DNA from: Planktothricoides raciborskii GIHE-MW2
GTDB lineage: Bacteria; Cyanobacteriota; Cyanobacteriia; Cyanobacteriales; Laspinemataceae
Reading direction: 5' to 3'
NCBI RefSeq assembly: GCF_040564635.1
Contig: NZ_CP159837.1
Location: 4,203,001-4,267,000, forward strand
DNA: 64,000 nt
Shown: piece by piece, positions 1 to 64,000 of the stretch
Layout: every line of letters begins with the position of its first letter
Position numbering within the stretch: position 1 is the stretch's first letter
Notes under the pieces: model-generated
What the model was told of the DNA's origin: nothing
The model's input: the letters and a program-made list of their open reading frames with translations, nothing else
Databases searched by the model: none
Translations under genes and position numbers: made by a program

Positions 1-209
1 TTCAGTTGTAACGATTCCAGTCCATAGGTGTTTTTTTTGTGATGATCCCAATTGTCTGCTTTGCCATCACTCAATATTTCTGATTCTCTGTCAGCTAAAG
101 TTTTTAAAATTAGTGATGATGCTGATACATTCCGATAAATATTTCCATTGGTGTTGTCTGATTTTTCTGGGGCTTGGGTTGCCACTGGTGTGTCATTTTG
201 ACTACTCAT
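1..209 (-). CDS. Unrecognised protein, N-terminal part (runs off the left edge)
   Basis: An open frame starts at the ATG at 209 on the minus strand and stays open to base 1, giving 69 residues. An AGGAA ribosome binding site lies about 6 bases upstream. The protein begins MSSQNDTPVATQ and is polar, rich in Ser, Asn, Asp and Lys, with no signal peptide or membrane segment in the visible part. I do not recognise a family. The start is supported by the ribosome binding site and by an upstream in-frame stop a few codons away. The rest of the gene lies outside the window. Confidence 0.5.
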   Translation of the reverse strand, partial: MSSQNDTPVATQAPEKSDNTNGNIYRNVSASSLILKTLADRESEILSDGKADNWDHHKKNTYGLESLQL

Positions 210-1031
210 AATATGTTCCTCATTCATAGAGATTAATTCGCTCAATTATCCGCGAGGTCAATTTTCGGTTAATTGAGTCACTTGGCCTGATTGATTCCTG
301 CTATTCTCACTTAATTGCTGCCTCGATCGCCTGTTAACCTCGTTAGCAATCAATGGAGATGTAAGCATTTTTTGGGAAAATTTGTTGGGAAAACCTGATT
401 TATTGGTTGTGTAACTGTCTGGAAAATCCGACGAAAGTTTCACAACCTTACCCTGAACAAGTATCTGTCTATTTGCATCGCTGAATCCATCAATGCTGTT
501 AGTACAGATAGAAAAGAAAAATTGTCAGATATTTCTGGCGATTATGATCAATTCTTGACTTGTTGGCAAATAGGTACAAAGAACCCCCTGCTCCCAGCCT
601 TTGAGTTTTACTCTCTCAGGATATTTAGCTGGTGATTGACGAAACATTGAAGCGATCGCTGATTTGACTAGGAGAGCAGAGCTTGCCGATCTTCCTTGGT
701 TTGAGGATTGATGGGGGATATATCCCTCTGCGGTTTTATATGTTGTCCTGAGATATTTACTTGTCTTTTATTGATACTTAGTATTGTACACGACTTTTTA
801 GTATTTTATATTAAAATATATTACAAGTATCCGGCCAACTTAGTCAACGGTGATATGTCATCATACTATGGCAATTTGGACAATTTTTCCTGGGGAGTTT
901 TTGCCTGGTAAAACCATTATGGGCTTTGGTGGTCAACCACCTAAGTTTTTATGTCAAAATTTCATCACTTAATTTTCTGAATCACCGATATTTAGTCAAG
1001 ACCAATCGGGTTTATATTTCTTAATCAAATC

Positions 1032-1067
1032 ACTAGACAATTTACTAGACAATTTATTAGACAATTA
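1032..1067. repeat. Three tandem 12-bp units (ACTAGACAATTT)
   Basis: Two identical units at 1032-1043 and 1044-1055 are followed by a variant, ATTAGACAATTA, at 1056-1067. The core TAGACAATT reappears at 1130 and, inverted, at 1215-1223, tying this array to the inverted repeat downstream. Confidence 0.8.
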
Positions 1068-1129
1068 TCAAGAGCAAAGGATTGTCATCATGGGTTAAGT
1101 CATTATTTCCTGAGTATTTCCTCAGTCAT

Positions 1130-1223
1130 TAGACAATTCTGGCAAAATGCTAAAAAGCAGAGTGGCGATGGATCCGCTATCGGTTGGGGGGGATCGATCC
1201 GTTATGAAAGCCAGAATTGTCTA
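1130..1223. repeat. 14-bp inverted repeat around a 66-base loop
   Basis: TAGACAATTCTGGC at 1130-1143 is the exact reverse complement of GCCAGAATTGTCTA at 1210-1223. The loop contains a run of seven G and two GATCC motifs. It has the size and form of a small non-autonomous repeat element or a stem-loop RNA. No flanking target duplication was identified. Confidence 0.7.
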
Positions 1224-1367
1224 TTAAACCAATTATTAGCCGAATCACATATATATGTGAATCTATCGGTGGTCTTCTCACATCATATGAAGCACTAAAT
1301 CCTCTGACCATAGCGGGCGATCGACAGCGGACATTAACCGGCCAATATTCCCGGTAGGCTTCTCGGC

Positions 1368-1487
1368 AATGTTTTGTCTAATGTTTAATCTAATGTTTAG
1401 CCTAATGTTTAATCTAATGTTTAGCCTAATGTTTAATCTAATGTTTACCCTAATGTTTGGCTACATGTTTGGCTAAATTTTTGGTCT
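1368..1487. repeat. Ten tandem 12-bp units (AATGTTTARYCT)
   Basis: Units run without a gap from 1368 to 1487. Types AATGTTTAATCT and AATGTTTAGCCT alternate in the middle, and the edges are degenerate. Because 12 is a multiple of 3, one frame (1369-1476) stays open and would encode a repeating M-F-x-L peptide of 35 residues, but it has no ribosome binding site. Confidence 0.85.
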
Positions 1488-2190
1488 GTCTAGCTGGAGA
1501 AGCCTCAGTGTGAATCCAAAATCATCCAGAATATTTTGTCCGCGAAATCCCGGAGGCTCAATTTTTGCTCATTCGTTCATGGAGGCAAGGGAAATGGGAG
1601 ATCGATCGCCTGAATAAAATTGTCAGGTTCCTGTTTAAGACTAATTGGCGGATAGTTTTTCCCGTGTTTTGCCACCTTGTGATTATTTTTGCCTCAAAAC
1701 TTCAAAAATAATTAATTTTTGTTACAAAAATTTATATTCAAATTATAATAATTGAAAAATAATCATGGTAAGATGGAAAACCATTAATTCACGAAAATCC
1801 CTTGAAAAGTCTGCGTTTCCGAGAAGAGATTAAAAAAAAATAAAAGTTTAACATTTTTGTTGATAAGTTTGTTAAACTTAGACCGTAAAATTTGTTGAAT
1901 CTCCTCAAGTGAGTGAAAACCTATCTGGGTTTAATCAATGTATTTCTGGCTTAAAACCCAGTAAAAATATAGTGTAACCCAGGATAATTCGTCTAATTTG
2001 ATCGTTTTGCGGGCGAAATAGTTTCTCCAAAGTAGAACCGAGAAAATTACTGAAGTCAAACAGGAAAAAACCGAAAAAAACCGCCAAAAAGTTAAGGAAA
2101 ATCAACCAGTACAGGGAATCTCAATTTAATCATCATCTATTCCCGGAACAGGCCGAGGAAACGTAGCAGTCTAAAAAATAGCGAGGATTT

Positions 2191-3381
2191 ATGAACGAAG
2201 CCTATATTGTTGCCGCAAAACGAACCCCGATCGGTCGCTTCGGAGGCGGTCTATCCGGTTTTTCCCCGGCTGAACTAGGCGCCCACGCGATGAAAGCCGC
2301 ATTAGCAGCAGGGGGAGTGGCAGCGGAAAATTTAGATTTGTATATCTTTGGTAATGTCCTACAGGCGGGACATGGACAATTATTACCCCGTCAAGCCGCA
2401 TTTAAGGCGGGAATTCCTAAGAGCGTTGATGGGTATGCGGTGAATATGGTCTGCTCTTCGGGGATGCTGAGTGTAATGAACGCTGTAACCGCCATTCGCG
2501 CTGGAGAAGCGAACCTGGTGTTAGCCGGGGGGATGGAATCAATGTCACAAACCGGGTTTTTCCTCTCTCACCGGGCTCGCTGGGGATATAAGTTCTTATT
2601 GGGCGCACCGGAACAGCTAACAGACTTGTTACTGAATGACGGCCTCTATGATTCTACAGCCCAGGAAGGCATGGGCAATCAGGTCGATCGCCTCTGTGTG
2701 GATCGCGGTGTCACTCGTCAAGACTTAGATGAAATTGCTGCCTTGTCTCAACAACGGGCTGAAGCAGCGACCAACAGCGGCAAATTTAATCAGGAAATTG
2801 CCCCAGTTGAGATTAAGGGTAAAAAAGGCCCGGAAATTATTGCAGCGGATGAAGGCATTCGCCCCGGTACTACGGCAGAAAGTCTGGCCAAACTCCGTCC
2901 CGCTTTTGATAAAGAGGGAGTTTTGACCGCTGGAAATAGTAGTCAAATTTCTGATGGGGCAGCGGCTTTAGTGGTGGCGTCTCAAGCGGCGGTGGATCAA
3001 TATGGTCTGAAACCCATTGCCAAGATCCTCGGCAGCAGTATCGCTGGGGGTGAAACTTGGCGTTTCCCGGAATATCCGGTTTATGCGATTAAGAAATTAT
3101 TGGATAAGTTGGGCAAGTCGATCGCGGATTTTGACTTGATTGAAAATAATGAAGCCTTTGCCCTGAATAGTCTGCTGCTTGAGAAGGATCTCAACGTTTC
3201 CCGCGACAAACAAAATATCTATGGTGGCGCGATCGCGATCGGACACCCCATTGGCGCATCCGGTGCCCGGATCATTGTCACTCTGGTGAATGCCCTGCAA
3301 CAAGAAGGCGGACAACTCGGCCTTGCAGCTATCTGTCATGGCACCGGCGGCGGAACCGCGATCGCTGTGGAATTGGTTTAA
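2191..3381 (+). CDS. phaA: Acetyl-CoA acetyltransferase (beta-ketothiolase) PhaA
   Basis: It condenses two acetyl-CoA to acetoacetyl-CoA, the first step of polyhydroxybutyrate synthesis in the cytoplasm. The 396 residues match the usual thiolase length. The acyl-accepting cysteine is C88 in NMVCSSG. The second catalytic set is H352 in GHPIGASG and C382 in CHGTGGG, and the NEAFA motif is present. GAGG lies just before the ATG. It is the first gene of a same-strand phaA-phaB-phaE-phaC cluster, which makes a biosynthetic role more likely than fatty-acid breakdown. A long AT-rich leader precedes it. Confidence 0.95.
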   Translation: MNEAYIVAAKRTPIGRFGGGLSGFSPAELGAHAMKAALAAGGVAAENLDLYIFGNVLQAGHGQLLPRQAAFKAGIPKSVDGYAVNMVCSSGMLSVMNAVTAIRAGEANLVLAGGMESMSQTGFFLSHRARWGYKFLLGAPEQLTDLLLNDGLYDSTAQEGMGNQVDRLCVDRGVTRQDLDEIAALSQQRAEAATNSGKFNQEIAPVEIKGKKGPEIIAADEGIRPGTTAESLAKLRPAFDKEGVLTAGNSSQISDGAAALVVASQAAVDQYGLKPIAKILGSSIAGGETWRFPEYPVYAIKKLLDKLGKSIADFDLIENNEAFALNSLLLEKDLNVSRDKQNIYGGAIAIGHPIGASGARIIVTLVNALQQEGGQLGLAAICHGTGGGTAIAVELV

Positions 3382-3633
3382 GGTTATCAGTTGTTGGTTA
3401 TTAGTTGTTGGTTATTAGTTATTGGTTATTGGTTAGTTAAGGAAGATTCCCCCTGAATCCGCCAATCGGGGATGAACCAACAACAAACAACAAATAACCC
3501 CCCCAACCCCCCCCTTCAAAGGGGGGCAACAACAAACAAGCAACAACAAACAACCAACAACCCACAACCATCAACAAACAACAAACAACAAATAACCAAT
3601 AACCAATAACAAAATAAAAAAGGAGCAAAAATT
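3382..3633. repeat. phaA-phaB spacer of heptamer-like repeats plus a C/G palindrome
   Basis: TTGGTTATTAGTTGTTGG-type sequence at 3383-3433 is followed by the complementary type, AACAAACAACAAACAACC, at 3478-3615, so the spacer can fold into an imperfect long hairpin. Between them, at 3498-3527, sits a C/G palindrome with CCCCCCC and GGGGGG arms around TTCAAA. The same C/G element recurs at 38784, 44129, 44168 and inside pyrF. Confidence 0.8.
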
Positions 3634-4383
3634 ATGTTGTCTCTCGGATTAGAAGGTAAAGTCGTCGTCGTGACAGGTGGTGCCAGAGGAATTGGGGCCA
3701 CGATCGCCAAAATACTCACCGACTTAGGGGCTAAAGTGGCTTGCCTGGACGTGATCGATGGGGAAGCCCCGGAAGGCGGACTGGCAATGAAAGCCGATGT
3801 GACTAAATTAGCGGACATGGAAGCCGCTGCGGAAAAAATTGAAGCGGAACTCGGCCCAGTGTATGGGGTGGTGGCGAATGCAGGGATTACCCGCGATAAC
3901 TTATTTCATAAACTGACCGAAGATGATTGGGATAAAGTAATCGATGTCAACCTCAAAGGGGTGAAAAATACCATCCAGCCTTTCTTTATTAAAATGCGCG
4001 ATCGCAACGACCCGAAAAAAGAAGGCCCGAAAGATGGCGGTTCCGTCGTTGCTATTAGTTCCATTTCCGGCGATCGGGGCAACTTTGGTCAAACCAACTA
4101 CTCCGCCACCAAAGCCGCAGTGATTGGCATGATGAAATCTTTGGCTTTTGAAGGGGCTCGCTTTCAAATCCGCGCTAATGCGATCGCCCCTGGATTCATC
4201 AACACCGAAATGACCGCCAAAATTCCCGACAAAGTAAAAGAAAAAATTACCGCTGAAATTCCCTTCGGTCGTTTCGGCGAACCAGAAGAAATCGCCTGGG
4301 CGGTAGCATTCTTACTCTCGCCAGTCGCCAGCAGCTACGTCAGCGGTCAAGTGCTCCGAGTCAACGGCGCTCATCACACTTAA
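3634..4383 (+). CDS. phaB: Acetoacetyl-CoA reductase PhaB (short-chain dehydrogenase)
   Basis: It reduces acetoacetyl-CoA to (R)-3-hydroxybutyryl-CoA with NADPH. At 249 residues it has the classic SDR fold signature: nucleotide loop TGGARGIG at 14-21, NAG at 82-84, and the catalytic Ser143-Tyr156-Lys160 set in NYSATK. AAGGAG precedes the ATG. By sequence alone it could be a FabG-type 3-oxoacyl-ACP reductase. The position between phaA and phaE makes PhaB the better call. Confidence 0.9.
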   Translation: MLSLGLEGKVVVVTGGARGIGATIAKILTDLGAKVACLDVIDGEAPEGGLAMKADVTKLADMEAAAEKIEAELGPVYGVVANAGITRDNLFHKLTEDDWDKVIDVNLKGVKNTIQPFFIKMRDRNDPKKEGPKDGGSVVAISSISGDRGNFGQTNYSATKAAVIGMMKSLAFEGARFQIRANAIAPGFINTEMTAKIPDKVKEKITAEIPFGRFGEPEEIAWAVAFLLSPVASSYVSGQVLRVNGAHHT

Positions 4384-4699
4384 TAAATTGTTATTAGTTA
4401 AGTAGGTGGGCAGAAATAAATGCACCACAGACCCCATGAGAGGAAAGAGGATGCATAGGAAAGAGGATGCATAGGAAAGAGGATGCATAGGAAAATTCTC
4501 TATTCTCTATTCTCTATTCTCTATTCTCTCTCCTTCCTACAGGCGGGAATCCACAGCCTATCGGCGGGGAACGAAAAGTGCAATTAATTATGTTCACCTA
4601 CTTATTGGTTATTGGTTATTCGTGATTATCTCAACCAATAACTAATAACTAACCAATAACTAATAACAAACAACCAATAACAAATTGAGGAAAAAAACA
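4384..4699. repeat. phaB-phaE spacer with three kinds of tandem repeat
   Basis: It holds a 16-bp unit AGGAAAGAGGATGCAT repeated three times (4441-4488), the heptamer TTCTCTA repeated at least four times (4496-4523), and at 4604-4684 a G/T-rich then A/C-rich heptamer region able to fold back on itself. The phaE ribosome binding site is at its end. Confidence 0.8.
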
Positions 4700-5671
4700 A
4701 TGGATAAAGAAACTGCTCAATGGACAGACATGGCCGCAAAAATGGCTAACACATGGACCGAAATGGGAACCCAAATGTGGAAAAGCTGGTTTGACTTAAT
4801 GGCTGCTGTCCCCACCCCGGAACAAGTATCTGCCGCCAAACCAGAAGTCAAAACCGCCACCGAACGCTTTATCAGCAATCGCGATTTATTCGTGCGATTT
4901 CTCGAACTGTCCGCCAGCGCTTGGAAAGATATGTTACCCAAAGTTGAATCTGGCGGTGACTGGCAATCTATTCTTAATAGTTACAATGAGCAACTGCGCC
5001 AACAATTTGGCAATTTCCCCATGTCTGCCATGAAAACTAGCCAAGATACGGCTCAGTTATGGCAACTTTACATGAAAGAAATGCAAACTTTCAGCCAACT
5101 TTGGGGCACTCCTTTAGGCTTATCCTTAGAACCTTGGAGCAAAGTGGGCTTAGGGGATACCAGCGGTTTGCTGGAATTAAATAACCTTTACTGGGATTTA
5201 TATCAGCGCAGTTTGGGCGGTTTTGTCAAGGCTCCTGGTTTGGGCCAAAACCGAGAACTGAGTGCAAAGCTGATGGATGGCTTTGATGCTTGGACAAAAC
5301 TTTATAAAGCCAATTTGGATTATCAAGTAGTCATTAGTGATGTTCAGATTCGCTCTTTTGATGCCTTGATGAAAAAATTAGTGGCTTTAGCCGAAAAAGG
5401 GCAAAAAGTCGAAAATTGGCGAGACTTCCAAGGGCTTTGGAGTCAAGTAGCTGACGATGTATTTGCCGAAGCCTTTAAGTCAGAAGATAACCTGAAACTG
5501 CGGGGTAATTTTATCAACGCTCTCAATGCTTACCGAGTTTATCAGCAAGAGTTAATGGAACTTAATATGAAAATGCTGAATGCGCCAATTCGGAGCGAAG
5601 TTGATGAAATTCATCAGAGCATTTATGAACTGAAAAAAGAAATCAAAGCTCTCAAGAAACAACTGAGTTAA
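4700..5671 (+). CDS. phaE: PHA synthase class III, PhaE subunit
   Basis: PhaE is the accessory subunit that binds PhaC and activates polymerisation on the granule surface. The protein has 323 residues, is rich in Trp and helix-forming residues (for example MWKSWFDLM), and ends in a Lys/Glu/Leu heptad segment, as in other PhaE proteins. An upstream in-frame TTG at 4685 overlaps the ribosome binding site TGAGG at 4686-4690, so the ATG at 4700, 9 bases downstream, is chosen. phaC follows on the same strand after a repeat-filled spacer. Confidence 0.85.
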   Translation: MDKETAQWTDMAAKMANTWTEMGTQMWKSWFDLMAAVPTPEQVSAAKPEVKTATERFISNRDLFVRFLELSASAWKDMLPKVESGGDWQSILNSYNEQLRQQFGNFPMSAMKTSQDTAQLWQLYMKEMQTFSQLWGTPLGLSLEPWSKVGLGDTSGLLELNNLYWDLYQRSLGGFVKAPGLGQNRELSAKLMDGFDAWTKLYKANLDYQVVISDVQIRSFDALMKKLVALAEKGQKVENWRDFQGLWSQVADDVFAEAFKSEDNLKLRGNFINALNAYRVYQQELMELNMKMLNAPIRSEVDEIHQSIYELKKEIKALKKQLS

Positions 5672-5870
5672 TGGTTGGTTGTTGGTTGTTTGTTGGTTGT
5701 TGGTTGTTGTTGGTTGTTGGTTGATTGTTGGTTGATAGAAAAAAAATTAATAACAATCAAAAATCAACAATCAACAATCAAAAATCAAAAATCAAGAATC
5801 AACAATTAACAATCAACCAACAACAATTAAAAAAATATTGTTGATTTTTGTCTAATAAGACGGAAAAACT
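5672..5870. repeat. phaE-phaC spacer: TTGGTTG array facing CAATCAA array
   Basis: TTGGTTGTTGGTTG-type repeats at 5672-5737 are followed by AACAATCAACAATC-type repeats from about 5750 to 5830. The two halves are broadly complementary and could form a hairpin of about 60 pairs between two genes whose products act as one enzyme. Confidence 0.8.
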
Positions 5871-6983
5871 ATGCTACCATTCTTGACGCAACTTCGTTTA
5901 GAAGATGCTATGCACGAATATACGGAAATGACCAGTAACCTGTTGGCAGGGCTGGAAAATTTAAAGAGCCTCCGAGAAGAAGATATTCAGATTGGGGTTT
6001 CGGAAAAAGAAGAAGTTTATCGGGAAGATAAACTGATCCTTTATCATTTTAAGCCCCTGGTAGAAAAGCCTTTTGAAATTCCCGTTCTGTTGGTTTATGC
6101 CCTGGTGAACCGTCCCTATATGGTGGATTTACAAGAGGGTCGATCATTGGTGCAAAATTTACTGAAATTGGGGCTGGATATTTATCTGATTGATTGGGGA
6201 TATCCGACTCGCGCCGATCGCTGGCTAACCTTGGATGACTATATTAATGGTTACATTGATAATTGTGTGGATGTGCTGCGCGATCGCCACAAATTAGACA
6301 AAATTAACCTCTTAGGAGTTTGCCAAGGGGGAACATTTAGCGTCTGTTACAGTGCCATGCATCCCAATAAAGTCAAAAATCTCGTCACCACGGTGACACC
6401 AATTGATTTTCATGTTGGCGACGGATTGCTAAATCTTTGGGGCGGAGCGACAATAGGTGCTGATGCACTCGATATAGACTTATTGGTGAAAGCGTTAGGA
6501 AATATGCCCGGAGAATTCCTGAATTTAGAATTCTTGATGCTGAAACCCTGGCAGTTGGCTATTGATAAATATCTCGACTTTCCTAAAGTAATGGCCGATA
6601 AAAATAAGCTGCTCAACTTTATGCGGATGGAAAAGTGGATTTTCGATAGTCCCGATCAAGCGGGGGAAGCTTATCGCCAATTTATGAAAGATTTCTACCA
6701 ACAGAATAAGCTGATTAAAGGCGAACTCAAAATCGGCGATCGCCCGGTAGACTTGGGCAACATTAGAATGCCAGTATTAAACATCTATGCGGAAAAAGAT
6801 CACTTAGTGCCCCCAGAATCTTCCATTGCCCTAGAAAAATATATCGGCAGCGAAGATTATACCGCCAAGTCTTTTCCCGTAGGACATATTGGGATGTATG
6901 TCAGTGGCAAAGTTCAACACGATTTACCGCCAATTATTGCTGATTGGCTGAAAGCCCGCCGCTTAGACACGGTTTTCAGTTAG
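5871..6983 (+). CDS. phaC: PHA synthase class III, catalytic PhaC subunit
   Basis: It polymerises (R)-3-hydroxybutyryl-CoA into polyhydroxybutyrate together with PhaE. The length of 370 residues is typical of class III; class I and II enzymes are near 560-590. It is an alpha/beta hydrolase with the lipase-like box GVCQGG carrying the nucleophile C151, the acid D310 in AEKDHLVP, and the base H339 in VGHIG. The first ATG is used; M14 is a less likely alternative. A strong hairpin follows at 7005-7047. Confidence 0.93.
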   Translation: MLPFLTQLRLEDAMHEYTEMTSNLLAGLENLKSLREEDIQIGVSEKEEVYREDKLILYHFKPLVEKPFEIPVLLVYALVNRPYMVDLQEGRSLVQNLLKLGLDIYLIDWGYPTRADRWLTLDDYINGYIDNCVDVLRDRHKLDKINLLGVCQGGTFSVCYSAMHPNKVKNLVTTVTPIDFHVGDGLLNLWGGATIGADALDIDLLVKALGNMPGEFLNLEFLMLKPWQLAIDKYLDFPKVMADKNKLLNFMRMEKWIFDSPDQAGEAYRQFMKDFYQQNKLIKGELKIGDRPVDLGNIRMPVLNIYAEKDHLVPPESSIALEKYIGSEDYTAKSFPVGHIGMYVSGKVQHDLPPIIADWLKARRLDTVFS

Positions 6984-7004
6984 TTATTTAGAGTTATCTC
7001 TGGG

Positions 7005-7052
7005 ATAAAGAAACCGGGTTTTTGCCAAAAAAACCCGGTTTCTTTATTTTTC
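7005..7052 (+). terminator. Rho-independent-type hairpin after phaC
   Basis: A perfect 17-bp stem (7005-7021 with 7031-7047) containing AAACCGGGTTT, a 9-base loop and a following T-rich run. It lies between the convergent genes phaC and sodB. The stem is also a copy of the AAACCGGGTTT repeat family found elsewhere in the window. Confidence 0.75.
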
Positions 7053-7066
7053 TGTATCAGGAACCG

Positions 7067-7669
7067 TTAGAGAGCAGCAGCCAAGTTTTCCGCCACAAAG
7101 TCCCAATTCACTAAAGAATTGAAGAAAGTTTCAATGTATTTGGGACGGAGGTTTTGGTAGTCGAGATAATAGGCGTGTTCCCACACATCAATCGTCAGCA
7201 GAGGAGTTTGACCTTTGGTGACGGGGTTTTCTGCATTCAGAGTTTTCACCACTTTCAGGGTGCCATTGTCCAGCACTAACCAAGCCCAACCACTACCAAA
7301 TTGAGTAGCAGCGGCATTACTCAGTTCGGCTTTGAACTGCTCAAAGCTGCCAAAGTCCGCATTAATTTTATCGGCCAAGGCGCCGGTAGGAGTCCCACCA
7401 CCACCGGGCTTCATGCAGTTCCAGTAGAAGCTGTGGTTCCACACTTGGGCGGCATTGTTGAATACTCCAGCTTTGGCGGGATCGTTGGCGGTGGCTTTGA
7501 CAATTTCCTCTAGGGACTTATCAGCCAGGTCGGTATCCTTGATCAGGTTATTCAGGTTGTTCACATAAGCATTGTGGTGCTTGCCATGATGGAAGCTGAG
7601 GGTATTGGCTGAGATATAAGGTTCTAAGGCGTTTTGGGCGTAGGGTAGGGTCGGTAGTTCAAAAGCCAT
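7067..7669 (-). CDS. sodB: Iron superoxide dismutase SodB
   Basis: It dismutates superoxide in the cytoplasm. The protein has 200 residues. Metal ligands are visible: His27 in SFHHGKHH, a His in WNHSFYW, and the Asp and His of DVWEHAYYLDYQN. The AAATQFGSGWAWLV segment is the iron-type form. The frame extends upstream to 7723, but the ATG at 7669 gives the conserved MAFELPTLPY start and has AGGAGA about 10 bases before it. It converges with phaC. Confidence 0.95.
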   Translation of the reverse strand: MAFELPTLPYAQNALEPYISANTLSFHHGKHHNAYVNNLNNLIKDTDLADKSLEEIVKATANDPAKAGVFNNAAQVWNHSFYWNCMKPGGGGTPTGALADKINADFGSFEQFKAELSNAAATQFGSGWAWLVLDNGTLKVVKTLNAENPVTKGQTPLLTIDVWEHAYYLDYQNLRPKYIETFFNSLVNWDFVAENLAAAL

Positions 7670-8283
7670 CGTGTTCTGTTCTCTCCTAAGTGCTGTGAGG
7701 TTCAGGCTGCTTGGATGCAGCATTGACCGGCTCAGTATCGGCTTTTAGTAGATTAAAAATCTCTGATCTGAGCGTCACAAAAGTACACTTAGGATCTTAT
7801 TACAGAAGGGTGACGCTGAGAAAGCGAAATATCCGAACCCTGGCTGGCACAACATCGGCACAACATCGGCCATCGACACAACATCGGCACAACATCGACA
7901 TATCACAGGAAAATACGGGATCCCTGGGAGGTTTTTTGCCTGGACTCCCTCAAATCCACAGATGTGAACCAGAAACTAGGTTTATGCGATCAATAAAAAA
8001 CTTTAACAAAATTTTAGATAATTCGTGAGCTAAATCACTGCCACGAGCCAATACTTAAAATACCTATTTGTTGTTGACAATATTAAGTTTTGTAACTTTA
8101 AATAAAGAAAACGATCCATCAGACAGTGGTCTGTTTTTTTGTAAATTTTGCCAAGATTTAAGTGGGTGTTGTTCATAATTTTGGCCGCCCAGGGAACGGA
8201 TGATTCATTGGCATCAAGGGGATGATTCATTGGATCCGTGATGTAAACCCTTAAAAGATAACGCTTAAAAAATACTGATTTTA
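7670..8283. other. Divergent sodB / histidine-kinase intergenic region
   Basis: About 600 bp with no supported gene. It contains four copies of the 11-bp unit ACAACATCGGC at 7846-7901 in two pairs, and AT-rich sequence near the kinase start. Control elements for both genes should lie here; none could be named by eye. The open frames 7711-8028 and 8030-8296 look non-coding. Confidence 0.5.
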
Positions 8284-10494
8284 ATGAACAACTCACGAGA
8301 AAACATGAGCAACCAACTGGTTCGGTTAACCGAAGAGCAAGAACTGATTTTGAATCAGGTGGATAATGCGATCGCCTGGTTTAATCCGGCAGGTCAGCTA
8401 ATTTTATATAACCAACCATTACAGAACCTGTGGGGCTTAGAGCCAGAATGGTTGAACTGCCAACCCCGTTTCGCTGAAATTACCACTCATTTAATCGAGA
8501 TGGGTTATTGGCGTCGAGAACACCAAACCCAACTCCAAGAGGCGATCGCCCAAACGGAACCGCAAAAAACCACCAGTTGTCTGTTGACATTCCCACAGAT
8601 GAACTTACAAGCGGATATCACCGTGACGAACGATCGCGGATATCTTCTGGTTTTTCGGGATTTAACCAAATACCACCGCTCTCAAGAAAGCCTGCAAGCC
8701 GAAGTCAAGCGACTCAGATTTTTACTCGGTCTGACCCAACGCTTACAAGCGGGTGGGGATTTAATGGAAATTGGCCAGTTTGCCCTGACCTATTTGGTCA
8801 AAGCCATGAATGCCGCCTTTGGGGATGTGAAAGTGATTAGCGGTGATGCCCAAAATCGCTATGCTGGGGTCTTGACCAATAAAATTTCTAGCCAATTTAT
8901 TGCCACCTACGGGGACGCGGTGGTGGGGGAGATGCAGGATCTACTCAATCAGGGAATTCCTTATGGTCAAGGGTTGCTGTGGGATGTGGTAGACACTGGT
9001 AAACCTGTGTTTGTGGAAAATTATGCCCAACATCCCAAGGCTGTAGCCAACTTGCGCCACCCTGGGATTGGGCAACTGGGGATTTTTCCGATTCCCGCCA
9101 CCACGGGAGAAATTATCGGCGTGCTGACTTTGGAATCTCGCACGGTGCAAAAACTCCAGGAAGCGCCGAATCAAGATTTATTGTTTGGGGCTTGTCGCTT
9201 GTTGGGAGCCGCGATCGAACGGGCGCAAACTCAGGAAATTTTACGTCAGAAAAATCTACAATTGGAGCGAGCCTCCGCTTTAAAATCTCAGTTTCTAGCG
9301 GCTATGTCTCACGAACTGCGTACTCCCCTGAACAGCATTCTGGGCTTCTCGGATATTTTACAACGGCAGATAGGGGGCACTTTAACCAATCGTCAGTTGA
9401 ATCATGTGAAAGCGATTTCTAAAAGTGGCCAGCATTTGCTGGGACTGATTAACGATATTTTGGATTTGTCCAAAATTGAAGCGGGTAAAGTGGATCTGGA
9501 TCTAGCGCCCGTGTCCATACACGAACTCTGTAGTAGCTGTCTGAAAATGATTCAGCCACGAGCGGATAAAAAAAAGTTAGCCTTATCTCTGGAGCTAGAT
9601 TATCGCCTTTCTAAGGTCTTACTGGATGAACGCCGAGTCCGGCAAATTCTGGTGAATTTACTTTCTAATGCAATTAAGTTCACCCCAGAAGGCGGTCAGG
9701 TGAAGCTTACTGGCAAGCTGAAATCCGGCGATCGCATTCAAGGAGACTATCGACCGGATTGTTCCACGATCAATTCCAGCACTCCTTACCTCTGCTTGGA
9801 AGTCAAAGATTCTGGGATTGGCATTCCCCAAGAAAATTGGCATCTCTTGTTTCGACCATTTCAGCAAGTGGACTCGTCTTTATCTCGCAGTCACGAAGGG
9901 ACGGGTTTAGGGCTGGTTTTGACTAAACGTTTGGCTGAGTTACATGGGGGGACAATTTCGTTCCAGTCTAAAACCGGAGTCGGCAGTACCTTCCGAGTCT
10001 GGTTGCCGGTGACAGAAGTTGTCACCAATGTTCCTGATTCTTCCGTGGGAATGAGCCAAAATTTATCGGAGCGTGATGAGCAGATCCTCTCTGGATTTAC
10101 GGGTAAACGCATTTTAATTGTGGAAGATCAACCGTCTAATCAAATTTTGATGGCTGAGTACCTAGAATCCTTGGGATATTTAATTGAGTTGATTTGTGAT
10201 GGACAGACAATGGTGGAAACCATTGATTCAGAGCTAATCACCGAAGCATCTTTGCCCGATTTAGTCTTGATGGATATTCAATTACCACAGGTTGATGGGT
10301 TGGAACTGATCCGCCGAATCAAAGCTCATACCCTGTGGCAACGAGTCCCCGTGGTGGCAGTGACGGCTTTGGCAATGACCGGCGATCGCGAGCGCTGTTT
10401 GGCGGCGGGGGCAGCCACTTATTTGAGCAAACCGTTTAAGCTGGCTGAATTATCATCAACAATTGAATCGATTATCGATCGCAATTCACCGTAA
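8284..10494 (+). CDS. Hybrid sensor histidine kinase (PAS-GAF-HisKA-HATPase-REC)
   Basis: A soluble two-component sensor of 736 residues. A PAS-like domain spans about 22-130, a GAF-like domain about 145-315, and a coiled linker leads to the H-box with the phosphorylated His343 in MSHELRTPLN. The ATPase domain has the N box (NLLSNAIKF), DSGIGIP and GTGLGL. A C-terminal receiver has acidic residues 614-615, phospho-acceptor Asp664 and Lys716. No membrane segment is seen. The REC-cyclase gene 120 bp downstream on the same strand is the obvious output partner. Start choice is weak: the ATG at 8305 is an alternative and neither has a clear ribosome binding site. Confidence 0.9.
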   Translation: MNNSRENMSNQLVRLTEEQELILNQVDNAIAWFNPAGQLILYNQPLQNLWGLEPEWLNCQPRFAEITTHLIEMGYWRREHQTQLQEAIAQTEPQKTTSCLLTFPQMNLQADITVTNDRGYLLVFRDLTKYHRSQESLQAEVKRLRFLLGLTQRLQAGGDLMEIGQFALTYLVKAMNAAFGDVKVISGDAQNRYAGVLTNKISSQFIATYGDAVVGEMQDLLNQGIPYGQGLLWDVVDTGKPVFVENYAQHPKAVANLRHPGIGQLGIFPIPATTGEIIGVLTLESRTVQKLQEAPNQDLLFGACRLLGAAIERAQTQEILRQKNLQLERASALKSQFLAAMSHELRTPLNSILGFSDILQRQIGGTLTNRQLNHVKAISKSGQHLLGLINDILDLSKIEAGKVDLDLAPVSIHELCSSCLKMIQPRADKKKLALSLELDYRLSKVLLDERRVRQILVNLLSNAIKFTPEGGQVKLTGKLKSGDRIQGDYRPDCSTINSSTPYLCLEVKDSGIGIPQENWHLLFRPFQQVDSSLSRSHEGTGLGLVLTKRLAELHGGTISFQSKTGVGSTFRVWLPVTEVVTNVPDSSVGMSQNLSERDEQILSGFTGKRILIVEDQPSNQILMAEYLESLGYLIELICDGQTMVETIDSELITEASLPDLVLMDIQLPQVDGLELIRRIKAHTLWQRVPVVAVTALAMTGDRERCLAAGAATYLSKPFKLAELSSTIESIIDRNSP

Positions 10495-10614
10495 ATCCCA
10501 GTCACTTTATTGGTTATTTGTCCTGATGTCCGCCAGCCAGAAAAGTTGAATATTTGCAAGTCTGTCCTCGGCTCACCGCTCACAAATAACCAATAACCGA
10601 TAACTGATAAAAAT

Positions 10615-11898
10615 ATGTCCCCTTTAATTTTGCTAGTTGATGATGACCCAACAAATTTACTCTTACTCGAAGAGTTATTAGGGTCTGAAGGCTATCACAC
10701 TTGTTCCGCTAATTCCGGGATGGAAGCATTAGAAATATCTGGGACTCAAGTCCCAGATTTGATTTTATTGGACGTGATGATGCCTGATATGGATGGGTTT
10801 GAAGTATGTCGCCGTTTGCGAGAAAATCCTCAATTGCAAAGTACACGGATTATTTTTCTCACGGCGTTAGATGATGAAGCTTCTCAAATTCAAGGGCTAG
10901 AAAGTTTGGCAGATGCTTATTTCACCAAGCCGATTAGTTCAAATTTATTGTTAGCCAAAATATCCAGCTTGTTGCAGTTACAAGCCATCCGAGAAAAACA
11001 GCAAGCAGAAAAAGTTAAACCTCAGTTTGATTTGGCTTGGTCGGTGAATGCAGAATTAATCGAAAAGTTTCGTTTGTTTGTACCGGAGCAATTTCTTTGT
11101 CGGATTGCTCCTGAAGGGGTGGATTCAATTCGGTTGGGGAATGCCTTAGAAGAAGAACTGACAGTTTTATTTTGTGATATTCGCGGATTTACGGCATTGG
11201 CTGAATCCCAGGAAGCTTTAGCAACTTATGAATGGTTGAATGCTTTTTTTTCTCAAATGAGTGAGGCGATCGCTGCCAATTATGGATTTATTGATAAATA
11301 TCTCGGTGATGCAATTATGGCTGTATTTGACCGTCCGGTATTTCATGGAATTGATGGGACTAATGCAGCCGTAGCGATGGCCTATTCTTTACAGAATTTT
11401 AATCTAAACCGGCACCAATTTAATCTAGAACATCCCCTGAAAATCGGGATGGGAATTCACACAGGCAAAGCAGTGATTGGCACCATTGGCTCAAATTCGC
11501 GGATGGATTCAACGGTGATTGGCGATGCGGTGAATACCGCATCTCGACTGGAAGAGTTAACCAAAATTTATGGCTGTGAAGTGATTGTCAGTGAGGCGGT
11601 AATTAATCAGATTTTTCAGTCTGGTTTGGCGGAAACTGTCTATGTGCGATCGCTCGATTGTCTGGTAATCCGAGGCAAAACTAACTCGATGAAAATTTAT
11701 GAACTGTTGGGCAATCACCATGTTATTGTAGATGCACTTAAAGTAAAAAATAAAGCTTTATTTGAAGCTGCAATAAAATTTTGGTTGGCACAAGATTTTC
11801 CCCAAAGTATGGTCATTTTTGAGCAAGTTTTACAGGAAAATCCCCAAGATGCGATCGCCGAATTTTATCTTCAACGCTGCCGCGAACAACTTACTTAA
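10615..11898 (+). CDS. Response regulator with adenylyl cyclase output (REC-class III cyclase)
   Basis: The 427 residues comprise a receiver (Asp53 in LLDVMMPDMDG, Lys105), a linker, a class III nucleotide cyclase domain (about 175-345) and a C-terminal TPR-like helical pair. Metal-binding aspartates are D188 (FCDIRGF) and D232 (YLGDAI). The substrate-specifying pair is K228 and T300, with transition-state residues N307 and R311. Lys/Thr is the pattern of cyanobacterial CyaC-type adenylyl cyclases, so cAMP is the expected product. It probably takes phosphate from the hybrid kinase just upstream. Confidence 0.9.
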   Translation: MSPLILLVDDDPTNLLLLEELLGSEGYHTCSANSGMEALEISGTQVPDLILLDVMMPDMDGFEVCRRLRENPQLQSTRIIFLTALDDEASQIQGLESLADAYFTKPISSNLLLAKISSLLQLQAIREKQQAEKVKPQFDLAWSVNAELIEKFRLFVPEQFLCRIAPEGVDSIRLGNALEEELTVLFCDIRGFTALAESQEALATYEWLNAFFSQMSEAIAANYGFIDKYLGDAIMAVFDRPVFHGIDGTNAAVAMAYSLQNFNLNRHQFNLEHPLKIGMGIHTGKAVIGTIGSNSRMDSTVIGDAVNTASRLEELTKIYGCEVIVSEAVINQIFQSGLAETVYVRSLDCLVIRGKTNSMKIYELLGNHHVIVDALKVKNKALFEAAIKFWLAQDFPQSMVIFEQVLQENPQDAIAEFYLQRCREQLT

Positions 11899-12015
11899 AT
11901 TATAGATAACCAGCATTAATTATCAATAATTATTGCTGCTTGTTCTAAAATTTGTAGAGACACATCTAAATTAAGAAACCAGATAATCAACCAGAAACGA
12001 CCAGAAACAAAAACC

Positions 12016-12981
12016 ATGAACAGAAAAATTATCCTCGATACAGACCCAGGGGGCGACGATATTTTTGCCTTATTTTGGTTACAAAGTTTAATCAAACAAG
12101 GGATCGCGGAATTGGTTGCTGTCACCACCGCTGGGGGAAATGTCAGTGCTGAATATACTTTTAGGGCTGCTAGTAAAATTATCCACTTAGGTGGATTAAA
12201 TCAAATAGAAATTGGCCGAGGAGTTCCGGTCAAGACTGGGGAAATTGAAGATGCTGCGGCGATTCATGGAATGGATGGTATGGGCAATCTTTCTCAGACA
12301 TTACCCAATGGCATTCATCGGTTTGATACCGCCCGATATTCTGATGAGATTATCGTAGAAAAGCTGAACCATTTTCCGGGGGAAATTACCCTAGTAGCGA
12401 TCGCGCCTTTAAGCAACTTAGCTTCAGCAGAAACCAAAAGCCCCGGTATCTTAAAAAAAGCCAAAGAAATTGTCATCATGGGCGGGGCATTTCAGCACCG
12501 AGGAAATATCACTTCCCAGGCTGAATTTAATGTTGCCTACGATCCAGAAGCTGCCGCAACCGTCTTAGGCAGTCGGGATGATATTGTGATGATCACCCTG
12601 GATGTCACCCATCAGTTAATTTTAACTAATTTAATGGTTGAAACCATCACCGAGAAAAACCCAAAATCCGCAATTTCTCAGTTTATGCGGGCTTTATGCC
12701 AATTTATGACAACTACTTGTTTAAGTTATCGAGAAACCGGGGGAATTGAGGGTTTTTTAGTCCACGATGCGGCCACGATCGCCTATTTATTTTATCCCGA
12801 AACTTTGCACTTTCAGCGGGCAAAAGTTGAGATAGAAACTCAAGGCAGTTTCACCCGTGGACAAACTATTTTAGATCGCCGACATCTCCCCAAGCAATCG
12901 GTGAATGCTTGGGTATCTTCTCAAGTGGACGCGGTGAACCTTTTGGCTATTTTGATGGAAGATTTAAAATTAATTTGTTGA
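12016..12981 (+). CDS. Inosine/uridine-preferring nucleoside hydrolase family protein
   Basis: It is expected to cleave the N-glycosidic bond of ribonucleosides to base and ribose. The calcium- and ribose-binding signature DTDPGGDD is at residues 8-15. The family motifs VIMGGAF, EFNVAYDPEAA and VHDAATIAYL are present in order. The 321 residues match the family length. It lies between two cyclase genes on the plus strand with no clear functional link. Substrate preference cannot be read from the sequence. Confidence 0.88.
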   Translation: MNRKIILDTDPGGDDIFALFWLQSLIKQGIAELVAVTTAGGNVSAEYTFRAASKIIHLGGLNQIEIGRGVPVKTGEIEDAAAIHGMDGMGNLSQTLPNGIHRFDTARYSDEIIVEKLNHFPGEITLVAIAPLSNLASAETKSPGILKKAKEIVIMGGAFQHRGNITSQAEFNVAYDPEAAATVLGSRDDIVMITLDVTHQLILTNLMVETITEKNPKSAISQFMRALCQFMTTTCLSYRETGGIEGFLVHDAATIAYLFYPETLHFQRAKVEIETQGSFTRGQTILDRRHLPKQSVNAWVSSQVDAVNLLAILMEDLKLIC

Positions 12982-13140
12982 TTGTTGATTGTTGATTGTT
13001 GTTTGGTATTTGTTATTTGTTATTTGTTGTTCGTTGGTCGTTATTTGTTGACGGTTGATGGGTACGGGCGAGAGTGACCAATCAACCATAGAATCCCTAC
13101 CCATCAACCATCAACAATCAACCATCAACAAATAATAAAA
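12982..13140. repeat. Foldback heptamer spacer between convergent genes
   Basis: TTGATTGTTGATTGTTG-type repeats are followed by ATCAACCATCAACAATCAACC-like sequence ending at the stop of the minus-strand gene. The halves are complementary and could act as a bidirectional terminator for the nucleoside hydrolase and the 1147-residue sensor. Confidence 0.7.
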
Positions 13141-16100
13141 TTATTTCTCATCCAAAATAATCACCCCAGTCCATTCATTAGGAATATGCTTGATTTGAGA
13201 CATTTTCTCACATTGGCTAATATAAAATTGAGCGGCTGGATCCGCTGGATTTATAGTTAAGATATCTTGGAAGATTTTTTTCGCGGATTTAAACTGTTTT
13301 TGCTCATACAAGGATAACCCTTCGGCAAAGTCAATTTTTGTTTGTTCTTTTAGCTGTTTAATTTCCGGGCGATCGCCATCAAAAATTTCCACCACCCCCA
13401 CCGGCTGTTTTTTGCCTTTCACTTGCACTTGCCCCAAAAATCGACATTGATATAAAATCGGACGCTGCAAATTTTTCCAAGTTTGCTCGCTAATTAAAAT
13501 CGAGGCGCCGTAAAGTTTAGTTAAACTTTCCAACCGTGAGGCTAAGTTAACCGCATCAGAAATCACGGTACTTTCCATCCGTTGTGATTCGCCAATGGTT
13601 CCCAGCATCAGGGTGCCCGTATGTAAGCCCACACCGATCGCGATCATTTCTTGACCCTGCGCTTGTTTTTCCCCATTAAATTTGGCCACTTGTTCCAGCA
13701 TAGCGATCGCTGCTTGTACTGCATCATCAGCGGTTTGGGGAAACAGGGCCATCACCGCATCGCCAATATACTTATCAATAAACCCGTGGCGATCGCGAAT
13801 CACCGGCCCAACTCGCTGCAAATAATCATTAATAAAATCAAAATTTTCCTTCGGAGTCATGTGTTCTGACAACGTAGTAAATGCCCGAATATCAGAAAAT
13901 AAAATTGTCATCTCTTTCTGCACTTGGTCGCCCAACTGCACATCAATAATGCTTTCCCGTTCTAGAAATTGCAAAAATTCATAAGGTACAAACCGACCAT
14001 AAGCAATATTAATTTTTGCCAAGCGCAAATGGGTTTTAATTCGGGCCAAGAGTTCATTCTTGAAAATCGGCTTAGTTAAATAATCATTCGCCCCAGATTC
14101 CAAGCCAATCACCAAATCAGACACTTGATTTTTAGCGGTTAACATCACCACCGGCAACTCCGTAGCCGGAAATTTTTGCCGCAATTGTTGACAAACCTCA
14201 TACCCGGTCATTCCGGGCATCATCACATCCAATAAAACCAAATCAGGCTTAAACCCTTGTCCAATCAAATCTAAAGCTTCGGTGCCACTAGAAGCCCACA
14301 CCACCTTATAATTTTGCACCGAGAGTTGATTCACTAACACCTGTAAATTCACGGGTTCATCATCGACAATTAAAATCTGGAAATGCTGATTTTGAAAAGC
14401 TGCTTCGGGAAACTGTTCTAAATCCACCACCCGATCTAATAAATTAGAGTCCATTAAATTGGATTGCCCTGAATGGTCTACCAGCCGTTCCACCCAAGGT
14501 AAACTTTTAGAGATGGTTTCTAATTTTTCCCGAAATAGAGGAACATCTTTTCCGGCTGTGGTTGCTTCTGCTTGACTGATGGGCAAGGTAAACGTAAAGC
14601 GCGAACCCACTCCAACCGTAGATTCTACCCAAATTTGACCGCCGTGGAGTTCTACGAGTTGCTTTGTCACCGCTAACCCTAACCCGGTGCCGCCATATTT
14701 TCGGGCAGTAGATCCATCGGCTTGTTCAAACTCTTGAAAAATTATGCTTAACTTATCTTCAGCAATGCCAATTCCTGTATCAGAAACCGTAATAGCCAGT
14801 TGAGGATTTCCCGGAGATGATTCGCTAGATGATTCACTGGTTTCTGGGATAATTTTTGCCGAAACTTCTACCACCCCACTTTCCGTAAACTTAATGGCGT
14901 TGCCGATTAAATTATAGAGAATCTGTTGTAAGCGATTTTCATCCGCCTCAATCGGTGGCAGATCCCGACTAATCTGATTAATCAGTTTCAGCGATTTTGT
15001 TTGAATCAGTGGTTGACATATCTGCAAAATTAAATCGGTAATTCCTCGGATACCTACAGGTTTAATTTGCAGTTTAAGTTGCCGATGTTTGAGTTCAGAA
15101 AAGTCCAGCAGATCATTGACTAATTGCGAGAGTCTACGGCCACTAGAAGCAATCATGGATAAGTTCGATGCCTGAATATCTGTTAGGGCACCTGTGGCGC
15201 CATCAATCATGGATTCAGCCAGACCAATAATCCCATTCAGGGGGGTACGCAGTTCGTGGGAAGTATTGGCTAAAAATTCATCTTTTAACCGATCTAGTTT
15301 TTGTAATTCTAAATTCTGGGATTCTAATTGTTTGGAATAAGTTTTTAGTTGAAAATTGGCTTGAGAAAATCGCGATTCTAAAATCAATCCCAAGCAGCCA
15401 ATAAAAATAAACATTCCCCAGGGGTATAAGGTATAGTTGATGATATACAACCCTTCTGCATCCCGGAAAATATCGTGAACGGCACAAAGCAATAAAATTG
15501 TAAATCCGACGTTAAATAGTCGGCAGTCGCGATCGCCTTTTACCGAGGAGTTAATCACATGAATGATCAAAATCGACAATCCGACTAAAGCCAAAACATA
15601 AAAGACTTTTTTCAGCAGGAATCCGTCCACTAAGTTCAATACTTCTAGCCCGAAGGCAATAACGGCAAATCCAGCGTGAATTTGCCATAGTTTAGTAATG
15701 ACTTTTTTGTACCCTGAACCAAAAATATGTTTGTAGAAATTATAGAAAAATACCGGAATAGCGTATAAGCTAAGGCTGCGAATATTATATAATAATATCG
15801 GCAATTTTATTAGTAAATAAATGGTTTCTGTATAAACAAGCAGTTGCAAGGCGATCGCGATCGCTGCAAAACCAAACGGTAAATATTCTTGGTGATTTTT
15901 ATTTTTAGCCAGAATAAAAAGCGCAAAAATACCCACAGCAAGTAGAAAAAAACCTAAAACTAAATTATCAATATCTTTCCATAGCAAATCTTCTAAATGC
16001 TGTGATGGATTTCCGATTAAAATTTCATCATAATTAGCGATGATTATGGATTCAGTGTTAGCAACATTTAGCCTAAAAAATAAAGTTTTATTTTTTAAAT

Positions 16101-16584
16101 AATTCAGCAATAAAATCGGCAGTTGATATTGATATATATCAAACTTAAATTCTCGTAAGGCTGACATGGGGATAAAGTCTTTAGCCAGTAATTTCGACCC
16201 TAAATAAATATCCGCTTCATAAGGCAATCCTCGCAGATAAATACTGGCATACCGCCAAACATTGTCGGGCAAAGGAACCTGCACCCAGACGGTTTCCACA
16301 TTCGGCGGTTTAGAAATTTTTTCCTTCAGTTTAAATGACTGCCACTCTTGGGGAGAAGTATTGCCATTTTTCAGCGTCCAAATGGGCACCCCCGCATCAT
16401 TCAAGGGAGAGTCACCCCAACGATACTTCCATCCGTCGGTTAAGGGTACAGCCTGGGGTTGATTACTGGGGTTTGCCCAGAGGCGATCGCCCATTCCTCC
16501 CCAGCATAATACCAGGAGTACACTGGCGAAAAAAGCACAAATGCTCAAAAATAGTTGGCGCTGGCGACCCATTAAAAAAGTCAT
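13141..16584 (-). CDS. Membrane hybrid kinase fused to receiver and adenylyl cyclase
   Basis: An 1147-residue one-protein cascade. An N-terminal hydrophobic segment (11-30) and a periplasmic beta-rich domain (about 45-195) resemble the 7TMR-DISM sensor class. About seven membrane segments follow at 205-405. Then come a HisKA domain with His443 (TSHELRTPLN), an ATPase domain (DTGIGI, GGTGLGL), a receiver with Asp786, and a class III cyclase with D898, D942, K938, T1006, N1013 and R1017, the Lys/Thr adenylyl cyclase pattern. A short TPR-like tail ends the protein. The domain order resembles Spirulina CyaC, though the sensor differs. The GRQRQ Met5 is an alternative start. Confidence 0.9.
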   Translation of the reverse strand: MTFLMGRQRQLFLSICAFFASVLLVLCWGGMGDRLWANPSNQPQAVPLTDGWKYRWGDSPLNDAGVPIWTLKNGNTSPQEWQSFKLKEKISKPPNVETVWVQVPLPDNVWRYASIYLRGLPYEADIYLGSKLLAKDFIPMSALREFKFDIYQYQLPILLLNYLKNKTLFFRLNVANTESIIIANYDEILIGNPSQHLEDLLWKDIDNLVLGFFLLAVGIFALFILAKNKNHQEYLPFGFAAIAIALQLLVYTETIYLLIKLPILLYNIRSLSLYAIPVFFYNFYKHIFGSGYKKVITKLWQIHAGFAVIAFGLEVLNLVDGFLLKKVFYVLALVGLSILIIHVINSSVKGDRDCRLFNVGFTILLLCAVHDIFRDAEGLYIINYTLYPWGMFIFIGCLGLILESRFSQANFQLKTYSKQLESQNLELQKLDRLKDEFLANTSHELRTPLNGIIGLAESMIDGATGALTDIQASNLSMIASSGRRLSQLVNDLLDFSELKHRQLKLQIKPVGIRGITDLILQICQPLIQTKSLKLINQISRDLPPIEADENRLQQILYNLIGNAIKFTESGVVEVSAKIIPETSESSSESSPGNPQLAITVSDTGIGIAEDKLSIIFQEFEQADGSTARKYGGTGLGLAVTKQLVELHGGQIWVESTVGVGSRFTFTLPISQAEATTAGKDVPLFREKLETISKSLPWVERLVDHSGQSNLMDSNLLDRVVDLEQFPEAAFQNQHFQILIVDDEPVNLQVLVNQLSVQNYKVVWASSGTEALDLIGQGFKPDLVLLDVMMPGMTGYEVCQQLRQKFPATELPVVMLTAKNQVSDLVIGLESGANDYLTKPIFKNELLARIKTHLRLAKINIAYGRFVPYEFLQFLERESIIDVQLGDQVQKEMTILFSDIRAFTTLSEHMTPKENFDFINDYLQRVGPVIRDRHGFIDKYIGDAVMALFPQTADDAVQAAIAMLEQVAKFNGEKQAQGQEMIAIGVGLHTGTLMLGTIGESQRMESTVISDAVNLASRLESLTKLYGASILISEQTWKNLQRPILYQCRFLGQVQVKGKKQPVGVVEIFDGDRPEIKQLKEQTKIDFAEGLSLYEQKQFKSAKKIFQDILTINPADPAAQFYISQCEKMSQIKHIPNEWTGVIILDEK

Positions 16585-16701
16585 AGATGCAACCTTGAAA
16601 TTTACGGAGGTTTACCGATATTTTTTAATTATAATCTATAAAAGATTATACCCATTTTCTGCAATTAAATAAAAGTAGACTAAAAAATAGGCAGTAAATG
16701 C

Positions 16702-17814
16702 CTAGGTCAATTCAGGGTTTTTGGCTTCACCTTTCTGGAAATAGTCCACAACTGCTTGGGCGATCGCCTGCGATCCATCTTTAGCCAGCACATTAGATGT
16801 TTTCGGTGGTTCGGGGTCTTGGCGCAAAAATTCCCATTCGCTCTCAAAAAACTCTGCGGGGGTAATAATTTGATGGAAACCGTAGTTTTTGATACCCGAA
16901 ATCAGTAATGGTGACTCGGCAAAACCTTCTCGCAACAAAGAAACTAGAGGCACTTCTAAGCGTAAAGCTTCCGCAAAGGTACTATATCCGGGCTTAGAAA
17001 TAACCCGCCCACAAACGGGCATCAAATCCACCGGGCGATATTGATTACCGCTCACTTTCACCAAATTAGCTAAATCTGGGGCTTGGGGGTCAAAGGTGAT
17101 AAATTGCCAGTCGGAAAACTGGCTTAAATTTTCATAAGGAATCCCCTGTAAGCCCAATCCGCCAAAGGTCAGTAAAATTGTCTTTTCTTTGGGGGCTGTC
17201 AAGGCAAATTTTTCCCGAATTTCGGCAGCAGAGTAGCGCGGATCGCCCCCAGTCAATCCCACTTCTGTGATTTGGGGAAACGCACTCATCGGTTCATGCA
17301 GCGGTAAACGAAATAGGCGATCGCACTGACTAAAACATTCGCCAATCCAATCAGCCATTGCCACAAATTCACCACCCCAAGGACGATAAATAAAATCCCA
17401 GCCAAAATTGCCCATCATCCAACAGGGAATTCCTGCGGCTTTAGCCAAAGGCGCCACTAAAGGGGGAATATCTGCCAAAATTAACCCCACCCGATTCAGT
17501 CGCAGAAAATCAATTTCTGAAGCAATTAAATAATTTTGTTTTTGGCGAATTTCTTTTAACTTCTGCAACGTCGCTGCTAAATCCATGTTCACACTATCAC
17601 TTTGAATCACCCCCACATCAAACCCACGAGGACGCACAATAAAATCCCCAGGAATATAATTTTCCAGTAACCAACGGGGCGACGTTGTGACCATAATCAG
17701 CACAATTTCTGGATTCAACTTTTGAATTGCGGCGGCCACCGATGCCGCTCGCACCGCATGACCAAAACCATGATTCGTGACAAAAATTGATAAAACGGGT
17801 CTAGACTGTGACAT
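16702..17814 (-). CDS. MurG-like/GT28-type glycosyltransferase family protein
   Basis: The 370-residue protein has an N-terminal VTNHGFGHAVRAASVA segment and a C-terminal KPGYSTFAEALRLEVPLV segment. This is the organisation of GT-B transferases related to MurG and of the N-terminal part of some arabinokinase-like proteins, with the second motif expected to hold the nucleotide sugar. No membrane segment is seen. Donor and acceptor are unknown. It is divergent from the MAPEG gene, with palindromes in the shared promoter region. Confidence 0.65.
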   Translation of the reverse strand: MSQSRPVLSIFVTNHGFGHAVRAASVAAAIQKLNPEIVLIMVTTSPRWLLENYIPGDFIVRPRGFDVGVIQSDSVNMDLAATLQKLKEIRQKQNYLIASEIDFLRLNRVGLILADIPPLVAPLAKAAGIPCWMMGNFGWDFIYRPWGGEFVAMADWIGECFSQCDRLFRLPLHEPMSAFPQITEVGLTGGDPRYSAAEIREKFALTAPKEKTILLTFGGLGLQGIPYENLSQFSDWQFITFDPQAPDLANLVKVSGNQYRPVDLMPVCGRVISKPGYSTFAEALRLEVPLVSLLREGFAESPLLISGIKNYGFHQIITPAEFFESEWEFLRQDPEPPKTSNVLAKDGSQAIAQAVVDYFQKGEAKNPELT

Positions 17815-17839
17815 TGACTTGAAAAATTATAATTTTACT

Positions 17840-17853
17840 GCTATAATTATAGC
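17840..17853. promoter_or_regulatory. Perfect 14-bp palindrome in a divergent promoter region
   Basis: GCTATAATTATAGC is self-complementary and lies 26 bases upstream of the glycosyltransferase-like gene start. It overlaps a TATAAT-like box, which suits an operator, but no regulator can be named. Confidence 0.4.
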
Positions 17854-17863
17854 ATTTAAACAA

Positions 17864-17900
17864 AAATAATCTAAAAAATAATCTAATTTTTAGATTATTT
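17864..17900. promoter_or_regulatory. 14-bp inverted repeat between divergent genes
   Basis: AAATAATCTAAAAA (17864-17877) pairs with TTTTTAGATTATTT (17887-17900) around a 9-base loop. It lies between two genes transcribed away from each other, so it is not at a gene end. It may be an operator, or a hairpin in the 5' leader of the glycosyltransferase-like transcript. Confidence 0.45.
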
Positions 17901-17933
17901 GGGACATTTTTACGCTGAATTTATGGTAAAATA

Positions 17934-17956
17934 AACTAGCTAATAATTGGCTAGTT
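17934..17956 (+). promoter_or_regulatory. Small inverted repeat in the MAPEG gene leader
   Basis: AACTAGC (17934-17940) and GCTAGTT (17950-17956) are complementary around TAATAATTG. The site is 36 bases before the MAPEG start codon and could be an operator or leader hairpin. Confidence 0.35.
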
Positions 17957-17992
17957 ATGCCAATGAAGTAACTGATTTTTTGGAGAAATTTT

Positions 17993-18391
17993 ATGTATCC
18001 TTGGCCTAGTTTAGTCACGGTTCTGGCTTTATTAATGTACTTTGTGGTGACAATCAATGTGGGCAGAGCCAGAGCCAAGTATGGGGTAAAACCACCGGCT
18101 ATGTCTGGAAATCCAGAGTTTGAGTGCGTAGTCAGAGTACAGCAAAATACCCTGGAACAATTGATTATATTTTTACCCGCTTTGTGGATATTTTCTCTGT
18201 TTATTAACGAGATTTGGGCCGCATCCGTTGGGGCAGTTTGGATTCTTGGCCGAATTTTGTATGCTTGGGGTTATTATCAAGCCCCGGAAAAACGCTTTGT
18301 GGGTTTCGGCATGGCTTCCCTGGCTACAATGGCGTTGCTGGGCGGGTCTTTGTTCGGAACGGTGATGACTGCGGTGTCCAGTTTTCAATAA
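17993..18391 (+). CDS. MAPEG-family membrane protein (glutathione S-transferase-like)
   Basis: The 132-residue integral membrane protein has about four hydrophobic helices. The family motifs FECVVRVQQNTLEQL and GRILYAWGYY are typical of the microsomal glutathione S-transferase 3-like branch. Such proteins conjugate glutathione to lipophilic or peroxidised substrates at the membrane. GGAGA lies about 7 bases before the ATG. A heptamer array starts directly at the stop codon. Confidence 0.85.
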   Translation: MYPWPSLVTVLALLMYFVVTINVGRARAKYGVKPPAMSGNPEFECVVRVQQNTLEQLIIFLPALWIFSLFINEIWAASVGAVWILGRILYAWGYYQAPEKRFVGFGMASLATMALLGGSLFGTVMTAVSSFQ

Positions 18392-18500
18392 TTAGTTGTT
18401 TGTTGTTTGTTGTTTGTTGTTTGTTGTTTGTTGTTTGTTGTTTGTTGTTTGTTGTTTGTTGTTTGTTGTTTGTTGTTTGTTGCTGGTTGTTGGGTAGGGA
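18392..18500. repeat. Heptamer array TTGTTTG, about 12 perfect copies
   Basis: Consecutive perfect TTGTTTG units run from about 18394 to 18480, followed by degenerate units. This is a classic cyanobacterial short tandemly repeated repetitive (STRR) heptamer. It starts at the MAPEG stop codon. A weak complementary A/C-rich patch follows at 18580-18606. Confidence 0.9.
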
Positions 18501-18626
18501 TTCTTTGGTTATTTGTTGTTGGTCAGGAAAAATTGGTAATTATTGATTGGTAATGATTAATTTATCTTTGGTAGTTACTGGCTAACCAATAATAAATAAC
18601 CAATAACACATAATATCAAATTACGA

Positions 18627-18764
18627 ATGATAAAACACATGAACCAATATTTTTTGTCAAAATTGCGATCGCTTTTAAGTATCAGTCTGTTTATTTTTCT
18701 GGTAAGTTTTATTGGCTATTCTTCTTGGCAGTTGTTGAATGCGCTGATTGGGAAATTTTCCTAA
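18627..18764 (+). CDS. Possible 45-residue single-pass membrane protein
   Basis: ATG at 18627 opens a frame encoding MIKHMNQYFLSKLRSLLSIS, then a hydrophobic helix (about 18-33) and a short polar tail to a TAA at 18762-18764. A basic N-terminus before a single membrane helix suits a real small membrane protein. Against it, no ribosome binding site is seen and the gene lies in a repeat-rich spacer. I do not recognise a family. Confidence 0.35.
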   Translation: MIKHMNQYFLSKLRSLLSISLFIFLVSFIGYSSWQLLNALIGKFS

Positions 18765-18808
18765 AAGTTGTTTTTTCTAGGGGTTATTGTTCTAATTACA
18801 GAGGTTTT

Positions 18809-18835
18809 GTGGATTCCCGCCTGCGCGGGAATGAC
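18809..18835. repeat. REP-type palindrome ATTCCCGCCTGCGCGGGAAT
   Basis: A copy of the widespread ATTCCCGC...GCGGGAAT element, followed by GACA. Other copies lie at 27197, 27308, 27419 (inside a gene), 29564 and 51218, with a decayed copy at 60853. Confidence 0.8.
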
Positions 18836-18953
18836 AGTTTTTTTTGTCCTTCATAACTCTGACAATTGCTATAAAATTTGCCCGTAATTTCCGTCCCGAA
18901 TCTTGATAGAATCAAAAAGTCAATCTCTGCCAGTAATGTAAGGAAAGTAAAGT

Positions 18954-19238
18954 ATGGCCGATCCGATTACCAAAACCGTGAGCGATCGCATATGCAAACA
19001 CATGAACGAAGACCATGCTGATGCAGTTTTAATCTACGCTCAAGCCTTTGGCAACTTACCCGCCGCCACCGCAGCCACCATGAATTCTATTGTACCGGAA
19101 AGCATGGACTTAGTGGCTGAAGTCAACGGAGAAACTGTGCCAATTCAAATTAAATTCGATCATGTCCTCCAAGACTCGGAAGACGCGCATCAAACCTTAA
19201 TTGCCATGATTAGACAAGCGCGTCAACAGGCAAAATAG
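18954..19238 (+). CDS. dri1: DUF2470 protein, Dri1-like haem-binding regulator
   Basis: The 94-residue stand-alone DUF2470 domain carries the MNEDHADAV signature. Small cyanobacterial DUF2470 proteins of this size include Synechocystis Dri1 (Ssr1698), which, as I recall it, binds haem and affects succinate dehydrogenase. His21, His79 and Arg90 fall at the positions I remember as relevant to haem binding there, which supports orthology; this is from memory and not searched. AAGG lies upstream of the ATG. A foldback heptamer spacer follows. Confidence 0.75.
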   Translation: MADPITKTVSDRICKHMNEDHADAVLIYAQAFGNLPAATAATMNSIVPESMDLVAEVNGETVPIQIKFDHVLQDSEDAHQTLIAMIRQARQQAK

Positions 19239-19386
19239 TTGGTTGTTGGTTGTTGGTTGTTGGTTGTTGATTGTTGATTGTTGATTGTTGTTTGTTTTTA
19301 CTGTTGGCCCTTTACGAACAACTAACAACCAACTAACAACCACCAACCAACAACTAACAACCAACAACCAACAACCAACAAATCAA
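19239..19386. repeat. Foldback heptamer spacer after the DUF2470 gene
   Basis: TTGGTTG units at 19239-19290 are followed by AACAACTAACAACCAACAACC-like units at about 19315-19382. The arms are complementary. The spacer separates convergent genes, as at 12982-13140. Confidence 0.8.
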
Positions 19387-20625
<1,239 letters not shown>

Positions 20626-20823
20626 GGTCTTGTTTTAAGTAAATGAACTCAGTGTAATCGTGTATTAATCGTGTAGGTTGGGTCCACCGTCCACAAAACC
20701 CAACCCACAATTTTAAGTTTGCGCTTAGATCCCCGGCTTTTTGGCACAGCCGGAAACCTAAACTTGTTACTTAGCCTAACCGCTCCTTACCGCAGCGGCA
20801 GATTTTAAACTTGTTAATTTAGC
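20626..20823. other. Short spacer with a direct repeat and a small hairpin
   Basis: It contains CCGGCT/AGCCGG arms at 20733-20753 and a direct repeat near 20759 and 20807 (TAAACTTGTTA followed by TTAGCCTA). It separates two minus-strand genes for exported proteins. Confidence 0.5.
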
Positions 20824-23466
20824 CTACAACCAATTTCCCACTAAAACAAAAGCCGCCCAGTAGTAGGGATGAGAAAATTCTGGATTTTGAATCATGGCTC
20901 GTTGTGCGGCACTGAGGGCTTCGGCTTTGGTTTGACGACGGCCTAATGTGAGATTTGTGGTGACGAGTTCTTGATAAAATTGACTCATTAGTTCGGCGGT
21001 GGCTTCGTCGCTGACATACCACAGGGATGCTAGGGTGCTGCGGGCTCCGGCGCGGACGGCAACTCCCGCGAGTCCTAGGGCAGCGCGTTTGTCTCCCACG
21101 GCGGTCTGACAAGCACTGAGAATGAGTAATTCAATGGTGGCTCCTTGGCGTTCTTCTAAGCGCAGGAGGTTGTCTAGTTCGTTGGCGTTGATGCGATCGT
21201 CCCAGGTGAGGACAAAGGTGTCTTCGGCGTTGGAGGAAAATTCCCCATGAGTGCCGAGGTGAACGATGGGAAATTCAACTTCCTGGAAGATGGTTCTAAA
21301 ATTCGGTTCGGTGAAGGATTCATTCAGGAGTTTATTGGTGTTGATTTTTTGCTCGATCCGGTCAAATTCGATCGCCACTCCAGGCAGGGCTGGGAAGCCT
21401 TGGCGGGCTTCGGTGAGTCCGGCAGTGAGGGCTTGGAGTTCTTCTTGGGCAATGGGTTGGGGGGGAAGGAGTTGTAGACCCGGAGTCAGACCAATGTTGT
21501 ATTTTTCCGTGAGATATTTTTCTCCGTCATAAAGGGCGGAGATCGGGCTGCTACGCAAGGCGCCGTCTAAGACGAAGACTAGGGTTTTGATTTGGTTGGC
21601 GGCTAGGTCGGCTTCAAAGGGCCGAATTAACCAGTCATAGAGTTGCTGGGAGAAGGGGAGAAAGTAACGGACGCTGCGCCGTCGCCAAGGGGCGGTGAGG
21701 GCGTTCCGCATTTCTAGGAGGGTCTCTTCCACTTTTTCTTGGGCAACTGGGATGCTGTGACGGTGTAAGGGTTGTCCGGGAATGGTGACAATCACTTCTA
21801 GGCGATCGGGCAAAATAATCGGATAGAATACCGCAGCGGTTGGGTCTACTTGGTCAATTTGTACAGGTTTTGTATCTAAGCAAGCATCTTGAAAGAAGTT
21901 ATCAAGTTCGGCCAGTTGTAACGCTTCAATCGCTTCACGAGCAATGATTAAGTCAGCCTGTGTCACCTCTTGATTCGGGGCTAATAATAAGCTGACCATT
22001 TCTCGGTAAACAGGTTCAACGGTTTCTTGAAATGAGAATTGGGCGTCGGAACTCATGGCCACTAAATCGCCGCGCAAAGATTGCAAGGTTTTGACAGACG
22101 CTTGATAAGAGATGATCGCTTTTTCCCGTTCTCCTTGGGCGCGGAGAATTCGGCCTGTTTGCCATTGCCATTGATAGGCAATATCATCGGCATTAATGGC
22201 TTGAGCAATGAGCAAGGCTTCTCTGGTGGCGGTTCTGGCTTCTTCCCATTGCTCATTTTGTTCATATAAATGTCCCAAATATCCTAGGGCATAAGCTTCG
22301 CCTCTTTGATCCCCTAACTGCCGAGATTCTTGAACTGAGACGGCTAATAGTTCGGCAATTTCAGATAATTTAGTGATTTGTTCTTTATCAGTGATATTTT
22401 GATTATTTTTTAGATCGATTAGCTGCAATGCAAAATTAATTTGAGCATAATTTTTTTGTTGAGATTTTGGCAGTTTTTCTAAAGTATTTTTGATGTTATT
22501 CGTCAAATTAAATAGAGATTCATTAGGTTTTGTTTGGCGGATTAATACGCGCATTTCATTTAGCTGAGATTCTATAATCACTCTGGGGTTATCAGAGGTT
22601 TGAGTCGCTTCTTGATAAAATTTTAATGCGGCGTCATCATCGTGGTTGAATTCTGCGTTATTTCCCAGGCTGATTAGCACTCCAGCAATCATGTCTTGAT
22701 TGGATTTTTTTTTGGCGATCGCCAAACTTTGCTCTAATATTTTTGTGGATTCAGGTAATTTTCTCACTACTCTGAGCCCTTCGCCTAAACTTTGCAATGC
22801 TTGGGCTTTGACTAAGTTATCCGGTTCTTCGGCTAACACTTGTTCCATTGCGATTAAGTTTTCCAGGGCTGTGCGATAAAGTCCGAGCGATCGCAGGGCT
22901 TGGACTTGGGAAATTTTGGTGCGAATCGAATTTTGAATATCTCCAAGGCTGTCATACAGATTAACGGCTTTTTTCCAAGTTTCTTGGGCATCTTCTGCAT
23001 TTCCCGAATAGTATTCTAGTTTACCCTTCACCTCTAAGGCTTGAGCAAAAATTTGGATATATTCTCTATTGGCATTTAACTTAGGTGCTGCACAATTAAT
23101 ATTTTGACAAATAATTTCTAAGCTTTGCTGAACTGAGTTTTCGGCTTTAGTCAATTCCCCATTTTCTAGATAAACTAAGCTGAGATTACGGAGAATTCTG
23201 CTTTGGTTGAAATCGTCTTCTAATGCCGCATATTGATTGGCTAAATTTTCTAAAATTTGAATTGTTTGGTGGAAATTACCTTGTTGATATAAAGCTTCGG
23301 CTTGGGCTTCTCCTTCCAGTGAAGCGTTGAAAAAACTCTGAAAATTTTCTCTAAAATTTTCTCTAATCGAATTGTGCATCGATTCTCTGGCTACAGATTG
23401 ATGGATTCCTATGTTTAACCCTAAAGAAATGGTGGCCAACAAAATCCAAAGTGAAGTAGGTTTCAT
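20824..23466 (-). CDS. Secreted TPR-CHAT protein (caspase-like peptidase family)
   Basis: The 880-residue protein has a signal peptide (1-27, cleavage near QSVA-RE). Tetratricopeptide repeats fill roughly 50-480, and a C-terminal CHAT domain spans about 590-880. The caspase-like pair is present: His740 in LGTHGEF and Cys786 in LSACQTAVGD. The closing HPYYWAAFVLVG motif is typical. CHAT proteins belong to the caspase/separase clan; many cyanobacterial ones are exported and their substrates are unknown. The TPR part probably recruits a target. The SLH protein follows on the same strand. Confidence 0.88.
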   Translation of the reverse strand: MKPTSLWILLATISLGLNIGIHQSVARESMHNSIRENFRENFQSFFNASLEGEAQAEALYQQGNFHQTIQILENLANQYAALEDDFNQSRILRNLSLVYLENGELTKAENSVQQSLEIICQNINCAAPKLNANREYIQIFAQALEVKGKLEYYSGNAEDAQETWKKAVNLYDSLGDIQNSIRTKISQVQALRSLGLYRTALENLIAMEQVLAEEPDNLVKAQALQSLGEGLRVVRKLPESTKILEQSLAIAKKKSNQDMIAGVLISLGNNAEFNHDDDAALKFYQEATQTSDNPRVIIESQLNEMRVLIRQTKPNESLFNLTNNIKNTLEKLPKSQQKNYAQINFALQLIDLKNNQNITDKEQITKLSEIAELLAVSVQESRQLGDQRGEAYALGYLGHLYEQNEQWEEARTATREALLIAQAINADDIAYQWQWQTGRILRAQGEREKAIISYQASVKTLQSLRGDLVAMSSDAQFSFQETVEPVYREMVSLLLAPNQEVTQADLIIAREAIEALQLAELDNFFQDACLDTKPVQIDQVDPTAAVFYPIILPDRLEVIVTIPGQPLHRHSIPVAQEKVEETLLEMRNALTAPWRRRSVRYFLPFSQQLYDWLIRPFEADLAANQIKTLVFVLDGALRSSPISALYDGEKYLTEKYNIGLTPGLQLLPPQPIAQEELQALTAGLTEARQGFPALPGVAIEFDRIEQKINTNKLLNESFTEPNFRTIFQEVEFPIVHLGTHGEFSSNAEDTFVLTWDDRINANELDNLLRLEERQGATIELLILSACQTAVGDKRAALGLAGVAVRAGARSTLASLWYVSDEATAELMSQFYQELVTTNLTLGRRQTKAEALSAAQRAMIQNPEFSHPYYWAAFVLVGNWL

Positions 23467-23976
23467 ATTTTTCCTAAGATGATTTTTCTTCTTGTTTATG
23501 CTTAAGTTATTTGTAATTAATTTAGTTGTATCTTTCGCTTATGGGAAAACTCCCCGAATAATGAGTAGCCAGTAACAAATAACGAAATGCTGCTGATGAA
23601 GTAACATTTGTAGTTTAGCGTAAGCGTGAGAAAATCAGGAAGTTCTGCTTATAGAGTGGATAAATTAATTATTTGTTGTTTGTTGGTTGTTGGTTGTTGG
23701 GTAGGGATTCTTTGGTTGTTGTTTGTTACTTGTTACTCGTTATTCATTATTTCTTGTTTGTTATTTGTTTTTAGTTACTTGTTGTTGGTTATCTGTTGCT
23801 TGGTGTTTGTCTTGTTTAACTTATGACAAATGACCTGTAACCTATAACCAATAGCTGCCAACGAATGACAAATAGCAAACAACTAACAACTAACAACTAA
23901 CAACTAACAACCAAAGAATCCCTACCCAACAACCAACAACTAACAACTAACCACAAATATGGAGTAAATATCAGTC
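23467..23976. repeat. 510-bp foldback heptamer region upstream of the Nudix gene
   Basis: TTGTTTGTTGGTTGTTGG-type sequence at 23670-23815 is followed by complementary AACAACTAACAACTAACAACC-type sequence at 23877-23955. No gene is supported. It lies between divergent genes, unlike the other foldback spacers, which lie at gene ends. Confidence 0.7.
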
Positions 23977-24528
23977 ATGCAATTTAAGAATCGTCAAAAT
24001 TGGTGTATCGAACACGATGATAAAGTTTACTGGATTAGCCGCAGTGTAACGGTGTTGCCAGTGGTATTATTTGTGCTGTCTGGGGATGAAAGACAGCGCA
24101 TTTTTGTCCCTTTAGGCAAACGGGGGAAAGATTTACCCGATGAAGTGGGTAAGTGGGGTCTTCCTGGGGGCTATCTGGATTGGGATGAAACCGCAACGGA
24201 GGCGGTGATTCGAGAAACTTATGAAGAGTTGGGGCTAAATTTACTGGAAATTCGCGATCGCTGTGACAAGTTTCACGGGAGTTTTGATCACCCTTATTTG
24301 GTTAAAAGTCTCCCCAGAGGGAAACAAAATGTCACGCTTTTATTTGCCCTGATGTTTTGGGTGGATAGTTTACCGGAACTGTCACCGCAAGTTTCATCCG
24401 GGGAGGTGGAAGAGGTGAAATGGGTTGATTTAGCAACCGCCTTGCAAACTGATTTGGCTTTTCAACATCATATCGTGATTCGCGATTGTTTGCAAGAGCA
24501 ATTGGCGATAGATTTTGATGGATTTTGA
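23977..24528 (+). CDS. Nudix hydrolase
   Basis: It hydrolyses a nucleoside diphosphate linked to another moiety with divalent metal. The complete Nudix box runs from Gly65 to Leu87: G65, E71, R79-E80 and E83-E84-L-G86. The protein has 183 residues. The preceding [10 protein letters not shown] is typical of broad-range Nudix members, and the substrate is not predictable. A GGAG site is upstream. The last residues (AIDFDGF) and the stop codon are made of a 10-bp tandem repeat that continues into the spacer. Confidence 0.88.
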
Positions 24529-24557
24529 TGGATTTTGATGGATTTTGATGGATTTTT
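24511..24557. repeat. Tandem decamer across the Nudix stop codon
   Basis: The unit GATTTTGATG recurs four to five times. The first copies encode Asp-Phe-Asp-Gly, and a later copy supplies the TGA stop because 10 is not a multiple of 3. Changing the copy number would alter the C-terminus. Confidence 0.85.
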
Positions 24558-24580
24558 AATTTAATACAAGTAAAGGTTAA

Positions 24581-27500
24581 TTGTCTGTGGATTTTCAAAA
24601 AATTAGCGAACTGTTGAACCAAGGGCGATCGCAGCATGAAGCCGGACGACGGCAGGAAGCAATCCAATTTTATCGTCAGGTGCTTGACTGTCAACCGCAT
24701 AATTTGGAGGCGTTGAATAATTTGGCGATCGCCCTCAAACAAGAGAAACAATTTACCGAGGCGATCGCCTTGTTGCGACAAGCATTAACCATTGAACCAA
24801 ATGCCCCTTATCTCCATAACAATTTAGCCAATATTCTCTGGCAAGAGAATCAGCTAGAAGCCGCGAAAGCCCATTATCAACAAGCTTTAACCGCTAATCC
24901 CAATTATGCGGATGCTTGGTATGGGCTAGGTAATGTATTCGCCTCTTTAGGTGAACTAGATCGGGCGATTAACAGTTATCAACAAGCATTAAGCCGTAAT
25001 CCTAATTATCCCGAAACTTATAATAATTTAGGCAATGTGCTGCAAGCCCAAGGGAAGTTAAAAGAGGCATTAAATTGCTACAAAAAAACCCTAGAACTGA
25101 ATCCAAATCATCCGGGTGCAAGGTGGAATCAAGGGTTTACTTTATTATTAGCTGGTGACTTACAACGGGGTTTTACAGAGTATGAATGGCGCTGGCAAAT
25201 GCGGGGCGGCAATTTTCGTTCTCCCCGGAATTTTCCCCAACCCCTTTGGGATGGTTCAGACATATTGGGCAAAAGAATTTTATTACATTGTGAACAGGGA
25301 TTTGGGGATACAATCCAATTTGTTCGTTATGTGGATTTAGTCAAACAACGGGTAGGGGAATTCGGGCGAGTAATTTTAGAATGTCCTAAGCCTTTGTTCC
25401 GATTATGCGAATCGCTGCTGCGTTTGGATCAACTAATTCTTGAAGGTCATGCTTTACCAGAGTTTGATGTTTATGCTCCGTTGATGAGTTTGCCGCGAAT
25501 TTTGGGGACAACTCTGGCAACTATTCCCGCAGATATTCCTTATTTATATGCGGAAGATATACCCACCAGCTTCTATTTGTTCAAGAAGGAAGCAGCGGTG
25601 AGAGAAGTTCCGCTGAAAATTGGTATTGTTTGGGCGGGTAATCCTTTTTATCCAGGCGATCGCAGTCGTTATCGCGCCTGTTCGCCCCAGCATTTTTTGC
25701 AGTTATTGGATTATAAAATAGCGGCGAATCTTCCCATTCAGTTATATAGTTTGCAAAAGGAAGTCACCGAGGCAGAATTATCTCTTTTATCGGCTAATAA
25801 TATCCGAGATATTGGCAGTAAGTTGAAAGATTTTGCGGATACGGCAAATGCGATCGCGCCCTTAGATTTAGTGATTAGCGTCGATACAGCAGTGGCCCAT
25901 TTAGCTGGGGCAATGGGTAAACCTGTCTGGGTTTTATTGCCTTTTGCCCCAGACTGGAGATGGATGTTAAATCGTGTAGATAGCCCTTGGTATCCGTCAA
26001 TTATGCGGCTATTTCGCCAACCTAAACCGGGAGACTGGGAGGGGGTATTCGATCGAGTGAAATTGGCTTTAAAAGATTTAATTAATCCGACTGGTAAAGG
26101 CGAAGTATTTGGGCAAAAAATAGATAACTCACCAGCGGAAATTAATCGCCATAATGCTTCCCCTTTAAAAAGTTTGCATATTCCTGGTTTGTCTGCGGAT
26201 GAAACCGAAAGCGATCGCCTGCATAAACAAGGAGTAAGTGCTTATCAAGCGGGGAATTTATCAGAGGCGATCGCCTATTATAGCCAAGTGTTAGAAATTA
26301 ACCCGAATTATGCCAAAACCCATAATAATTTAGCTGTTGCTTTAAAACAGCAAGGAAATTTATTAGAAGCGATCGATCATTATCGTCAAGCGGTTAAATT
26401 TGGTAATGCCAGTGAATTACCCTTACCCACAATTTATCATAACCTAGCCGTAACTTTAGAAGAAATCTGCGAATTTGCTGAGGCGATTAGCGCATACCAA
26501 TCGGCAATTAATTTATCTCCAAATTTTGCCGAAGCCCATTATAATTTAGCCCGCTTATTAGAAAACGCTGGTCAGACAGAAGCGGCAATATGGCATTACC
26601 GAGAAGCCATCAAATATCAGCCCAACTTTGCCCAAGCTTATAGTAACTTAGGCAATATATTGAAAAATATTGACCAATTAGCGGAGGCAATTAACTGTTA
26701 TGAACAAGCCATAGCTATTAAGCCCGATTATGCCGAAGCCCATTGGAATTTAGGCATTAGTTTATTAATTACCGGAGACTTAAGATGGGGTTTTGCAGAG
26801 TATGAATGGCGGTGGGAAACCGCAGATTTTCCGCGCCGTTCTTTCCCGCAACCGCTTTGGGATGGCACCCCATTAAACGGCAAAACAATTCTATTATATA
26901 GTGAGCAAGGATTCGGCGATCAAATTCAATTTATCCGCTATGTTGCCTTAGTTGCCCAACAGGGAGGACGGATAATTGTTGAATGTCCGCAACCTTTAGC
27001 CCGCTTATTTGAAACGGTTCCTTGTGTCCAGCAAATTGTGATTAAAGGAGAACCTCTACCAGAATTTGATTGGCATTGTCCTTTAATGAGTTTACCTCAT
27101 ATTTTCGGCACTACCTTAGAAACAATTCCCACGCAAATTCCTTATTTATTTCCCCCGATCGTCATCCCCCTCTTTTTGCAGGAAGGGCTAACACCTGTCA
27201 TTCCCGCGAAGGCGGGAATCCAAGAAAGTCAGGGCGGCGAAGCATTCGCGGCTTTAAATTCCGAAGAAAGCAACAATTTTAATCGCGAATGCTTCGCCCC
27301 TACACCTGTCATTCCCGCGAAGGCGGGAATCCAAAAAAGTCAGGAGGGCGAAGCATTCGCGGCTTTAAATTCCGGAAAAACCAACAATTTTAACCGCGAA
27401 TGCTTCGCCCCTACACCTGTCATTCCCGCGAAGGCGGGAATCCAAAAAAGTCAGGAGGGCGAAGCATTCGCGGCTTTAAATTCCGAAGAAAGCAACAATT

Positions 27501-29395
27501 TTAATCGCGAATGCTTCGCCCCTAAATCTAATTTTCAAATCGGCATTGTTTGGGCTGGTAATCCCAATCATAAACAAGATGCGTTGCGTTCTTGTGATTT
27601 GAGATATTTTTTACCATTGCTGAATTTACCAGAGGTTAAGTTATATAGTCTGCAAAAAGGCGATCGCGTTAAAGATATAGAAACCATAGCGTCGGAAATA
27701 AAAACCGATTTATGTAATATTGAAAATTTAGATAGTCAGTTAAATGATTTTGCGGATACTGCCGCTATTGTTGCCCAATTAGATTTAGTCATCACGGTGG
27801 ATACAGCGATCGCGCATTTAGCCGGGGCAATGGGTAAACCCGTCTGGTTATTATTAGGAAATCATCAAGATTGGCGCTGGATGCAAGAGAGAGAAGATAG
27901 TCCTTGGTATCCCACCATGAGACTATTTCGGCTGTCAAAATCCGGTGACTGGGATGAGTTATTTCAGCGAGTTTTTGCTGCCATAGAAGCAACCCTGACG
28001 GAATGGCGCAATTCTCCAGATAGCTATGAAGTAGAGGGAAAAAATTTACAGCAAATTATTGCCCAGCAACCGGATTATGAAGAAATATCCGATCGAGGAC
28101 TACCACGGGAGGATGAAGCGCGATCGCCGGAGGATCGCCCCTACAATTTATCACCAATTTATGCACATCTTACATCATCAACACCTATGAATCTATCATC
28201 TAATAGCCGGTTAAGACTAGGACTAGGTTGGCAATTAAGTCAAATGACTGGCTGGGGAATTTATGGGATGAATCTCACCCTACAATTATTAAAATCTCCC
28301 AGCGTTAGTTCTGGATTTTATCCGGTTCTGTTAACGCCCCCGGCCATAAATCCAGCGGAATTAAATCCCTTATATCGGGCATTATTACAGCCAGTATTTA
28401 GCAATTATCAAAAACTGCAAGAATTAATTTCCCGGAATCCGGGGAAACAAATTGCCTGTGATTTTCCCGTGATTCATGCCTTGGGCAAAAACCTGACTAG
28501 CTTAGATATTCCCAGGGGCAATAAAAATATCGGCGTTATTTTCTTAGAAGATACCAATATGACCGCAGAAGCGCGTCTAAATGCGGAAAAATACGATCTG
28601 ATTATTGCTGGTTCTACCTGGAATGAAAAATTATTAAAGTATCACGGAATTAACCATGTTTGCACCGTGCAACAAGGCATCGATCCGACCATATTTCATC
28701 ATGCACCAAAATCAAACTTATGGAGCGATCGCTTTGTAATTTTTTCCGGTGGAAAACTAGAATTTCGCAAAGGACAAGATATTGTCATTGCTGCATTTAA
28801 AGAATTTCACCGCCGCCATCCTGAAGCCTTACTTATCACTGCATGGCATAACTTTTGGCCGCAATATATGCAAGGCTTAGAACAAGCAGGCAATGTAGTT
28901 GGATTGCCCGAAGTTGGGGAAAATAACCAAATTAAAATTGCGGAATGGTTAATCGCCAATGGCTTACCCCCAGATTCATTTATTGACCTAGGAATAGTTC
29001 CCAATCATCAAATCGGCCAAATTCTCCGAGAAGCGGATGTAGCAATTTTCACCAGTCGTTGTGAAGGGGGAACAAACCTCGCAGCAATGGAAACTATGGC
29101 CTGTGGAATTCCCACTATTTTATCAGCAAATACCGGCCACTTAGACTTAATCCATGACCACCATTGTTATGCCTTATCTCGTCAGCGTCCAGTGCAACCC
29201 ACCCCTCATTTTTTTACTGGGGTAGTTGGGTGGGGAGAGTCTGAAGTCAGTGAGGCAATTAGTGCCCTAGAAAGAGTCTATGTGAATCGTCGAGAAGCCC
29301 AACAAAAAGGCTTAAAAGCTGCCAAGTTTATGGAAAACTGGACTTGGGAAAAACAAGTAAAACGGTTTTTAGCCAAAGTTGAAGATATTTTATAG
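24581..29395 (+). CDS. Giant TPR / duplicated glycosyltransferase / GT4 protein
   Basis: A 1604-residue protein with an internally duplicated plan: TPRs (about 10-180), then a GT-B-like domain (about 185-500, IGIVWAGNP near 346); TPRs again (about 545-715), then a second copy (about 720-1150, IGIVWAGNP near 986); and finally a GT4-type transferase (about 1205-1604) with EGGTNLAAMETMACG near 1491. The domains suggest protein or surface-glycan glycosylation. Start is TTG at 24581 after AAAGG; GTG at 24587 is an alternative. Residues 871-981 are three copies of a 37-residue unit made from repeat DNA, inserted where the first copy has only a short linker. Confidence 0.82.
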   Translation: MSVDFQKISELLNQGRSQHEAGRRQEAIQFYRQVLDCQPHNLEALNNLAIALKQEKQFTEAIALLRQALTIEPNAPYLHNNLANILWQENQLEAAKAHYQQALTANPNYADAWYGLGNVFASLGELDRAINSYQQALSRNPNYPETYNNLGNVLQAQGKLKEALNCYKKTLELNPNHPGARWNQGFTLLLAGDLQRGFTEYEWRWQMRGGNFRSPRNFPQPLWDGSDILGKRILLHCEQGFGDTIQFVRYVDLVKQRVGEFGRVILECPKPLFRLCESLLRLDQLILEGHALPEFDVYAPLMSLPRILGTTLATIPADIPYLYAEDIPTSFYLFKKEAAVREVPLKIGIVWAGNPFYPGDRSRYRACSPQHFLQLLDYKIAANLPIQLYSLQKEVTEAELSLLSANNIRDIGSKLKDFADTANAIAPLDLVISVDTAVAHLAGAMGKPVWVLLPFAPDWRWMLNRVDSPWYPSIMRLFRQPKPGDWEGVFDRVKLALKDLINPTGKGEVFGQKIDNSPAEINRHNASPLKSLHIPGLSADETESDRLHKQGVSAYQAGNLSEAIAYYSQVLEINPNYAKTHNNLAVALKQQGNLLEAIDHYRQAVKFGNASELPLPTIYHNLAVTLEEICEFAEAISAYQSAINLSPNFAEAHYNLARLLENAGQTEAAIWHYREAIKYQPNFAQAYSNLGNILKNIDQLAEAINCYEQAIAIKPDYAEAHWNLGISLLITGDLRWGFAEYEWRWETADFPRRSFPQPLWDGTPLNGKTILLYSEQGFGDQIQFIRYVALVAQQGGRIIVECPQPLARLFETVPCVQQIVIKGEPLPEFDWHCPLMSLPHIFGTTLETIPTQIPYLFPPIVIPLFLQEGLTPVIPAKAGIQESQGGEAFAALNSEESNNFNRECFAPTPVIPAKAGIQKSQEGEAFAALNSGKTNNFNRECFAPTPVIPAKAGIQKSQEGEAFAALNSEESNNFNRECFAPKSNFQIGIVWAGNPNHKQDALRSCDLRYFLPLLNLPEVKLYSLQKGDRVKDIETIASEIKTDLCNIENLDSQLNDFADTAAIVAQLDLVITVDTAIAHLAGAMGKPVWLLLGNHQDWRWMQEREDSPWYPTMRLFRLSKSGDWDELFQRVFAAIEATLTEWRNSPDSYEVEGKNLQQIIAQQPDYEEISDRGLPREDEARSPEDRPYNLSPIYAHLTSSTPMNLSSNSRLRLGLGWQLSQMTGWGIYGMNLTLQLLKSPSVSSGFYPVLLTPPAINPAELNPLYRALLQPVFSNYQKLQELISRNPGKQIACDFPVIHALGKNLTSLDIPRGNKNIGVIFLEDTNMTAEARLNAEKYDLIIAGSTWNEKLLKYHGINHVCTVQQGIDPTIFHHAPKSNLWSDRFVIFSGGKLEFRKGQDIVIAAFKEFHRRHPEALLITAWHNFWPQYMQGLEQAGNVVGLPEVGENNQIKIAEWLIANGLPPDSFIDLGIVPNHQIGQILREADVAIFTSRCEGGTNLAAMETMACGIPTILSANTGHLDLIHDHHCYALSRQRPVQPTPHFFTGVVGWGESEVSEAISALERVYVNRREAQQKGLKAAKFMENWTWEKQVKRFLAKVEDIL
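27191..27523 (+). repeat. Three in-frame 111-bp repeat units inside the glycosyltransferase gene
   Basis: Units at 27191-27301, 27302-27412 and 27413-27523 are nearly identical. Each holds the REP palindrome ATTCCCGCGAAGGCGGGAAT and then a second inverted repeat, GGCGAAGCATTCGCG with CGCGAATGCTTCGCC. At 111 bp (37 codons) the unit keeps the frame, so the host protein gains 111 residues. Confidence 0.95.
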
Positions 29396-29935
29396 CAATC
29401 CTATTTCAATCGTAATATTTTTGTAGGGGCTTTTCCCAGGCGGTGGTTGCCCCGCAGCGTCTAGGGGTAAGCTCACCAAACCAAACCCTTTACCCCTACA
29501 ATTATAGTCATTTAGGATTGCTATATAGCGATTGTCATAGTTATGAAGTACAAAAAAAATTTGTCATTCCCGCGAAGGCGGGAATCCAGAAAACTTCTGT
29601 AATTCGGACAATAACCGCTATATAGTCGCAACGATAAATAAACCGGGTTTCTGCGACAATTGCGGCAACAACAGCAAAAATTATGGAAAGAAACCCGGTT
29701 TCTCTATTTATACCATTTACAAAAATTTATAATAAGTATTTATATTGTAGGGTGGGCAAAAATTCACCATCATATATGGTAGGGTGCGTAAAATTTTTTG
29801 CCCACCCTACGGACTCTCCCAAAAAGGGAGAGGGATTTAGGGTGAGGGCAATGTTTTAAGCGAATGGCGAACAAGCTGTATCTGAGGTTATTTTCAGGAG
29901 TACAATCAGATTAATTCCTACAAATTATTGAAGCC
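29396..29935. other. Spacer built from four palindromic repeat families
   Basis: It contains a TAGGGGCTTTT/ACCCCTACA pair (29420-29500), a REP palindrome (29564-29588), an AAACCGGGTTT pair (29640-29653 with 29690-29705), and GTAGGGTGGGCAAA facing TTTGCCCACCCTAC (29748-29810). No gene is seen. It shows the window's main repeat families side by side outside coding DNA. Confidence 0.7.
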
Positions 29936-31912
29936 ATGCGCTGTCTCAATTGTCACACCGAGGGAATTCTCCCGCAAGCTCAATATTGCTTTAAATGTGG
30001 CGTTCACTTGCCGACCCTGCTGCGAGATGTGCTGCCTACTGGGACTCGTTTAAAAGCGGATACTTATGAAATCGACTATGCGATCGGTCGGGGTGGGTTT
30101 GGTATCACCTACCGGGCTCATCATACGATGCTGGAACAGACCGTAGCCATTAAAGAATATTATCCTCAAGAATTAGCCCACCGCCAGATAAATAACGGCG
30201 ACCTTTCTGTACCCCAAAATAAACAAGATATCTATCAACGGTGGTTAAATCGATTTATTCGCGAAGGGCGGATTTTAGCGAAACTGAATCATCCTAATTT
30301 GGTGCGAGTGCAAGATTTATTTGAAGCTGGGGGTACGGCTTATCTGGTAATGGAATTTTTATCAGGAAAAACCCTGCGGCAAGAATTAGACGATCGACCG
30401 AATAAAAAGCTATCTCCTCAACAAGTGACAGAAATTGTCACCTGTTTAGTTGATGCGTTGGCGCTGACTCACGGCGCTGGAGTTTATCATTTAGATATTA
30501 AGCCGGATAATATTTTATTGACACCAGAAGGGCGAGTGATTTTAATCGATTTTGGGGCAGCAAAGCAAACAAATACCACGAATCAAACCCACAGCACTCG
30601 TGCTTTTACTCCTAACTATGCGCCAATGGAAATACAAGTTCCCGGTCAAGTTGTTGGCCCAGAAAGCGATATTTTTGAGTTGGGGATGATGCTGCATGAA
30701 ATGCTGACGGGTACTCTACCAGAACCGGCACTCGGTCGAATGATTGGTAAAAATTGGCAAGCGAATTTAAGCGAACCTTGGCAGAGTATTGTCACGGCTG
30801 CTTTGCATTTGTCGCAAGAAGAACGACCGAAGAATATCCAGCAATGGTGGACAATAAAACCAGCCAGCAATTCTGCCCCTACGACCCCCGATCATACCGA
30901 TTATTATCAGCAAGCAGTTGCCCATTTAGACCGTGAGGAATACCACGAGGCTATTATCTATCTGAATAAAGCGATCGCAATTAATCCTAATTTTGCCGAA
31001 GCTTATAGTCAAAGATGTTTTGCCCATTGGAAGCTTGAAGCGTATCAACTGGCATTGGTCGATGGTAATAAAGCCATTGAAGTTAATCCTAATTTAGCTG
31101 AAGGGTATAAAAACCGGGGTGTTGCTTACGATAATCTAGGTGAATCTGAAAAAGCGATCGCAGATTACACCAAAGCCATTGAAATTAATCCCCAGTTTGC
31201 TTCTGCCTACTCTAACCGGGGTCTTGCTTACGGTAAATTAGGTGAATATAAAAAAGCGATCGAGGATTGGACTAAAGTAATTGAAATTAATCCCCATTTT
31301 GCTGATGCCTACTTCGGCAGAGGTATTGCTTACAAGAAATTAGGTGAATCGCAAAAAGCGATCGCGGATTACACCAAAGCTATTGAAATTAATCCCCAGT
31401 TGCCTGGTGCCTACCGCAACCGGGGTGTTGCTTACCGGAAATTAGGTGAATATAAAAAAGCGATCGCGGATTACACCAAAGCCATTGAAATTAATCCCCA
31501 GTTTGCTAATGCTTACTTCGGCAGGGGTATTGCTTCCGATAATCTAGGTGAATCGCAAAAAGCGATCACAGATTTCACCAAAGCCATTGAAATTAATCCC
31601 CAGTATGCTGATGCTTACTACAACCGGGGTGTTGTTTACGGTAAATTAGGTGAATCTGAAAAAGCGATCGCTGATTGGACTAAAGCCATTGAAATTAATC
31701 CCCAAGATGCTGATGCCTACAATAACCGGGGTATTGCTTACGGTAATTTAGGTGAAGATGAAAAAGAGATAGCCGATTACACCAAAGCGATTGAAATTAA
31801 CCCCCAGTATGCATCAGCATACAAAAACCGGGGTATTGTTTACCGGAAATTAGGTGAAAATGAAAAAGCAGAAGCAGATTTTCAGAAAGCTGATGAATTG
31901 CGGAAAAAATAA
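29936..31912 (+). CDS. Ser/Thr protein kinase with zinc ribbon and TPR array
   Basis: The 658-residue Hanks-type kinase has an N-terminal zinc-ribbon-like motif (C3, C6, C18, C21), a Gly loop at 50-58 (IGRGGFGIT), ATP-binding Lys73, catalytic loop HLDIKPDN with Asp187, and DFG at 205-207. The residue before the catalytic Asp is Leu, not Arg, so it is of non-RD type. Residues about 325-658 form nine full TPRs plus a partial one, encoded by 102-bp units that are very similar at DNA level. No membrane segment is seen. Targets are unknown. Confidence 0.9.
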   Translation: MRCLNCHTEGILPQAQYCFKCGVHLPTLLRDVLPTGTRLKADTYEIDYAIGRGGFGITYRAHHTMLEQTVAIKEYYPQELAHRQINNGDLSVPQNKQDIYQRWLNRFIREGRILAKLNHPNLVRVQDLFEAGGTAYLVMEFLSGKTLRQELDDRPNKKLSPQQVTEIVTCLVDALALTHGAGVYHLDIKPDNILLTPEGRVILIDFGAAKQTNTTNQTHSTRAFTPNYAPMEIQVPGQVVGPESDIFELGMMLHEMLTGTLPEPALGRMIGKNWQANLSEPWQSIVTAALHLSQEERPKNIQQWWTIKPASNSAPTTPDHTDYYQQAVAHLDREEYHEAIIYLNKAIAINPNFAEAYSQRCFAHWKLEAYQLALVDGNKAIEVNPNLAEGYKNRGVAYDNLGESEKAIADYTKAIEINPQFASAYSNRGLAYGKLGEYKKAIEDWTKVIEINPHFADAYFGRGIAYKKLGESQKAIADYTKAIEINPQLPGAYRNRGVAYRKLGEYKKAIADYTKAIEINPQFANAYFGRGIASDNLGESQKAITDFTKAIEINPQYADAYYNRGVVYGKLGESEKAIADWTKAIEINPQDADAYNNRGIAYGNLGEDEKEIADYTKAIEINPQYASAYKNRGIVYRKLGENEKAEADFQKADELRKK

Positions 31913-31924
31913 ATCTTGAATTCA

Positions 31925-31990
31925 AAGAAACCGGGTTTCTGCCAAAAATATTGATTGTATCGCTAAATCGCTCAAGAAACCCGGTTTCTA
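31925..31990. terminator. AAACCGGGTTT hairpin between convergent genes
   Basis: AAGAAACCGGGTTTCT at 31925-31940 pairs with AGAAACCCGGTTTCT at 31975-31989. The hairpin lies between the kinase stop (31912) and the stop of the minus-strand Uma2 gene (32041). No T-run follows, so terminator function is inferred from position. Confidence 0.45.
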
Positions 31991-32040
31991 TTCCCCTGCC
32001 AATTCTAATCTTATCATCAATTTTGTAATCCTCTAAAAAA

Positions 32041-32700
32041 TCACAGAGTATCTGGGTCAATATTTAATTCCCGCAATTTCGCCGCTAACTTCGCCGCTAA
32101 TTCTTCTGGAGTAGGGACTAAGCTATTATCAGCAGTAAAATAGCGTAATTTCCCCTCATATACTCCCAAGTATAACTTGAGTGAATCACTCCATAAATAA
32201 CCCAACTCATTCGGTTCTATGGGCTGATATTTGCCATCAACTAAATGAAAGCCTGCGAATTCTAAGCTGTATGGGTCAAACCAAAAATAATCCGAGGTAC
32301 GAAAAGTGTCTTGATAACGCTGTTTCTTCAAATCTCTATCAGTTTTAGCGGTACTGTCCGAGAGAATTTCCACAATAATATCGGGATATTTTTCCTCTTC
32401 TTGCCAAACTACCCAACTTTTGCGGGGGGGATAACGGTGAGTGCCAATTACCACAAAAAAGTCTGACCCTCTAAAAGCCTCGGATTTCTTTTGATTGGGA
32501 CTATAGTAAATGGTCAGGTTTCCCGCAGCAAAAAAATCATCCCGGTCTTGCCATAACCATTCTAAACATTGCATCAGTATGATAATCTGGAGTAGATGTA
32601 GTTTACTTTCCAAGGGCGGTTCATCACTGTATAAATCACTCCCTGGTATTATAACATTTTCGGAGATAATTGTCGGTTGTTTTTCTTGAGCAATTGTCAT
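32041..32700 (-). CDS. Uma2-family (DUF820) endonuclease-like protein, copy 1
   Basis: The 219-residue protein has the PD-(D/E)xK-type core of the Uma2 family: YPDIIVEILSDSTAKTDRD followed by a Lys/Tyr-rich helix and YFWFDP. Cyanobacteria carry many copies and the cellular role is unknown. It is close to the next gene along most of its length and ends with the same KLRELNIDPD tail, so the pair is a tandem duplication. This copy lacks the coiled-coil insert of its neighbour. Confidence 0.85.
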   Translation of the reverse strand: MTIAQEKQPTIISENVIIPGSDLYSDEPPLESKLHLLQIIILMQCLEWLWQDRDDFFAAGNLTIYYSPNQKKSEAFRGSDFFVVIGTHRYPPRKSWVVWQEEEKYPDIIVEILSDSTAKTDRDLKKQRYQDTFRTSDYFWFDPYSLEFAGFHLVDGKYQPIEPNELGYLWSDSLKLYLGVYEGKLRYFTADNSLVPTPEELAAKLAAKLRELNIDPDTL

Positions 32701-32717
32701 GGTTGATTACCTTTTAA

Positions 32718-33503
32718 TTATAAACTATCTGGGTCGATATTTAATTCCCGCAATTTCGCCGCTAACTTGGCATTTTTTTCTTCAGCCCGCAGTTTTTCTT
32801 GTTCAAACCGCAGTTTTTCCTGTTCAAACCGCAGTTTTTCCTGTTCAGCCCGCAGCTTTTCCTGTTGGGCTAACTCTTTTTGCTGTTTTTCCCATAAAGC
32901 CGCTTCTTCTGGAGTCGGGACTAAGCTATTATCAGCCGTAAAATAGCGCAATTTTTCCTCATATACTCCCAAGTATAACTTGAGTAAATCACTCCATAAA
33001 TAACCAAACTCATTCGGTTCTATGGGCTGATATTTGCCATCAACTAAATGAAAGCCTGCGAATTCTAAGCTGTATGGGTCAAACCAAAAATAATCCGAGG
33101 TCTGAAAAGTGTCTTGATAAAGCTGTTTTTTCAAATCTCTATCAGTTTTAGCCGTACTGTCCGAGAGAATTTCGACGATCAAATCGGGATATTTTTCCTC
33201 TTCTTGCCAAACTACCCAACTTTTGCGAGTTCGGTCAGGCTTAGTATTCAGTACCACAAAAAAGTCTGGACTTTTAAAATCTTCTGATTTCTTTTGATTC
33301 GGACTATAGTAAATGGTTAGGTTTCCGGCAGCAAAAAAATCATTCCGGTCTTGCCATAACCATTCTAAACATTCAATCAGCAGCATCATTTGCCGCAAAT
33401 GTAGGTTACTTTCCAAGGGAGGTTCATCACTGTATAAATCACTCCCTGGTATTATAACATTTTCGGGAATAATTATCGGTTGTTTTTCTTGAGCAATTGT
33501 CAT
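32718..33503 (-). CDS. Uma2-family (DUF820) endonuclease-like protein, copy 2 with coiled coil
   Basis: The 261-residue paralogue of the neighbouring gene has the same core (YPDLIVEILSDSTAKTDRD) and start (MTIAQEKQPIIIPENV). Before the shared C-terminal tail it carries a charged heptad segment of repeated EQEKLRFEQEKLRAE units, encoded by a 21-bp tandem repeat, which is absent from copy 1. It may mediate oligomerisation. The 17-base spacing between the copies suggests co-transcription. Confidence 0.85.
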   Translation of the reverse strand: MTIAQEKQPIIIPENVIIPGSDLYSDEPPLESNLHLRQMMLLIECLEWLWQDRNDFFAAGNLTIYYSPNQKKSEDFKSPDFFVVLNTKPDRTRKSWVVWQEEEKYPDLIVEILSDSTAKTDRDLKKQLYQDTFQTSDYFWFDPYSLEFAGFHLVDGKYQPIEPNEFGYLWSDLLKLYLGVYEEKLRYFTADNSLVPTPEEAALWEKQQKELAQQEKLRAEQEKLRFEQEKLRFEQEKLRAEEKNAKLAAKLRELNIDPDSL

Positions 33504-33988
33504 AGTTTTTGGGTATATTAGTTGACTACAAGCATTAACACTGATATTATTTATTATAGTGGGTATTCGGAAAAGTTGCTAGGAGCAATTCGCTTTAGCG
33601 ATCCGCTTCGCGGAATCGCCCAGCGTCCAGGACTGTGGAGAAACCGGGTTTCTGCGATAATTTTGGCATCGTAACGGATTAACTTTGCCAAGAAACCCGG
33701 TTTCTTGGCATCGAAGCCGAAATTTGAATAAACCGGGTTTCTGAACCGCCCAGAAGAAACCGGGTTTCTTAGTTCAAGAATTATAAACTTTCCATAATAA
33801 GTTGGACAATCAGGCCACCAATTAAGGCAATTTAAAATAAGGGAACATAAACCATTAGTTTTACGCCAGTCGTTGACCAAGTAAAATTTGAAATCACGAC
33901 TAATCATTTTTTGAGAATTAAAATTAACAAAATATGCTAAAATAAAATAAACTATCATTAGATCATAAATCAGATCATCAGATTCACG
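33504..33988. repeat. Spacer with four AAACCGGGTTT copies and a GCGATTCC-type palindrome
   Basis: AAACCGGGTTT motifs, in either orientation, lie at about 33640, 33692, 33730 and 33757. A palindromic element with GCGATCCGCTTCGCGGAATCGC-like content lies at 33585-33619. AT-rich sequence follows up to the methyltransferase start. The open frame 33554-33958 on the minus strand runs through these repeats and is not accepted. Confidence 0.7.
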
Positions 33989-35335
33989 ATGTTTGAACAG
34001 TTATCATTATTTTCTCCAGAAACCCGCGATTCGCGGCAGCGATCGGCTTTGCCGAATCGCACCAGGTCTTTTCACACAAATATCCAAGAGTCTGGTTTTG
34101 ATTATCAAGAATTAGACATCGGCGATATTACCTTCAAAGGCGGACAAGTGGAATCGGTGCATAGATGGTATCGTCTAACTCCCAGCTATTCCCCCGGTTT
34201 AGTCAGATTTTTGCTCAAAGAATTGGGCATTTCCAGAAATCATTTTGTCCTCGATCCCTTTAGCGGTCGAGGCACCACCGCTATAGAATGCCAAAAACAT
34301 GGCATAAAAACTATCGGCATTGAAATTAACCCAGTGTTAGAACAAGTGGGCAATAAATCTCTAAAATGGGATACCAGCCATCTAAATTTATTGGCAAAAT
34401 ATATCACGGAAGTCTCTAATTTAATCGAAGCTTATAAAAATTTAACCATCGAAGAGGTAGTCACGGAATTTCAAACCAGGATTCCGATTATTCATAACGT
34501 TTTTAGATGGTGGCAAAAGCCTGTGCTGAAAAACCTAATCATCTGCCGCGAAATTTTAGGAAAAGCAGAATACTTTCCCGTGCAGGATTATCTATGGCTG
34601 GCGGTAAATAAAGCCTGTTTAGACTGCGCCAATATTCACAGAAATCATCCCACAATAACTTTTGACGACAATCATCAAAGAGACATTGATGTTATGGAAG
34701 AAATTGCCAATAATTTAAAAATAGTTTATGATGATTTAATTAACCTAAATGCAGAACAAAGATTATTTTCACAACTCAACTCAATTCGCTTAGGCAATTC
34801 AACGGATGACTTAAAAACACTAATTAAGCATCCCGTTGATTTTGTCATTACATCACCGCCTTATCCCAATCGGTATAGCTACGTTCATCAAACTAGACCC
34901 CAATTACACTTTATGGAAATTTTAGAGAATGTTGGACAAGCTACAGAAATTGACTTAAAGGCGGTGGGAGGAACTTGGGGTCGGGCGACATCTATTTTGC
35001 AAAATGAATTGCTTCCGGTTCCCCGTGAGATAAAACCCTATCTTTGCTATTATGAACCCCTCCAAGAACAAAGTATTTTAATGTGTAATTATGCCACCAA
35101 ATACTTTATTGATATGTGGAGACATATCAAATTACTCCAGCAGGTTAAAAGTAAAAATTTTCGGGGGGCTTATATTGTGGGAAATTCTAGACTTTCCGGG
35201 GTAGAAATATTTACGGAATCTATCTTAGGCAAAATTTTTGCCCACGAAGGGTTTGATGTGGAAAAAATAATCTGTTTTCGCAAGCGAGGGGGCAAAAAGC
35301 GATTGTATGAGACGGCTGTTTGCATTAGAGGATAG
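33989..35335 (+). CDS. DNA amino-methyltransferase (N4-cytosine or N6-adenine)
   Basis: The 448-residue protein has the AdoMet-binding motif DPFSGRGTT at 89-97 and the catalytic motif SPPY at 289-292 (TSPPYPNRYS). Motif I precedes the catalytic motif with a gap of nearly 200 residues that may hold the target-recognition region. SPPY favours an amino-methyltransferase; cytosine-N4 is likely but not certain. The partner is the convergent gene 35325-36023, whose end overlaps this one by 11 bp. Residues 13-24 are encoded by a palindromic element (34026-34060). Confidence 0.85.
   Translation: MFEQLSLFSPETRDSRQRSALPNRTRSFHTNIQESGFDYQELDIGDITFKGGQVESVHRWYRLTPSYSPGLVRFLLKELGISRNHFVLDPFSGRGTTAIECQKHGIKTIGIEINPVLEQVGNKSLKWDTSHLNLLAKYITEVSNLIEAYKNLTIEEVVTEFQTRIPIIHNVFRWWQKPVLKNLIICREILGKAEYFPVQDYLWLAVNKACLDCANIHRNHPTITFDDNHQRDIDVMEEIANNLKIVYDDLINLNAEQRLFSQLNSIRLGNSTDDLKTLIKHPVDFVITSPPYPNRYSYVHQTRPQLHFMEILENVGQATEIDLKAVGGTWGRATSILQNELLPVPREIKPYLCYYEPLQEQSILMCNYATKYFIDMWRHIKLLQQVKSKNFRGAYIVGNSRLSGVEIFTESILGKIFAHEGFDVEKIICFRKRGGKKRLYETAVCIRG
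34026..34060 (+). repeat. Palindromic element inside the methyltransferase N-terminus
   Basis: GCGATTCGCGGCA and TGCCGAATCGC form an 11-bp stem with a 2-base bulge around GCGATCGGCTT. It encodes Arg/Ser-rich residues between the conserved-looking start and the body of the protein. A related palindrome lies in the spacer just upstream at 33585-33619. Confidence 0.7.
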
Positions 35336-36023
35336 AAAGAATATTATCGATTTCTTGAGTCAGAATAGTAGAATTATTCTGCAAAAAGTTGTAAAGGTTA
35401 AAACCCGTAATTGATTCGACTAAGTTGAAACTGGAAATTCCTTCGTAAAGATGCCAACTTTTAGATAACCGGGCTAAAGGACTTCTCAGTGATGTGTTAC
35501 AAAAAACCAACATGACAGGTAAAATGTCATAAGACTTCAATGCTAATGACATATCATAATCAGCTTGAATTCTCTTGGAATCGCCAATTTGATAACAAGA
35601 GCGAACTTCAAAACCGATTCCTTGATAAGACATCCAATCTTGAGGAATCCGCTGATTAAACTTATTTTTTTTGATTAAACCATCAGTAGAACGCTTTTGA
35701 ATTCGTTCGCCAATTTGAACATCTACGCTGAAATACAAATCATTTTCATCTAAGTCAAAACTTTGTTTCAAAAGATAGCCAAACAAAGCCTGATACATAT
35801 CACCCAGCTTACGATGTAGAGATGTGATCAGATTTCCGCCCACTCTGGCAATAATATATCTCTCATCGTCTAACCCTAAAGCACTAAATGCCGGATCCCG
35901 TGAAATGAGTTGTTGAAATTCTTCTCGACTATTGACACCCTGATAACTTTTGTAGGGGTCAAACTCTCGAACTTTGCTGATATGATTAATCGCTAGATTA
36001 AGTAATTCAGTTTCATCAATCAT
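35325..36023 (-). CDS. Candidate type II restriction endonuclease
   Basis: The 232-residue protein matches no family I can name with certainty. Its position, tail to tail and overlapping an orphan-looking DNA methyltransferase by 11 bp, suggests the cognate restriction enzyme. A possible PD-(D/E)xK-like site is TDG (Asp114) followed 25 residues later by FEVR (Glu139, Arg141), with Arg in the usual Lys place. No signal peptide or membrane segment is seen. The recognition sequence is unknown. It could instead be an unrelated DNA-binding protein. Confidence 0.5.
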   Translation of the reverse strand: MIDETELLNLAINHISKVREFDPYKSYQGVNSREEFQQLISRDPAFSALGLDDERYIIARVGGNLITSLHRKLGDMYQALFGYLLKQSFDLDENDLYFSVDVQIGERIQKRSTDGLIKKNKFNQRIPQDWMSYQGIGFEVRSCYQIGDSKRIQADYDMSLALKSYDILPVMLVFCNTSLRSPLARLSKSWHLYEGISSFNLVESITGFNLYNFLQNNSTILTQEIDNILSIL

Positions 36024-36143
36024 TTTAAGAAATCCTGGTTATTAATGTTTGCGTGTAACCGTCGATCATAAATTTACCGCCTCGGTCTTAAGGAAGAATT
36101 GATCATCCGCTATTAGCGGATTTTTTTATTGTAGGGATAGATT

Positions 36144-37448
36144 TTAATTCATCGGTGATTTAGCGGTTAACTTGCCCATGAGAAAGTCAATAAACTGACG
36201 GGCAGTACGTCCCGATCGCCCATTATGTTGGGTCGCCCATTGTAATGCTTCATAGTCTAATTCTGCCTGGTAAATGGTAATATTAGCTAAAGCAGCAAGA
36301 TGATGCACAATGGTTAAATATTTGTCTTGATTCGCCGCTTCAAAGGTTAAGGTTAAGCCAAAGCGATCGCTAAATGAAAGCTTTTCTTGTACCGAGTCCC
36401 AAGCGTGAATTTCCTCAACACTGGGACGGGGGCGATCGCCAAAAAACTCTCGCACCAAATGGCGGCGATTAGAAGTAGCATAAACCACCACATTTTGAGG
36501 TTTAGCGGTTAAATTGCCTTCTAAAACCATCTTCAGCGCCTTAAAATCATCATCATCTTCTTCAAAAGACAAATCATCAACAAAAATAATAAACTTTTGG
36601 GGCAAATCGCGCAACTGTTCCGCGATCGCGGGCAAATCTTTCAGGGTAGATTTACTCACTTCTATTAACCGTAAACCGCGATCGCCATACTCATTTAATA
36701 AAGCCTTAACCAAAGAAGACTTGCCCGTCCCGCGAGTCCCATAAAGCAACACATTCAAAGCGGGTAAACCGGCTAAAAGACTTTGGGTATTATTAAGTAA
36801 TGTTACTTTTTGGAACTCATAGCCCACTAATTCAGTCAACCGAACCCGGTCAGGATGTGGGATGCTAACTAACTCACCTGACTGCCAACGAAAAGCCCGA
36901 TATTCTGTAAAAATTCCCCAGCCATACTCGTGATAATAGGCTGCTAAACTTTCCAGAAGATCGGGCCATTTCTTTGCTGATTTAAACGCCATCCATAATG
37001 GCACTTGATACTCTGGTAACGCCGCCGGATTTTCTATCTGATTCCATGCCACGGGTGGCTGAGACAACTTTGCCGCAAATTTCACCCATTGACTGACTTG
37101 TTCTCCGCTGCAATTATAAACCGTTTGTAGCACTTCTAAATCATGATTTACCGCTGCAATCAGTGACGGGGATAAATCCGCCAAAGGTTGTTTTTTTACC
37201 TGCTGGGTAAAAGGATTTTCTGCTGCGAGAATTTGCTGAATTAAATAATCTTGCCACGAGATATTTTGATCGGCTAAGGATCTAAACCAATGGCCATAGG
37301 CGGGCAAACAATTAAAATTTTTATCTGGGTCTTTTACCAACACATTTAACAAATTGACAAACGCTTGAACCCTCGCATCTTGAAGCAAATTTTCATAAAT
37401 CAGCAATGAGGAAATTTGGGATCTCAGGAACTCAATTTCAGCAATCAT
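36144..37448 (-). CDS. DUF815-family AAA+ ATPase
   Basis: The 434-residue protein has Walker A GTRGTGKSSLVKAL, Walker B IIFVDDLSFEEDDDDFKAL, and a sensor-like YATSNRRHLV segment, the hallmarks of DUF815 ATPases. An N-terminal helical region (about 1-200) precedes the ATPase core. The family is common in cyanobacteria and firmicutes and has no settled function. It is downstream of sucD on the same strand across a foldback spacer. Confidence 0.88.
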   Translation of the reverse strand: MIAEIEFLRSQISSLLIYENLLQDARVQAFVNLLNVLVKDPDKNFNCLPAYGHWFRSLADQNISWQDYLIQQILAAENPFTQQVKKQPLADLSPSLIAAVNHDLEVLQTVYNCSGEQVSQWVKFAAKLSQPPVAWNQIENPAALPEYQVPLWMAFKSAKKWPDLLESLAAYYHEYGWGIFTEYRAFRWQSGELVSIPHPDRVRLTELVGYEFQKVTLLNNTQSLLAGLPALNVLLYGTRGTGKSSLVKALLNEYGDRGLRLIEVSKSTLKDLPAIAEQLRDLPQKFIIFVDDLSFEEDDDDFKALKMVLEGNLTAKPQNVVVYATSNRRHLVREFFGDRPRPSVEEIHAWDSVQEKLSFSDRFGLTLTFEAANQDKYLTIVHHLAALANITIYQAELDYEALQWATQHNGRSGRTARQFIDFLMGKLTAKSPMN

Positions 37449-37552
37449 TTCTTTTATTTGTTATTGATTCTTGGCTCTTGGTTATTTGTTATTTGAAAAT
37501 ATGGCCAAGAATCACGACTAACCACTAACCAATAACAAATAACCAAAAAAAT
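37449..37552. repeat. Foldback spacer between sucD and the DUF815 gene
   Basis: TTGGTTATTTGTTATTTG-like sequence on one side and AACTAACCACTAACCAATAAC-like sequence on the other are complementary. It follows the same pattern as other gene-end spacers in the window. Confidence 0.6.
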
Positions 37553-38482
37553 TTACTTTTTCTTACTCGCAGGCTTCAGGACTTTTTTGACCAAGCTAGG
37601 AATATCTGAGGGACGTTCCGCCACCGGAATTTTTGCCGCTTTAAAGGCAGAGAGTTTTCTCTGGGCGGTTTCCGGGTCAGCCCCAATTGGTCTAACCTTA
37701 TCCGGGTTGCCTACAGACAACTGGGCAGCAATCAAATCCCCCGCATGACCGAGACGTTTTCCCTTCGGGGCATAAGTACCTGCCAAATAAGCAATCACCG
37801 GCTTATCGATCGCCTCCTCAATATAAGCAGCGGCAGCTTCTTCGCCTCCACTGCCAATTTCACCCACCAAAACGATCGCCTCAGTATCATCATCCTCATC
37901 CAAAATTTGCAGCCATTGGGCGAAACTTGACCCAATAATCGCATCACTACCAATGCCCACCCCAATGGACTGACCCAAACCCGCCTTAGTTAACTCATTA
38001 GCAATTTCATAAGTCAAAGTCCCACTGCGACTAATCAAGCCGATTTTGCCCGGAGTATAAAACTCTTGGGGATGAGTACCCAGGAGGACTTTTCCTGGCA
38101 CAATTACCCCAGGAGTATTCGGGCCAACCACCAAAGTTTCCGACGCTTCCGCTTTTCTAACCAAATGCACCATATCCAAAGGGGGAACCCCTTCAGTAAT
38201 GATAATAATTTGCTTAATTCCCGAAGCGATCGCCTCTAAAGCCGCATCCAGCACCTGATAAGGGGAGACAAAAATCACGGTGGTGTCCACGGGGCCGACT
38301 TCCAGCAAAGCTTGTTCGACCATATCAAACACTGGCAGACCATTAATCTGCTGCCCACCATAGCCCGCACTAACACCGCCAACTACCTGAGTGCCATAAG
38401 CTTTCATCAATTGACTGTGAACTTTTCCCAAAGATTCTGTAATCCCCTGGATTAAAACTTTGCTATCTGCCTTAAAATTCAT
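37553..38482 (-). CDS. sucD: Succinyl-CoA synthetase alpha subunit
   Basis: It forms succinate and ATP/GTP from succinyl-CoA with SucC. The 309-residue protein has an N-terminal CoA-binding Rossmann domain, GPNTPGVIVPG at 120-130, SRSGTLTYE at 151-159, and the phosphorylated His246 in KRLGHAGDL, the same number as in E. coli SucD. The beta subunit gene sucC is on the same strand at 47307-48590, separated by about 8.8 kb of accessory genes, whereas these genes are often adjacent. Confidence 0.92.
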   Translation of the reverse strand: MNFKADSKVLIQGITESLGKVHSQLMKAYGTQVVGGVSAGYGGQQINGLPVFDMVEQALLEVGPVDTTVIFVSPYQVLDAALEAIASGIKQIIIITEGVPPLDMVHLVRKAEASETLVVGPNTPGVIVPGKVLLGTHPQEFYTPGKIGLISRSGTLTYEIANELTKAGLGQSIGVGIGSDAIIGSSFAQWLQILDEDDDTEAIVLVGEIGSGGEEAAAAYIEEAIDKPVIAYLAGTYAPKGKRLGHAGDLIAAQLSVGNPDKVRPIGADPETAQRKLSAFKAAKIPVAERPSDIPSLVKKVLKPASKKK

Positions 38483-39057
38483 GCCGTTACCGATACCTTC
38501 TTGCTAACAAACTGCTAACAAACACAGAACTTACGCATGAACGCTATCTGTAGGGTGTGAAGCGCGAAGCGTAACGCACCAATACGCCATATATAGATTC
38601 GTTGCGTAAGTCCTAAAACATTAACAAATGCAAGATGCTGGCGCATCCATCAAAGCCTTATGTTAGCGGATGTAAGTAGATGTTGGTGAATCATCCACTG
38701 CTGAATAACCTTCTCCCCACCCTCCCCTTCCTCCTCCTTTTAATACCAATTTCAATAAATTATGCAACAAACTCCAGCTTAAGCCCCCCTTGAGAAGGGG
38801 GGTTGGGGGGATCGATGCTGGTTGATGTGTCGCAATGATTTTTCGGGCTTGGTATCATTACCGAAATTACCGAACCTTGATTAAGTTTTACTAACTATTT
38901 CCCTCAAACTCCTGGCGCCGCTTAAAAACCAGAATAAAATTGAGTAAGCATCAAAAGTCGCGCGTTCCCTTTCTCGCTCTCTATATATTCTCTATATTGT
39001 CTAAACCGGGCTGCCTCTACTTACAATCCCGATCTCAAAGAGGAATCAACAAACACA
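38483..39057. other. Divergent sucD / giant surface protein spacer with palindromes
   Basis: It contains ACTTACGCA (38529-38537) facing TGCGTAAGT (38603-38611) around a GTAACGCACC motif, and a C/G palindrome with CCCCCCT and GGGGGG arms at 38784-38810. No gene is seen. The promoter of the surface protein should lie near the end; the sequence GAGGAATCAACAAACACA just before the ATG holds its GAGG site. Confidence 0.6.
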
Positions 39058-44127
<5,070 letters not shown>

Positions 44128-44200
44128 TCCCCCCAACCCCCCTTGGAAAGGGGGGCGAGAAGAGAATCCCCCCAACCCCCCTTGGAAAGGGGGGCTCAGA
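44128..44200. repeat. Two tandem C/G palindromes at the surface-protein stop codon
   Basis: CCCCCCAACCCCCCTTGGAA with GGGGGG arms occurs at 44129-44156 and again at 44168-44194. The first starts 1-2 bases after the stop codon. Each folds into a hairpin and the pair may end transcription, but no T-run follows. Confidence 0.75.
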
Positions 44201-44302
44201 AACCCGGTTTCTAAGAATGGTAGGGTGTGTTAGGCTCGCCAATAATTTGGAGAAAAAATATTAACTTTCATGCGAGCCTAGACGCACCATTTTTATGTAG
44301 CT

Positions 44303-44425
44303 GATTGGCAGCGGATGGATTGGCAGCGGATGGATTGGCAGCGGATGGTGGCAGCGGATGGATTGGCAGCGGATGGATTGGCAGCGGATGGGTTGACTGA
44401 TGGGTGAATAAATTGGCAGCGGATG
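44303..44425. repeat. Seven copies of a 15-bp tandem repeat
   Basis: GATTGGCAGCGGATG occurs at 44303, 44318, 44333, 44361 and 44376, with a 13-bp truncated copy at 44348 and a separated copy at 44411. Flanking AAACCGGGTTT motifs lie at about 44204, 44443 and 44493. No gene is seen in 44128-44530. Confidence 0.9.
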
Positions 44426-44530
44426 TTAAATGATAACGAGAACAGAAACCGGGTTTCTATTAAGATATTGCCAAGATGGCCAAGTTTTTCTTCAGAAACC
44501 CGGTTTCTCGCATCCTTTCAAGGGTTTGGG

Positions 44531-44725
44531 TTAAGAAGCTAACAGTTCTTGAATTGCTTTGTCCGACATTGACCGCCGAAAATCTAAAATTTCTATTAAA
44601 ACCAGCTTATTATTTTCAGAATAATGTAGGATAGTATCTCCTTCTTCTTCTGCATAGGCGATCGCCTCATCAGACAGTGAAATCAATAAAACATCTACAT
44701 CTTGACTATACTGAATCTTGTTCAT
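44531..44725 (-). CDS. DUF2283-family small protein
   Basis: The 64-residue protein MNKIQYSQDVDVLLISLSDE... matches the DUF2283 pattern: a first strand, DVLLISLSD, a short acidic turn, and LVLIEILDFR near the end. The frame extends to 44791, but the ATG at 44725 has GGAGGAG about 9 bases upstream and gives the family start. Function unknown; such genes often sit beside DUF4258 toxin-like genes, but none is seen here. Confidence 0.75.
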   Translation of the reverse strand: MNKIQYSQDVDVLLISLSDEAIAYAEEEGDTILHYSENNKLVLIEILDFRRSMSDKAIQELLAS

Positions 44726-44812
44726 ATCGAGTTCTCCTCCCCGGATAAAGAGTAATGACGAGGATAAATGAGCTAAAGTCTCTCTTGGCATCGCTCAACC
44801 GTTATCAATCCA

Positions 44813-45358
44813 CTGTTTATGGTGCGTTACGGCTGGCATCAGAACCAATTATTTTCCCAAAAAATTAATTACCAGCCTAACGCACCCTACCAAATTTGGA
44901 AAACTGTTTATGGTGCGTTACGGCTGGCATAAGAACCAATTATTTTCCCCCAAAATTAATTACCAGCCTAACGCACCCTACCAAATTTGGAAAACTGTTT
45001 ATGGTGCGTTACGGCTGGCATCAGAACCAATTATTTTCCCAAAAAATTAATTACCAGCCTAACGCACCCTACCAAATTTGGAAAACTGTTTATGGTGCGT
45101 TACGGCTGGCATAAGAACCAATTATTTTCCCCCAAAATTAATTACCAGCCTAACGCACCCTACCAAATTTGGAAAACTGTTTATGGTGCGTTACGGCTGG
45201 CATCAGAACCAATTATTTTCCCCCAAAATTAATTACCAGCCTAACGCACCCTACCAAATTTGGAAAACTGTTTATGGTGCGTTACGGCTGGCATCAGAAC
45301 CAATTATTTTCCCCCAAAATTAATTACCAGCCTAACGCACCCTACCAAATTTGGAAAA
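44813..45358. repeat. Six tandem 91-bp satellite units with a stem-loop in each
   Basis: Six units start at 44813, 44904, 44995, 45086, 45177 and 45268. Each contains GGTGCGTTACGGCTGG and the near-complementary CCAGCCTAACGCACC. Units are nearly identical and differ at two sites (CATCAG or CATAAG; CCCAAAAAATT or CCCCCAAAATT), giving the order A-B-A-B-C-C. 91 is not a multiple of 3, and the overlapping open frames inside are artefacts of repetition. Confidence 0.95.
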
Positions 45359-45411
45359 CTGTGTTAACTTTGGGTTGTATAACCAAGATTTAATTAAGAA
45401 ACCCGGTTTCT

Positions 45412-46233
45412 ATGCTCGATCGCCATTTTCTGTATCTGACTGGACTGCCTTGTTCTGGCTTAGGATTTTTAAGTCAGCTTTTGGCACAACATCCCGATAT
45501 TTATAGCGATAATTTGCGATCGCCTCTATGCGATCTTCTGGTCAACTTCCGCTCGTTTATCACCACCAACCCCCAAGTAGCAAGCCATCTTCAGCAAGAC
45601 TTGAACCCCACAATGGAGCGATCGCTCTTAGGAATGCAAGGATTTATTAATGGGTGGTATGGGCAAATTGCTCAACCTTGGATTATTGATATTCATCCCC
45701 AGTGGTTACAACATTTAGAGTTAATTCACTTGCTTGACCCCAACTGCCGCATGGTGGTCTGCGTCCGAGAACTGGGACAAATTTGTGCGGCGATCGAAAA
45801 TCAACATCAAAAAACCCTGTTGTTAGATTTTCCCGAACAATTGGCTAACCTGTCCAGGGCAGAACGGGCACAAAAATTGTTTGCTCCCCAAGGGGCGATC
45901 GGTTCATTGCTCAAATCTTTAGAACAACTGCAAGATTTGGAAGACAGCTTACAACGACGAATGTTTTATGTAGTGTATGAGCATTTAGTTAGCGACCCAG
46001 AGGAAGTGCTAACAGAATTGCTAAAATGGTTAAACTTGTCGCCAATTTCACCAGATTTAACCCAAGTTAGTGGGTCAGTTCCGAATTATGCGGAATCTGC
46101 CGGTAAATATGTGGAAGAACCTTATAATTCTCAACAACCTTTAGTTTATTATACTCTCCCCAAGCGGTTTGAAATCACGATTCAACAAAATTTTCCCTGG
46201 TATTATCAACTTTTTTATCCCGGTCGATTGTAG
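45412..46233 (+). CDS. Sulfotransferase-like protein
   Basis: The 273-residue protein begins with LTGLPCSGLGFLSQLLAQHP, like the 5'-phosphosulfate loop of PAPS-dependent sulfotransferases. CVRELGQICAAI in the middle resembles the 3'-phosphate site. A late YEHLVSDPEEVLTELLKWL helix is typical of sulfotransferase-family proteins of bacteria. The acceptor is unknown; polysaccharide or lipid is possible. The ATG follows an AAACCCGGTTTCT repeat motif directly, so the leader is made of repeat DNA. The acetyltransferase gene follows closely on the same strand. Confidence 0.7.
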   Translation: MLDRHFLYLTGLPCSGLGFLSQLLAQHPDIYSDNLRSPLCDLLVNFRSFITTNPQVASHLQQDLNPTMERSLLGMQGFINGWYGQIAQPWIIDIHPQWLQHLELIHLLDPNCRMVVCVRELGQICAAIENQHQKTLLLDFPEQLANLSRAERAQKLFAPQGAIGSLLKSLEQLQDLEDSLQRRMFYVVYEHLVSDPEEVLTELLKWLNLSPISPDLTQVSGSVPNYAESAGKYVEEPYNSQQPLVYYTLPKRFEITIQQNFPWYYQLFYPGRL

Positions 46234-46328
46234 GTAATTAAGGACACGGCAATGCCGTGTCCCTACACAAGTTTATTTTAAATTGGTATTATTTACATTA
46301 TTTACTCTCACCTATTTGGCCAGAAAAA

Positions 46329-47084
46329 ATGACTGTTAATCGATTGATTCTACACCAAGGTCGCTCCTTAACTTTAGTCCGAACCTGCCCGGATGATGCG
46401 CCGTTGCTGTTTGAAAAAATGTATTCACAGTATGAATTTATGCGGCTGTTTCGTTTGAACGATCGCGCAGAAACAGTGGAACAAGTCCGGCAAAAATTAA
46501 TTCAGCGATCGCGATCGAATCCCGCTGAAACTGGTTATCTGGAATGCTTAATCATCCATAAAATACATGGGGCGATCGGGATTATCGCTGCCACCGATTA
46601 TAGCCCATTACATCAAAAAGCTGAATTGTTAGTTGGGATTTTTGACAAAAAATATCGTTCTATTTCATTAGGGGTTGAAGCGTGCTTATTAATGGGTGAT
46701 TTAATTTTTAATGCGTATCATTTGCATCGATTTTATGCCTATAGCTACGGTTATAATCATCCAGCCCATGCAGCTTTGACAGCCGGGGGATTTGAACTTG
46801 AGGGGATTATGAAAGAACATCTATACGATCCAGTCAGCCAACAATATGTGGATATGCACATTTATGGGATGAATGAAACTCAAATGCGGCAAAATCCTCG
46901 AATTGCTAGTTTATCTAAACGATTAGTCGGGCGAGATATTACTCAACCTTTGACGGCACCTCTTCCTCCTCCTGATGAGTCAAAAATCCCTAATTTATCC
47001 CATGTTCAACAACCGCCATTGTTTGTGAAATCAGGAGCGATCGGTCGGATATCCGATCCATTAACGGGTCGATCCACGGGTTAA
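46329..47084 (+). CDS. GNAT-family (RimJ/RimL-like) acetyltransferase
   Basis: The protein of 251 residues has a GNAT core: LVRTCPDDAPLLFEKMY at the start, a central strand and helix (GIFDKKYRSISLGVEACLLM), and HRFYAYSYGYNHPAHAALTAGGFELEGIMKEHLY, which fits the acetyl-CoA-binding and final segments of RimL-type enzymes. The frame extends up to a GTG at 46257 inside a GGACACGGCAATGCCGTGTC palindrome. The ATG at 46329 fits the family start better. The C-terminal 60 residues are Pro-rich and not part of the domain. Confidence 0.8.
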   Translation: MTVNRLILHQGRSLTLVRTCPDDAPLLFEKMYSQYEFMRLFRLNDRAETVEQVRQKLIQRSRSNPAETGYLECLIIHKIHGAIGIIAATDYSPLHQKAELLVGIFDKKYRSISLGVEACLLMGDLIFNAYHLHRFYAYSYGYNHPAHAALTAGGFELEGIMKEHLYDPVSQQYVDMHIYGMNETQMRQNPRIASLSKRLVGRDITQPLTAPLPPPDESKIPNLSHVQQPPLFVKSGAIGRISDPLTGRSTG

Positions 47085-47180
47085 ACGTCGCCTTCGGGGA
47101 CTAGAGAAAACATACAAAGGCGGCGATCGCTCGTTCGTAGTCAGGGCAGCATGAGGCTGCGATCGCTCCCTTCCAGAAAT

Positions 47181-47250
47181 AAGAAACCGGGTTTCTGCGA
47201 CAATTGTGGCAACAAAAGCGAAGAGCGTAGAGAGAAACCCGGTTTTTCTC
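47181..47250. repeat. AAACCGGGTTT pair forming a hairpin
   Basis: AAGAAACCGGGTTTCT at 47181 and GAGAAACCCGGTTTTTC near 47232 are inverted around 35 bases. They lie between the convergent acetyltransferase and sucC genes, as at 31925-31990. Confidence 0.6.
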
Positions 47251-47306
47251 CTGATGAGCATTCCAATCCGCATCTTGACCCCCATCCCAGCCTAACCCCA
47301 GCCAAC

Positions 47307-48590
47307 TTATTGCACAATGGCCACAGTTTTTTTAATCGCTTCATCTAAATTGTCCATCAAGGGAACCTTAATGGCCGATAAAGTCTTTTTGGCTTCAGCA
47401 AAGCGATTTCCCACCAAACGAACAATCAGTTTAGGTTTCCCGGTTAAAAAGTCTAGAGAATTGTCCGTATCGGCGTCTGCCTCAGCCGATGCCTTGGGAC
47501 TACTTTCTTGAGTGAGTGCCAGGACTTCTGGCTCCGCCTGGACGAAGGGGGCGATCGCACTGCGAGGAATCCCTTGCACATAAGCACTAATCACCTCAGC
47601 GGCCAACTCACAATCAATCGCCGAACCGATTAAATTCACCAAGATCACCTTCACACTGGGGTCTTTGCCAATCAGATTTAACCCTTGTTCCAAGCGTTCA
47701 CAGAGGCGTGAAGCGAAGCTATCCCGAAGGGAATCGCGATTAAAATCCATCCTGGCATCTCCGCCCAAATTGACAAAATTGGCCAACTTGCCTCCATAAA
47801 GGTGGATAAGATCCAAAGTGGCCATCGTCAACCCCACACCATTACAGAGGATGCCAATATTCCCATCCAGGGTGACAAAATTCAAATCCGGCGAAGTATC
47901 TAAAGACAATTCACCATTCACCCGGCAACTAATTTTCTGAGACAACTTGGCTAAATCCTCATGGCGGCAAATCGCCTCATCATTAGCACTGACCTTGCCA
48001 TCCAAAGCCATCACCTCCCCACTGCGGCTAATTCCCAACGGGTTAATTTCCACCAGATCCAAATCCTTGGCCACAAAGAGACGATACATCTTCTCCACAA
48101 TGGCACTGACGGACTTCACCAGAATTCCCGACAAGCCCATTTTCAGCACCAAGCGGCGAGCGTAAAATGGGGAAAACTCGTCTGCCACGACCACCTGCTG
48201 CATTTTCTCCATCGCCGACTCGGTACTGGTTCCCCCTTGCTGAGAACCCAACAACACCGGCCTACGGACAGTTTGATCCAGCACCACCGCCAGATACAAT
48301 TCTTTATCCGTATCATATTTAGCCTCAGCCAACAGCACTTCGGGATACTCACCCATAATCGGTAAATTAAAGATAGTTTGTGCAGCGGCCACCGCATCAA
48401 TGGTATTTTCCACAAAATTAATCCCACCCGCCTTGCCACGTCCAGTCGCTCGGACTTGGGACTTGAGCACCACCGGGTAAGGAATTTTTAATCCTTTAAG
48501 GTCTTTGGGATGGTCAATTCTTTGGGAGGGCAAGACCGGAATGCCCATTTCTCTAAATAATTCCTTCGCTTGGTACTCCAACAGATCCAT
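47307..48590 (-). CDS. sucC: Succinyl-CoA synthetase beta subunit, with an in-frame insertion
   Basis: The 427-residue protein has the ATP-grasp domain start MDLLEYQAKELFREMGIPVL, the glycine loop RATGRGKAGG (48-56), EINPLGI (181-187) and a C-terminal CoA-ligase domain with GNIGILCNGVGLTMATLDL. It partners SucD (37553-38482). Residues about 284-295, NRDSLRDSFASR, are encoded by an element (47706-47740) found also in the phosphoribosyltransferase and at 61657-61689. It sits between strand and helix of the CoA-ligase domain. The 3' end of the gene is Ala/Asp-rich. Confidence 0.9.
   Translation of the reverse strand: MDLLEYQAKELFREMGIPVLPSQRIDHPKDLKGLKIPYPVVLKSQVRATGRGKAGGINFVENTIDAVAAAQTIFNLPIMGEYPEVLLAEAKYDTDKELYLAVVLDQTVRRPVLLGSQQGGTSTESAMEKMQQVVVADEFSPFYARRLVLKMGLSGILVKSVSAIVEKMYRLFVAKDLDLVEINPLGISRSGEVMALDGKVSANDEAICRHEDLAKLSQKISCRVNGELSLDTSPDLNFVTLDGNIGILCNGVGLTMATLDLIHLYGGKLANFVNLGGDARMDFNRDSLRDSFASRLCERLEQGLNLIGKDPSVKVILVNLIGSAIDCELAAEVISAYVQGIPRSAIAPFVQAEPEVLALTQESSPKASAEADADTDNSLDFLTGKPKLIVRLVGNRFAEAKKTLSAIKVPLMDNLDEAIKKTVAIVQ
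47706..47740 (-). repeat. GCGATTCCC...CTTCACGC element inside sucC
   Basis: On the gene strand it reads GCGATTCCCTTCGGGATAGC and continues CTTCGCTTCACGC. It contains the small hairpin TCCC-TTC-GGGA. Nearly the same sequence lies in the phosphoribosyltransferase (53357-53390) and in the 317-residue gene (61657-61689). Confidence 0.85.
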
Positions 48591-48915
48591 AACAAATTCC
48601 TCTAGAAACTATTCCGCTCCTGACAATTGGCAGCAGCATACCGTTTAAAATCAATCTCAATATGTAGTGTCTCTTACTTGTGACCCAAAGGCCAATGGTA
48701 ATGGCCTGTTCATCTCGGTGGAAGTATAAGCTCTGCCGTAAGCTCCGATCGGAGTCGCTAACATTTGATATGGGATTTCGTTGCGCGATCGCGTCAACGT
48801 CACCCGTCTTTGCATCCAGGAAGAAAAAACCGGGACGCGGATGCATAATGGGAAAACAACCGTCAACCGTCCACAAACCTGTCAAAAATAATTTTATCAG
48901 TACATCTGAAGCCTT
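48591..48915. other. Divergent spacer sucC / 689-residue protein gene
   Basis: 325 bp without a supported gene. It has one GCGATCGC motif and ordinary composition. Promoters for both genes should be here; none was recognised. Confidence 0.4.
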
Positions 48916-50985
48916 ATGAATACAACACCCAAGCGGTCCTTACGCTCCCTAGAAAAGCAGTTGCAGCAATGCCTAGATGCTCAATTGTACGCCACTTGGC
49001 GCCAGTTGACGCCACTTGGCGCCACTTGCTCTACTTGGGGAGACCCCAAGACCGCAGTGGCTTCTTCACTTGGGGAGACCCCAAGACCGCAGTGGCTTCT
49101 CTACTTGGAGAGACCCCAAGATCGCACTGGCTTCTCTACTTGGGAAGACCCCAAGACCGCAGTGGCTTTAGAAAATTGTCCGATTCAAGTACGGTGTGCC
49201 ATTAAGAACGCCGATTTATTGGTGTTAGCCCAACATAAAGCCGAGTTCAGACCTGACCTGCAACAAACCTTTAAAGCCATTCATCAAGCCATTTTAAGCT
49301 TGTCTCCAGAACTAGCGGGAGAACTGCGTCTTTATTTGCGAGTCTTGGGTCAAGTCCAGCCCTATGCCTATCATGCCTTTAAACTGCCCCAACCTTTGGG
49401 ATCCGTGAAAACGGAGGCCAATGATGTCAACCCGTTGACCGCTTTTGCGTGGCTGGAAAAACTGATCGAAGATCATGAAAATCCTAGGGAGGCCATAGAA
49501 ACCTCCCCCTCGGAGGCATCTGAGTCTTCGGATCTGGTACTGAGCAACGAGAATCGTTTGGCTTTAAGCTCAGAGGCGGAAGCCACAGAAAAGGGTGAAT
49601 TGCGAAATCTCCAAGAACTTGAAGAGTTTCCTTCTGGTTTGTTTAATGAGTTGAACTTGTCAAAAGATGTTGATAGGCAGACCATAAAATTCAAAGAACT
49701 ACCCTCATGGTGGGGACAGGTTTCGGCCTACTTGTTTTTGTCTATAGCCTTATGTTCCGTGGGTCTGTACGCTTTTACTCGTCCTTGTGTGCTGGGGAAA
49801 TGTACAACCCTTGCTCAAGCCCAACAAGAGATTGACTCCGCCCAGAAAATTTTGGCCTCTGCCAAATATGCCCAAAATTTTGCCCAGGTGCAAAAGAAAT
49901 TCAATTTAGCCACTGAGCAACTGGAACAAATTCCCGTCTGGTCTGGCAAATATTTGGCAGCAAGGCGAATGGTGAATAATTATGAAATCGAAGCGACTCA
50001 AATTGACCAAGTAATGAACGCCTTGGAAATTGGCGCTGCGGCGTGGAAAAAAGCCCAAAATGCGCCGTTGCCTTTAGAGCGTTGGCGAGAGATTGAAGCT
50101 TCCTGGTCAAAGGCGATCACCCTACTGGAAAAAATTCCCCCCCAGTCAGAAGTTTATTCTTTTGCCCAAAACAAATTATCTGAGTATGAAGCCAATTTGC
50201 AGGCGATCGCCGCACGAGTCCAGCAAGAAGAATATGCGGCTAAAACCCTGCAAGAAATCCGGGAAAAAGCCGACCTAGCCTACACTCGGCAAGGAGTCGC
50301 CAGTGGTTTAGAAAGTTGGCAAGGAATTTATGACTTATGGGAAGAAATTGTCAACTTAATCCCCAAAATTCCCCCTTCTACAACGGCTTATGTTCAGTTA
50401 CAAGATTCAGTAGCGGAATATCGTAAACAACTGACCAAGGCTCGCGAACAGGAAGTTCAAGAACAAATCTCTCAAGAGACTTACGATATGGCGATCGCAA
50501 CTGCGGAACAAGCCCAGCAACTAAGCGAACAAAAACAATGGTCTAATGCTCTCAATAGCTGGACTGATGCACTCACATTAGCGCGTCAAATTCCTGACAA
50601 CACTTTCTACTCTGCCAAAGCACAATCCTTAGCCACCAGTTACACCAATGCTCGCAACGAAGCGGCAGTTAATCTCAAAAAAGCCACAATTTTACAAAAA
50701 ACTCAAAACGATCTGAAAAAACTCTGCAACGGCAATCCCCTAGTCTGCGAATACACCGTTACCGAAGATGTGATTAATGTTTGGCTGACTCCTGCCTACA
50801 TTCGTCATGTCAAACGAACTGCTTTACTTGCTGACCAAAAAGGCGATAATAAAGCTTTAGTTGGTATCGACAAACATTTGGATACTTTAAAAGTTGCCTT
50901 ACAAACTATTAGTGATAACGCCAAAATTCCCCTAGTCCTTTATGACTCCTACGGTGGATTAATTGGGCGTCATCCGAAAAATTAG
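48916..50985 (+). CDS. Membrane protein with long helical C-terminal region; repeat insertion near N-terminus
   Basis: The 689-residue protein has one membrane segment at about 271-290 (VSAYLFLSIALCSVGLYAF). Before it is a cytoplasmic part with NCPIQVRCAIKNADLLVLAQ (about 90-108), and after it a Gln/Ala/Glu-rich helical region with TPR-like spacing to about 610. A compact C-terminal domain contains a VCEYTVTEDVINVWLTPAY segment. I recognise no named family. Residues about 30-87 are encoded by tandem repeats, including a 35-bp unit in four copies read in successive frames, and differ sharply from the rest. Confidence 0.7.
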   Translation: MNTTPKRSLRSLEKQLQQCLDAQLYATWRQLTPLGATCSTWGDPKTAVASSLGETPRPQWLLYLERPQDRTGFSTWEDPKTAVALENCPIQVRCAIKNADLLVLAQHKAEFRPDLQQTFKAIHQAILSLSPELAGELRLYLRVLGQVQPYAYHAFKLPQPLGSVKTEANDVNPLTAFAWLEKLIEDHENPREAIETSPSEASESSDLVLSNENRLALSSEAEATEKGELRNLQELEEFPSGLFNELNLSKDVDRQTIKFKELPSWWGQVSAYLFLSIALCSVGLYAFTRPCVLGKCTTLAQAQQEIDSAQKILASAKYAQNFAQVQKKFNLATEQLEQIPVWSGKYLAARRMVNNYEIEATQIDQVMNALEIGAAAWKKAQNAPLPLERWREIEASWSKAITLLEKIPPQSEVYSFAQNKLSEYEANLQAIAARVQQEEYAAKTLQEIREKADLAYTRQGVASGLESWQGIYDLWEEIVNLIPKIPPSTTAYVQLQDSVAEYRKQLTKAREQEVQEQISQETYDMAIATAEQAQQLSEQKQWSNALNSWTDALTLARQIPDNTFYSAKAQSLATSYTNARNEAAVNLKKATILQKTQNDLKKLCNGNPLVCEYTVTEDVINVWLTPAYIRHVKRTALLADQKGDNKALVGIDKHLDTLKVALQTISDNAKIPLVLYDSYGGLIGRHPKN
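49034..49173 (+). repeat. Four tandem 35-bp units inside a gene, read in three frames
   Basis: Units start at 49034, 49069, 49104 and 49139. The core CTTGGGGAGACCCCAAG is a hairpin with 7-bp arms, followed by ACCGCAGTGGCTT. Because 35 leaves remainder 2 on division by 3, successive units encode TWGDPKTAVAS, LGETPRPQWLL, LERPQDRTGF and again TWEDPKTAVAL. All frames are stop-free. A degenerate GCCACTTGGCGCC repeat precedes the array. Confidence 0.95.
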
Positions 50986-51243
50986 TTATCCGTAGGGTGG
51001 GCAAACTAATCCCAAAGATAATTTATGGCGAATCACGATGGAAGCCCAACCGACATTATGATCCGTAGGGTGGGCAAACTAATCCCAAAGATAATTTATG
51101 GCGAATCACGATGGAATTTGCCCACCCTACATTATGCTTATGCGTAGAGTGGGCAAACGAATCCCAAAAATAATTTATGGCGAATCATCATGGAATTTGC
51201 CCACCCTACACTACTTATGGATTCCCGCATTCGCGGGAATGAC
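50986..51243. repeat. GTAGGGTGGGCAAA repeats, three units, and a REP palindrome
   Basis: Three units of about 73-79 bp start with CGTAGGGTGGGCAAAC at 50991, 51064 and 51143. Two of them close with TTTGCCCACCCTAC, giving hairpins. The REP palindrome ATTCCCGCATTCGCGGGAAT is at 51220-51240. The spacer separates convergent genes. Confidence 0.85.
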
Positions 51244-51269
51244 ATATGACTTGATAAGCCCACCCGACA

Positions 51270-52250
51270 TTAATCTTGTTCAAAAACTTTACCCAAAGCA
51301 GCCGGGGGTTGACTCCGAATTACTGGTAAAATCGCTCTGGCGATGGGATGGGGCAATTTTTCCAGTAACTTTTCTAACCAATTACTCTGAGTAATAACTA
51401 ACAACAAAATCATTAAAACAAAAGGGGCAACATTAAAAATTTGCGTGGGAATTTCGGGAATTGAACTTTGGGCAACACTGGCCAAAGATTGCAAAATTCC
51501 AAATAAATAACAGCCCAAAGCTACTCGCAAAGGATTCCAGCCCCCAAAAATCACAATTGCTAAGACAATCCAGCCATATCCTGCGGTATGTCGGTGACTC
51601 CAACCGGCTTTAAAATCCAAAGAAAAAGCCGCCCCAGCTATGCCCATTAATGCCCCACCTAACAAGGTATAAATATAGCGCATTAAAATCACATTCGTCC
51701 CCCTAGCAAACGCTGCCGCTGGTTGTTCACCCAGGGATCTGAGCATCAGTCCGGGACGGGTGCGATAAAAATATATCCAGGTGAAAAAAATTAAAAAATA
51801 GCTGACATAAACCAGTAAATCTCCCTGAAAAAATATCTCCCCTAAAAAGGGAATATGTTGTAATACAGGCAGTTTAAAACTGGGAACCGTTGGCCCAGGA
51901 ACTCGGACAAATTCGTTGCCCAAAAACGAGGATAAATCACTACATAATAACGCTAAAACAAAGCCAATGGCAATTTGGGATTGTTTTAGCGTTAACGCCC
52001 CAAAAGCAACAATGAAAGCGATCGCAGCCCCGACACAACCGGCGCCCAAAAAACCTAATAATAAACTATTGGTGGTTTTGGCGATCGCAAATCCTGTCAT
52101 CGCCCCCATTAAAATCGTGCCTTCTGCTGACAGGTTAATCACCCCAGCCCGTTCAGTAATCGTTTCCCCAAGACAACCAAAAACCAGCGGGGTTGAAGTG
52201 GCGATCGCGGTGGCCAAAATAGCAATAATTTGAGTTCCTTCCACTGTCAT
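51270..52250 (-). CDS. ABC transporter permease, nucleoside/BMP-type (BPD_transp_2)
   Basis: The 326-residue protein has eight or more hydrophobic helices. GETITERAGVINLSAEGTILMGA at the start and RSLGEQPAAAFARGTNV in the loop are characteristic of the second permease of nucleoside or basic-membrane-lipoprotein-dependent importers. The likely substrate is nucleosides or related compounds. ATG at 52250 is chosen over an overlapping TTG at 52253. The ATPase, partner permease and binding protein are not seen next to it. A disrupted small membrane ORF lies 95 bp upstream. Confidence 0.85.
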   Translation of the reverse strand: MTVEGTQIIAILATAIATSTPLVFGCLGETITERAGVINLSAEGTILMGAMTGFAIAKTTNSLLLGFLGAGCVGAAIAFIVAFGALTLKQSQIAIGFVLALLCSDLSSFLGNEFVRVPGPTVPSFKLPVLQHIPFLGEIFFQGDLLVYVSYFLIFFTWIYFYRTRPGLMLRSLGEQPAAAFARGTNVILMRYIYTLLGGALMGIAGAAFSLDFKAGWSHRHTAGYGWIVLAIVIFGGWNPLRVALGCYLFGILQSLASVAQSSIPEIPTQIFNVAPFVLMILLLVITQSNWLEKLLEKLPHPIARAILPVIRSQPPAALGKVFEQD

Positions 52251-52345
52251 CAATTGTAAAAATTTAACAATTTAATTATCCCCATAAGATTATGACCAAA
52301 ACAGACTCATCGAACCGAAAAAAATAAATTATCTGCGGTAATAAT

Positions 52346-52627
52346 TCAGAACATAGACGATAAAAAAATCAAACTAATCCAGAAAAAAATTATAGACAAA
52401 CATAGCACCGCCGTGGCTTGAGTTAAACGGCCAGGAATGGGCGGAGAAATCGCCGTTCTCACCCAAATTGATGTGGCATTTCCTAAAACAAAACTGGCAC
52501 AAAGCACCAAGTATGGCTACTGGTTCAGGTTCAGTAACCAAAAAATAGCCATTATAATCGCCAGAAAAATCATCACCCACTCAATAAATCGAGGCGGATC
52601 AAATTCAAAACATCGGATTAAATTCAT
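52346..52627 (-). pseudogene. Small membrane-protein ORF interrupted by an amber codon
   Basis: From the ATG at 52627 the minus strand encodes MNLIRCFEFDPPRFIEWVMI and a membrane helix, then a TAG at codon 37 (52517-52519). The same frame then continues without stops for 56 codons with two more helices (about 38-50 and 75-92) and ends at TGA 52346-52348. The uninterrupted product would be 93 residues with three membrane segments. This suggests a recent nonsense mutation, sequencing error, or chance. No family is recognised. Confidence 0.4.
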
Positions 52628-52686
52628 CGGCCTAATATTTACTCAACGATTGCCAGAATACATTCATTAATGTCTATCCTTAATGT

Positions 52687-53409
52687 CTAAAATTGCCGCT
52701 GATTATATTTTTCCAAATAGGCTTGAGCTTCGCTTAAGTCTACTTGAGGAAAGTCAACATAAAATCGACTGACACTGATAAAAGGATCGGGAGTTGCTAG
52801 GACGATCGCGCGATCGCACCACTCCTCTAATGAGGACATTAATTGTAAGGGGGCTACGGGTACAGCAATCCAAACCTGGGCTGGTTTTTGCGCTTGCATC
52901 GCTTTAGCGGCCACTGCCATAGTCATCCCAGTAGCAATCCCATCATCAACCAAAATAGCAATTTTTCCCTCCGGGCTAACGTGCGGGCGAAATTTGCTCA
53001 ACTGGGCTAACTGGGCTTCAGCTTTAGCTTGGGCGTGATGGACATCTTTCTCCCGAATTCGGCCATTATAAATCGATGAACCCATCTCCTGATGACCCCA
53101 AACAATCTCACCATCAGGAGTCAACGCCCCAATTGCCAACTCTGGATTAAACACCGTAGTAATTTTTTTCGCCACCACAATATCTAACGGACACTGGAGT
53201 TGTTCAGCGATCGGCACAGCCACGGGCAACCCCCCTCTCGGCAAAGCATAGACAATTGGTTTAGCTTGGGCGATCGCGGGATCGCCCCTACACTCGCTTC
53301 TCAGTTGGGTCAATTCTGCAACAATGGCAGCCGCCAGTTGCTTTCCCGCCTCGGCCCGTGAAGCGAAGCTATCCCGAAAAGAATCGCGGAAAATTGGTAT
53401 CGACGACAT
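52687..53409 (-). CDS. Phosphoribosyltransferase family protein with in-frame insertion
   Basis: The 240-residue protein has the PRPP-binding motif AILVDDGIATGMTMAVAA and the early segment YALPRGGLPVAVPIAEQL. Such stand-alone proteins are common in cyanobacteria and their substrate is unresolved. The N-terminus reads IFRDSFRDSFASRAEAGKQL. Related proteins typically read FRDR(T/A)EAG at this point, so about eight residues appear to be inserted, and this insert is encoded by the element seen also in sucC. Confidence 0.82.
   Translation of the reverse strand: MSSIPIFRDSFRDSFASRAEAGKQLAAAIVAELTQLRSECRGDPAIAQAKPIVYALPRGGLPVAVPIAEQLQCPLDIVVAKKITTVFNPELAIGALTPDGEIVWGHQEMGSSIYNGRIREKDVHHAQAKAEAQLAQLSKFRPHVSPEGKIAILVDDGIATGMTMAVAAKAMQAQKPAQVWIAVPVAPLQLMSSLEEWCDRAIVLATPDPFISVSRFYVDFPQVDLSEAQAYLEKYNQRQF
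53357..53390 (-). repeat. GCGATTC...CTTCACG element inside the phosphoribosyltransferase gene
   Basis: On the gene strand it reads CGCGATTCTTTTCGGGATAG and continues CTTCGCTTCACG. It differs from the sucC copy at only a few bases and encodes RDSFASR in the same reading frame as there. Confidence 0.85.
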
Positions 53410-53624
53410 CGCATCCTCCTACTGCCAGAAAAACAATAAAGCTTTTCTTATATTTTGGCTGATTTTTCCAGAATTGGCACCAATTCCCCTCTGGTTATTA
53501 CGTTTATTTACATTTACCCTAAAACCACCATATCTGTAGGGTGGGCAAAACCCCACCATTCATCCTGAAACTTACAATTATTTATTAAAAAACCACCAAA
53601 TTAATTTAATAAATATGTTTTATT

Positions 53625-53651
53625 TTGCCAAAAAACAACTTATGTTATAAT
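53625..53651 (+). promoter_or_regulatory. Candidate sigma-70-type promoter for the third Uma2 gene
   Basis: TTGCCA at 53625-53630 and TATAAT at 53646-53651 with a 15-bp spacer, about 25 bases before the ATG at 53677. AAGG at 53662 is the ribosome binding site. The spacer is shorter than the ideal 17 bp. Confidence 0.4.
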
Positions 53652-53676
53652 TAAACAAAGCAAGGAAAACAAAACT

Positions 53677-54450
53677 ATGGTTCAAGCTGTCACCAAAACA
53701 CAAAGAGAGATATTAGACCTATTCACTTATGAAGAATATCTAGCTTATCAATCCGAACCGGGGATTATTTATGAATTATTTCGGGGACATCTAAAAAAAA
53801 TGCCAACACCAACGGGTTTACACACTCGAATTTGCAATTTCTTAATCGCTCAGTTGCGCCGATATTTTGCCACCCATAATTTAGAATTAATTGCCACTGA
53901 ATTTGTGGGTGTTAGAACCGAAAAAGACACCTCCAGAGTCCCAGATTTAGTGGTCTGCACCCAACAACTTTGGGAACAAGTCTGCAACCGCAAGGGTGCT
54001 GGAGCCTTAGACTTTGAAGAACAACCCTTATTAGTCGTCGAAATAACCAGCGAAAATTGGCGGGAAGACTATCTGCTGAAACGGGCTGAATATGCATTAC
54101 GAGAAATTGCCGAATATTGGATCGTTGACCCCAAAAAGCAACGGATTCGAGTCTGTCACCATCCAGAAAATGAGGATGGCTATGAACACAGCGAATTTTT
54201 AGCCGGACAAGACCTAATCTCTCCCCAGTTTCCAGAATTAATTCTGCCCGTGGAGCAGATTTTTGCCCCACCTACCGTAGAATCAATCATTCTGGAAGAA
54301 CAGCAACAGCGACAAGACCTAGAGCAACAGCTTCAAACCGAACGCCTTCGGGCTGAAACCGAACGCCTTCGGGCCGAAACCGAACGCCTTCGGGCCGATC
54401 GCCTTGCACAACGGTTGCGAGAACTGGGCATGGATCCCGATGCGCTCTAG
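53677..54450 (+). CDS. Uma2-family (DUF820) endonuclease-like protein, copy 3
   Basis: The 257-residue protein has a Uma2 core: VPDLVVCTQ and LLVVEITSENWREDYLLKRAEYA, then YWIVDPKKQRI. The C-terminal heptad region of repeated ETERLRA units is encoded by a 21-bp tandem repeat (about 54341-54400), and the end is LRELGMDPDAL. The tail resembles that of the tandem copies at 32041-33503, but the core is more distant, so this is a separate branch. A plausible promoter lies at 53625. Confidence 0.85.
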   Translation: MVQAVTKTQREILDLFTYEEYLAYQSEPGIIYELFRGHLKKMPTPTGLHTRICNFLIAQLRRYFATHNLELIATEFVGVRTEKDTSRVPDLVVCTQQLWEQVCNRKGAGALDFEEQPLLVVEITSENWREDYLLKRAEYALREIAEYWIVDPKKQRIRVCHHPENEDGYEHSEFLAGQDLISPQFPELILPVEQIFAPPTVESIILEEQQQRQDLEQQLQTERLRAETERLRAETERLRADRLAQRLRELGMDPDAL

Positions 54451-54547
54451 AAAGCGATCGCCCGCCGGAAATTTTTTGCTACTCCATTGCTCCCGAACAA
54501 GTGAGACAATATTCAAAGCACGCATTTAGTCGATACGGATTAGAATT

Positions 54548-55852
54548 GTGGCTTATAAGCTCGGTTTATTAGGATTGGGAACCGTTGGCACCGGAACAGC
54601 GCAAATCATTCTGGACTCTTTGGGACGCCATCCCTTATTACAAGAGCTAGAAATTCATCGCGTGGGAGTCCGCAACCTGGATAAACCCCGTCAGGTGACA
54701 TTTTCCGCTGACCAACTCACCACGGACTTAGAATCAATCGTCACTGACCCAGACATTGATATTGTAGTCGAGTTGCTTGGCGGTCTAGAACCCGCGCGAT
54801 CGCTCATTCTCACTGCCATTAGTCACGGTAAACATATCGTCACTGCCAACAAAGCAGTAATTTCCCGCTATGGCAATGAAATTTTCGACGCTGCCAACGC
54901 CAAAGGGGTCTATGTCATGCTCGAAGCAGCGGTCGGTGGCGGCATCCCCGTCATCCAGCCCTTAAAAGAATCCCTAGGGGTGAACCGCATTCAATCGGTC
55001 ATGGGGATTATCAATGGCACCACCAACTACATTCTCACCCGAATGCAAACAGAGGGCGCAGATTTTGCCGATGTCCTCGCCGACGCACAACGCTTAGGTT
55101 ATGCCGAAGCTGACCCCACCGCTGACGTGGATGGATTGGATGCAGCGGATAAAATTGCGATTTTGGCATCCCTCGCCTTTGCCGGTCGGATTAAACTGGA
55201 GGATGTCCATTGTGAAGGCATTCGGCAAATCAGTGCCGCAGATATTGCTTATGCCGAAAAGCTGGGCTTTACGATCAAATTACTCGCGATCGCCAAACGG
55301 CAATCCAGCACAGAGAATCATGCCGTCGATCGCCTATCGATCCGAGTCCATCCGACCCTCGTCCCCAAAACCCACCCCCTCGCCAGTATCAATGGGGTGT
55401 ATAACGCGATTTTGGTAGAAGGAGAACCCCTGGGTCAGGTAATGTTTTACGGCCCCGGCGCAGGTTCAGGCCCTACCGCCAGCGCTGTGGTTTCTGATAT
55501 TTTGACCATTGCCGCCATCTTGAAAACAGAAACCGAACCAATTCCCCACCCATTGCTCAGTTGTACCCATCAGCACTACTGTGCGATCGCGCCAATGGAG
55601 GAATTGGTTACACGCTTCTACACTCGTTTTCTCACCAATGACACCCCTGGAGTCATTGGGCATCTGGGGACAAGCTTTGGCAATCATGGAGTCAGCCTAG
55701 AGTCTATTGTCCAAATTGGGATGCGCGACAACCAAGCCGAAATTGTCGTCGTCACCCACGATGTCTCAGAAGGTAATTTCCTCAATGCTTTAGCCGAAAT
55801 TCGCCAACTCGATGCGGTAATGAGCATTCCCAGTGTCTTACGAGTCTTGTAA
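54548..55852 (+). CDS. hom: Homoserine dehydrogenase
   Basis: It reduces aspartate semialdehyde to homoserine in threonine and methionine synthesis. The 434 residues include the nucleotide motif LLGLGTVGTGTA (7-18), TANKAVIS, LEAAVGGGIPVIQPLKES, the catalytic GIINGTTNYILTRM region, and a C-terminal ACT-type regulatory domain (about 350-434), implying feedback control by an end product. The start is GTG at 54548, with AYKLGLLG directly after it. Confidence 0.93.
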   Translation: MAYKLGLLGLGTVGTGTAQIILDSLGRHPLLQELEIHRVGVRNLDKPRQVTFSADQLTTDLESIVTDPDIDIVVELLGGLEPARSLILTAISHGKHIVTANKAVISRYGNEIFDAANAKGVYVMLEAAVGGGIPVIQPLKESLGVNRIQSVMGIINGTTNYILTRMQTEGADFADVLADAQRLGYAEADPTADVDGLDAADKIAILASLAFAGRIKLEDVHCEGIRQISAADIAYAEKLGFTIKLLAIAKRQSSTENHAVDRLSIRVHPTLVPKTHPLASINGVYNAILVEGEPLGQVMFYGPGAGSGPTASAVVSDILTIAAILKTETEPIPHPLLSCTHQHYCAIAPMEELVTRFYTRFLTNDTPGVIGHLGTSFGNHGVSLESIVQIGMRDNQAEIVVVTHDVSEGNFLNALAEIRQLDAVMSIPSVLRVL

Positions 55853-56110
55853 AGCGCAGTAGGGCACGGGCTTGCCCTCGGATGAGGGACCCGCCGTCGG
55901 CAGAGGAGCGGGGGAGCAGAGGAGCAGAGGAGCAAAGGGGGAAGAGAGGGAAGAGGGGGAAGAGGGGGAAGAGAGGGAAGAGAGGAAATTTCCCTCCCAC
56001 ACTCCGATGGCGGCTTCCCACACTCCACACTCCCCACTCCCCTGCACCCCCACACCCCACACTCCCGCTAAATTTAATCTAAATAGCTGAATCAAATTAG
56101 TCTCAAGGAG
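55853..56110. repeat. Purine-rich mirror-like tract then pyrimidine-rich tract
   Basis: From about 55905 to 55988 the strand is almost pure G and A (GAGGAGCAGAGG, then GGGAAGAGGGGGAAGAG units). From about 55990 to 56070 it is C-rich (CCCACACTCC units). Such a strand-biased block could form triplex DNA. Overlapping open frames here are low-complexity artefacts. Confidence 0.7.
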
Positions 56111-56116
56111 GAATTG

Positions 56117-56689
56117 ATGACATCAGAAAAACAAGAATTAGCCACAAATCAAGCAGCAGATAAATGGTGGCCAAGATTGCGAGAAAATATCGTAATTTTA
56201 GCGATCGCTTTAGGATTAGCTTTCTTAATTCGTCTTTTCGTCGCCGAACCGAGATATATTCCCTCGGATTCCATGGCTCCGACCCTACAACTGGGCGATC
56301 GCCTAGTCGTCGAAAAAATATCCTATCGATTTCGACCCCCAACCCTAGGGGACATCATTGTCTTTGACCCACCCGAAACATTGCAATATCAGGGATATGG
56401 AAAAAACCAAGCATTCATCAAACGAATCATTGGCACCAGCGGTCAAGTCATTACCGTAGACAACAGTCAAGTTTATGTAGATAACCAACCATTAACGGAA
56501 GAATACATCGCCGAACCGCCCAACTACCAATGGGGACCGCACTCAGTACCCTCAGAGCAATTATTCGTCATGGGAGATAACCGCAATCATAGTAACGACT
56601 CCCATATTTGGGGCTTTTTGCCAATTGAGAATATTATTGGTCGGGCTACTTTTCGTTTTTGGCCACCTAATCGGATCGGTTTTCTGTAA
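56117..56689 (+). CDS. lepB: Signal peptidase I
   Basis: It cleaves signal peptides at the outer face of the cytoplasmic membrane. The 190 residues contain one N-terminal membrane helix (about 24-41), the catalytic Ser52 in PSDSMAPTL, Lys102 in FIKRIIG, and the late GDNRNHSNDSHIWG box. The ATG at 56117 is preceded by a near-perfect AAGGAGG at 56104-56110; an in-frame TTG at 56114 is rejected. Its substrates would include the exported CHAT and SLH proteins of this window. Confidence 0.95.
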   Translation: MTSEKQELATNQAADKWWPRLRENIVILAIALGLAFLIRLFVAEPRYIPSDSMAPTLQLGDRLVVEKISYRFRPPTLGDIIVFDPPETLQYQGYGKNQAFIKRIIGTSGQVITVDNSQVYVDNQPLTEEYIAEPPNYQWGPHSVPSEQLFVMGDNRNHSNDSHIWGFLPIENIIGRATFRFWPPNRIGFL

Positions 56690-56776
56690 ATAGATTTCCA
56701 AATTACCGCATTCAACCCCAGATCCCTGGTAAAAATTGAGTCAACCCCCCCTCAAACTAGGTAAAATATGAATCAG

Positions 56777-56797
56777 CGAAGTGGCATATCCACTTCG
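56777..56797. promoter_or_regulatory. Perfect 8-bp stem-loop upstream of the DUF1825 gene
   Basis: CGAAGTGG and CCACTTCG flank CATAT. No T-run follows, so it may be an operator or leader hairpin. Confidence 0.35.
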
Positions 56798-56834
56798 TCA
56801 AGGAAATTAATTTAACAGAAAATGGGTGTTAACG

Positions 56835-57158
56835 ATGAGTTTTTTTGAATCTGAAATCGTGCAGCAAGAAGCCAAACAGTTGTTTGAAGATTACCAAACC
56901 CTAACTAGATTAGGCAGTAACTACGGCAAATTTGACAGAGAAGGGAAGAAACTGTTCATTGACCAAATGGAAGCCATGATGGAGCGTTATCGGATTTTTA
57001 TGAAACGCTTTGAACTCTCAGAAGATTTTATGGCTCAAGTCACAATGGAACAGCTTAAAACTCAACTCAGTCAAGCGGGAATGACCCCGCAACAAATGTT
57101 TGATCAAATGCATTTAACCTTAGAAAGGATGAAAGCCGAAGTTGAACGGCAAAAATAA
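56835..57158 (+). CDS. DUF1825-family protein
   Basis: The 107-residue acidic, helical protein MSFFESEIVQQEAKQLFEDY... matches the cyanobacterial and plastid-lineage DUF1825 family in full length. No catalytic residues are known. The frame extends to a GTG at 56826, but the ATG at 56835 gives the conserved MSFFES start. The downstream spacer is a foldback heptamer array. Confidence 0.9.
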   Translation: MSFFESEIVQQEAKQLFEDYQTLTRLGSNYGKFDREGKKLFIDQMEAMMERYRIFMKRFELSEDFMAQVTMEQLKTQLSQAGMTPQQMFDQMHLTLERMKAEVERQK

Positions 57159-57292
57159 ATTGGTTAGTGGTTATTAGTTATTCTTGGTTGGCTGACGAAT
57201 AACCAATAACCAATAACCAATAACCAATAACCACTAACCACTAACCACTAACCACTAACCAACAACCAATAACCAATAACCAATAACCAAGT
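57159..57292. repeat. Foldback heptamer spacer between convergent genes
   Basis: TTGGTTAGTGGTTATTAG-like sequence is followed by repeated AATAACCAATAACC and ACCACTAACCACTAACC units. They are complementary. It lies between the DUF1825 and PBP1A stops. Confidence 0.8.
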
Positions 57293-59218
57293 TTATTTCG
57301 GTGGTTCAAAAACCCAAGGATTTGTGAAACTTTCTGCCGGGACTCCCTGAAGCGCTTGCTGCATAAAATCACGCCAAATCGGTGCCACAAATCCACCACC
57401 TGTGGTTCCCCGAGGCATAGGAGTATAGTCATCATTGCCCACCCAAACAGCGACAGTCAACTGGGGCACATAGCCCACAAACCAAACATCCCGTTCAGAG
57501 GAAGTCGTCCCCGTCTTTCCCGCCGCTGGACGCCCAATCTGGGCTTGGGTGGCCGTCCCTTGACTAATCACCCCTTGCAGCACATCATTAATCGAAGCCG
57601 CTGACCAAGGATCCAAAACCAGTCGCCGTTTAGGAGTATTGTCCAGTAAAATTTTACCGTTGCTATCCGTGACCTGAACAATAGACGTGGGTTCTGAATA
57701 CCAGCCATTAGAAGCAAACGTGGCATAAGCGCCCGCCATTTCCAGCGGCGTCACATCCACCGCACCCAGTGGCAAAGAAATCACTGGGGTAATCGGACTC
57801 TTAAACCCGATAACACGACAGACTTCAACCACTTTATTGAGTCCCACCTCTTGTCCGATTTTCACTGCCGGGATATTCAGCGAGACTTCCAAAGCTTTGC
57901 GAATTGACACCGCCCCTGAGAAAGAACCGCCATAGTTCTGTGGGCTGTAATAACCATCCCCATCTCGGTAACTGACTGGACTGTCATACACAACAGAACT
58001 TGGCGCATATTTACCACTAGCAAAAGCGGTGTAATACACAAAAGGCTTAAAAGCTGATCCGGGCTGACGTTGGGCTTGAATCGCTCGATTGTACTGACTT
58101 TTTTCAAAATCAGCGCCCCCCACCATTGCTTTCACAAAGTGAGTCCGAGGATCGACTGCCACCAAAGCAATTTGACCATTATCTCGGTCGTAAAATACTC
58201 CTTGGTTGTAAAACTGTTCGTGCCAACCGCGAATCGTTCTTTCTGCCATCCGTTGGAAGTTCATATCAATGGTGGTTTGCACTCGCATTCCACCTTTGAG
58301 GACAGCCTCACGACCAAATCGCTGATTTAACTCTTGAACTACCGCTTCGGTGACATAAGGCAGTTTACTGCCCCCAAAGGAGGTAATACGTCCCAGCAGC
58401 AAGGGTTGCTGACGAGCCGATTCCGCCTCTTCAGCAGTAATCCATTTCAGTGTCACCATGCGATCGAGAACCGTAGCCTGTCTTTGTTTGGCCAGCTTAT
58501 AGTTGGTAAATGGGCTATACTCTTCAGGGGCTTGGATAATTCCCGCCATCATTGCCGCTTCCGCTAAGTTTAAGTCCGCAGCCGACTTATTAAAATAGCT
58601 TCTCGCGGCGGTTTCCACTCCATACAAGTTGTGACCCCAATAGACCTGATTGAGATAAAGTTCCATAATCTGGTCTTTGGTGAAAATTTGCTCTAAACGA
58701 ATCGAGAGAACCGCTTCAGCCGCTTTCCGACTTAAAGCCCGTTTCGGAGACAAGAACAAATTTTTCACCAACTGCATAGTTAGGGTCGAACCCCCTTCCA
58801 CCGTGTCATTGGCTTCTAAGTTGGCAGCTAAGGCTCGCATCACCCCACCAGGGTTGATGCCGTGGTGCTGGTAGAAGTGGCTATCTTCGATCGCCATCAC
58901 AGCCCGTTTCAGGTTAGGAGAGATTTTGTTCAGTGGCACCACTTCCCGGTTCGCCTCGTCGTGGAGACTGGTGAGTAATCTGCCTTTGATGTCATATATA
59001 TGAGTGGTTTCTGCCGGAACGTAGCTGCGTAAAACTCTTACATCCGGCAGGTTTCGGAAGCTGATCGCCAAACCGACCAGTCCCCCAGCCACCACAGAAG
59101 ATGCCAACATGGTTACACCCAACAGGGTGCCCGCAGTCACCTTGCTGATGTCTTGTAAGAAGTTAAAGACGGGTGCTGAGTCTCTCGGTGGATTTTGTGG
59201 AATTGTGTTTGTTGACAC
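57293..59218 (-). CDS. ponA: Penicillin-binding protein 1A (bifunctional murein synthase)
   Basis: The 641-residue protein is anchored by one N-terminal membrane helix (about 28-53). The GT51 glycosyltransferase domain has catalytic Glu111 in AIEDSHFYQHHG, then GGSTLTMQLVKNLFL. The transpeptidase domain has Ser388 and Lys391 in SAFKPF and a late KTGTTS box. It builds and crosslinks peptidoglycan. The start is GTG at 59218, with GAGGAAG about 11 bases upstream. Confidence 0.93.
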   Translation of the reverse strand: MSTNTIPQNPPRDSAPVFNFLQDISKVTAGTLLGVTMLASSVVAGGLVGLAISFRNLPDVRVLRSYVPAETTHIYDIKGRLLTSLHDEANREVVPLNKISPNLKRAVMAIEDSHFYQHHGINPGGVMRALAANLEANDTVEGGSTLTMQLVKNLFLSPKRALSRKAAEAVLSIRLEQIFTKDQIMELYLNQVYWGHNLYGVETAARSYFNKSAADLNLAEAAMMAGIIQAPEEYSPFTNYKLAKQRQATVLDRMVTLKWITAEEAESARQQPLLLGRITSFGGSKLPYVTEAVVQELNQRFGREAVLKGGMRVQTTIDMNFQRMAERTIRGWHEQFYNQGVFYDRDNGQIALVAVDPRTHFVKAMVGGADFEKSQYNRAIQAQRQPGSAFKPFVYYTAFASGKYAPSSVVYDSPVSYRDGDGYYSPQNYGGSFSGAVSIRKALEVSLNIPAVKIGQEVGLNKVVEVCRVIGFKSPITPVISLPLGAVDVTPLEMAGAYATFASNGWYSEPTSIVQVTDSNGKILLDNTPKRRLVLDPWSAASINDVLQGVISQGTATQAQIGRPAAGKTGTTSSERDVWFVGYVPQLTVAVWVGNDDYTPMPRGTTGGGFVAPIWRDFMQQALQGVPAESFTNPWVFEPPK

Positions 59219-59252
59219 GGCGATTTCACTTCCTCACTAAAATAATCTTTCT

Positions 59253-59441
59253 TTACCTCTGTTGAACCAGAGTTGCTTGGTGGATAAATTTGGGGGTTGT
59301 GGACAGTAAGCTAATTAAAAGGCGATTACCCCCGTCGATCAAGAAATAGCCTTGAGGTTCGATTAAAGGGTCTAATCCACGGCTGTAAACTTGATTAACT
59401 ATAGTTTGACCATCAGATCCGGAGAGCCTGACTGATGGCAT
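59253..59441 (-). CDS. Possible 62-residue ORF upstream of PBP1A
   Basis: The frame encodes MPSVRLSGSDGQTIVNQVYS and then a hydrophilic stretch ending in HQATLVQQR. It ends 34 bases before the PBP1A start on the same strand. Composition looks protein-like, but no ribosome binding site or family is seen, and it may be a remnant of a longer gene or non-coding. Confidence 0.25.
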   Translation of the reverse strand: MPSVRLSGSDGQTIVNQVYSRGLDPLIEPQGYFLIDGGNRLLISLLSTTPKFIHQATLVQQR

Positions 59442-59620
59442 TTGATCTGATCGAGTGTCATCGATAGATTTTACCGGGTTGAGCAGATAACATAAAAATA
59501 GTGCTTGGTTTTATATTAAGTTTTATCACTAATTTTTGCATTTTTTTGCATTATAGTAGTTTGGCGGTGCAGGATGCGACCTCACCCATCGTTATTTATC
59601 ACACTTGGCACATAGCAACC

Positions 59621-60838
59621 ATGTCTTCCGATCCATCCCAACTATCTTGGTTATATCGTGGCACCGAGGAAATTTTTCCCCATCGCCCTGATTCTGATGA
59701 CAAAAATGAGAATTTACTGGCACGCTTGGCTAAATCGGAGCGTCCTTTGCGGGTTAAGTTGGGGATTGACCCTACTGGGGCAGATCTACATCTCGGTCAT
59801 AGTATTCCCGTGCGTAAGTTACGAGCGTTTCAGGATGCGGGTCATACAGCAGTTTTGATTATTGGCGATTTTACCGCGCAAATTGGCGATCCGACTGGTA
59901 AATCAGAAGTCCGCCGTCAGTTGACTGCTGCCGAGGTGAAACAAAATGCTCAGACCTATTTAGATCAAGTTCGTTCTATTTTAGATTTTGATACTCCCGG
60001 ACGGATAGAAATTCGCTACAACTCGGAATGGTTGTCTAAGCTAGACTTGGCAAAAATCCAAGAGTTATTATCCACGATGACTGTGGGTCAGATGTTAGCC
60101 AAAGAAGGTTTTGCCCTGCGCTACGAGCAAGGGACGCCGATTTATTTGCATGAGTTTCTCTATCCGTTGATGCAAGGTTATGATTCTGTGGCGGTACAGT
60201 CCGATGTGGAGTTGGGGGGAACTGACCAAAAGTTTAATATTGCTGTGGGTCGAGATTTACAACGCTATTTTGGTCAAACCCCTCAGTTTGGGATGCTGAT
60301 GCCGATTTTAATCGGGACTGATGGGACTCAGAAGATGTCCAAGTCTTTGAATAATTATGTGGGAATGTCGGAAGACCCCTTGACTATGTATTCCAAACTG
60401 GAAAAGACCCCTGATGCTTTGGTGCGGCAGTATTTTGAATTGTTGACTAATTTGCCTTTGGATCGGTTGCCCGAAAATCCGCGAGAGTGTCAAAAGTTGC
60501 TGGCCATTGATGTGGTGTCTCAGTACCATAGCCCCGAAGCTGCCCAAGAAGCCCAAAAGTCGGCGCAAACTTTGGTGCAAGGGGATGCGAAGCAAGCGGA
60601 TGCGGTGCCAGAGTTTTCTTTAAGCGGGGTGAATTTTCCTGCGCCTCTTTACTATTTGATTAGTGCGACGGGGTTATGTAAGACTTCTTCGGATGCCCGA
60701 AGACAGGTGCAAGGGGGGGCGGTGCGTTTGGATGGCGATCGCATTGATGATGTGAATATGTCCTACGAGTCTCCCACGGAACTAGACGGTAAAGTCTTGC
60801 AAGTTGGCAAGAAAAAATTTATTCGACTGGTCAAATAA
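59621..60838 (+). CDS. tyrS: Tyrosyl-tRNA synthetase
   Basis: It charges tRNA-Tyr. The 405-residue class I synthetase has the HLGH form of the HIGH motif, the KMSKSL signature, and a C-terminal S4 RNA-binding domain ([10 protein letters not shown] to the end). The frame extends to 59501, but the N-terminal 40 residues there are unrelated to the family. The ATG at 59621 ([20 protein letters not shown]) is chosen. Confidence 0.93.
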
Positions 60839-60901
60839 TTGTCAAATTATATTGTCATTCCCGCGAAGGCGGAAACAAAAACTAATCACCACTAACCCAA
60901 A

Positions 60902-61642
60902 ATGCTCACTGCCGATCGCATTATTGTTCCTTTAGATGTACCCACCTTCGCTGCGGCGATCGCCCTGGTGGAAACCTTGCCCGATGTCAGTTTTTGGAAA
61001 GTTGGGCTAGAACTCTTTGTCAGCAGTGGCCCGGAGATTCTGGCGGAACTGAAACAACGACAAAAACGCATTTTTCTCGATTTAAAGTTTCACGATATCC
61101 CAAATACGGTGGCGGGGGCTTGCCGTTCCGCCGCCCAGTATGGCGTAGACTTACTCACCATTCATGCCACCGCTGGTCGCCGAGCCCTCCAAGATGCTCA
61201 AGCTGCTTTATCAGAACCCCCCCTAAATTCCCCCCCTTTTGAAGGGGGGGCAGGGGGGGTTCAGCCACCAAAACTCATCGCCATTACTCTACTGACCAGC
61301 CTAAGCTCGCGGGATTTAGCTTTTGATCTAAAAGTGCCGGTGGAGTTACCACAATTTACTCTGGAAATGGCGCTGATGGCTAAAGAATGCGGGTTAGCCG
61401 GTGCAGTCTGTTCTCCCCATGAAGCGAAACAAATCAAACAACTGTGCGGTCAGGATTTTCTGTTGGTTTGCCCTGGGGTCAGACCGCACACCATCTCAGT
61501 TACGGGAGATCAAAAACGGACAATGACTCCCGCAGATGCCATTAAATCCGGTGCGGATTATTTGGTGATTGGCCGACCGATTACGGCTGCGGAGGATCCG
61601 GTGGCGGCCTTTGCCCGCATTTGTGAGGAACTTGGCACTTAG
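60902..61642 (+). CDS. pyrF: Orotidine 5'-phosphate decarboxylase with in-frame C/G repeat insertion
   Basis: It makes UMP from OMP, the last step of pyrimidine synthesis. The 246 residues begin [14 protein letters not shown] and have the catalytic Asp60-Lys62-Asp65 set in [10 protein letters not shown] and the phosphate-binding end [19 protein letters not shown]. Residues 105-123, [19 protein letters not shown], are encoded by the C/G palindrome at 61214-61262, which is absent from typical pyrF and sits in the loop after DAQAALS. Confidence 0.9.
61214..61262 (+). repeat. C/G palindrome inside pyrF
   Basis: GAACCCCCCC and GGGGGGGTTC are the outer arms, and CCCCCCCTTTT and GAAGGGGGGG the inner ones. 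It is the same element family as at 3498, 38784, 44129 and 44168. Confidence 0.88.
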
Positions 61643-61644
61643 AA

Positions 61645-62598
61645 ATGGAGAAAAAAGCGATTCCCTGCGGGATAGCTCCGCTTCACGCCTCTTTAAAAGT
61701 AGGGGCGAACGGCTGTTCGCCCCTACCCGCCCCCTTATCAGTTGGCTTACTGGTTGTTTGCCTGCTGTTGTTTGAGATGTTATTACCACCAGGAACGAAA
61801 GATCCCCGGCTTTTTCCACAAGCCGGGGATCTGTTTAACGGTTTATTCTCTTTAAGGGCGAATGCATCGATTCCTGGTGAAGCGATCGCGCATCCGCAAC
61901 CAGGCGCGATATTGCATCCGCAACGCTACGCGAACGCTCTCAACCGTTCTACTTGCCCAGAAAACCTGCAAGCCTTGATTGCCCAAATGCTACCCGACTT
62001 GCCCGGATATGCCAATCGAGTCCTGCGCCGTTCGTCGATTTCGGATCAAGTAGGGGCGAATCGCTCTTCGCCCCTACTCAACATTTATGTCATCACTGCC
62101 GGGAACCCTGAGTTTGAGCCTTTACCCCTCGGTGCGGGTCGGTCTACCACTGGTCGTCCCAGTACCAGGCAGGAAAATTCCCCCCCCAGTAGGGGCGAAG
62201 AGCGAATCGCGGGCGAACAGCCGTTCGCCCCTACTTTGCCTTCTTTGAATTCTGAATCGAATTCTGAATCAGAACCCGATTCATCTTCCTCCGATCGACC
62301 CCGGACGCCAAACGATGATCCACAACAAGTTTTTATTACTACTTTAGAACGACAATATCGCGGGAATCAAGTTGTAGAAATCCCGCGATATCATTGGTTA
62401 TTTTTAACTAAAACCACTGAGGGTTGGCGTCTTGCCTTGATATTTTCTCGGATGGGTTCAAATCGACCCAGTAGGGGCGAACGGCCTTTCGCCCCTACCC
62501 CACCAGAAGAAAGTTCTGATAGTTTCATGGCTGAGGCGATTCGTTTGTGGTTACGAGATTTATGGTTAAAAAGCTGTAGCGATCGCCATAATTCTTAA
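61645..62598 (+). CDS. Unrecognised secreted protein gene riddled with palindromes
   Basis: The 317-residue frame starts 2 bases after pyrF. A hydrophobic segment at about 32-42 (LLVVCLLLF) looks like a displaced signal peptide. Residues CPENLQALIAQMLPDLPGYA, the INGTT-like NIYVITAGNPEFEPLPLG, QQVFITTLERQYRG and RYHWLFLTKTTEGWRLALIF look like a coherent conserved protein of cyanobacteria that I cannot name. Between these blocks lie low-complexity pieces encoded by at least six palindromic elements. The true start is uncertain because the 5' end is itself repeat DNA. Confidence 0.6.
   Translation: MEKKAIPCGIAPLHASLKVGANGCSPLPAPLSVGLLVVCLLLFEMLLPPGTKDPRLFPQAGDLFNGLFSLRANASIPGEAIAHPQPGAILHPQRYANALNRSTCPENLQALIAQMLPDLPGYANRVLRRSSISDQVGANRSSPLLNIYVITAGNPEFEPLPLGAGRSTTGRPSTRQENSPPSRGEERIAGEQPFAPTLPSLNSESNSESEPDSSSSDRPRTPNDDPQQVFITTLERQYRGNQVVEIPRYHWLFLTKTTEGWRLALIFSRMGSNRPSRGERPFAPTPPEESSDSFMAEAIRLWLRDLWLKSCSDRHNS
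61657..61689 (+). repeat. GCGATTCCC...CTTCACGCC element, third copy
   Basis: It reads GCGATTCCCTGCGGGATAGC and continues CCGCTTCACGCC. It lies at the 5' end of the 317-residue frame and would encode AIPCGIAPLHA, a different frame from the sucC copy. Confidence 0.8.
61699..61726 (+). repeat. GTAGGGGCGAAC palindrome, copy 1
   Basis: GTAGGGGCGAAC and GTTCGCCCCTAC form 12-bp arms around GGCT. Related copies lie at 62050-62077, 62189-62234 and 62471-62498. Confidence 0.92.
61800..61832 (+). repeat. 13-bp inverted repeat AGATCCCCGGCTT
   Basis: AGATCCCCGGCTT (61800-61812) pairs perfectly with AAGCCGGGGATCT (61820-61832). A degenerate relative lies in the spacer at 20728-20753. Confidence 0.9.
62050..62077 (+). 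repeat. GTAGGGGCGAA palindrome, copy 2
   Basis: 11-bp arms GTAGGGGCGAA and TTCGCCCCTAC around TCGCTC, in frame within the secreted-protein gene. Confidence 0.92.
62189..62234 (+). repeat. GTAGGGGCGAA palindrome, copy 3 (46 bp)
   Basis: GTAGGGGCGAA and TTCGCCCCTAC are outer arms. The centre holds a further GCGAATCGC motif, so this may be a composite of two copies. Confidence 0.9.
62471..62498 (+). repeat. GTAGGGGCGAA palindrome, copy 4
   Basis: GTAGGGGCGAA faces TTCGCCCCTAC with one mismatch, around CGGCCT. Encodes SRGERPFAP. Confidence 0.88.
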
Positions 62599-62657
62599 TC
62601 AAATATTTCTTGCAAATTACAGCTAAATACAGCAGTAATTCTTATTTTTTATCTTCT

Positions 62658-62912
62658 TTAAATCGGTTGCAGTTGACCAGGCGATCTCGTCACTGCCTTA
62701 GACATATTTTGTACTGGACAGAATAAATCAATAATTAACTCTAACTCATGGGGATAATGGGGCTTCGGATCGTTGACCAACCAAATCGGTGGCACCATCA
62801 TCGGATCGTATTCAGCCACAATATAGAGTCTATCTGGTTTATTTTTTAGTTTTACCGGAGTTCCTTGCGCGTATTGTAAAGCTTCTTGGTTTTCGAGGTC
62901 GTTAGTCATCAT
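62658..62912 (-). CDS. Unrecognised small cyanobacterial-type protein
   Basis: The 84-residue soluble protein contains EALQYAQGTPVKLKNKPDRL and WLVNDPKPHYPHELELI, with a Pro-rich middle. The frame could start at a TTG (62933); the tandem ATGs at 62912 and 62909 are more likely. No signal peptide or membrane segment is seen, and I do not recognise a family. It is convergent with the secreted-protein gene. Confidence 0.55.
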   Translation of the reverse strand: MMTNDLENQEALQYAQGTPVKLKNKPDRLYIVAEYDPMMVPPIWLVNDPKPHYPHELELIIDLFCPVQNMSKAVTRSPGQLQPI

Positions 62913-62933
62913 AGTGTCATCAATATTTATCAA

Positions 62934-63353
62934 CTGGAGATTTGTTATGTGTCGAATGTAACATAATCAATCAGCATATGGTAAAAATTGATACATTTTT
63001 TAACTAAACGTTGAGCTATATGTCTGATTCTGGCTAATCTGGGTGCGTGAAATGTTCAAATGCTGTCTGTATGATTCAGATGGGATCCGCATTTGCGATC
63101 GCAAGGAAATAGCTCCTTTGTGACTGTGAGTAAGTAATAAAACTTATCGAAGACATCAAAAACTACTCATCAACTATTCATACATAACTATCTGCTTAAA
63201 GAATAAATCTGTAAATATACAGATAATACCAAATCCGCTAATCCAGAGCGCGTTTTAGGGGATAATCGTAGGGGTCGGTTTCAATCCCCTACCCGATAAA
63301 AAGCGGATTTGGTATGAGTCCATCGTTAAAATTCCCATTCAGAGAAAAAAACC
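62934..63353. other. Spacer with a nested palindromic element
   Basis: No gene is seen. ATACCAAATCCGCT (63226-63239) pairs with AGCGGATTTGGTAT (63302-63315), and inside it TAGGGGAT (63256-63263) pairs with ATCCCCTA (63284-63291), giving a cruciform-like structure about 90 bp long. Confidence 0.7.
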
Positions 63354-64000
63354 CTAAGAATTGTTGCGTAAGAGTACGCGCTGGCTCTGTAATTGTTTAA
63401 TCCGTTCCAGTGTGCCACTGGGAATCGAAGCAATTAGCTTTTGGGTATAATCTTGTTGCGGTTGTCGATAAATGGTTTCCGCAGGCCCCATTTCTTCGAT
63501 TTTCCCTTGATTCATCACCATAATGCGATCGCTCATAAACTTAACCACACTCAAATCATGGGAAATAAAAATATAAGTTAAATGGAATTCTTCTTGTAAT
63601 TCCTTGAGTAAATTTAAAACTTGGGCTTGCACCGAAACATCCAAAGCGGAAACCGACTCATCACAAATAATAAACTTCGGATTCAAAGCCAAAGACCGGG
63701 CAATACAAATCCGCTGTCTTTGACCTCCAGAAAACTCATGGGGATAACGATTCATCACATCCCCACTTAACCCCACTCGTTCCAACAAATAAGCTGCCCG
63801 TTCGCGATGTTGTGCGTTACTTTTGCCCGGTTGATGAATCTTCAAAGGTTCCATCACCAAATTGCCCACATTCATCCGGGGATTCAAAGAACTAAAAGGA
63901 TTTTGAAACACAATTTGCATTTCCCGGCGAATTGGTCGCAGAGTTTGTTCCGGCAAATGGGTAATCTCTCGGTCTTCAAAAAATACCTGTCCTCCTGTGG
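63354..64000 (-). CDS. Oligopeptide/dipeptide ABC transporter ATPase (OppF/DppF-like), partial
   Basis: The frame runs off the right edge, so the Walker A motif is not seen. The visible 215 residues include the Q-loop VFQNPFSSLNPRM, the signature FSGGQRQRICIARSLAL, Walker B FIICDESVSALDVSVQAQ and the switch HDLSVVKF, then the family end IYRQPQQDYTQKLIASIP, typical of oligopeptide-type ATPases. TTG at 63956 is only an internal codon. The frame is open through 64000 (TGGQVFFEDREITHL precedes it). Confidence 0.9.
   Translation of the reverse strand, partial: TGGQVFFEDREITHLPEQTLRPIRREMQIVFQNPFSSLNPRMNVGNLVMEPLKIHQPGKSNAQHRERAAYLLERVGLSGDVMNRYPHEFSGGQRQRICIARSLALNPKFIICDESVSALDVSVQAQVLNLLKELQEEFHLTYIFISHDLSVVKFMSDRIMVMNQGKIEEMGPAETIYRQPQQDYTQKLIASIPSGTLERIKQLQSQRVLLRNNS

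Follow-up and report, generated by a model that had tools for sequence, protein, structure and literature searches.

How can one and the same short stretch of DNA come to lie, in frame, in two unrelated conserved enzymes? The question arises in the 64-kb window analysed here (the whole stretch of 64,000 nucleotides from the genome of Planktothricoides raciborskii GIHE-MW2, a single contig of 7.2 Mb). An earlier reading, made from the sequence alone, had claimed that near-identical elements lie in the same frame in sucC and in a phosphoribosyltransferase gene, and that a third copy lies in a different frame.

Results

A 24-nt unit placed inside the HIP1 octamer

The window holds three near-identical copies of the element, which match one 31-mer at 47707-47737 (0 mismatches), 53357-53387 (2 mismatches) and 61657-61687 (minus strand; 2 mismatches). 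As 100 shuffles yielded no copy, a chance origin is excluded, and the same element does occur in both genes. The two gene copies share their frame on the minus strand, being read as RDSLRDSFASR in sucC and as RDSFRDSFASR in the phosphoribosyltransferase gene. The third copy is indeed read in another frame, as AIPCGIAPLHA at the N-terminus of the ORF 61645-62598, or lies just upstream of this ORF if its true start is later. The site of this third copy is also filled in G001, a genome of the same genus.

The inserted unit is exactly 24 nt long and stands within HIP1, an octamer of cyanobacteria (GCGATCGC), or within a near copy of it, between bases 3 and 4, so that the whole reads GCG-TGAAGCGAAGCTATCCCGAAGGGA-ATCGC. 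Where filled and empty alleles were compared (a GAF-domain ORF and the CobL gene, see below), they differ by exactly 24 nt and no target duplication occurs. By inspection, the edges of the 24-mer are TGAAGC and AGGGA. The remaining eight bases of each copy come from the split target word, which is HIP1 or a near copy of it; joined together, the flanks of copy 1 restore HIP1 itself. The insert had been given as 33-35 bp, or 11-12 residues, a length that we reject because the empty sites of the phosphoribosyltransferase and CobL relatives show a net insert of 24 nt, or eight residues.

Table 1. Positions of the element copies, their host genes and other repeats in the window.
Feature	Position	Strand	Details
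Copy 1 with split target	47706..47737	-	GCG 47706-47708; 24-nt element 47709-47732; ATCGC 47733-47737
Copy 2 with split target	53356..53387	-	CCG 53356-53358; 24-nt element 53359-53382; ATCGC 53383-53387
Copy 3 with split target	61657..61688	+	GCGAT 61657-61661; 24-nt element 61662-61685; CGC 61686-61688
sucC (succinyl-CoA ligase beta subunit)	47307..48590	-	insert = residues 287-294, SLRDSFAS
Phosphoribosyltransferase gene (Pribosyltran; similar to PDB 1wd5, TT1426)	52687..53409	-	insert = residues 10-17, SFRDSFAS
Tandem array	44721-45448		91-bp unit, about eight units
Tandem repeat in ORF 48916-50985	49029-49203		35-nt unit, about four to five units
Palindromic stretch in the phosphoribosyltransferase gene	53268-53291		GTAGGGGCGATCCCGCGATCGCCC, about 23 codons after the element
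C-run/G-run palindrome in the pyrF-like ORF 60902-61642 (name by eye)	61217-61270		CCCCCCCTTTTGAAGGGGGGG at 61230, read in frame

The element does not fold better than its shuffled versions, either as RNA (z scores of -0.87 and -0.03 for the two strands) or as DNA (z scores of -0.61 and -0.41), and its description as a hairpin element on the basis of folding energy was dropped. Similarly, the 24-nt peak in the GCG-Nn-ATCGC spacings of the Microcoleus-type sample (54 counts) was discarded, a spacing of 51 nt giving 53 counts.

Other repeats occur in the window (Table 1). The palindrome of the pyrF-like ORF is another repeat that is apparently translated in a conserved gene. The ORF 61645-62598 contains several GTAGGGGCGAA..TTCGCCCCTAC palindromes, some of which are read through in frame, and its same-genus counterpart seems to lack the first of them. 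Since 35 is not a multiple of three, the single protein encoded by the ORF 48916-50985 reads the same DNA in different frames.

The insert is missing from the orthologues outside the genus

SucC matches were found in 37 genomes and phosphoribosyltransferase matches in 36, and in each case orthologues from 30 of these genomes were aligned. In each protein the insert is confined to the genome of the window and to G001 of the same genus; all 28 other orthologues are devoid of it. Relatives that lack the element elsewhere and still carry the residues, which would have spoken against the earlier reading, do not occur among these orthologues, and the proposal of a DNA element inserted in frame in conserved enzymes is borne out. 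Of the 11 genomes that belong to the family but not to the genus, 8 nevertheless harbour the element elsewhere (1-56 copies). All eight genomes of the genus g5 lack it in SucC and in the phosphoribosyltransferase, and the seven that were aligned for CobL lack it there as well.

In SucC, the nearest relatives have DLTPELLCDR in place of DFNRD[SLRDSFAS]RLCER and are shorter there by exactly eight residues; the insert falls inside the Ligase_CoA match (residues 248-336; Pfam). The length of the protein at this spot varies in distant relatives, one of which (L035) has an unrelated insert there. The structure predicted from the single SucC sequence has a mean pLDDT of 31 and is uninformative as to the insert. 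In the phosphoribosyltransferase, FRD[SFRDSFAS]RAEAG, which lies outside the Pfam match (residues 24-190), stands against FRDRADAG and similar stretches, with an eight-column gap in 28 of 28 orthologues, so that the insert splits the motif as had been supposed. An intact HIP1 occurs exactly at this spot in 15 of the 27 readable relatives. It occurs at the exact sucC spot in none of the relatives compared, and therefore the sucC target is deduced from the flanks. The two genomes of the genus have the same 24 bases in sucC, and the G001 copy of the phosphoribosyltransferase insert has an R-to-Q change. The second palindromic stretch of the phosphoribosyltransferase gene (Table 1) is the place where the proteins of the window's genome and of G001 exceed the other orthologues in length.

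The clearest case is a third enzyme, a CobL-type methyltransferase encoded elsewhere in the genome, with the insert between two Pfam domains. At this site G001 reads TTT CGC GAT CGC CCC; in the window's genome 24 nt interrupt this word, giving GCG-24 nt-ATCGC on the opposite strand. None of the 29 other loci, that of G001 included, has the eight residues, and an intact HIP1 is present at the spot in 14 of the 26 readable relatives.

Distribution of the element in cyanobacteria

At up to three mismatches, the genome of the window has 15 matching places: ten belong to the element family, four to a sister form, and one (L023, three mismatches) was taken as chance. Two more family copies, each with a further insert, bring the family to 12 copies, of which eight are read in the DSLRDSFASR frame (one of them in an open stretch of 89 codons, another with no upstream start codon), two in the AIP frame and two in no long open frame. 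L001 and L007 of this genome have a further insert of 24 nt (our count) in the first loop (ACCCTACGGGAAGGCGGAACG(C/T)CT), and thus appear as nested repeats. The sister form, GCG-ATTCCCNNNGGGATCGCTNCGCGA-ATCGC, also places 24 nt in HIP1, at L019-L022 in this genome and at L359 and L360 in G001. Five sites are common to the two genomes (four of the element family and one of the sister form), CobL being filled in the former and empty in the latter. In G001, L355 lies in an ORF that resembles, by eye, the N-lobe of a Ser/Thr kinase (VYLVRRDSLRDSFAYRTGEKSALKI). A 3,019-base stretch surrounding another copy of the window's genome shares 99.97% identity with Planktothricoides sp. SR001.

At up to one mismatch, the element is present in 11 of the 14 genomes of the family (the genome of the window, a second one of the species, G001 and the eight of the genus g5, with 1-56 copies each) and absent from the three genomes of other genera. 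The second genome of the species (G433) has 7 matches and that of the window 8, a difference that may be either a very recent event or an assembly gap. The element is found in 17 of the 386 genomes of a phylum sample and, with a half-fixed pattern, in all 29 genomes of the genus g6 (3 to 32 copies each), which we call Microcoleus-type on the strength of its filled ORFs, since these cluster with ORFs from named Microcoleus records. Reversed-pattern controls gave no match in any genome row. Named genome contigs contain at least 120 stretches with the element, and the hosts among the matches listed (80 stretches) include Microcoleus, Tychonema, Planktothricoides, Trichocoleus, Limnofasciculus, Lyngbya and Nostoc. 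The search of phages returned no match, and that of plasmids returned one partial match, on a Calothrix plasmid. One site in a DegT-type aminotransferase is filled in the genomes of two families (L085 in G028 and L097 in G103), as a result of transfer, shared descent or repeated insertion.

Reading frames of the copies in genes

We examined 112 copies from the window's own genome, the phylum sample and named contigs among the matches listed, after merging near-identical contexts. Open frames of at least 100 codons contain 72 of them, at 57 distinct sites, and the other 40 lie outside long ORFs. The 57 sites are read as DSLRDSFASR (28), AIPYGIASLH (15), VKRSYPVGNR (7), REAKLSRRES (6) or otherwise (1); the ORFs were called mechanically, and some of them, especially the short AIP ones, may be spurious. 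Pfam scans covered 52 of the 57 sites, 50 of them together and two separately. Of the 50 scanned ORFs, 37 have a match and 13 have none; the insert lies inside the matched stretch in 18, and SucC is a further such case. The domains holding the insert are CHAT, DegT aminotransferase, two NRPS condensation domains, NAD(P)H-hydrate dehydratase, GAF, DUF4394, AbiEii, UreF, HATPase, Uma2, Omp85, glycosyltransferase 2, fructosamine kinase/APH, esterase, ResIII, M61 and methyltransferase.

Because 24 is a multiple of three, the element often lengthens the product by eight residues and leaves the gene unbroken. HIP1 can be read in three codon frames and two orientations, and four of these six combinations are stop-free, giving DSLRDSFASR (DR frame), AIPYGIASLHA (AIA), REAKLSRRES (RS) and VKRSYPVGNR (DR, other orientation), each of which adds eight residues. 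HIP1 words in ORFs are read AI/DR/RS in 197/140/45 cases in the own-genome sample (with the window) and in 124/64/27 cases in the Microcoleus-type sample, and from this usage and the four stop-free combinations about 67% of the hits in ORFs would stay open. Frame preservation is thus largely a consequence of placing a 24-nt unit in HIP1. The DSL, VKR, AIP and REA readings were observed 28, 7, 15 and 6 times, against 14.3, 14.3, 22.4 and 5.0 expected from the HIP1 baseline (p = 2e-4), i.e., a twofold excess of DSL, a twofold shortage of VKR and a slight shortage of AIP. DSL and VKR, which use the same HIP1 codon frame in opposite orientations, stand at 28:7 (p = 5e-4). We read the DSL excess as probable tolerance of a hydrophilic loop, and a bias in the orientation of insertion is another possible source of it; the mechanical ORF calls add noise to these counts.

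Target preference beyond HIP1

Among 123 copies, mostly from Microcoleus-type genomes, the two bases before the target are G in 51-77% of cases (background 36-39%), and a run of T follows the target, with 50-79% T at four positions versus 26-41% around HIP1. Both biases are present inside and outside ORFs; they are not clear in the Planktothricoides copies. Of the 123 copies, 60 have the C with which HIP1 ends, approximately the background of GCGATCGN (520/1004 in the Microcoleus-type sample). Either the word has decayed in the others or the target is looser than the full octamer, with a core that may be GCGATCG. Since the T-run stands on one side only, it would give the insertion a direction.

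Filled and empty loci among Microcoleus-type genomes

A HIP1 site in a GAF-domain ORF could be followed in 27 of the 29 Microcoleus-type genomes, where six loci are filled and 21 empty, exactly 24 nt apart, the full octamer being present in 11 of the 21 empty loci. On the tree, this distribution takes at least six changes between the filled and the empty state, of which starred branches force four. Filled loci show no more clustering than labels that have been shuffled, and in two pairs of sisters one member is filled and the other empty. All six filled copies have the same orientation and five share an identical 24-mer; this identity favours a single gain, followed by precise losses or recombination, over independent gains. 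Recombination between species could account for part of the scattered pattern. At a second site, in the NAD(P)H-hydrate dehydratase, 22 of 29 loci are filled (one of them decayed), four are empty by 24 nt and three are irregular.

Discussion

A proposed small mobile element and the alternatives to it

We propose, with a probability of about 85%, that these copies belong to a 24-nt non-autonomous mobile element of the 'small dispersed repeat' type, which lands in HIP1 and survives where it is tolerated. The copies surviving in genes would be those where eight additional residues are tolerated, the hydrophilic reading DSLRDSFASR being presumably tolerated best, and SucC, the phosphoribosyltransferase and CobL would keep working with their insert. 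Movement would be driven in trans by a putative enzyme recognising the HIP1 core, and an RNA or a single-stranded form may serve as the intermediate.

That the inserts are instead old conserved protein loops, similar in DNA by coincidence or convergence, might be suggested by their presence in the SucC and phosphoribosyltransferase of both genomes of the genus. It hardly deserves any credence, since 40 of the 112 copies lie outside long ORFs, the same 24 nt are found in four readings, and the residues are absent from 28 of 28 orthologues of each enzyme outside the genus and from CobL within it; these empty sites and non-ORF copies refute it. A rather unlikely alternative, which deserves far more weight, concerns the GAF-domain site, where homologous recombination among Microcoleus-type species around an old, immobile insert would generate the mosaic and would agree with the single orientation and the five identical 24-mers. 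The orientation is uninformative, however, as only one is stop-free at this site, and an immobile insert fits poorly with a CobL gene that has the insert in one species but not in its congener, or with a copy number spanning 1 to 56 in g5.

It is also conceivable, though improbable, that the element has been domesticated and is retained for a benefit of its peptide or RNA, to which the excess of the DSLRDSFASR reading and the identity of the 24 sucC bases in both genomes of the genus could be ascribed. Tolerance explains the reading bias equally well, though, the orthologues outside the genus do without the element, and the phosphoribosyltransferase copy of G001 has changed an R to a Q. Starting again from the small mobile element, a wider scheme can tentatively be drawn, possible but to be doubted as a whole: a still-mobile 24-nt element, with HIP1 as its landing pad and scarless entry and exit, would act across filamentous cyanobacteria as a frame-safe peptide-insertion system that repeatedly brings the same eight-residue loop into core enzymes, and the T-run downstream of the Microcoleus-type target would make the insertion directional and hint at a single-strand or RNA-primed mechanism.

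Relation to known repeats

The small dispersed repeats of cyanobacteria are 21-27 nt long, a range that fits the 24 nt of the element, and they share a secondary structure backed by compensatory changes. One of them, SDR5, was reportedly described by Elhai et al. (2008, Genome Res.) and, to our knowledge, is located exclusively within HIP1. According to a passage of PMC4390886, SDR5 inserts between nucleotides 3 and 4 of HIP1; thus, a cyanobacterial equivalent is already in print as a mobile repeat, where the sequence-only reading knew of none. Set beside the element by description, SDR5 resembles it in being a tiny, presumably mobile dispersed repeat placed at HIP1 bases 3/4, as is GCG-24 nt-ATCGC, with the full octamer in 11/21 (GAF-domain ORF) and 14/26 (CobL) empty loci. 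Unlike SDR5, the element has its hosts mainly in Planktothricoides, Microcoleus and their relatives; many of its copies are read in frame within conserved proteins, and the last C of HIP1 is often missing where the host is of the Microcoleus type.

The parallel drawn earlier with the Rickettsia palindromic elements is right as to the way of insertion, in frame and into many unrelated genes with a presumed function (passages of PMC10969869 and PMC3733652), and fails as to size, these elements being given as about 150 bp (PMC10969869) against 24 nt. Their hosts are unrelated, and the passages concerned name no target word, whereas that of the element is HIP1. The element works like the Rickettsia palindromic elements and is not one of them. 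The Nezha-type cyanobacterial MITEs, the GTAG-tagged REPs and the REPINs are likewise short non-autonomous repeats, some of them cyanobacterial, in the passages of PMC3733652 and PMC3116915. The 24-mer differs from MITEs by its size, well below the 70-300 bp stated in PMC3733652, and by the absence of target duplication and (by inspection) of terminal inverted repeats; it differs from the GTAG-tagged REPs in having, by inspection, no GTAG at its edge.

A partial literature search found no paper that prints the letters of the element and none on in-frame HIP1-borne repeats in enzymes; Elhai et al. may discuss genic copies. As far as this partial search goes, the wide in-frame use in enzymes may be new. 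These findings link a mobile element to HIP1, an abundant octamer of unsettled role. The length of 24 nt, together with the few codon phases of the target word, gives a simple reason for the spread of the element through genes. The findings also mean that DSLRDSFASR and its three sister peptides should be annotated as translated repeats and not as motifs. Together, they provide dozens of protein-coding genes with a natural insertion of eight residues, in some cases with a congener whose empty site serves as a control, and offer a site where gain and loss can be traced between close species.
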